Shown in pieces: positions 1 through 32,037 of a stretch of 32,037 nt of DNA. The DNA is taken from NCBI GenBank assembly GCA_026989015.1, contig JALSKD010000014.1, positions 1 to 32,037 of the forward strand. The letters are read 5' to 3'. The notes beneath the pieces are model-generated. The model was given only the letters and a program-made list of their open reading frames with translations. It was not told the origin of the DNA and searched no databases. A program made the translations under genes and the position numbers. How positions within the stretch are numbered: position 1 is the first letter of the stretch; each line of letters starts with the position of its first letter. The DNA is from Gammaproteobacteria bacterium (GTDB lineage: Bacteria > Pseudomonadota > Gammaproteobacteria > GCA-001735895).

Positions 1-93
1 TAGGCCGCCTACTCAAGCGCCGTCTAGATGGTGTTCATATCTTTCGCAGGCCACCTTCACCGATCGGAACCTTTGTTGGCCGATCGGCTACAC

Positions 94-127
94 GATAAAT
101 CGGCGCCATGGAAGGCGCCGATTTATC
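94..127. repeat. Perfect 14-bp inverted repeat upstream of the integrase
   Basis: The arms GATAAATCGGCGCC (94-107) and GGCGCCGATTTATC (114-127) are perfect reverse complements around a 6-nt loop, ATGGAA. The hairpin ends two bases before the TATAAT box and occupies the place where a -35 element would be expected. It could be a recombination-associated structure, an operator, or a terminator-like hairpin for transcripts arriving from the left; it has no T-tract on either strand. The repeat is read directly; the role is inference. Confidence 0.8.
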
Positions 128-129
128 AG

Positions 130-135
130 TATAAT
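130..135 (+). promoter_or_regulatory. Candidate -10 box for the integrase
   Basis: A perfect TATAAT lies at 130-135, about 87 bp before the integrase ATG. The hexamer 17 bp upstream (107-112, CATGGA) does not resemble TTGACA and falls inside the 94-127 hairpin. If this is a sigma-70 promoter, it would be weak, extended, or activator-dependent. The transcript leader would contain all of the 136-201 nested inverted repeat. Confidence 0.4.
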
Positions 136-201
136 AGACAGCACCCTGAAGATAGCACGATAGACTGCACGCTGTCTATCGTGCTATTTTATGTGCTGTC
201 T
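136..201. repeat. Nested pair of perfect inverted repeats in the integrase leader
   Basis: The outer arms AGACAGCAC (136-144) and GTGCTGTCT (193-201) enclose the inner arms ATAGCACGATAGAC (152-165) and GTCTATCGTGCTAT (174-187), which have an 8-nt loop. Both pairs match perfectly. The arms share sub-words: TAGACAGCAC at 135-144 recurs as TAGACTGCAC at 161-170, and AGCAC/GTGCT recurs throughout. The element could fold as a long hairpin with a symmetric internal loop, in the 5' leader or as extruded single-stranded DNA. Function is unknown; it sits 20 bp before the integrase start. Confidence 0.8.
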
Positions 202-221
202 CATCATTTTCCGCTTCTCCG

Positions 222-1571
222 ATGTTTGCTCAGTCCCTGCCCCATTCGAATTGGCAGCGTTATCTGGATGTTCTTGTGCGCACGGGTGTTCCTGAGCGTT
301 ATCGGCAGTGGTATGTGCGTCATGTCGAGCGATTGATGCACGCTTTCCCTGGCCGGAAGCTTTCCGCCTTGCGTCGTGAGGAGCTTGAGGCTTATCTTGC
401 CGGTTTTCGAGATGAACCGGATGCGCAGTCCTGGTTGTTGCGGCAACGGGTGGATGCCTTGCGTCTGTTGCTGGTGGATTTGCTGAAATTGCCGGAAGCG
501 AAACAGGTGGCGTGGGATCGTTTCTGGACTCAGCCTGAGACGCCGCAGGATGGCGGCGGCGAGCGCAAAGCCGTTGAGCAGGGTACTCGCGTAGCTGAGC
601 ACTTTTTGCCGCCCGACTGGATGCAGTGGCAGCAGCAGATGCAACGGTCCTTGCGTTCAAGCCGATATGCCCTCCGTACCGAGCAGGCCTATATGGACTG
701 GCTGCGCCGGTTTGCTCTGTTCTGTGCGCACAATGACAAATCGCCGGACAGCGGTCAAGCCAGGGGGTTTATCGAATACCTCGTGATCGAACGCAAGGTG
801 TCGATCAATACTCAGAAGCAGGCGCTGAACGCGCTGGCCTATTTCTTTCAACACATTCTCGAACAGCCATTGGATCTGGGGGAATTCCGCCGTTCCAGCA
901 AGCCGCGCCGCTTGCCGGTGGTGCTGTCGGTGAAGGAGGTTCAGCGACTGCTGGAAGCACTGGAGGGCACGCACCATCTGATGGCAACTCTGATGTACGG
1001 CAGCGGCCTGCGCTTGATGGAGGTATTGCGGCTGCGGGTGCAGGATGTGGATTTCGACCGCAGGATCATCACGGTACGCCGCGCAAAGGGGGACAAGGAC
1101 CGAATCGTGCCCTTGCCCGAGCGTTGTATCGAGCCGTTGCAGGCGCACCTGGCCGAGCGCAGGTTACAGCACCTGGAAGATGTGCGCGACGGTCAGGGCA
1201 GCGTCCACCTGCCGGACGCACTGGCGCGCAAATACCCCCATGCGGCGGAGTCCTGGCCCTGGCAGTTCATCTTCGCCTCGGCCAGCCTGTCGCAGGACCC
1301 GGTCAGCGGTGAATTGCGGCGTCATCACCTGCACGAGACCAGCCTGCAGCGCGCCATTCGAAAGGCCGGGCGCAACGCCGGCATTACCAAACCGGTGAGC
1401 AGTCATGCGCTGCGCCATTCCTTTGCGACGCATCTGCTGGAGTCGGGACAGGATATCCGCACGGTGCAGGAACTGCTGGGCCATGCCAATGTGTCCACCA
1501 CGATGATCTATACCCATGTGATGAACCGCCCTGGGGTACTGCCGGTGACCAGCCCGGCCGATCGCCTGTAG
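222..1571 (+). CDS. intI: Integron integrase IntI (site-specific tyrosine recombinase)
   Basis: Catalyses attI x attC cassette recombination. This is a 449-aa tyrosine recombinase. The SAM-like core-binding domain is at about 135-225 and the catalytic domain at about 230-440. Likely catalytic residues are Arg264 (YGSGLRLME), Lys289 or Lys292, His395 and Arg398 ([10 protein letters not shown]), His421 (LLGH) and Tyr430 (TTMIYTHV). Residues about 336-372 (KYPHAAESW...RRHHLHE) form the IntI-specific insertion that reads folded attC DNA, separating it from XerC/XerD. The first ~125 residues extend beyond the ~320-340 aa of the class 1-3 enzymes; such N-terminal extensions occur in some chromosomal integrases. 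No clear Shine-Dalgarno precedes the ATG at 222, so the start is less certain than the identity. All catalytic residues are present, so it should be active. No attI or attC core is visible in the 221 bp upstream. Confidence 0.93.
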
Positions 1572-1593
1572 GCGGGCCGAGGCTCCGCCCTAC
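1568..1593. terminator. Imperfect stem-loop spanning the convergent intI and lysS stops
   Basis: GTAGG at 1568-1572 pairs with CCTAC at 1589-1593, and CGG/CCG extends the stem past a one-base bulge. Both the integrase TAG (1569-1571) and the lysS TAG (1590-1592 on the minus strand) lie within the stem. The position fits a bidirectional end-of-transcription structure. There is no T-tract on either side, so intrinsic termination is only a possibility. Confidence 0.35.
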
Positions 1594-3101
1594 TCCGGCC
1601 TCATGTGCGGGAACAGCAGCACATCGCGGATGCTGGGCGAGTCGGTCAGCAGCATCACCAGCCGATCGATGCCGATGCCCTCGCCGGCGGTGGGCGGCAT
1701 GCCGTGCTCGAGGGCGCGGATGTAGTCGGCATCGAAATGCATGGCTTCATCATCACCGGCTTCCTTCTCCTGCACCTGTTGGCGGAAGCGCTCGGCCTGG
1801 TCTTCGTAGTCGTTGAGCTCGGAGAAACCATTGGCGATCTCGCGTCCACCGACAAAGAATTCAAAGCGGTCGGTGACGAAGGGGTCGTCGTCGTTGCGCC
1901 GCGCCAGCGGTGAGACCTCGGTCGGATAGGCGGTGATGAAGGTCGGATTCTTGAGCCGGTGCTCGACCGTCTTTTCGAAGATCTCGATCTGCACCTTGCC
2001 CAGACCGTAGCTGTCCTTGAGCGGAATGCCGAGTGCTTCGGCCACTGCCCGCGCGCGTTGTTCGTCGTCGAGATCATCGGCACTGAGATCGGGGTTGTAG
2101 TGGAGGATGGATTCCTTCACCGTCATCCGCGCAAAGGGGGCGCCGAAGTCATAGTCCTCGCCCTGGTAGTGAACGTTGGTGCGGCCCAGTACATCCTCGG
2201 CCATGCCGCGCAACATGGCTTCGGTGAGGTCCATCAGGTCACGGTAGTCGGCATAGGCCTGATAGAACTCGACCATGGTGAATTCGGGATTGTGGCGGGT
2301 GGAGAGGCCTTCGTTGCGGAAGTTGCGGTTGATCTCATAGACCCGCTCAAAGCCACCGACCACCAGCCGCTTGAGGTACAGTTCCGGCGCGATGCGCAGG
2401 TAGAGTTCCATGTCCAGCGCGTTGTGGTAGGTGACGAAGGGACGTGCGGTGGCGCCGCCGGGGATGACCTGCATCATCGGCGTCTCGACCTCGAGAAAGC
2501 CGCGCTCATCGAGGAACTGGCGGATGAAGTTGATGATGCGGGTGCGGGTACGGAAGGTTTCGCGCGCCGGCTCGTTCATGATCAGGTCGAGGTAGCGCTG
2601 ACGGTAACGCAGCTCCTGATCGGTGAGCCCGTGGAATTTCTCCGGCAGCGGACGCAGCGATTTGGTGAGCAGGCGTATGCTGTCCACCCGCACCGAGAGT
2701 TCACCGGTCTTGGTCTTGAACAGGCGCCCTTCCGCGCCGATGATGTCACCGATGTCCCAGCCCTTGAAGTCGGCATAATCGCCTTCGGGCAGGCTGTCGC
2801 GCTGCACGAACAGCTGGATGCGGCCGGACATGTCCATCAGGCTGGCGAAGCTGGCCTTGCCCATGATGCGCTTGGACATCATGCGCCCGGCCACCGCCAC
2901 GCGCAGTTCGTGCTCGTCGAAATACTCGCGCGGCTTGTCGTCGTATTCGGCATGCAGTTCCCCGGCCAGGGTGTTGCGGCGGAAGTCGTTGGGGAAGGCC
3001 TGGCCCTGCGCGCGCAGCGCGGCGAGCTTTTCGCGGCGCTGGGCGATCAGCTGGTTTTCGTCCTGCGGGGTGGCCGATTCGGCCGCTTTGGAGTCGGTCA
3101 T
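1590..3101 (-). CDS. lysS: Lysyl-tRNA synthetase, class II
   Basis: Charges tRNA-Lys in the cytoplasm. The 503-aa length is normal for bacterial LysRS. An N-terminal helical region is followed by an OB-fold anticodon-binding domain at about 65-150 and the class II catalytic core. Motif 1 ends near Pro208, motif 2 ([10 protein letters not shown]...FTMVEF) lies at 261-279, and motif 3 ([10 protein letters not shown]) starts at 475 with its arginine at 480. The ATG at 3101 touches the prfB stop (TAAATG), so the two are probably translationally coupled. This prfB-lysS order is the same as in E. coli. No separate promoter is evident. Confidence 0.98.
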
Positions 3102-4200
3102 TTACAATCCACTCTTGAGACTGGCTTCGATGAAGGGGTCCAGATTGCCGTCGAGCACGGCCTGGGTGTTGCCGGTTTCGTAGCCGGTGCGCAGATCCTT
3201 GATGCGGGACTGGTCCAGCACATAGGAACGGATCTGGCTGCCCCAGCCGATGTCGGATTTGCTGTCTTCCACCGCCTGTGAGGCTTCGTTGCGTTTCTGC
3301 AATTCGAATTCGTAGAGCTTGGCCTTGAGCTGCTTCATCGCGGTGGCCTTGTTCTTGTGCTGGGAGCGGTCGTTCTGACACTGCACCACGATACCGGTCG
3401 GCTCGTGGGTGATGCGCACCGCCGATTCGGTGCGGTTGACGTGCTGGCCGCCGGCGCCGCTGGCGCGGTAGACATCGATGCGCAGGTCGGAAGGGTCGAT
3501 CTCGATGTCGATGTCGTCGTCCACTTCCGGCGACACGAAGGCAGAAGCAAAAGAGGTGTGGCGGCGGTTGCCCGAGTCGAAGGGTGATTTGCGCACCAGC
3601 CGATGGACGCCGGTCTCGGTACGCAGCCAGCCGTAGGCGTGGTCCCCCTCGAACTTGACGGTGGCGCTCTTGATGCCGGCCACTTCGCCCGGCGAGACTT
3701 CGATCAGCTCGGTCTTGAAGCCCTTGCGCTCGCCCCAGCGCAGGTACATGCGCAGCAGCATTTCGGCCCAGTCCTGGGCCTCGGTGCCGCCGGAGCCGGC
3801 CTGGATGTCGAGATAGGCGTTGCGGTCGTCCATCTCGCCGGAGAACATGCGACGGAATTCAAGGTCGGAAACCGTCTGCTCGACCCGGTCCAGGTCCTGC
3901 TGTACCGATTCGATGGTGGAGTCGTCCTCTTCCATTTCCGCCAGTTCGAGCAGTTCGGCGGCGTCGTTGACCTGTTGTTCGGCCTGATCCAGGCCGTCGA
4001 CTATGGCTTCGAGACGGGCGCGGTCCTTGCCCAGCTGCTGGGCGCGCTCAGGGTCGTTCCACACATCGGGATCTTCCAGTTCCAGACGGATTTCTTCGAG
4101 CTCTTCCTTCTTGGCGGCATAGTCAAAGATACCCCCTCAGCGCTTCGATGCGCTGGCGGAGGTCGTCGATCTGCTGCTTGAGGGGGTTGGTTTCGATCAT
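3102..4200 (-). CDS. prfB: Peptide chain release factor 2 (programmed +1 frameshift)
   Basis: Reads UGA and UAA stop codons and triggers peptide release. Translation starts at the ATG at 4200 ([10 protein letters not shown]...), reaches CTT TGA at codons 25-26, and must shift +1 to continue as [11 protein letters not shown]. With the shift the product is 365 aa, the same length as E. coli RF2. The SPF stop-recognition tripeptide is at 205-207 and the GGQ peptidyl-hydrolysis motif at 250-252, both at the E. coli positions. An automatic caller would start the gene at a GTG near 4064 and lose 45 residues. No strong Shine-Dalgarno precedes the ATG. It is followed directly by lysS. Confidence 0.98.
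4122..4137 (-). promoter_or_regulatory. RF2 autoregulatory frameshift site
   Basis: On the minus strand the site reads AGG GGG TAT CTT TGA C, identical to the E. coli prfB site. It has the internal Shine-Dalgarno-like AGGGGG (4137-4132), the slippery CTT (4128-4126), and the in-frame TGA (4125-4123) followed by C. Low RF2 lets the ribosome pause at TGA and slip +1, giving full-length RF2; high RF2 terminates after 25 codons. The mechanism is established for this family; the sequence match is seen directly. Confidence 0.97.
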
Positions 4201-4228
4201 CGGGCTTTGGCACCGTGAAAAAGCGCGG

Positions 4229-4257
4229 ATTCTACCGCAAAAGCGGCTCGATGTAAT
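4229..4257 (-). promoter_or_regulatory. Candidate sigma-70 promoter for prfB-lysS
   Basis: On the minus strand a -35-like ATTACA (4257-4252) is separated by exactly 17 bp from a -10-like TAGAAT (4234-4229). The -10 lies about 28 bp before the prfB ATG. The -10 matches five of six consensus bases and the -35 four of six. It falls in the only AT-richer gap between prfB and the upstream cluster, which suggests prfB-lysS has its own promoter. Confidence 0.5.
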
Positions 4258-4272
4258 GCGTTCACTGAACGC
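4258..4272. repeat. 15-bp perfect palindrome GCGTTCA-C-TGAACGC
   Basis: Two 7-bp arms are symmetric about a single base. It lies 4 bp after the stop of the 104-aa gene and immediately upstream of the candidate prfB -35 element. The near-zero loop makes it a poor terminator hairpin; a dimeric regulator operator is possible but unproven. Confidence 0.5.
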
Positions 4273-4275
4273 TGC

Positions 4276-4590
4276 TCAGGGTGATCCGACCTCGCCGATC
4301 AGCCGGTTGTCGGGGGCGTGCAGTTCGAAGGCGTGGGGAGTCCCCATCCGCTCCAGAGCCGTGGAAAGGCGCTGTACCGCCGCCAGCAGGGCCGGTTGCG
4401 ACCCGGCATCGCCGACCAGTATCCATTGGTGAGCGAATCCGGGGCGAAGGCTCAGCTCCGCCTCGGGGTCCTCGATGAGGATTTCGTCGTCCTCCAGCGC
4501 ACAATCCAGTTGCTGCCGTTTCAGGGCCTCGATCAACGGCCTTGTGCCCTGCCCCCAGTCCACGGTGCCGGCCACCATGTAGAAGCTCAT
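4276..4590 (-). CDS. Small conserved-looking protein of unknown function (104 aa)
   Basis: I do not recognise the family. The ATG at 4590 is chosen because it overlaps the stop of the upstream zinc amidohydrolase gene (ATGA, 4590-4587) and is preceded by a good GGAGA ribosome-binding site. The product begins MSFYMVAGTVDWGQGT and is acidic in its middle (LEDDEILIEDPEAELSL). It has no cysteine-rich motif, signal peptide or membrane segment, and looks like a compact soluble alpha/beta protein. The tight coupling to the amidohydrolase suggests a role in the same process, possibly as an accessory or partner subunit; that is inference from position only. Confidence 0.75.
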   Translation of the reverse strand: MSFYMVAGTVDWGQGTRPLIEALKRQQLDCALEDDEILIEDPEAELSLRPGFAHQWILVGDAGSQPALLAAVQRLSTALERMGTPHAFELHAPDNRLIGEVGSP

Positions 4591-5609
4591 CTTTCGTCTC
4601 CTCCGTTGCTGTAGTCGGTCATCAGGTAGCAGAGGCAATCCTGGCGGACGATGGTCTTGTCGAGTGTGATCATCGCCGGAATCATCTGCCGGTTGAGGTA
4701 CACCTTGCCGTTCTCGATGCGGATCAGCGCGTCGGTGATGTCTTCGCCATTGTCATTGGTGACCACCAGCGGGCGTGGCACGCGGGTATGGGCGAAGACC
4801 TCGGTGGGTTTCATTTCGGTGAAGTTGCGCCGCTCGAAGCCGTGGTCGAAGGTCAGATCGGCCTGCGCCGACGGGTTGAAATCGAAGCTGACATCATCGG
4901 GTATGCGTACCGTGGCCTGGGTCTCGACCAGTTGCAGGTCGTGCGGCGGCACCGGCCGGTCCGGAAAATGGTCCAGGTGCATCAGGCCGTCGACAAGATC
5001 CACGGCCCGTTCGATGCCCAGTGCATCGCCGGGCTTGCCGCATTCCAGCGTGACGGCCGGACAGATTCCGTCGAAGGCCATGGTGGAAACGCCCTTGGGG
5101 TAGTGGAAGACCACCGCAATGTGGTTGAACAGCGACGCCAGGTGCTGGTTGCGCCGCGTCGGGTCGGTCATGCAGGCATAGAGCGGGTTGGTGCCGGTGT
5201 TGTTGTGGATGTCGATGGCGGCGAACAATTCATTGCGGGTCACGCTGTCGATCACCCGCTGCATCAGCCGGGTTTCCGCGTTGGGCGCCATCTCGGTGCC
5301 GGGCCAGCAGCGATTGTAGTCGGTCTGCCCCGGCAGCACACGCAGCCCCTGTTCGGCGGCATACACATTGCCGATGAACAACCACAGCGAACGGGGCAGC
5401 ATACCGTCGTAGCGGCCGAGCAGCCGCTGCATCACCTTGAGGCCGGTGTATTCGTTGCCGTGCAGCAGAATCGACACGAACAGCGCCGGCGCGCGGGCGC
5501 CGTGCAGGTGAATCAGCGTCGGTTGCGGAAACAGGCGGCGTATGTCACGCGCTTCGGTGGTGAAAAAGCCGTCGGGCAGCGCGTCGAGTATCTGTGGCGA
5601 ATCGGTCAT
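4587..5609 (-). CDS. Succinylglutamate desuccinylase/aspartoacylase-family zinc hydrolase
   Basis: The 340-aa product belongs to the M14-like AstE/AspA family, zinc enzymes that cleave N-acyl amino acids or related amides. The zinc ligands visible are His50 and Glu53 (LHGNEYTG) and His135 (DIHNNTG), with the catalytic glutamate at Glu189 (TLECGKPG). The DYNRCWPG segment (97-104) is typical of the substrate pocket. A C-terminal beta-rich domain follows residue ~215. The gene is not in an ast arginine-succinyltransferase operon, so AstE itself is unlikely. Its partners are a GCS2-like ligase and SSADH upstream and a 104-aa gene overlapping its 3' end. The family is confident; the substrate is unknown. 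Confidence 0.88.
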   Translation of the reverse strand: MTDSPQILDALPDGFFTTEARDIRRLFPQPTLIHLHGARAPALFVSILLHGNEYTGLKVMQRLLGRYDGMLPRSLWLFIGNVYAAEQGLRVLPGQTDYNRCWPGTEMAPNAETRLMQRVIDSVTRNELFAAIDIHNNTGTNPLYACMTDPTRRNQHLASLFNHIAVVFHYPKGVSTMAFDGICPAVTLECGKPGDALGIERAVDLVDGLMHLDHFPDRPVPPHDLQLVETQATVRIPDDVSFDFNPSAQADLTFDHGFERRNFTEMKPTEVFAHTRVPRPLVVTNDNGEDITDALIRIENGKVYLNRQMIPAMITLDKTIVRQDCLCYLMTDYSNGGDER

Positions 5610-5626
5610 CGGGTTCGTTGTCTGAA

Positions 5627-7045
5627 TCAGGGTTGCGGCCAGTGGTGCACCGGGCGGTTGCGGTCGGCCTGTTCCAGGTAATCGCGCACCAGGGCCTCGG
5701 CATCGCCGCTGCGGGTCCAGTGACGGTCGATCCAGCGCGCGCCGGTGCGCCGCTGTTCACAGCGCTGGCGGATGATATGGAGCCAATCGTCGGCGTCTTC
5801 AATGCCCAGCCGGCGCAGGCCTTCGTTGGCGGTCGGCAGGGCCCGTTCCAGCACCAGTTCACGCGCGCTGCCGCGCTGGCCGTCGAACCAGCCGATTTCG
5901 GCTGCCAGGCCGTGCCGGGCCACGCGGTAGAAATCGGCCTCGAACTGGCGGTAGGGCATGGCCGTCAGGGCAGTGCCTTCCTGACTCAGGCCTTCCACCA
6001 GCCCGACCTGGAACACCAGGTTGGCGAGGGTATCGATGCGCGTCGGGCCGGAGGGCGTAACCCGCAGCTCCATGCGCAGGTGGTACTGCCCGTCGTCGTT
6101 GCGGCCGAGGATGGGCCGCACCCAGCGCCAGATGGTGCCATTGTGCAGGCTGAAGTGATGCAGATCCGCGACCGGCTGGTCGGTCACCTCGGGCAGGATC
6201 GGGCTGTAGTAGAACATGTCTTCGAACAGTTCCAGCCAGGAGCCGATCCAGCCCTTGGCCAGGTGCACGCGCGGTACCACATGCGCGTCTTCCTCACGCG
6301 CGTTGCGGGTGTCCACCGCCTGCTTGAAGATGGCGATGCGCGATTCCTCCCAGCAACGGTGCTGCAACACCAGCGGGGAATTGGCGCTGGCCGCAAGCGC
6401 CGGCAGGGTGGACCAGAGCGCGGCATGGTAGCCGTCAACGGCCCGGTCGCGCGGCAGCTGGATGTGCAGTTGCAGCGAGGTACCCAGGGCTTCGAGCATG
6501 ACATCCCGCTTCTCCAGACGCAGGTGGTCGCAGCCCTGGATGTCGAGCCGTATCGGCCGTTTTCGCATCGACATCAGACGCTCGTCGAGCAGCCGGTAGC
6601 GGTACATCTCGGACATGTAGCGCTCCCGCTCCAGATGCTCGGTGCGAATGCTCGGCAGCACGCCAAACAGCCCCACCCGTGCGCCTTCATCGGCGGCCGC
6701 CTGCTCCACGGTGGCGTAGAGCTGGTCCAGGTCGTCGCGGATGCGTGCGAACACGCCTGCATCCACATCGAAGGCATGACCGTTGATCTCCAGATTGTAG
6801 CGGGCCAGCTCGTAGGTCATCTGCGGGCTGCCATGGCGTTCCAGGATCTGCTGGTTGACCGGCGCGGGACGGCCCTGATCGTCGAGCAGGCACAGTTCCA
6901 GTTCGTAACCGAGTCGCCGGGTCTGAGCATCGAAGGCCATTTCGGAAAACAGATCGCGGACGAAATCCATCTCCTGGTGCAGTTTTTGATCGAACCGGCG
7001 ATAGTCTTCCGCCTCGAAATGATCGGTGGAGATCTCCTCGCCCAT
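5627..7045 (-). CDS. GCS2-like glutamate-cysteine ligase family protein (carboxylate-amine ligase)
   Basis: The 472-aa product belongs to the glutamate-cysteine ligase type 2 superfamily, whose members use ATP to join a carboxylate (often the gamma-carboxyl of glutamate) to an amine. The catalytic signature GYELELCLLD is at 46-55. Further family blocks include RYNLEINGHAF, FGVLPSIRTEHL, SLQLHIQLPR and RMELRVTPSGPTRID. The long C-terminal half and the DAHVVPRVHLAKGWIGSW region point to the uncharacterised branch rather than GshA or YbdK proper. It lies 10 bp after the SSADH gene and 17 bp before the zinc amidohydrolase gene. Amide-forming and amide-cleaving enzymes side by side suggest one pathway. 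The exact substrates cannot be read from sequence. Confidence 0.85.
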   Translation of the reverse strand: MGEEISTDHFEAEDYRRFDQKLHQEMDFVRDLFSEMAFDAQTRRLGYELELCLLDDQGRPAPVNQQILERHGSPQMTYELARYNLEINGHAFDVDAGVFARIRDDLDQLYATVEQAAADEGARVGLFGVLPSIRTEHLERERYMSEMYRYRLLDERLMSMRKRPIRLDIQGCDHLRLEKRDVMLEALGTSLQLHIQLPRDRAVDGYHAALWSTLPALAASANSPLVLQHRCWEESRIAIFKQAVDTRNAREEDAHVVPRVHLAKGWIGSWLELFEDMFYYSPILPEVTDQPVADLHHFSLHNGTIWRWVRPILGRNDDGQYHLRMELRVTPSGPTRIDTLANLVFQVGLVEGLSQEGTALTAMPYRQFEADFYRVARHGLAAEIGWFDGQRGSARELVLERALPTANEGLRRLGIEDADDWLHIIRQRCEQRRTGARWIDRHWTRSGDAEALVRDYLEQADRNRPVHHWPQP

Positions 7046-7055
7046 GCCCAGCCCT

Positions 7056-8507
7056 CTAGCCGCCGAGTCCCATGCTCAGGTATTTCAGTTCGACGAATTC
7101 CTCGATGCCGTATTTCGAGCCTTCCCGGCCCAGCCCCGACTCCTTGACGCCCCCGAAGGGCGCCACCTCGGTGGAGATGATGCCTTCGTTGATACCGACG
7201 ATGCCGGCTTCCAGCCCTTCCGCCACACGCCATACCCGGCCGATGTCCCGGGCATAGAAATAGGCGGCCAGGCCGTACTCGGTGGCATTGGCCAGAGCAA
7301 TGGCTTCTTCCTCGTCGTGGAAGCGGAAAATCGGCGCCACCGGACCGAAGGTTTCCTCGATGGCGACCTTCATCGAGCGGTCCACATCGAGCAGGACCGT
7401 CGGCTCGAAAAACCGGCCGCCACGAGCATGGCGCTTGCCACCAACGGCGATGCGCGCGCCCTTGCCGACTGCGTCGGCAATGTGCTCCTCCACCTTGGCC
7501 ACCGCGGCCTCGTTGATCAGCGGCCCCTGGTTGACGCCTTCTTCCCGGGCTTCACCCACCCGCAGTTTGGCGACTTCGGCGGCGAGCTTCTCGGCAAACG
7601 CGTCGTACACGGCATCCTGCACCAGCAGCCGGTTGGCACAGACACAGGTTTGCCCGCTGTTGCGGTACTTGGAGGCCATCGCGCCCTGTACCGCGGCATC
7701 GATGTCGGCGTCGTCGAAGACGATGAAGGGCGCGTTGCCACCCAGTTCCAGCGCCACCTTCTTCACCGTGTCGGCGCATTGCCGCATCAGCAACTTGCCG
7801 ACGGCGGTTGAACCGGTAAAAGAGAGTTTGCGCACGCGCGGGTTGGCGGTCAGTTCCGCGCCCACTTCCGCCGGCCGCGAGGTGGTGACCACATTGAACA
7901 CGCCGGCGGGCATGCCGGCACGCTCCGCCAGCTCGGCCAGAGCCAGCGCCGACAGCGGCGTGTCTTCTGCCGGCTTGACCACCACCGTGCAACCGGCGGC
8001 CAGCGCCGGCGCCGCCTTTCGTGTGATCATCGCATTGGGGAAATTCCACGGGGTGATCGCCGCCACCACCCCGACCGGCTGCTTGATGACGATCAGCCGG
8101 CGGCCCGGCACAGTGGTCGGGATCACATCGCCATAGACCCGCTTGGCTTCTTCGGCAAACCATTCGATGAAGCTGGCGCCATAGGCGATCTCGCCCAGGG
8201 ATTCGGCCAGAGGCTTGCCCTGTTCGGCGCTGAGGAGCAGCGCCAGATCCTTCTGGTTCGCCATCACCAGATCGTACCAGCGGCGCAGGATGGCGGCCCT
8301 TTCCTTGGCCAGCCGCTGTCGCCAGGCGGGCAGCGCGGCATCCGCCGCCTCGATCGCCGCGCGGGTCGCGTCGGCCCCCAGGTCGGGCACTTCGGCGATG
8401 CACGCGCCGGTGGCCGGATCGATCACCGGCATCGCGGCGTCACCATCGATCCAGCGCCCATTCACATAGGCCTGGTCGCGCAACAGAGTCGGGTCATCGA
8501 GTGTCAT
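7056..8507 (-). CDS. gabD: NAD(P)-dependent succinate-semialdehyde dehydrogenase
   Basis: Oxidises an aldehyde, most likely succinate semialdehyde, to the acid. The 483-aa length and overall sequence match the GabD branch of the ALDH superfamily. The ITPWNFPNAM segment at 151-160 contributes to NAD(P) binding and catalysis. The general base is Glu254 (VALELGGNAP) and the nucleophile Cys288 (SGQTCVCANR). The ATG at 8507 is chosen over an upstream in-frame ATG at 8534 because a GAGGA ribosome-binding site precedes it and family alignment begins there. It appears to head a four-gene unit with the GCS2-like ligase, the amidohydrolase and the 104-aa gene. Related semialdehydes are possible substrates. 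Confidence 0.92.
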   Translation of the reverse strand: MTLDDPTLLRDQAYVNGRWIDGDAAMPVIDPATGACIAEVPDLGADATRAAIEAADAALPAWRQRLAKERAAILRRWYDLVMANQKDLALLLSAEQGKPLAESLGEIAYGASFIEWFAEEAKRVYGDVIPTTVPGRRLIVIKQPVGVVAAITPWNFPNAMITRKAAPALAAGCTVVVKPAEDTPLSALALAELAERAGMPAGVFNVVTTSRPAEVGAELTANPRVRKLSFTGSTAVGKLLMRQCADTVKKVALELGGNAPFIVFDDADIDAAVQGAMASKYRNSGQTCVCANRLLVQDAVYDAFAEKLAAEVAKLRVGEAREEGVNQGPLINEAAVAKVEEHIADAVGKGARIAVGGKRHARGGRFFEPTVLLDVDRSMKVAIEETFGPVAPIFRFHDEEEAIALANATEYGLAAYFYARDIGRVWRVAEGLEAGIVGINEGIISTEVAPFGGVKESGLGREGSKYGIEEFVELKYLSMGLGG

Positions 8508-8595
8508 GTTCAGTCCTCGCTGGGGATGGTACATCAGGGCGCAGGCAGTATGACCTGAGCCGTATCAAGTGACAACGAGGAAGCGCGGCGGGGGT

Positions 8596-10302
8596 TCAGG
8601 AGGCGGCCCGGTCCCGCTGCGGGTTTTGCAGCGGCTGCGGCCGTCCGATGGCCCAGCCCTGGGCATAGTCCACGCCCATCTCGCGCAGGCGCTGCAGCAG
8701 GGCTTCGCTTTCCACATACTCGGCAATGGTTTCGAGGCCGGCGATATGGGCGATACGGTTGACCGATTCGACGATGGCCAGGCCGATGGCATCGTCGAGC
8801 ATGTCGCGCACGAAGCTGCCATCGATCTTGATGTAATCGGCTGGCAGGGAACGCAGGTAGGAGAAGGAGCTCATGCCGGTGCCGAAATCGTCGATGGCGA
8901 TGCGGAAACCCATCTCGCGCAGCCGGGTCATGGTATCGATGGCGGCATCGAAATTGGCGATGGCCGCGGTTTCGGTGATCTCGAAACCGATGCGGCCGGG
9001 GCGGATGCCGTGCAACCGCAGCTGATCGCGCACATGACCGAGCAGATGGTCGCTGGACAGGGAGCTGCCGGAGAGATTGATGAAACAGCTGTAACCCGTT
9101 CGGTCCGGGAGTGCGCCGAGAGAGGCAAAGGCGTGGGAGATCACCCAGCGGTCCAGGTCGGGCATCAGGTTGTAGCGCTCGGCCGCCGGAATGAAGCGAT
9201 CCGGGGTGATGAAGCCGCCGTCATCGTCTCGCATGCGCAGCAGCAACTCATGGTGGGCACTGTTACCGGCAAGCGGCTGGATGCGTTGCGCATGGAGTTC
9301 CAGCAGATCCTGATCCATGGCGTGACGGAGGCGCTGCACCCATTCGATCTCGCCCCGGCGCTGGCTGATTTCACGGTCGCCGGGTGATGCCACATGAATG
9401 CGGTGCCGTCCGAGATCCTTGGCCGTATAGCAGGCCATGTCTGCCAGGCTGAGCAGGGTCTGTTCGTCATCGATGCCTTCCGATGTCACCAGACCGATGC
9501 TGGCACCGACCTTGAAATTGCGCTCGCCCCAGACGAAGAGGTATTCATCGACGGTCTCGAGGATGTGCTGGGCAATGTGCCGCGCGCGCTCCAGCGGACA
9601 GTGTTCGAGCAGCACGCCGAATTCGTCACCGCCGAGACGCGCCAGGGTGTCGTTCTCGCGTACGCAGCGCAGCAGCTTGCGTGACAGGCGGCGCAGCAGC
9701 TCGTCGCCGGCCATGTGGCCGCATGAATCGTTGACCAGCTTGAAACGGTCCAGATCGATATACAGCAAAGCGTGGGGTTGACCTTCTCCACCGCGCGCCT
9801 GCAGGGCGCTTCGCAGGCGGGATTCGAATTCACGGCGATTGACCAGCCCGGTGAGGCTGTCGTGGTAAGCCATGTGGTGAATCAGGTCCTGAGCCTGCTG
9901 GTGTTCGCGACGGGTCTGGGCTTCCTTGATCTCGCGTTCGATGGCCGGCACCAATCGCTTGAGATTGCCCTTCATGACATAGTCCTGGGCGCCGGATTTC
10001 ATGGCCTCCACCGCTGCTTCCTCGCCGATGCTGCCGGAGACGATGATCACCGGCAGATGCGGGTCCCACTCGTTGACCCGACGGATCACATCGATGGAGT
10101 TGAAGCTGGGCATGCTGTGGTCGGTGATCACGATATCCCAGCTGCCGCCCTGCAGAGCATCGAGAAAGTCCGGTTCGTTGTCCACGCACCGGATGCGGGT
10201 CTGGTAGCCGCCGCGTTTCAGTGCCAGTTCCAACAGGCCTGCATCGTCCTCGGAGTCCTCGCACAGGAGCACCCGGATGTGCTGCAAATCGCCGTCACTC
10301 AT
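8596..10302 (-). CDS. REC-GGDEF-EAL response regulator (c-di-GMP turnover)
   Basis: The 568-aa cytoplasmic protein has three domains. The receiver (10-125) has Asp61 as likely phosphoacceptor (IVITDHSMP) and Lys111. The diguanylate cyclase (145-305) has an intact GGDEF at 224-228 and an RxxD inhibitory site (REND, 215-218) exactly five residues before it. The phosphodiesterase (about 325-560) has ELL (352-354) in place of EAL but keeps FEITET (440-445), DDFGTG (471-476) and IKIDGSF. ELL variants with the other metal ligands can be active, so it may be bifunctional. The ATG at 10302 overlaps the upstream response-regulator stop by 8 bp; the longer frame to 10389 lies inside that gene. It is the probable output of the operon. 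Confidence 0.93.
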
Positions 10303-10732
10303 AGGGGGTCTGGTTGAGCAGCATCCAGTACAGGCCAAGCTGACGCGCGGCCTCGATGAACTGATCGAAATCCACGGGCTTGCGCACATAGCTGTTGGCG
10401 CCGAGCTGATAGCTCTCGATCATGTCGCGTTCCTCGTTGGAGGAAGTCAGTACCACGACGGGGACCAGGCGGGTGCGTTCGTTGGCGCGCAGTTCTCGCA
10501 ACACCTCAAGGCCGTTGAGCTTGGGCAGCTTGAGGTCGAGCAGGATGACCTGGGGCAGGTCCAGTGGATCGCGGCTCGAGAATTCGCCTTGGGCGAACAT
10601 GAAATCGATGGCCTGCTGACCGTCTCGCGCCACCTCGATGCGGTTGGCGATGTTGTTCTTCTTCAGGGCCCGTACCGTAAGCAGTTCGTCGTCGGGGTTG
10701 TCCTCGACCAACAGAATGTACTTCTCACTCAT
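10295..10732 (-). CDS. Single-domain response regulator (Rcp1-like receiver)
   Basis: A 145-aa stand-alone receiver domain. The acidic pocket is VEDNPDD (9-15), the phosphoacceptor Asp66 (ILLDLKLP), the switch Thr96 (VLTSSNEE) and the conserved Lys118 (YVRKPVDF). The extended loop before the phosphoacceptor and the [10 protein letters not shown] helix are typical of Rcp1-type regulators paired with bacteriophytochrome-like or PAS kinases. It lacks an output domain, so it likely relays or buffers phosphate between the kinase and the REC-GGDEF-EAL protein. Its ATG overlaps the kinase stop (ATGA, 10732-10729), and its end overlaps the next gene by 8 bp. Confidence 0.94.
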
Positions 10733-13338
10733 TCCATTTCCTCTGTTATTGTTGTGTCAACCCCGGGTGGCTGCACCGGAAGCGTAAAGCAGAAACGGGC
10801 GCCCTGGCCCGGCTCGGCATGGGCTTCGATCTCGCCGCCGTGACGGTTGATGATGCGCTTGACCGTGGCCAGCCCGATACCCGTTCCCGGAAACTCGCTG
10901 ACGCGGTGCAAGCGCTGGAAGGCTCCAAACAGCTTGCCGGCATGGCGCATATCGAATCCTACACCATTGTCTTCCACACAAAAAGAATGGGCTAAAGCTT
11001 CCGACGAACGCAGCATGATTCTGGGTTTTTCGGTGCGTCCGGTGAATTTCCAGGCGTTTCCGAGCAGATTGTGCAGCATTACCCGCATCAGCCGGGCATC
11101 GGCCCATACCCGAAGCCCCGGCTCGATCACCACTTCCACTGACCGGTCCGGCTCTCCCTGGCGCAGCTCGGCGATCACTTCAGCGGCAATCTCCGAGAGA
11201 TCCACCCATTTCGGTTTCATTTCCGAACGATTGACCCGCGACAGGTCGAGCAGGTCATCGATCAGCTCGGCCATGCGCTGTGCACCGGCACGCACGCGCT
11301 GCAGATAGTCCCTGCCCTCCTCGTCGAGCCGGTCGCCGTAGTCTTCGAGCAAGGCCTGGCTGAAGCCGTCGATGGCGCGCAGCGGGGCGCGCAGGTCGTG
11401 AGAGACCGAATAGGAGAAGGATTCGAGTTCCTGATTGACGACCTCCAGACGCCGCGTCATCACCTGCAGTTCCTGCTCGCGCTGGCGAATGGTGCTGATG
11501 TCGATGCTGGTCATGATCAGACCACTGGGTCTGCCCTGCTCATCCTTCAGCAGCGAGAACTGCAACTGGCTGGGCAAGCTGCGGCCATCGGCATGCCGTA
11601 GCGTGGCTTCCAGTTCCAGACGCCCCTGCTCCAATACCGGCAGGATGTAACGGGTGTGGAAAGCGTAGGCTTCGGCATCCGGAAACAGTTCACGCAGGCC
11701 GCGGCCCAGGGCCTGTTCGCTGTCCAGGCCGAAATAGCGCGCCGCGCCGCCATACCAGCCGGTGATCTCGCCCTCCAGGTTGCAGGTGACGATGGCGTCA
11801 CTGGTCTGTTCGATGATGCGTGACTGCAACCGTATCGATGCGGTGCGCTCTTCCACCCGACGCTCCAGTTCGAGGCGCTCGGCCTCGGCCGCCTCCGCGC
11901 GGCGTTGCAGGCCACTGAGGTCGAAGACACTGACGAAAATGACTCGATCCATGCCCTCGCCCAGCATCTGCAGGCGAACCTCCACCGGATAGCGTTCGCC
12001 GTTTCGGCGGCGGTGTTCGCCCTGCATCACTCGCTGCCCGCCTTCCTGCTCCAGCGATTGCACGACCCGGCGCGCCTGTTCCGGCATCAGGTCGGGATTG
12101 ATGTCCATCGGCGTCAGCCGCTTGAGTTCCTCGATGCCATAATCCAGCCGTTCACAGGCGCCGCGGGAAGCCTCGATGATGCGCAGGCTGGTCGGATCGA
12201 CGAGGAAGATTTCCTCCTCCGCATGGCGCAGCAGGTGTTCGAACATCAGTGCCAGCCGTTCCGCCTGGTGCCGGTCCGACACATCCTCTACCGAGGACCA
12301 GATGAAGCGCTCGCCGTCACGCTGGATGATCAGGCCGGACAAGCGGACCGGCACCCGGTGGCCGTCGCGGTGAATGTATTCCTTTTCGTAGGGGCCGTAG
12401 CGGCCGGTGGACTCCAGCGCTTCCAGTTGCTGACGCTCCTGCGGTTCGTATTCGCGGGGTGTGATCTGCCAGTAGCTCATGCCCGGCAGTTCATCACGCG
12501 GGTAACCGGTGATGTCGGCATAGGCCTGATTGACCTCGACCAGTTCGCCGTCCATGCGGGTCAGCGCCAGGCCCACCGGCGAATGTTCGACCAGCAGCCG
12601 CAGATAGGCTTCGCGATCCTGCAGCAGGCTTTCCAGCTGCCGTCGTTCACGGATCGTCTGGTCGAGCTGCCGTTCCAGGCCGTCGATCTCTCGAAAACCG
12701 CTGAGTGGCGTTGACCCGGCGTCCTGTTGCGGTACTTCGCCCTGTCGGTAGGCATCGATGCGGGCGGTGATGCGCTGCAGCGGCCGGGCGATCTTGCGCG
12801 CCATCATCCACCACAGCAGCACGCTGATCAGCAGCACCACCAGGCTGAGGCGGAACACCCGGCCGATCAGTTCCCGGCTCAATTGCGCCAAAGGCTGCTC
12901 ATTGATGCCAATGTGCAGCGTGGCCGGCAGTCCCGGTATCAACGGAACGGCGAGGTCGTTGATGACAGCGCCTTCCCCCTGAAATGCAACGACGGCGCGC
13001 GGATCATCGGCCCCAAGACGCGACAACAAGGCTTTCGGGAACCCCCGTTCGAAACTGTGCGCCGCCAACCGGCCATCGAAGTCGGTGAGGTAGGCATAGG
13101 CGATCCAGTCCTGCTGTTCCACCAGATCGCGCAGGGATTCACGGATCTCCAGACGGCGGCCATCGAGCAACTTCTGGCTCAGGCTGTCGGCCATCAGCCC
13201 GCCCAGCAGTTCTCCCTGATTGCGCGTGCCCTGCTTGAAATGGGCATCGAGCAATGACTGGAAGCTGAGCAGCTGCAACCCGCTGGCCATCGCCACCAGC
13301 AGGCTGCCGCCGATCATCAGAAACCAGAACAGCCTCAT
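10729..13338 (-). CDS. Membrane sensor histidine kinase with HAMP and multiple PAS domains
   Basis: An 869-aa inner-membrane kinase. TM1 spans about 3-23, the periplasmic sensor about 24-160 and TM2 about 161-180, followed by HAMP (180-235). PAS domains lie at about 245-365, 368-485 and 505-620. The segment at 475-510 is a likely coiled-coil linker. HisKA carries His647 ([14 protein letters not shown]). The ATPase domain shows the N box ([11 protein letters not shown], 755-765), G1 (DNGVGFD, 790-796) and G2 (GTGIGLA, 818-824). The C terminus resembles phytochrome-type kinases that signal to Rcp1-like regulators, which matches the next gene. The ATG overlaps the stop of the PhnD-like lipoprotein gene (13338-13335), so the lipoprotein is probably its ligand-binding partner. 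Confidence 0.95.
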
Positions 13339-14336
13339 TTCCGATCCTGCCCCGGCGCCCGATTGTTGTCGAAGCGTTGCTTCCAGCGCTTGAGCAGTGT
13401 GTAGTCATCGGCGCTGGCGGCGGTGAAGCCTCCGGCCATTTCAGTGCGTTCCCAGTGGTAGAGGCGGTCGGCGAGCGACACGGGATCAAAGGCGATCAGC
13501 GCCTTGCGCACCCGTTCGCGCACTTCCGCTGGAACCCGGGCACTGGCGAAGATGCCGCTGGAGGGAAAGACTTCCGAGATCGCCAGCGCACGCAATTCGC
13601 CCGCTTCGATCAGGCGGCGCGCGAGGATGTCCTGCATCCCGCAGGCATCGGCATCCCCGCGGATCACCGCTTCGGCGCAGGCGCGGTGGGATCCGGTGAA
13701 CTCATGGGCGGCCAGATCACCGAAATCGATTCCCGCCTGGGCGAGCATGATCCGGGGAATCAGGTAGCCCTGGGTGGAAGTGCGGCTGCCCAGCGCCAGT
13801 GTCTTTCCGCGCAGGCTGCTGATGCCCTGCAACGGACTGTCCGGCAGGGTGACCAGGTAGGCGCGGTAACCGGGTTCGCCTTCGGCATTGAGGCCGCGCA
13901 CCAGCGGCAGGATGTCGGTTTTTTCGAGCAAGGCCAGGTAGCTGCCGGCGCCGATGATGGCGAAATCCACCTCTCCGCGAATGAAGCCCTGTTCCAGGCT
14001 GTGGCTGTCGGTGCGGAAATCGAGGCGGAACGGAAGTCCCGTCTGCCGCTCCAGGTATTCGATCAGCGGCAGATACTGGCGCGCATCTTCGCTGGGAGAG
14101 ATGCGCAGATCGAAGGAAAATGAATAGGCCTCGCTGCGGGTGGACCCGGCCGTGGCCTGCGCGATCTCGGTTTCGCTCGCGACCGCGGCGGTGTCCAGCC
14201 GGGGCAGCGACTCACCCTGCCCGCAACCGGTCAGCAGCGCGATCAACAGCAGGCCCAACAGCAGCGGCAGCAGGCGGCTGGGGATACCGGGTGACTGGGG
14301 CGCGGCAAACGGCGATCGCGGGGCGGCTTTCGACAA
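13335..14336 (-). CDS. PhnD-like periplasmic binding lipoprotein (phosphate/phosphonate SBP fold)
   Basis: A 333-aa solute-binding protein of the PhnD family. The TTG start at 14336 is preferred: it has a GAGG six bases upstream and gives a clean lipoprotein signal (RLLPLLLGLLLIALLTG-C) with lipobox Cys38. No ATG or GTG fits, and extending the frame to 14753 would run into recJ with low-complexity translation. Family blocks include FDLRISPSEDARQYLPLIEYLE, GEVDFAIIGAGSYLAL, SLRGKTLALGSRTSTQGYLIPR and GDADACGMQD. No ABC permease or ATPase gene is adjacent; the next gene, overlapping by 4 bp, is a sensor kinase. A sensing role is therefore more likely than transport. The ligand is unknown. Confidence 0.85.
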   Translation of the reverse strand: MSKAAPRSPFAAPQSPGIPSRLLPLLLGLLLIALLTGCGQGESLPRLDTAAVASETEIAQATAGSTRSEAYSFSFDLRISPSEDARQYLPLIEYLERQTGLPFRLDFRTDSHSLEQGFIRGEVDFAIIGAGSYLALLEKTDILPLVRGLNAEGEPGYRAYLVTLPDSPLQGISSLRGKTLALGSRTSTQGYLIPRIMLAQAGIDFGDLAAHEFTGSHRACAEAVIRGDADACGMQDILARRLIEAGELRALAISEVFPSSGIFASARVPAEVRERVRKALIAFDPVSLADRLYHWERTEMAGGFTAASADDYTLLKRWKQRFDNNRAPGQDRK

Positions 14337-14407
14337 GGGCAACCTCGGGTACGGACTCGATGCCCCCTTATAGCCCGCCGGGCCGCGAATGTGAATGAAA
14401 AAACCGA

Positions 14408-16123
14408 TCAGGCGCCCAATGGCCGCAGATCGCGCAGCAGCAATTGTGGGGATTCGCGGCCGCGAAACCGGTTGACGGTCAGTTCGAACAGCGCTTCGAT
14501 CCGTGTGGGAACCGTATCCAGCAACGGTTCCGGGGCCTGGAACAGGATCGCATCCAGCGGCTCGCCGCCGGACTCGTGGCGCAGTACGCACTTGAGATGA
14601 CGCTGCTGCAGCACGCGATGATCCAGGATCTGGAAACGGCCGGTGAAGGACGGGCGCGGAAAGTGTTGCCCCCAGGGCCCGGCGCCTTCGAGCATCAGCG
14701 CATGATGCAGATCGAGGCGTTCGGGATCGAGGGGGCCGTCGTGTTCCAGACAATCCTGAAAACAGGCAGCATCCTCCTGCTGCAGGGCCGCCTCGAAGGC
14801 TTCGGCAAAGGGCTCAAGCAGCCCGGCTTCGAGGCTCAGTCCGGCCGCCATGGCGTGACCGCCAAAGCGGTGGATCAATCCCGGATGGCGCTTGTCCACC
14901 CGATCCAGCGCATCGCGCAGATGGACGCCGGGGATCGACCGCCCCGAGCCCTTGAGCAGTCCGTCATTGCCGGGGGCGAAGCACAGGGTGGGTCGGTAGC
15001 AGTGCTCCTTGATCCGCGAGGCGATGATCCCCACCAAGCCCTCGTGCCAGTCGTCGCGGTACTGCACCACGCTGCGCCGTGACGCCAGCCCCTCCAGTGG
15101 GGGCAGTTGCGCCAACGCCTGCTCGCTCATCTCCTGCTGGCGCTCGCGCCGGTAGCTGTTGATGTCGTCGAGGGCACGGGCCAGTTCACGGGCGCGGCGC
15201 GGGTCGCCGCACAGCAGGCAGCGCACGCCGAGACGCATGTCATCGAGGCGTCCGGCGGCGTTGATCCGAGGCGCCAGGGCGAAGGCGATGTCCTCGCTGC
15301 CCAGATGCGCCAGTTCACGCCCGCTGACTTCCACCAGGGCGCGGATGCCGACGCTGCAGGCGCCGGCGCGCAGCCGCTTCAGGCCCTGATCCACCAGGAT
15401 GCGGTTGATGCGGTCCAGCGGCACCAGATCGGCGACCGTACCAATGGCCACCAGGTCGAGCAAGGCATCCAGCGCCGGCTCTTCACGGCCTTCGAACCGG
15501 CCCCGCTCACGAAGCACCGCCCTCAGCGCCAGCATCAGGTAGAAGGCCACCCCGACGCCGGCCAGGCATCGCCCGGGGTCGTCGTCACTGAGGTTCGGAT
15601 CGACCACCGCATCGGCCGCGGGAAGTGTCTCGGCCGGCAGATGGTGGTCGGTGACGATGACGCGGATGCCGGCTTGCCTGAGCCGCGCCACGCCGTCCAC
15701 GCTGGCAATGCCGGTATCGACGGTGATGACCAGATCGGGACCGTGTTCGATGATGCGCTCGACCAGACCCGGCGACAGTCCGTAGCCATCGACCTGACGA
15801 TCCGGCAACATGAAATCGGCGCGACGCCCAAGCGCCTCCAGCGCGCGCAGGCACAGGGCGGTGCTGGTGGCGCCGTCGGCATCGTAGTCGCCAACGATCA
15901 ACACGGCACTGCCCGCCTCCACATGCGTGGCCAGGCATTCGGCCGCCTCGCGCATACCGGTGATGGCAAAGGGTGAAGGCAGATCGGCCAGGGAACGGCT
16001 GGCCTCGGCATCGCTGCACAGGCCGCGCCGGGCATAGAGATCCCGCAGCAGCGGAGGAAGCGGGCTGTGCTCATCCTGCCAACTGCACTGCGGGGGCCGC
16101 TCGACCCATTTCCGGGTACTCAC
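14408..16123 (-). CDS. recJ: Single-stranded-DNA-specific 5'-3' exonuclease RecJ
   Basis: Degrades single-stranded DNA 5' to 3' in RecF-pathway recombination and mismatch repair. The 571-aa length is usual. DHH-phosphoesterase motifs are present: DYDADG (79-84), DTG (136-138), DHH (159-161) and DPNLSDDDPG, which coordinate metals. The C-terminal DHHA1 region holds FGGHAMAAG, and an OB-fold tail follows. The ATG at 16123 overlaps the stop of the rpfE-like gene upstream (ATGA), so it is probably translated together with it. The downstream PhnD-like gene starts 71 bp after its end. Confidence 0.97.
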   Translation of the reverse strand: MSTRKWVERPPQCSWQDEHSPLPPLLRDLYARRGLCSDAEASRSLADLPSPFAITGMREAAECLATHVEAGSAVLIVGDYDADGATSTALCLRALEALGRRADFMLPDRQVDGYGLSPGLVERIIEHGPDLVITVDTGIASVDGVARLRQAGIRVIVTDHHLPAETLPAADAVVDPNLSDDDPGRCLAGVGVAFYLMLALRAVLRERGRFEGREEPALDALLDLVAIGTVADLVPLDRINRILVDQGLKRLRAGACSVGIRALVEVSGRELAHLGSEDIAFALAPRINAAGRLDDMRLGVRCLLCGDPRRARELARALDDINSYRRERQQEMSEQALAQLPPLEGLASRRSVVQYRDDWHEGLVGIIASRIKEHCYRPTLCFAPGNDGLLKGSGRSIPGVHLRDALDRVDKRHPGLIHRFGGHAMAAGLSLEAGLLEPFAEAFEAALQQEDAACFQDCLEHDGPLDPERLDLHHALMLEGAGPWGQHFPRPSFTGRFQILDHRVLQQRHLKCVLRHESGGEPLDAILFQAPEPLLDTVPTRIEALFELTVNRFRGRESPQLLLRDLRPLGA

Positions 16124-17106
16124 GGCTGCACTGCCATCCGCTGCCAGTCATGGCCGCGCCGCCAGAACATAAAGCGGCTGGCCGGCTGATAGAAGAACGA
16201 CAGTCCGTCACCGGTCAGCAGTCGGATCGGTTGCTTCGCCTCCAGCAGCGGTGCCACCACTGACCGGTCGAGCCGTTGCAGGGCCTCGTCCAGGGCTTCT
16301 TCTGCGCCTACCTGCAGGATGCGGCTCCAGGCCGACCACACCACCAGCCGGCCACTGCCGGCCGCTCTGCCCATCAGACCTTCCAGGGTATCGCTGCCGT
16401 GGGCGCAGAGCGCGAACAGCGCGCGCGTGTCCTCATCGTCGGCATGGCCGGACAGCGGACTGGGCCGTTCCGGTACTTTACCGGCGCCCCAGCACCACAG
16501 GGCGTTGACCAGCGGCTGCCCCAGTCGCTCGCGCTCCCGGTTGAGCGGATGCAGGTGCAGAAACATCTGCATCTCGTTGTGCAGCCGGTACCAGTCGCGG
16601 TGACTGCGCAGCCGCTGATACCAGGCCGCCAGCGGCTGACCGTAGAGGTCGCGGACATGGGGCAGATCGCGTGGTGTCTCCACTTCGCGCAGCCACAGTA
16701 TGCCCGCTCCGGATGAGACGGCATCTAAGTGAGCATCTGCTTTAAATTCATCTGTCAAGTCATTGATTATTAAGGATGAATCATGTTCAGAAAGCGCCGC
16801 TGGCTGGGCCAGTGCATTGCTGATGTCGGCTCGGGCGTGAAACAGGCGGAAACACAACGCTGTGCCCTCCCGAACGGGAAGGTCATGACGGGCCAGCAGA
16901 GCGCGTGCCCAGGGCAGCCCGGCCCCCTCCAGGCCCAGGCTCTCGGCCAGCAGCCCGTCGAGACCGCGTGGCGGGCCCCCGAGCATGCGCGAACGGGCCA
17001 GCAAACGGGATAACGACGGCGCCAGCCGCTCCATCTCGGCCGCCGACAGACCGCTTTCCGGCCAGCGACCCAGGCGTGGCGCGATCAGCGTGGTCCCGCC
17101 CTCCAC
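16120..17106 (-). CDS. RpfE-like protein of unknown biochemical function
   Basis: The 328-aa product resembles the recJ-linked RpfE-type family, named after a gene of the xanthomonad rpf region; its activity is not established. The recognisable signature is the LHNEMQMFLHLHPLN segment followed by RERLGQPLVNALWCWGAG, matching the family's NE-M/L-Q-M-L-x-H-x-HPVN...PxNSLW pattern. No signal peptide or membrane span is seen. A short stretch (16721-16790) encoding SEHDSSLIINDLTDEFKAD is markedly AT-rich compared with the rest of the gene. It lies 9 bp after pepN and overlaps recJ by 4 bp, so it is likely co-transcribed with both. The family call is moderately confident. Confidence 0.78.
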   Translation of the reverse strand: MEGGTTLIAPRLGRWPESGLSAAEMERLAPSLSRLLARSRMLGGPPRGLDGLLAESLGLEGAGLPWARALLARHDLPVREGTALCFRLFHARADISNALAQPAALSEHDSSLIINDLTDEFKADAHLDAVSSGAGILWLREVETPRDLPHVRDLYGQPLAAWYQRLRSHRDWYRLHNEMQMFLHLHPLNRERERLGQPLVNALWCWGAGKVPERPSPLSGHADDEDTRALFALCAHGSDTLEGLMGRAAGSGRLVVWSAWSRILQVGAEEALDEALQRLDRSVVAPLLEAKQPIRLLTGDGLSFFYQPASRFMFWRRGHDWQRMAVQP

Positions 17107-17115
17107 TGCGCCGGA

Positions 17116-19737
17116 TCAGTCGCTGTCGGCCAGCGCCGACTGCATCAGCTCGGTCACATCCGGCGACAGATCGGGTTTGGAGAGGATGCGCAGGATCTGC
17201 GCTTTCATCTTCTCGCCCAGCTCGGGCGGCAGTTTCTTCCAGACCAGGAAGGCGCGGGCCATGCGAGCGGCGATCTGCGGGTTGAGGCTGTCCAGTTCGA
17301 GAATCTGGTCGGCCAGGAATTCATAACCCGCTCCGGAACGGTGATGGAAGGCGGACACATTGCGCGAGAAGGGCCCCAGCAGGGAGCGCGCCCGGTTGGG
17401 GTTGGTGAGGGTGAAGTCGGGATGCCCGGCCAGCGCCATCACCTGCTCCAGCGCCTGGTCGCTGCGGCTGGAGGCCAGCAGGCTGAACCACTTGTTGAGC
17501 ACCAACGGGTTGTCGGCGAAGCGCTGGTAGAAATCGTCGAACAATGCGTCGCGGCTGGCGCCGGGGCGATCCACCAGCGCGCGCAGGCTGCCCATTCGGT
17601 CGGTCATGTTGCCGGCCCGGTGGTACTGGTCCACGGCCAGCTGCTCATGGGCCGACTTGCCGAGCCGGGTCAGGTAGGCGAGGCAGGTATTCTTCAGGCG
17701 GCGCTTGCCCACCGATTCCGGGTCGATGCGGTAGTCGCCGCTGTCGGCGCATTCGTGGTAGAGCGCAAGCAGGCGCGCCTCGTGGCGTTCGGCAATCCGC
17801 TGCAGCGCGAATTCCCGGACCTCCATGATCTTGTGCACATCGAGTACGGCGCACATCTCGGCGAGGTAGTCTTCATCGGGCAGGGACAGCATTTCGGCCT
17901 TGAGCGGGTATTCGATGCCGGTGTCGTCGAGCATTGCGCCCAGAGCCTGCAGCAGGCCTTCCATTCCTTCGGTGAGGCAGGGTTCATCGCCTTCGATCAT
18001 TTCCAGCAGTACCCGGGTGGCGTATTGCTGACCGGCATCCCACTGATTGAAGGGATCATTGTCCACCACCATCAGGCGTGCCAGTTCCGTCGACTTGAGG
18101 TCGCTGTGCAGGATCACCGGGGCGGAAAAATCGCGCAGAGCCGATACCAGCGGCAGCTCGGGTATGTCACGGAACTGGAAGCGCATCTCCCGCTCGGCCA
18201 GGCCAAGGGTGAGTTCGGTGTCCCCCTGCTCGTTGAGCGGCAACGCTTGCCCGTCCTGGGTGAACAACGCAAGACGGAACGGGATCAGGAACGGCGCATT
18301 GTCGACGCCCTGGGTCTGCCCCGGATCCTGGCGCAGCTTCAGCGTCAGCACGCGGTTGTCCGGATCATAGAGCCGGTTGAGGTAGAGTTTGGGGGTGCCG
18401 GCCTGATCGTACCAGCGCTGGAACAGGTCCAGGTCGACCCCGTTGGCATCGGCCATGGCCTGACGAAAATCATCGGTGGTCACCGCCTGCCCGTCGTGAC
18501 GCTCGAAATACAGGTCCATGCCCTTGCGGAAGCCGTCACGGCCGAGCAGGGTCTGGTACATGCGCACCACTTCGGCGCCCTTCTCGTAAACGGTTACCGT
18601 GTAGAAGTTGTTGATCTCCACATAGGAACCGGGACGCACCGGGTGGGCCATCGGCCCCGCATCCTCCGGAAACTGGTAGCTGCGCAGGGCACGCACATCG
18701 TTGATGCGCTGGATGGCATGGGACATCATGTCGGCACTGAATTCCTGGTCGCGGAACACGGTCAGGCCTTCCTTGAGGCTGAGCTGGAACCAGTCGCGCA
18801 GGGTCACCCGGTTGCCGGTCCAGTTGTGGAAATACTCATGGGCAATGACGCCCTCGATGCCCAGGTAATTGTCATCGGTCGCGGTCTGCGGATCGGCCAG
18901 CACATACTGGGTATTGAAGACATTCAGCCCCTTGTTCTCCATTGCGCCCATGTTGAAATCGTCCACCGCGACGATCATGTACAGGTCCAGGTCGTATTCC
19001 AGGCCGAAGCGCTCTTCGTCCCAGCGCATGGCCTTCTTCAGGGATTCCAGTGCGAAGCCGCAACGATCGATGTTGTGGGCCTCGCTGTAGAATTCGAGGC
19101 GTACCTTGCGCCCGGAACGGGTGATGAATTCACCGTCCATGCAGGCCAGGTCTCCCGCCACCAGCGCGAACAGGTAGCAGGGCTTGGGGAAGGGATCATG
19201 CCACTTGACCCAGTGCAGGCCGTCTTCCTCGCCACTGTCGATCTTGTTGCCGTTGGACAGCAACACCGGACAGGTAGCCCTGTCGGCACGGATGGTCGTC
19301 GTAAACACGGCCATCACATCGGGGCGGTCGATGAAGAAGGTGATGTGCCGGAAACCTTCCGCCTCGCACTGGGTACAGTAATTGCCGTTGCTCTTGTACA
19401 GACCTTCGAGGCGGGTGTTGGCGGCCGGATTGATCTCCACCGTGGTGCGCAAGCGGAATTCGTGCGGCACGAACGGGATGGTCAGGATCTGGCCATCGTA
19501 GCTGTAGTCGGAATCGTCGAGAAACTCGTCGTCGATCATCACATCGATCAGCTTCAGACCGACACCATCAAGCTTCAGCGGCGCTTGCTTGTCCCCGGTC
19601 AGCCGCCGCAGCTGCAGCTGCCCGACCACTCGTGTGTGATCATCATGGATGGAAAACTCGATCTCACAGCGATCGATGGTGAAATCGGGAGCGCGGTAGT
19701 CCTTGAGGTACTTGCGGGGTGCGTTATCGGTTTTCAT
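17116..19737 (-). CDS. pepN: Aminopeptidase N (M1 zinc metallopeptidase)
   Basis: Removes N-terminal residues from peptides in cytosolic protein turnover. With the ATG at 19737 the product is 873 aa, close to the 870 aa of E. coli PepN. The substrate-anchoring GAMEN motif is at 264-268, the zinc motif HEYFH at 300-304 and the third ligand Glu323 (LKEGLTVF). The C-terminal alpha-helical arch follows. The open frame continues upstream to 20016, but that part is low-complexity sequence antisense to the plus-strand Lys/Ala-rich gene and is not expected to be translated. A TACAAT (-10-like) at 19767-19762 lies 24 bp before the ATG. The rpfE-like and recJ genes follow at close spacing. Confidence 0.96.
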   Translation of the reverse strand: MKTDNAPRKYLKDYRAPDFTIDRCEIEFSIHDDHTRVVGQLQLRRLTGDKQAPLKLDGVGLKLIDVMIDDEFLDDSDYSYDGQILTIPFVPHEFRLRTTVEINPAANTRLEGLYKSNGNYCTQCEAEGFRHITFFIDRPDVMAVFTTTIRADRATCPVLLSNGNKIDSGEEDGLHWVKWHDPFPKPCYLFALVAGDLACMDGEFITRSGRKVRLEFYSEAHNIDRCGFALESLKKAMRWDEERFGLEYDLDLYMIVAVDDFNMGAMENKGLNVFNTQYVLADPQTATDDNYLGIEGVIAHEYFHNWTGNRVTLRDWFQLSLKEGLTVFRDQEFSADMMSHAIQRINDVRALRSYQFPEDAGPMAHPVRPGSYVEINNFYTVTVYEKGAEVVRMYQTLLGRDGFRKGMDLYFERHDGQAVTTDDFRQAMADANGVDLDLFQRWYDQAGTPKLYLNRLYDPDNRVLTLKLRQDPGQTQGVDNAPFLIPFRLALFTQDGQALPLNEQGDTELTLGLAEREMRFQFRDIPELPLVSALRDFSAPVILHSDLKSTELARLMVVDNDPFNQWDAGQQYATRVLLEMIEGDEPCLTEGMEGLLQALGAMLDDTGIEYPLKAEMLSLPDEDYLAEMCAVLDVHKIMEVREFALQRIAERHEARLLALYHECADSGDYRIDPESVGKRRLKNTCLAYLTRLGKSAHEQLAVDQYHRAGNMTDRMGSLRALVDRPGASRDALFDDFYQRFADNPLVLNKWFSLLASSRSDQALEQVMALAGHPDFTLTNPNRARSLLGPFSRNVSAFHHRSGAGYEFLADQILELDSLNPQIAARMARAFLVWKKLPPELGEKMKAQILRILSKPDLSPDVTELMQSALADSD

Positions 19738-19761
19738 GCAATGGCTGGGGCAAAAAATGAA

Positions 19762-19767
19762 ATTGTA
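19762..19767 (-). promoter_or_regulatory. Candidate -10 box for pepN
   Basis: TACAAT on the minus strand, 24 bp upstream of the pepN ATG, matches five of six -10 bases. No matching -35 is visible 16-18 bp upstream, where the sequence is G-rich, so the call is tentative. It would give a very short leader. Confidence 0.35.
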
Positions 19768-19774
19768 CACCAAC

Positions 19775-19790
19775 CCCCCTCTTTCGGGGG
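19775..19790. repeat. CCCCC/GGGGG hairpin in the divergent pepN intergenic region
   Basis: Five C residues and five G residues form a short perfect stem around a 6-nt pyrimidine-rich loop, between the divergently read pepN and the plus-strand coiled-coil gene. It lies between the two candidate -10 boxes and could separate the two transcription units. No function is implied by sequence alone. Confidence 0.4.
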
Positions 19791-19813
19791 ATGGGACTGC
19801 GCAGCCGAATCCA

Positions 19814-19819
19814 TATAAT
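19814..19819 (+). promoter_or_regulatory. Candidate -10 box for the membrane coiled-coil gene
   Basis: A perfect TATAAT lies 30 bp before the ATG at 19850 and 16 bp before the strong AGGAGGA ribosome-binding site at 19836-19842. The hexamer at -35 (19791-19796, ATGGGA) is poor. The spacing to the start codon supports a promoter here. Confidence 0.5.
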
Positions 19820-19849
19820 GATTCCCTAATATTACAGGAGGACAGCCCG

Positions 19850-20734
19850 ATGGCCACCGATCCAAAAGACAGCGACAGCGCCACCGCAGCACCCCGTAAG
19901 ACCCCCGCCAGAAAGACCGCCAGCCGCAAGAAAGCAGTCACCAAAAAGACGGCGGCCAGCGCCAGCAGCAAGAAATCGACAACGACGAAGAAGGCTTCGG
20001 CCGCCAGACAGAACACGGTGGATCCGGTGATCCGTCAGACCCTCGACAGTCTGAAAGCCCTGACCGAGCAGATGCGTGAGGAACAGCAGTTGCGCGATCG
20101 CCAGATCCGCGCCCTGGCCGAGGAAGTCCGCGAAGGATTTACCGTCCTCTCCCGACGCAACAGCGAGGAAACCCGCCAGCGCGAGCAGGAAATGGCCAAG
20201 CTCTACCAGACCCTCAATCAGGCCTTCGAACAACTCGAAAAGCGGCACGGCACCAACGAAGACCGCAATACGGTCATCCTGCAGGCGCTGACCGAAACCA
20301 TCCGGCAGGACCATGAACTGACCCTCAAGGAAGTACAGGAACAGGAAAAACTGCAGGACAAGAAGCTCAGCGAACTGGACCGGGTCTACAGCCAGCGTAC
20401 CCGGCGCAATCGCTGGATCGCCGTGCCCGCGGTCATTCTCGCCATCATCGCCATCGTCTACATGTTCCGCGTGGTCTACATCATGGAAACGGCGATGAGC
20501 AGCATGTCCGGCGACATGGCACTGATGCAGGATTCCGTCGCCAACATGTCATCGAAGATGGATGCGCTGACTGCCGATACCGGCGCCATGAGCGGCAACC
20601 TGGCCCAGATCAACGGCAAGGTCGGCGGGATCGACCGCAATCTGGGGCTGATGCGCAACGATGTCGGTTACATGTCACGCCAGGTCACCCCGGCGATGAA
20701 AGGCATGCGCGACATGATGCCCTGGACGCGATAG
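19850..20734 (+). CDS. Membrane-anchored coiled-coil protein with Lys/Ala-rich histone-H1-like tail
   Basis: I do not recognise a named family. The 294-aa product starts at 19850, behind AGGAGGA at ideal spacing. Residues 1-55 are Ala/Lys/Thr/Ser rich (KKAVTKKTAAS, KKSTTTKKAS) and resemble histone H1 or AlgP-like tails that bind nucleic acid. Residues about 57-185 are strongly helical and charged and probably form a coiled coil. One membrane helix spans about 189-206 (IAVPAVILAIIAIVYMF). The C-terminal ~85 residues repeat a Met/Ser/Asp-rich amphipathic pattern (MSSMSGDMALM, MSSKMDAL, GAMSGN, VGYMSRQ), probably periplasmic. The architecture could link DNA or RNA to the membrane, but that is inference. 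It is divergent from pepN and convergent with the next gene. Confidence 0.9.
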   Translation: MATDPKDSDSATAAPRKTPARKTASRKKAVTKKTAASASSKKSTTTKKASAARQNTVDPVIRQTLDSLKALTEQMREEQQLRDRQIRALAEEVREGFTVLSRRNSEETRQREQEMAKLYQTLNQAFEQLEKRHGTNEDRNTVILQALTETIRQDHELTLKEVQEQEKLQDKKLSELDRVYSQRTRRNRWIAVPAVILAIIAIVYMFRVVYIMETAMSSMSGDMALMQDSVANMSSKMDALTADTGAMSGNLAQINGKVGGIDRNLGLMRNDVGYMSRQVTPAMKGMRDMMPWTR

Positions 20735-20735
20735 A

Positions 20736-20766
20736 CCCGCTCCCCGGTACAGGGCCGGGAAGCGGG
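20736..20766. terminator. Stem-loop between convergent genes
   Basis: CCCGCT-C-CCCGG (20736-20747) pairs with CCGGG-A-AGCGGG (20755-20766): 11 base pairs, one mismatch and a 7-nt loop. It starts two bases after the plus-strand stop and sits in the 42-bp gap before the end of the minus-strand 597-aa gene, so it may end both transcripts. No T-run follows on either strand. Confidence 0.5.
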
Positions 20767-20776
20767 CATTAGCGTC

Positions 20777-22570
20777 CTATTTCACCCCTTTCTTCAAGAT
20801 ATCGGCCAGCACCTTGTGTGCTTTCTGGCTCTGGCCGATGTGCTCCAGCAAGGCTTCAACGCCCGCACGGGCGCCTGTTTCGGCTGTCTTCAGTAAGGTC
20901 TTGTCGTTGGGTGCTTTACGGTCCGCTTTTCCGGAGTCCCGGATCTCGATCATCGCGTGGAGGATACCCCCCAATATGAAGGCATCCATCATCTTCAACG
21001 GATCGATCGGTACCGGAAATACTTCCGGGTCCATCAGGCGGTTGATGTCGAGCTTGGGATACAGCAGTGGCCACCAGGAGTAGACCTGACACTGGCCGGC
21101 ATACTTGCCCAACACATCGATGGCATGATGCCCCTTGACCCAGATCGGTTGGTCCAGACTGAGGTCTGCAAACAAGGGATAGCGGCGCAGCGCGTTCCAC
21201 AGACCGCGCGCCGCCATGCAGCGAAGGCGATTCCTGGGCGACAACCATATGGCCACATTGCGGTAATAGTTGCGGATCCGTGACAGGGCCTGTTGCCCCT
21301 GTGGCGAGCTGTTGAAACCCTCCAGCTTGCGCAGGTCGCCGGTTTCGACATTACCCGGAGTGCTGCTGGAGAAAACCATGCGACCGGTCAGGTTCACATC
21401 GAACCAGTGATGCCAGGTCGAATCGACGATGACACGACCGACACCCGCGCAATGGCCGTTGTAAGCACCGATCGCTCCGAACTCTTTGGCGTTACACGCG
21501 CCCTTGAAGCTCTCGTTGCTGTGATCGTCCTGCACCTTGGCCCAGGCGATGATTTCCGGAGACAGGGGCTGACCGGAGACCTCCGGATACTCCGGGGCCG
21601 AATAATCGCCAAAGCTTGCGATCTCGGTAAGATCCCGGGGCACAACCACCTCGCCTTCATGCGGGTGATCGGGCAGAATGCGGATCGGGCCGTCCATCCC
21701 GCACAGCACCGGATGAGGCGAACGTCTCGTAAAATACGGCCAGTACCAGTGCAGATGATGATGGTGGAGATGACCGCCATGGCAGTGGTGATGAACATAC
21801 CAGCGCAGACGGATGACCATCGGTACATCGTCCGATTCGTCGTCGAAGGTATAGCTCGTGGATTCATCCACAGCTGCCGTGCCCGGAAAATCATGACCCT
21901 TGCGCAGGGTGTCGTGACGATCCGGGCCGAACGCAAAAGGCGCGGGATCAACCCCTGCTGTCCTCCATTTCCTCATACTGCGCACCCGGGGAATGTTCGA
22001 GCACAAGGCCTCTCCCAGGTTGGCATGATCTCCGGTTGCAAACACACCGCCTCCGTTGTCCATCCAGCGGAACAGGATCTCCAGCTCATCATCGGTCAAA
22101 GCACCTGTGTTCCCGCGGTTGAAACCGAAAAACCATACCTGGTCATAGTCATCGAGGTCGAAACCCGACTGATCGAAGCGGAAATTCTCGAAGTGCGGAC
22201 CGTACAGGTCGTAGGCTGGCGTTCCGTTTGCCGGAGGATTGGGGTCATTCTGCCGGTGCGCGCGCGTGACTTCGAAGTTGACCCACCATTCAGGGTTCTC
22301 GCGCAGGGTATCGAGGACCTCGCTCAGTCCAAAGTAAAACTGATTGTACGAGATGCCCGTGTCCACCAGCATCAGGATTTTTACCCGACAGGGTTTGCGG
22401 AAGATCCCTAGCGGCAGATCCCCACGGGCGATGCGCGCGAAGCGCTCTCTTTCCCGGTCCTTGATGGCCCTCAGATCGCCTGTGGATTTGAGAACCGGTT
22501 CCTGCCCTGCTTCACCCTCACGGGTGGATGAGGGCTTGCGTTTCTTTGTGGTAGCGTGCCGTCCAGACAT
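20777..22570 (-). CDS. Uncharacterised 597-aa protein with ThuA/amidotransferase-like segment and His-rich cluster
   Basis: I do not recognise a characterised family. The ATG at 22570 is chosen because a GGAGGA precedes it; the upstream extension to 22681 lacks coding character. Residues 1-60 are basic and charged. Residues about 62-200 (VKILMLVDTGISYNQF, DDYDQVWFFGFNRGN, LFRWMDNGGGVFATGDHANLGEALC) look like a Rossmann-type flavodoxin/ThuA/GATase-like fold with an acidic loop. A cluster at 259-275 contains eleven His and one Cys and is a likely metal-binding loop. A later region has more His and Trp (STWHHWFDVNLTG), and the C terminus is helical. There is no signal peptide. The remote fold call is weak; a metal-dependent enzyme is a reasonable guess. 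Confidence 0.85.
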   Translation of the reverse strand: MSGRHATTKKRKPSSTREGEAGQEPVLKSTGDLRAIKDRERERFARIARGDLPLGIFRKPCRVKILMLVDTGISYNQFYFGLSEVLDTLRENPEWWVNFEVTRAHRQNDPNPPANGTPAYDLYGPHFENFRFDQSGFDLDDYDQVWFFGFNRGNTGALTDDELEILFRWMDNGGGVFATGDHANLGEALCSNIPRVRSMRKWRTAGVDPAPFAFGPDRHDTLRKGHDFPGTAAVDESTSYTFDDESDDVPMVIRLRWYVHHHCHGGHLHHHHLHWYWPYFTRRSPHPVLCGMDGPIRILPDHPHEGEVVVPRDLTEIASFGDYSAPEYPEVSGQPLSPEIIAWAKVQDDHSNESFKGACNAKEFGAIGAYNGHCAGVGRVIVDSTWHHWFDVNLTGRMVFSSSTPGNVETGDLRKLEGFNSSPQGQQALSRIRNYYRNVAIWLSPRNRLRCMAARGLWNALRRYPLFADLSLDQPIWVKGHHAIDVLGKYAGQCQVYSWWPLLYPKLDINRLMDPEVFPVPIDPLKMMDAFILGGILHAMIEIRDSGKADRKAPNDKTLLKTAETGARAGVEALLEHIGQSQKAHKVLADILKKGVK

Positions 22571-22801
22571 GGCTTTTCCTCCAATGAAAATGTCCTGTGA
22601 ACAGCCCTGTTCTGATCCATTTGTCGCTTGGCGCATCGAACGGGGCCGGCGATGCCACGGGAAGAGATGAGAGTGCGCCAAGTCCTACTGGCCTGAACCG
22701 CTTCCTGCGGCGAGTCGCGGATTGATTCCGCACCCATACGCTACTCCTGAAACCCAATGCTGGCAAGCACAATTCGTAGGACGTACAGTACGAGGGCCGG
22801 A
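22571..22801. other. 231-bp intergenic region without recognisable gene
   Basis: This lies between the SCP2-type gene and the start of the 597-aa gene. It contains the GGAGGA ribosome-binding site of the latter and an almost perfect short palindrome, GTACAGTAC, near 22786. No convincing sigma-70 promoter, terminator with T-tract, or RNA gene could be identified by eye. Confidence 0.5.
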
Positions 22802-23197
22802 TCAGACGCGCCCCATCACCGCAAAGCTCTTGATGAAGGGTCCGGCCATGCGCGGATCCTTGATCATGGCCTTGAAGTCACCGGCATTGAATTTCAGCTT
22901 GCCGGTGGTGACGGCCATGCCGAGTCCGGTCATGCCCAAGTCCTTCTGGAACCATTTGCGCCAGCTGGCCTCGTCGGCGCGCATGTCCCAGTTCAGCTCA
23001 CGGCCGTTGTAGGCGCCGGCTTCGGTGACCCTGCCGCCTTCGACCCGGATGTACCCACGGGGCTGGTCCTCTCCCTTGAAGCCGTAGCCGATCACCGAGT
23101 CGAAGCCGATCTTCGCCAGCGCATCGGCCAGTTCCGGTTCTTCGTTCCACTGTTGCTGGAAGCCTTTCATCCACGCGTCACTGAACAGGTCTGCCAT
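22802..23197 (-). CDS. SCP2-type sterol-carrier/lipid-binding domain protein
   Basis: The 131-aa product fits the SCP2 fold: a helical N terminus (MADLFSDAWMKGFQQQWN), a central beta sheet (IGYGFKGEDQPRGYIRVEGGRV) and the family's ending with a small-ligand tunnel (MTGLGMAVTTGKLKFNAGDFKAMIKD). Such domains bind lipids or acyl chains. Two adjacent ATGs exist at 23200 and 23197; the second is preferred because AGGAGG lies 6 bp before it rather than 3. The single-domain length is typical of bacterial stand-alone SCP2 proteins. The ligand is unknown. It lies 82 bp after the start of the neighbouring oxidoreductase gene's end and may be separately expressed. Confidence 0.82.
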   Translation of the reverse strand: MADLFSDAWMKGFQQQWNEEPELADALAKIGFDSVIGYGFKGEDQPRGYIRVEGGRVTEAGAYNGRELNWDMRADEASWRKWFQKDLGMTGLGMAVTTGKLKFNAGDFKAMIKDPRMAGPFIKSFAVMGRV

Positions 23198-23279
23198 CAT
23201 GATCCTCCTGCGGTCGTTATCGGTGATGCCATTGTGCCGATCCACCGTGCGCATTCAATGTCCGGGATCAAGTCCGCGG

Positions 23280-25409
23280 TCATCCCCTGCGCCAGGCATG
23301 CCAGCGGGCTACCCAGTCAAGCAGGCGCTGCGGCGCATGGGCGCGTTTCCATTCACCGGCCACATACTTGTTGGCCTCGGCCCAGGTCGGATAGATGTGT
23401 ATCGTCGACAACAGCTTGTTGAGGCCCAGGCCATGGCGCATCGCCAGCACGAATTCGGCAATGAGATCGCCGGCGTGGCTGCCAACGATGGTGACGCCGA
23501 GTATGCGGTCCTTGCCCGGCACCGTCAGCACCTTGACGAAGCCCCGGGCCTCGCCGTCGGCGATCGCCCGGTCCAGGCCGTCGATACCGTAGCGGGTGAC
23601 TTCGTGGGGAATCCCGCGTTCGACGGCTTCCGCCTCGCTGATCCCCGCCCGGGCCACCTCCGGATCGATGAAGGTCGCCCAGGGGATGACCGAATAATCC
23701 GCCTTGAACCGCCTGACGATGCCGAACAGGGCGTTGACCGAGGCATACCAGGCCTGATGCGCCGCCACATGGGTGAACTGATAGGGCCCGGCCACATCGC
23801 CACAGGCATAGATCGTGGGGATACTGGTCTGCAACCACTCGTCGACCTCGATGGCGCCCCGGTCGGTCAGCCGCAGGCCCAGTTCCTCCAGGCCGAAACC
23901 TTCCACATTGGACTTTCGCCCCAGCGCCACCAGCACGCGGTCGAAACCGATACGGACCTCATTGCCCTGGTGATCGGCCACCAGCACCGGGCCACCCTCT
24001 TCCCGTTCGAAGCGCAGCGCCTTGTGTCCGGTCAGCACGCGCATCCCGTCACTCTGGAAACGCGCCTCCACCAGAGTCGAGACTTCCTCGTCTTCGCGGA
24101 TCAGCAGACGCGGTGCCATTTCCACCTGGGTGACCTGGGAACCCAGCCGGGCAAACGCCTGGGCCAGTTCGCATCCGATCGGGCCGCCGCCAAGCACCAG
24201 CAGCCGACGCGGCTGCTCTTCAAGTTGCCACAGGTTGTCCGAGGTCAAGGGATCGACCGTCTCGATGCCGGGAACCGGCGGAACGAAAGGCCGTGCACCA
24301 GTGGCGATGACAATGTTGCGGGCGGTGAGCCTTCGGCCGGCCACCTCAACCGTCCAGGGATCGACGATCCGTCCCTCGCCCTGCACCACCTCGACGCCGA
24401 GTCGGGTATAGCGTTCCACCGAGTCATGGGGTTCGATACCTTCGATGACCTCCCCTACCCGCTGCATCACCCGCTGGAAATCGACTCTGGGCCGGGCGCA
24501 TTCCAGACCGTAGCGACTGCTGTCGGCGATCTCGGCGGCCAGCCGGGCACTGCGGATCAACGCCTTGGACGGCACGCAGCCGGTGTTCAGGCAGTCGCCT
24601 CCCATCTTCGATTTCTCGATCAGCACCACCCGTGCCTTGACCGCGGCGGCGATATAGGCGGTCACCAGTCCTGCGGAGCCACCACCGATGACGATCAGGT
24701 TGGCGTCGAAACGGGAGGGTTTGCGGTAGCCGGACAATGCCCGCTGCCGGTGGATCAGCCGCAGCACAGCACGGCCGATGAACGGCAGCAGGGCCAGCAG
24801 GGCGAAGGACAGGATCAGTGGCAGGGAGAGAATGTCCGAGGGCGATTCGATGCCTGCCAGCTGGGTTCCGGCGTTCACATAGACCAGCGTACCCGGCAGC
24901 ATGCCGAGTTGGCTGACCCAGTAGAAGGTGAACGCAGGGATCGGCATCAACCCCATCACCAGATTGATGATGAAAAAGGGGAACACCGGCACCAGCCGCA
25001 ACGCGAACAGGTAGAAGGGACCATCCTTTTCGATGCCGCGGTTGATGGAAGCCAGCGAATCGCCAAAGCGCTGCTGCACCCAGTCACGCAGCAGATAACG
25101 CGAGACAAGGAAAGCCAGCGTGGCGCCGAAGCTGCTGGCAAAGGAGACCACCAGCAGACCGGTCCACAGCCCGAAGATGGCACCGCCGGCGAGGGTCATC
25201 ACCGCCGCACCCGGCAGCGACAGCGCGGTCACCAGCACATAGAGCAGGAAGTAACCCGCCAGCACAGGCAACGGATGCTGACGATACAGCTCCTGCAGCG
25301 CCTGGTGCTGGGCCTTGAGCCATGAAAGGTCAAGGTACTGCCCAAGGCCAAAGTAGATATAGAGAGCAATCAACGCCCCCAGCAGCACAAGCACGCCCCA
25401 TTTTTTCAT
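23280..25409 (-). CDS. TVP38/DedA-type membrane domain fused to FAD-dependent disulfide oxidoreductase
   Basis: A 709-aa fusion. Residues 1-225 form an integral membrane TVP38/TMEM64 (SNARE-associated, DedA-like) domain with segments at about 5-22, 50-70, 72-105, 130-155, 160-180 and 195-215, including the family motif ALRLVPVFPFFIINLVMGL. Residues 235-709 are a class I pyridine-nucleotide disulfide oxidoreductase: FAD motif IGGGSAG (241-247), redox cysteines Cys273 and Cys278 (GGDCLNTGCVPSKA), NAD(P) motif VLGGGPIGCELA, FAD-binding YACGDVAG, and the dimer-interface IHIYPTWAEANK with its active-site His. It lacks the C-terminal Cys pair of mercuric reductase, so a metal-reductase role is not implied. 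The electron acceptor is unknown, though it should act at the membrane. A similar fusion is known in proteobacteria. Confidence 0.93.
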   Translation of the reverse strand: MKKWGVLVLLGALIALYIYFGLGQYLDLSWLKAQHQALQELYRQHPLPVLAGYFLLYVLVTALSLPGAAVMTLAGGAIFGLWTGLLVVSFASSFGATLAFLVSRYLLRDWVQQRFGDSLASINRGIEKDGPFYLFALRLVPVFPFFIINLVMGLMPIPAFTFYWVSQLGMLPGTLVYVNAGTQLAGIESPSDILSLPLILSFALLALLPFIGRAVLRLIHRQRALSGYRKPSRFDANLIVIGGGSAGLVTAYIAAAVKARVVLIEKSKMGGDCLNTGCVPSKALIRSARLAAEIADSSRYGLECARPRVDFQRVMQRVGEVIEGIEPHDSVERYTRLGVEVVQGEGRIVDPWTVEVAGRRLTARNIVIATGARPFVPPVPGIETVDPLTSDNLWQLEEQPRRLLVLGGGPIGCELAQAFARLGSQVTQVEMAPRLLIREDEEVSTLVEARFQSDGMRVLTGHKALRFEREEGGPVLVADHQGNEVRIGFDRVLVALGRKSNVEGFGLEELGLRLTDRGAIEVDEWLQTSIPTIYACGDVAGPYQFTHVAAHQAWYASVNALFGIVRRFKADYSVIPWATFIDPEVARAGISEAEAVERGIPHEVTRYGIDGLDRAIADGEARGFVKVLTVPGKDRILGVTIVGSHAGDLIAEFVLAMRHGLGLNKLLSTIHIYPTWAEANKYVAGEWKRAHAPQRLLDWVARWHAWRRG

Positions 25410-25490
25410 CGGCCGATTCCCGTGTGGTTGCGCCGGCGGGCCGCGGGCGCCTGCAGAGTGAGACCGCCTGCTGCGCTGTCCGGTTCAGCT

Positions 25491-27998
25491 TCAGTCCCGC
25501 TCTTCATCGTCCGTTCCACCGCTTGCCGTCGAGTGCTGCTGCAACCGGCGACGAAATGCGTCCACCTCCAGTGCGCCGGCAATCAGGAACCCCTGTACCA
25601 GATCGGTCCCCTTGCTGCAGACCATGTCCCACTGGCGTTGGGTCTCCACGCCTTCGGCGATGATCCGCACACCCAGCGCATGGCTCATGTGGATGATGGC
25701 ATCGACCAGCGCTTCGGCGGAGGCATCCTCGACCATCCTGGCGATGAAGCTGCGGTCGATCTTCAGTGCATGACAGGGGAAGCGACTGAGGTAGGACAGC
25801 GAGGAATACCCGGTGCCGAAATCGTCGATCACCAGTCCGATGCCCTTCTCCTGGAGGCCCTGAATGTTGTCGAGAACGACACGCTGATCGGTCATCAAGA
25901 CCCGCTCGGTGATTTCCAGATGCAGTCGGCTCGCCGGGAGACGGTAACGGTCCAGTACCGCATGCACCCGGTCGGCGAAATCGATGATGCGGAACTGGCT
26001 GCTGGTGACATTGACGGTCACGAATTCCAGTTCCGGCATGCCGGCCAGTTCACGGCAGGCACGGTCGAGTATCCAGGCACCGAGCTCGTCGATGAGGCCG
26101 TTTTCCTCGGCGATCGGGATGAACTGTTCCGGTGAAATACTGCCCAGTGCCTCGGATTGCCAGCGCATCAGGGCCTCGGCACCGACAATCTTCCCCTGTC
26201 CACAGCTGACGATGGGTTGCAGGTACAGCTCGATCTCGTCCTGTTCCAGTGCCAGGTGCAAGGCCGAATCAAGCTGCAGGCGGCGCTGCGCCTCCTCGTT
26301 CATCGACTGGGTGTAGTACTTGAAGCAGTTGCGGCCCGCCTGCTTGGCCTGGTACATGGCGGTGTCGGCGTAGCGCAGGATTTCTTCCGGATCTTCGCCG
26401 TCATCCGGAATCACCGACACGCCAATGCTCGCGCCGACATGCAGATCGCGTTTTTCCACGGTGAAAGGTTGGGACAGCACATGGAGGATCTTCTCCGCCA
26501 CATGCTCGACGGTAACCGGATCCTCGACACCGGAAAGTACGATCAGGAATTCATCACCGGAGAGCCGTGCCACCACATCATAGGGTCGCATGCACTGCTT
26601 GAGCCGGTTCGCCACCTCGATCAGCAGCAGGTCGCCGACCCGGTGCCCCAGGGTGTCATTGACCTGTTTGAACCGGTCCAGATCCAGATACATGACCGCG
26701 GTCTTGCGGTTTTGCCGCTGGCCCATGCGCATCGCCTGTTGCAGGCGATCGAAACCCAGCACACGGTTGGGCAGGCCGGTCAAGGCATCGAAGTTGGCCT
26801 GCTGGATCAGCTGCTTCTCGTACTCCTTGCGCTCGCTGATGTCTTCCATCGTCAGCAGGAAACCCAGATGCTCACCTTCACCCTCGGGCTGAATCGTGGT
26901 CACCGCGAGCTTGACCCAGAAGCGGAAGCCGTTGGCGCGGCGCAGCGTCACCTCCCCCTGCCAGTAGCGGCCTTGCTTGAGGTGATCGATCAACTCATCG
27001 AGCAGCTTCGGTGTATTCTTGCTCGACCAGATCAGGCGGAACAGTTCCTGGCCGATCACCGACTCGATCGCGTGACCGGTCATGCTCTCGAAGGCCGGAT
27101 TGGCTTCCTCTATGTTCAGTTGCTCGTCCAGCAGCACCAGCGCCATCTGGCTCTGGGAGACCGCAAGATGCAGCCGTTTGAGACTGAGCTGGCTGCGTTG
27201 CAGGTCACGGGTGCGCTCCTCGACGCGCTGTTCCAGGCGCCGGTTCATGTCCTCCAGTCTGGAATGCTGTTGCGCCAGATCGATGGAAGCCTGGTTCAGG
27301 GCATCCACCAGCTCGGCCACTTCCCGCGAACCGCCGCGCACATCCAGCGTCTGGCCGGGGTGCGCGGTCATGCGCTGCGCGAAATCGATGGCGGCACGGA
27401 ACGATCGACCGGGCCACCACAGCACCATCAACAGCACCATCAGATCAATCAGCGTGGCCGCCGCAGCCACCATAAGGTTGTCACGCAAGGCCTGGGCAAT
27501 CCGTTTTTCGACCGGCCCGAGATCAATCTTCAGCAGTACCCAGCCGAGCAGGGTCGAGGTTCGCACCGGTTGCCACAGGATCAGTACATCGCCCTGATGC
27601 CGGGTGAGCCCGCTGACGGATCGTTCAGACAGGCTTGACGGCAGCGTGCGGGTCAGACGCTCATAGACCGGTTGGGGCCCCTCAGGCGACTGCAGTACGT
27701 CAGCCAGTATCCGTCCATCCGCATCCAGCACGGCCAGTTCCATCAGATCGGGGTACAGGGCCAGTTGCAGCAGCAGCGATTCCAGGTCATCGTAGGATTC
27801 ACGCACCAGCAGGCTGCGCGCGGCCAGGGCCGTGCTCTGCGCCAGGCTGTGTGCCTTGTCCGTTGCCTCGTCGATCAACTGCCGGCGCTGTGACTGCAGG
27901 TTCCAGGCGGTTGTCGCCATCAGCGTCAGCAACAGCAACAGGGTGCTGGCGACAACCAGCTGACGGTGCAGGGACAGTCGACGCCAGAATCGGGTCAT
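25491..27998 (-). CDS. Membrane HAMP-PAS-GGDEF-EAL protein (c-di-GMP turnover)
   Basis: An 835-aa inner-membrane signalling protein. TM1 spans about 13-33, the periplasmic sensor 34-172 and TM2 about 173-196, followed by a HAMP-like linker (197-250), a coiled coil (245-275) and PAS (about 275-390). The cyclase domain has SGDEF (480-484), an accepted variant of GGDEF, and an RxxD I-site (RPYD, 471-474) five residues before it. The EAL domain (575-825) is intact: GAEALMRW (606-613), then NVTSSQF, LEITER, DDFGTGYSS and KIDRSFI, so it likely hydrolyses c-di-GMP. Its start lies 3 bp after the stop of a PhnD-like binding-protein gene, strongly suggesting that protein controls it from the periplasm. 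Confidence 0.95.
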   Translation of the reverse strand: MTRFWRRLSLHRQLVVASTLLLLLTLMATTAWNLQSQRRQLIDEATDKAHSLAQSTALAARSLLVRESYDDLESLLLQLALYPDLMELAVLDADGRILADVLQSPEGPQPVYERLTRTLPSSLSERSVSGLTRHQGDVLILWQPVRTSTLLGWVLLKIDLGPVEKRIAQALRDNLMVAAAATLIDLMVLLMVLWWPGRSFRAAIDFAQRMTAHPGQTLDVRGGSREVAELVDALNQASIDLAQQHSRLEDMNRRLEQRVEERTRDLQRSQLSLKRLHLAVSQSQMALVLLDEQLNIEEANPAFESMTGHAIESVIGQELFRLIWSSKNTPKLLDELIDHLKQGRYWQGEVTLRRANGFRFWVKLAVTTIQPEGEGEHLGFLLTMEDISERKEYEKQLIQQANFDALTGLPNRVLGFDRLQQAMRMGQRQNRKTAVMYLDLDRFKQVNDTLGHRVGDLLLIEVANRLKQCMRPYDVVARLSGDEFLIVLSGVEDPVTVEHVAEKILHVLSQPFTVEKRDLHVGASIGVSVIPDDGEDPEEILRYADTAMYQAKQAGRNCFKYYTQSMNEEAQRRLQLDSALHLALEQDEIELYLQPIVSCGQGKIVGAEALMRWQSEALGSISPEQFIPIAEENGLIDELGAWILDRACRELAGMPELEFVTVNVTSSQFRIIDFADRVHAVLDRYRLPASRLHLEITERVLMTDQRVVLDNIQGLQEKGIGLVIDDFGTGYSSLSYLSRFPCHALKIDRSFIARMVEDASAEALVDAIIHMSHALGVRIIAEGVETQRQWDMVCSKGTDLVQGFLIAGALEVDAFRRRLQQHSTASGGTDDEERD

Positions 27999-28001
27999 GA
28001 C

Positions 28002-28847
28002 TCAGCGGGGCAGCACGACATAGTCGTCCAGGTTGAGGCTGGCCAGCGGACGGTAGTCACGCTCGAAATCCGCGGCAATGGGTTGCGGCAGGAACACGGC
28101 CGAGAGCAGTCTGCGCCCCTGCTCGCTCTGCGCAAGATCCAGCAGCGTCAGCTGCACCTCCTGACGCACCGATTCGGGCACGCGTGGATGGGCAGAAACC
28201 GCATGCGTGATCGTGCTGGGCAGATTGTAGACGATGCGCAACAGATGCCGCGCCGAGGGCGGTTCCTTCTCCAGCGTGCGGTAGATACCGCCACTGGCAT
28301 CGGCTCTTCCAAGCAGCACGGCCCGATAGGCGTTGCTGTGGGTGCCGGCCCACAAAGGAGTGAAATCGATGCCTTCCTGTTCCCGGAGCATCGCGCGCAT
28401 GTACAGCGATACCGCAAAGGCATTGGGCGAAGCAAAGGCGATGGTCTTGCCATCGAGATCACGGGGCGACTGGTAGGGACTGTCCTTGCGCACCACCAGA
28501 ATACCGGTGAGCCTCCGCTGCTCGTCGCGCACCAGGGGTATGTAGCCCTGTTTGCGGTGTGCCAGAAGGGTCTGGTACGGGTTGGCGTAGACGAAATCAT
28601 AGCCGCCATTGAACAGTGCGCGCTCGAATTCATCGAATCCACTGGCAGGCAACAGGCGGAAACGGTAGCCGGTACGGCGGCTCAGTTCTTCCAGCAGCGG
28701 CGTCCAGTCGCGATGGACCGCGGTCGGGCTGAACTGGGGTACCACGGACCACAGATACTCGCGCGGTTGCGGGTCGGTTTCCGCGGCAAGGGGTGCACGC
28801 ATCGGGATCAGCAGCAGGAAAAACAGGAAAAAAGGCAGGCGAAACAT
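28002..28847 (-). CDS. PhnD-like periplasmic solute-binding protein paired with a GGDEF-EAL sensor
   Basis: A 281-aa solute-binding protein of the PhnD family. The ATG at 28847 gives a clean signal peptide (MFRLPFFLFFLLLIPMRAPLAA), whereas the upstream in-frame ATG at 28883 adds a basic stretch. Family blocks are YLWSVVPQFSPTAVHRDWTPLL, LLEELSRRTGYRFRLLPAS, GGYDFVYANPYQTL, RDLDGKTIAFASPNAFA and GRADASGGIYRTL. No ABC permease or ATPase is near; the next gene, 3 bp away, is a membrane GGDEF-EAL protein. It lacks the lipobox seen in the 13335-14336 paralogue, so the mature protein is probably soluble in the periplasm. The ligand is not known. Confidence 0.9.
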   Translation of the reverse strand: MFRLPFFLFFLLLIPMRAPLAAETDPQPREYLWSVVPQFSPTAVHRDWTPLLEELSRRTGYRFRLLPASGFDEFERALFNGGYDFVYANPYQTLLAHRKQGYIPLVRDEQRRLTGILVVRKDSPYQSPRDLDGKTIAFASPNAFAVSLYMRAMLREQEGIDFTPLWAGTHSNAYRAVLLGRADASGGIYRTLEKEPPSARHLLRIVYNLPSTITHAVSAHPRVPESVRQEVQLTLLDLAQSEQGRRLLSAVFLPQPIAADFERDYRPLASLNLDDYVVLPR

Positions 28848-28962
28848 CGTGAAACGGCGGATTGCAGCACGGATAGCAAGCAATGGAGTGTAGCACAGGC
28901 CGGTAAGGACACAGGTGCACCCCGATGAACTGCCGCTGGACCGGCGCCGGCGGTGCTGCGGT

Positions 28963-29451
28963 TCAACCCTTTTTCGGCCAGTCCAGATCGATAAGCTGCA
29001 GAGTTTCCGGGCGCAGATCGGACCACTGCGTCGTCAGTGCAAAGCGGGCCAGCGATGCGGTCGGAAAATCCTGCACCGGCAAGCCGCCGAGGCCACAGAC
29101 GACGGCACTGAAGTCCGGGTTGTGGCCGACCAGCAATACCACATCCAGACTGTCTTCGAGGGAGCGCAGCGTATCGATCCAGCCCTCGACACCGTTGAAA
29201 TACAGGCGTTCATCGGAGATGCAGCCCACCCCGTGCAGCCCCGCGCCCTCGGCCACCGCCCGAGCGGTATCCCGCGCACGGCGCGCCGGACTGCACAGCA
29301 GGCGTTGTGGCAAGGGGCCGCGGGCCGCAAGCCGGTGACCCATCTCCGGCGCATCGCGGCGGCCACGCGCGTTCAGCGGGCGGTCGCGGTCATCGAGCGC
29401 TAGATCCTTCCAGCTCGACTTGGCATGCCGCATCAGGTACAGGGTTTTCAC
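28963..29451 (-). CDS. sixA: SixA-like phosphohistidine phosphatase
   Basis: A 162-aa histidine phosphatase of the branch acting on phosphohistidine. The catalytic block LMRHAKSSW has Arg8 and His9, with a second Arg at 57 (SPARRARDTA) and His110 (LVGHNPD). Length and block order match SixA, which removes phosphate from His-phosphotransfer proteins and can act on NPr of the nitrogen PTS. The ATG at 29451 overlaps the stop of the selD fusion gene (29451-29448), so it is translated with it. No functional link between selenium metabolism and SixA is known to me; it may be simple operon membership or phosphate-related housekeeping. Confidence 0.9.
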   Translation of the reverse strand: MKTLYLMRHAKSSWKDLALDDRDRPLNARGRRDAPEMGHRLAARGPLPQRLLCSPARRARDTARAVAEGAGLHGVGCISDERLYFNGVEGWIDTLRSLEDSLDVVLLVGHNPDFSAVVCGLGGLPVQDFPTASLARFALTTQWSDLRPETLQLIDLDWPKKG

Positions 29452-31655
29452 GACTGGATCCGGATCAGCGGTTCTGCGCCCGAGGCCGGCAGCACTTCGC
29501 CGACGGTGACGAAGCCGGCCTCGGCCAGGGCCGGAGCTTCGGCAACGGCGGCCGGCACCGCAGCCAGCAGTCCACCGCAGGTCTGCGGGTCGAACAGCAG
29601 CGCCAACCGGTCTTCATCGCCAGCGGCGTCCATCACCATGGCACGGTCGGCGCGGCGGTTGTGCGGATAGAGGCTGCTGCGCAGTCCCTGACGGGACAGT
29701 TCAAGCGCACCGGGGTAGAGAGGAACCCCCTCAAGCCGCAGTACGGCATCGCAGCCCGAGGCCTGACACATTTCGAGAAGATGGCCGAACAGACCGAAGC
29801 CGGTAACATCGGTGCAGGCATGCGCGCCGACGGCCTGAAGCGCGTCTGCGGCCGAGGCGTTCGAGCGCAGCAAGCCTTCGATCAACCGTTCACGCCAGCG
29901 TCCGCTCAGCCGGGCCTTCATCGCAGCCGCCAGAAGCACGCCGCTGCCCAGCGGCTTGCCCAGCAGCAGGCGGTCGCCCGGTCGCATCCCCGACTGGGCG
30001 AGCCAGCCACCCTCCCCTTCGACGCCCTGCAGTGCCAGGCCCAGCGACAGTTCAGTTCCCTCGGCGCTGTGACCGCCGAGAAACCGACAGCCGGCCGCAT
30101 CCAGCTCCTTCAGCACGCCCCGCATCAGCGCGCCCAACTCTCGCCGCTGCAGACGTTCGCCGGCATGGGGCAAGCTCACCAGTACCTGGGCGCTGTGCGG
30201 CCGCAGCCCGCTGGCCTGAAGATCTCCAAGGGCATGCAGGGTGGCGATGCGCCCGAACAGCCAGGGGTCGTCCAGCGGCGCGCGGATCGCATCGACGCTC
30301 TGGAACAGGCGCTGCGGTCTGTCGTCGAGGGCTACCGCATCCTCGGGCCGGTAGGCCTGCCCACTGATCGACTGCACCACCTGGCGCAGCACATCGGCGC
30401 CGATCTTACCGCCGCAGCCGGCACAGCGCACCGCCGGGTCATGTTCCTGTTCGCGTTCTTCCGCATCGATCAGCCGGGGATCCACCTCCGCCCGGCAGCG
30501 GGGCATCGTCATCGGCGGCAGTTCATGAAACTGGCGCATGAACCTGCGGTCGATGCGGTCCTTCCAGCGCCACACCCAGTCGCCGGACACGCTCAGAGAC
30601 AGGCCGCCCGGCAGCGGCTTCATGCCGGTAGCGGTCTTGCCGCCGAGGGCCAGCAGGCTGAGGAAACCGTCCTGCGGACGGTAATCGCGCAGCGGTTCGC
30701 CGAGCAGTCGCGCGCGCAGGTTGTGGAACAGCACCGGCGCCTGCCGCACGGCATACACCCCGGCCTTGGGCCGCGGCGTGCGGACCATGTCGGCGATGTC
30801 TCCGGCGGCAAACAGGTCGTCATGCTCCAGCGCCTGCAGCGTGGGCCGCACGCTGAGGAAACCGCGCGCATCGCAGCGCAGGCCGCTGGCAGCGATCCAT
30901 TCCGCGGCACCGGCCTGGGTACACCAGATCAGCTCGTCGGCGCGGTGTTCGCGTCCGTCTTCGGCCATCAGCCGCCCCGCCTCCACCCGCGCCACGCGGA
31001 AACCGCGAAGCACTTCGATACCCTGGCCCTCCAGCGCCTGCAACACCCGGCGGCGGACGCTCCAGCTGTAGCCCTGCAACAGCGTCCCGGCGGCAGTCAC
31101 CAGGCTGAGGCGCAGCGGGCTGCCCTGTTCGTGCAGACGATGGGCCATGGACAACACGATCTCGACACTGCCGGCGCCGCCGCCGACCACCGCGATCGAG
31201 CCCAGCGTGCCCTCGCGCGCCTGCTCGCGTATGCGCTCCCAACGGGCGTGGAAATCGCTGATCGGTTTGACCGGCGTGCTGTACTGTCGGCTTCCGGGAA
31301 TCGAGCGGTCGGGGGTGGAGCCGATGTCGATGGAGACCAGGTCGTATTCGATGTCGGGCCGTCCGGCGAGGCTCAGCCGACGCCGCTTGGGATCGATGGC
31401 GGTGACTTCATCCTGTATCCAACGCACCCCGGCCCAGTCGCAGAGCCGTGGCAGGTCGATATGGGTCTGATCGAAGCCGTAATGCCCGGCCACCAGGCCC
31501 GGGAGCATGCCGGAATACGGCGTCATGGATTGCGGAGAGATCAGGGTCAGACGGACGCCGGGCAGCGGCTTCATCGCCCACATGCGCAGCACCAGCGCAT
31601 GACTGTGGCCGCCGCCGACGAACACCAGATCCTTGAAGGCCGGTGCGTCCATCAT
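29448..31655 (-). CDS. selD: NAD(P)/FAD oxidoreductase-SelD fusion (selenide, water dikinase)
   Basis: A 735-aa fusion. Residues 1-385 form a pyridine nucleotide-disulfide oxidoreductase-like domain: GGGHSHA at 14-20, the NAD(P) motif VVGGGAGSVEI at 156-166, and FAAGDIADM at 282-290. Residues about 395-735 are SelD, which makes selenophosphate from selenide and ATP. The catalytic CAGCGGKIG (411-419) has Cys414 and Lys417 at the positions of E. coli Cys17 and Lys20; the neighbouring non-essential Cys19 is Gly. The nucleotide-binding VDAIRAPLDDPWLFG and a later Gly-rich ACTDVTGFGLFGHLLEM are present. There is no in-frame TGA, so this SelD is a Cys form. The fusion type is known in proteobacteria. 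The start overlaps mnmH by 4 bp. Confidence 0.95.
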   Translation of the reverse strand: MMDAPAFKDLVFVGGGHSHALVLRMWAMKPLPGVRLTLISPQSMTPYSGMLPGLVAGHYGFDQTHIDLPRLCDWAGVRWIQDEVTAIDPKRRRLSLAGRPDIEYDLVSIDIGSTPDRSIPGSRQYSTPVKPISDFHARWERIREQAREGTLGSIAVVGGGAGSVEIVLSMAHRLHEQGSPLRLSLVTAAGTLLQGYSWSVRRRVLQALEGQGIEVLRGFRVARVEAGRLMAEDGREHRADELIWCTQAGAAEWIAASGLRCDARGFLSVRPTLQALEHDDLFAAGDIADMVRTPRPKAGVYAVRQAPVLFHNLRARLLGEPLRDYRPQDGFLSLLALGGKTATGMKPLPGGLSLSVSGDWVWRWKDRIDRRFMRQFHELPPMTMPRCRAEVDPRLIDAEEREQEHDPAVRCAGCGGKIGADVLRQVVQSISGQAYRPEDAVALDDRPQRLFQSVDAIRAPLDDPWLFGRIATLHALGDLQASGLRPHSAQVLVSLPHAGERLQRRELGALMRGVLKELDAAGCRFLGGHSAEGTELSLGLALQGVEGEGGWLAQSGMRPGDRLLLGKPLGSGVLLAAAMKARLSGRWRERLIEGLLRSNASAADALQAVGAHACTDVTGFGLFGHLLEMCQASGCDAVLRLEGVPLYPGALELSRQGLRSSLYPHNRRADRAMVMDAAGDEDRLALLFDPQTCGGLLAAVPAAVAEAPALAEAGFVTVGEVLPASGAEPLIRIQS

Positions 31656-32037
31656 GCGCTCCGTTGCGCCTCCGACCAGGCCACCACGGCCTCCTCGTCG
31701 CCCTCGAACAGCCGCTGGTGGGGCTTGGATTCGAGCTGATAGCGGTACATGGGATCGTAGTAGTCGGTGAGCAGCAATTCGATGCCGGCATCGAAACCCG
31801 AGGCATCGCCTTCCTCGAACAGCCGCTCCAGCGCTTCGGAAAACAGGACGCGCAATCGGGCATGGCGCTCACCGCCCAGCCGCTTGCGGATACGGTCGAG
31901 GTTGTCGAGCACGAAGGATGAGAAATGCTCGCGGGCCGCGTCGCCATAGCGTTCGCAGTAGCCGGGCCAGTTGTCGGCAATGTAATCCTCGCGGATGATG
32001 CGCACCCGCTCGGCGGTGCTGCGCTGCAGATGCACCC
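31652..32037 (-). CDS. mnmH: tRNA 2-selenouridine synthase, C-terminal fragment (cut by window edge)
   Basis: Only the last 128 or so residues are in the window; the start lies beyond the right edge. The fragment matches the C-terminal part of MnmH/SelU (YbbB), which replaces sulfur with selenium at wobble uridine 34 using selenophosphate. The diagnostic parts are a helical segment (AERVRIIREDYIAD) that follows the P-loop domain, and the ending LLLTDYYDPMYRYQLESKP close to the E. coli LLEEYYDPMYRYQLEKKA pattern, then LFEGDEEAVVAW. The stop overlaps the selD start (31655-31652), and SelD supplies the selenophosphate MnmH needs. The rhodanese and P-loop domains are not visible here. Confidence 0.88.
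   Translation of the reverse strand, partial: VHLQRSTAERVRIIREDYIADNWPGYCERYGDAAREHFSSFVLDNLDRIRKRLGGERHARLRVLFSEALERLFEEGDASGFDAGIELLLTDYYDPMYRYQLESKPHQRLFEGDEEAVVAWSEAQRSA

Follow-up and report, generated by a model that had tools for sequence, protein, structure and literature searches.

A candidate attI site with a palindromic accessory element beside a long integron integrase, and its copies at the heads of other cassette arrays

The window analysed here, a 32,037-bp stretch that is contig C14 of a draft gammaproteobacterial genome from its first base, carries near its 5′ end a gene for an integron integrase (intI, 222..1571, plus strand), and the question raised by this locus is what the perfect inverted repeats crowded between the contig end and that gene represent. 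A first-pass annotation of this DNA took them to be either a recombination element that folds or the binding element of a multi-site regulator, which pointed in the right direction but recognised neither an attI site nor a cassette border. We find that the repeats within positions 1–201 probably represent the attI of a chromosomal integron together with the start of the first cassette joined to it.

Inverted repeats at the 5′ end of the contig

A repeat search of the window returned all three perfect inverted repeats that the first-pass annotation had described, at 94–107/114–127 (14 bp), 152–165/174–187 (14 bp) and 136–144/193–201 (9 bp), together with a fourth that it had overlooked (134–142/171–179, 9 bp). 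Against these four repeats of 9–14 bp within positions 1–300, dinucleotide shuffling of the same stretch gave a mean of 0.05 repeats of at least 9 bp; none of 500 shuffles held four, the longest shuffled repeat was 12 bp, and the two 14-bp repeats are the sole perfect inverted repeats of at least 12 bp (spacer of at most 60) across the 32-kb window. The annotation's contention that the repeats are not accidental is thus borne out by the shuffles, and the recurring words that it saw in their arms are real. That the repeats are an artefact of chance or of assembly can hardly be credited, even though the window begins at a contig end of a draft genome of 198 contigs, because the shuffles exclude chance, copies lie inside other contigs and also in a single-contig genome, and the flanking lysS and prfB genes are an 87% match to the same genus. 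The 87% identity of lysS/prfB also led us to reject contamination by a foreign contig.

Searching the genome with window positions 60–260, and with longer copies, splits the region into two independent repeats. One of these (128–201) recurs at C22:30034, C107:15223 and C132:14403, at none of which it adjoins an intI, and the other (minus-strand 1–127) recurs with 93–97% identity at C22:30100, C22:2506, C107:15904 and C120:1218. What had been described as one set of repeats exists, but as two separate features with a border at 127/126.

On sequence grounds, the feature nearer intI is identified as an attI site that occupies 127..195 on the minus strand and comprises, from 195 to 127, two integrase-type boxes in inverted orientation and a third that serves as the L box, followed by the crossover ACT^G (127/126). 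Accessory box 1 (TAGACAG, 172..178, minus strand), the outer half of the dyad, is followed after a 4-bp spacer by accessory box 2 (CAGTCTA, 161..167, minus strand) in inverted orientation, giving a dyad consensus of TAGRCWG-N4-CWGYCTA, and box 3, the attI L box (CTGTCTA, RYYYAAC-like, 135..141, minus strand), follows box 2 at 26 bp and precedes the crossover G by 8 bp. Box 1 holds a fixed position in 31 sites, and the spacing of box 3 is the same in all aligned copies. The dyad forms the core of an extended imperfect palindrome centred on 169.5 (143..196, arms 143–168 and 171–196), which contains the 152–165/174–187 repeat and shows covariation. In an alignment of this site and 30 further attI sites, conservation reaches only as far as the crossover, beyond which the cassettes differ among copies. 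The site is placed between intI (start 222) and the first cassette (start 126), with the array pointing away from intI, and most of the aligned sites show CTGTT as a GTTRRRY-type core (R box); the window copy has AT in place of TT, supplied by its first cassette.

Two details of the earlier description apply less widely. The 9-bp outer repeat is present, but its 193..201 arm, an extra box word on the minus strand (AGACAGCAC), is peculiar to the window copy; C22, C107 and C132 lack it at the corresponding position. A TATAAT does stand at 132–137, but a promoter role for it is unsupported because it is not conserved at related sites; a promoter scan gave a single weak site, which lies on the minus strand, and we rejected TATAAT as a key promoter.

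The second feature can be identified as the 5′ part of a gene-less cassette (here called E; 1..126, minus strand), which leaves the contig at position 1; the 5′ end of E is the complement of the R″ box in the cassette's own attC. All four copies of E begin exactly at GATAAATCGGCGCC, i.e. G^ATAAATCGG, and a diverged copy lies on C183. In the complete copy on C107, which stands between two cassettes and ends in GCCGCTCAGCTACACG^TTAGCC, the attC arms are ATTTATCGTGTAGC.GAGCGGC and GCCGCTC.GCTACACG^ATAAAT; this attC covers nearly the whole element, its bottom strand folds with z = −10.9, and it has the palindromic R″-L″...L′-R′ order ending at G^. Its R boxes read ATTTATC/GATAAAT instead of RYYYAAC/GTTRRRY, the core being GAT and not GTT, a single departure from consensus that is unusual for attC, and we therefore call E attC-like. 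No conserved open reading frame is visible in E by eye. In neighbouring cassettes on C22 the first bases are likewise complementary, by eye, to the cassette's own R″ box; since E has no gene between its 5′ end and R″, the two lie close together and, with seven further complementary bases, make the 34-bp hairpin at 94..127, in which the cassette 5′ end and the crossover G pair with the R″ box and its 7 preceding bp. The arms of this hairpin, which had been said to lack an attC core, hold a degenerate R′/R″ pair (GATAAAT/ATTTATC). That E is a repeat would explain why contigs break at this place. E and the attI leader are absent from the 40 other genomes of the window's family. We note that on C183 (L139:1235-1500) the diverged E-like cassette follows an attI-like stretch without the dyad, CGCGCACTCCATTATACT^GTTC, possibly an attI in decay or else a site of secondary insertion.

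Copies of the attI site in the genome and its relatives

In the source genome, zero-mismatch matches to the dyad, searched as TAKRYWG-N4-MNKYCTA, occur only at the attI sites on C14, C22, C107 and C132. On C107, CTGTCTATTATACT^GTTATGC passes directly into another cassette (G^TTATGCATACAAGGAGGAAACATG) with a ribosome site and an ATG. Because the assembly is a draft, its arrays are broken at repeats. A search pattern in which box 1 and box 2 are separated by 4 bp, box 3 starts 26 bp after the start of box 2 and CTGTT follows box 3 after 5 bp, with up to three mismatches tolerated, listed 31 sites, spread over 16 of 194 Thiococcus-family genomes (reversed control, 1), and within the window's own order it found the four own sites only. 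Among positions outside the pattern, information is high at −10..−1, 18–21, 25, 44–45 and 47–48; it falls to background, about zero, upstream of −13 and past the core at +58, and the sequence beyond the crossover varies from site to site, as should be expected of a genuine attI. The closest named relatives of the integrase, at about 50% identity, are those of Thiocystis, Thiorhodococcus, Imhoffiella, Thiohalocapsa and Thiococcus; four of the five have the same boxes upstream of intI, Thiohalocapsa differs, and in Thiocystis and Thiorhodococcus the distance from box 3 to the crossover is off by one base.

In G101, a closed genome of one 4.05-Mb contig, attI sites lie at 396620+, 435351−, 2501916− and 3868890+. 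The full long intI (3867423-3868772−) adjoins only the last of these; elsewhere this genome has a match to a shorter, different integrase (2840736) and a fragment (2777180). By a relaxed, simple heuristic finder, and not IntegronFinder, attC-like sites were found downstream of all four attI sites (reversed control, 0). Near the site, what two of the distal copies have in common with the copy next to intI is confined to the attI itself (69 and 78 bp, 94–96% identity); the third shares 228 bp with that copy, including the first 24 codons of intI. Four attI sites were counted in G066, three in G148, and two each in G125, G215, G207, G108, G064 and G154 (for G125 after removal of an overlapping match on the reverse strand). 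Remnants of intI adjoin the attI at L151 (by eye), L182, L191, L175, L179 and L224. Taken together, these comparisons identify the same attI at the head of further arrays, both here and in the genomes of relatives, without an adjoining intact intI of this type. Nowhere in the alignment were the arms lost without compensation; they covary. Further copies of the repeat do exist at other loci, as the annotation had allowed they might if its reading failed, but all stand at array heads, which supports an attI rather than refuting it.

Several individual loci deserve mention. The simple finder detected no attC at L228 (G125:C1:2021178) and in some short flanks; in the fetched flank of L228, whose attI core is GGT and not GTT, this may reflect an empty or dying site. 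The 5.7-Mb genome G148 has three attI sites (L175, L186 and L191), two of them with intI remnants, and gave no intI match at 1e-25. At L151:1500-2300 (Thiococcus, G066:C11) a second attI stands next to a short 5′ remnant of intI, and the first cassette resembles, by eye, a toxin–antitoxin pair.

The integrase and the reading of the dyad

The product of intI is a long-type integron integrase of 449 aa that scores 413.8 bits with TIGR02249 (curated cut-off 265) and has the tyrosine recombinase residues R264, H395, R398, H421 and Y430, invariant in 19 sequences. Ahead of the usual core-binding domain (residues ~131–216) is a duplicated, N-terminal core-binding (SAM-like) domain (~8–88 or 8–95); the N-extension aligns with the usual domain by hhalign (96.3%, E = 1.9e-9) and gives a weak Pfam SAM match. 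A structure model (mean pLDDT 82, pTM 0.57) contains two four-helix bundles, and the best PDB match is IntI4 (2A3V). The duplicated domain recurs across a broad set of long integrases (Chromatiaceae, Granulosicoccaceae, Thiotrichaceae and some deltaproteobacterial MAGs). Downstream, intI is followed by lysS and prfB on the opposite strand; the prfB reading frame (3102-4064) has an in-frame start only at GTG and matches its model from position 36, as expected from the programmed frameshift of release factor 2.

The dyad is most likely an accessory integrase-binding pair. We suggest that the integrase would bind the three attI boxes as double-stranded DNA, the inverted pair serving as an accessory landing site in the manner of DR1/DR2 of attI1, but inverted; that the extra N-terminal domain reads the dyad we offer as a hypothesis only.

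Covariation across the dyad is compatible with more than one way of reading it. In the 31 aligned sites the 25 pairs of the dyad score 0.276, compared with 0.159 ± 0.013 when shuffled (reached in 0/500 shuffles) and at most 0.150 when slid, counts that are inflated by relatedness among the sites; among 16 clusters, 52% of the outer nine pairs are Watson–Crick, against 32% when shuffled and 23–29% when slid. The outer arms are poorly conserved in sequence, yet complementary. This, together with the folds of the window copy (z of −7.5 and −8.2 relative to shuffles, one per strand), would favour a 50-bp imperfect palindrome that acts as folded DNA, a cruciform or single-stranded fold read by the integrase or a host factor as attC is. 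The mismatches are 60 GT and 61 AC, a parity showing that no single RNA strand carries the signal, which is in keeping with folded DNA; for lack of any GU-type strand bias, and of an Rfam family (nothing at gathering score, with sub-threshold miRNA hairpin matches only), we rejected an RNA structure. We nevertheless consider the folded-DNA reading unlikely. A two-fold symmetric, dimeric protein site with lineage-specific specificity would yield equal covariation and fits the data as well, the sequence of the inner boxes is strongly conserved, and fold energies vary widely from one attI copy to another. Two points lead us to prefer protein binding to folded DNA: the inner word is found again, unpaired, as the L box, and the attI sites already characterised act, and are recognised, as double strands (PMC4792948).

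A protein other than the integrase might also be at work: a distinct transcription factor, LexA-like or not, could repress intI with the dyad as its operator. The likely intI promoter and the dyad overlap, and SOS control of intI is common (PMC3108266). In long-integrase relatives (L040, L060, L037 and L048), E. coli-type LexA-like boxes, such as TACTGTATATATAAACAGTA in L040, occupy the place that the dyad has in the window and in Chromatiaceae. We regard such an operator as improbable, and with it the generic multi-site regulator of the first-pass annotation: the zero-mismatch dyads of the genome are confined to its four attI sites, three of them without intI, and the dyad is kept there at a constant 26 bp from the L box. 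The genome does have lexA, with a promoter motif (TTCTCGTTCTATTCTCG / CGAGAAGATAACGAGAA, by eye) that is unlike the dyad; on this ground and that of the genome-wide dyad pattern, a LexA operator was rejected. No LexA box, either CTGT-N8-ACAG or of the host's own type, was seen in 1–260, and the lack of an E. coli-type box agrees with a report that Chromatiaceae integrons are without LexA control (PMC3108266). Given that the dyad overlaps the likely promoter, the integrase itself, once bound there, may repress intI.

A possible single integrase for several arrays, and comparison with known integrons

Most likely, a single integrase would act in trans on several arrays that have an attI at the head. 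The simplest history would be that the entire platform was duplicated and most copies of intI were then lost, with the attI sites retained by selection or by gene conversion, two sources of attI identity that sequence alone cannot separate. As a possible, if tentative, model we propose a distributed integron, in which one long integrase with a doubled DNA-binding domain would insert and shuffle cassettes at dispersed attI sites from a shared pool, each site bearing a conserved palindromic accessory element whose covarying outer arms would be either read by the extra domain or folded into a DNA structure governing insertion. It is rather doubtful, though far from implausible, that the distal attI sites are instead relics of decayed integrons, CALINs with the leader kept, that are out of use. 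The intI remnants that adjoin several distal sites favour such relics, as does the general view of CALINs as degraded integrons (PMC9024848). Against them stand the G101 copies, 94–96% identical although their upstream flanks are unrecognisable (an identity that gene conversion could mimic), and the preservation of dyad and spacing in the diverged copies of G125 and G148.

In the literature searched, mostly outside subscription papers, we found no description of multiple attI sites served in trans, and the arrangement is apparently undescribed within that scope. Non-class-1 attI sites are poorly described and IntegronFinder does not scan for them (PMC9024848), and therefore most chromosomal arrays have heads that escape notice. 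For one integrase lineage a searchable attI definition is now available. The findings suggest that certain arrays without an integrase are functional outposts of a single enzyme and not wreckage, and they link an unusual domain of the integrase with an unusual, testable site architecture.

Set beside known systems, the window attI resembles attI1 of class 1 integrons in being a probable double-stranded insertion site next to intI with a G^TT crossover, an L box by the crossover, extra repeated boxes upstream and a length of about 65–70 bp. It differs in that its accessory boxes are an inverted pair with long arms, whereas attI1 has two direct repeats, DR1/DR2, upstream of L and R, which favour attI × attC recombination (PMC8946536); the box sequence is also unlike, boxes 2 and 3 are fixed at 26 bp, and there are several copies per genome. 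With attIA of Vibrio cholerae it shares a chromosomal setting between intI and the array, but attIA lacks accessory repeats (PMC8946536), the V. cholerae genome has one attI platform, and that system has a LexA box whereas none is seen at the window attI. Like CALINs, the arrays described here are remote from intI and would be mobilisable in trans; unlike CALINs, which are defined by attC only (PMC9024848), they keep a conserved attI at the head. The integrase, finally, has the integron integrase fold of V. cholerae IntI4 (2A3V), with 45% identity in structural alignment over about residues 141–449, but IntI4 has 320 residues and the window enzyme is ~130 residues longer at its N-terminus, where it carries the second core-binding-type domain.
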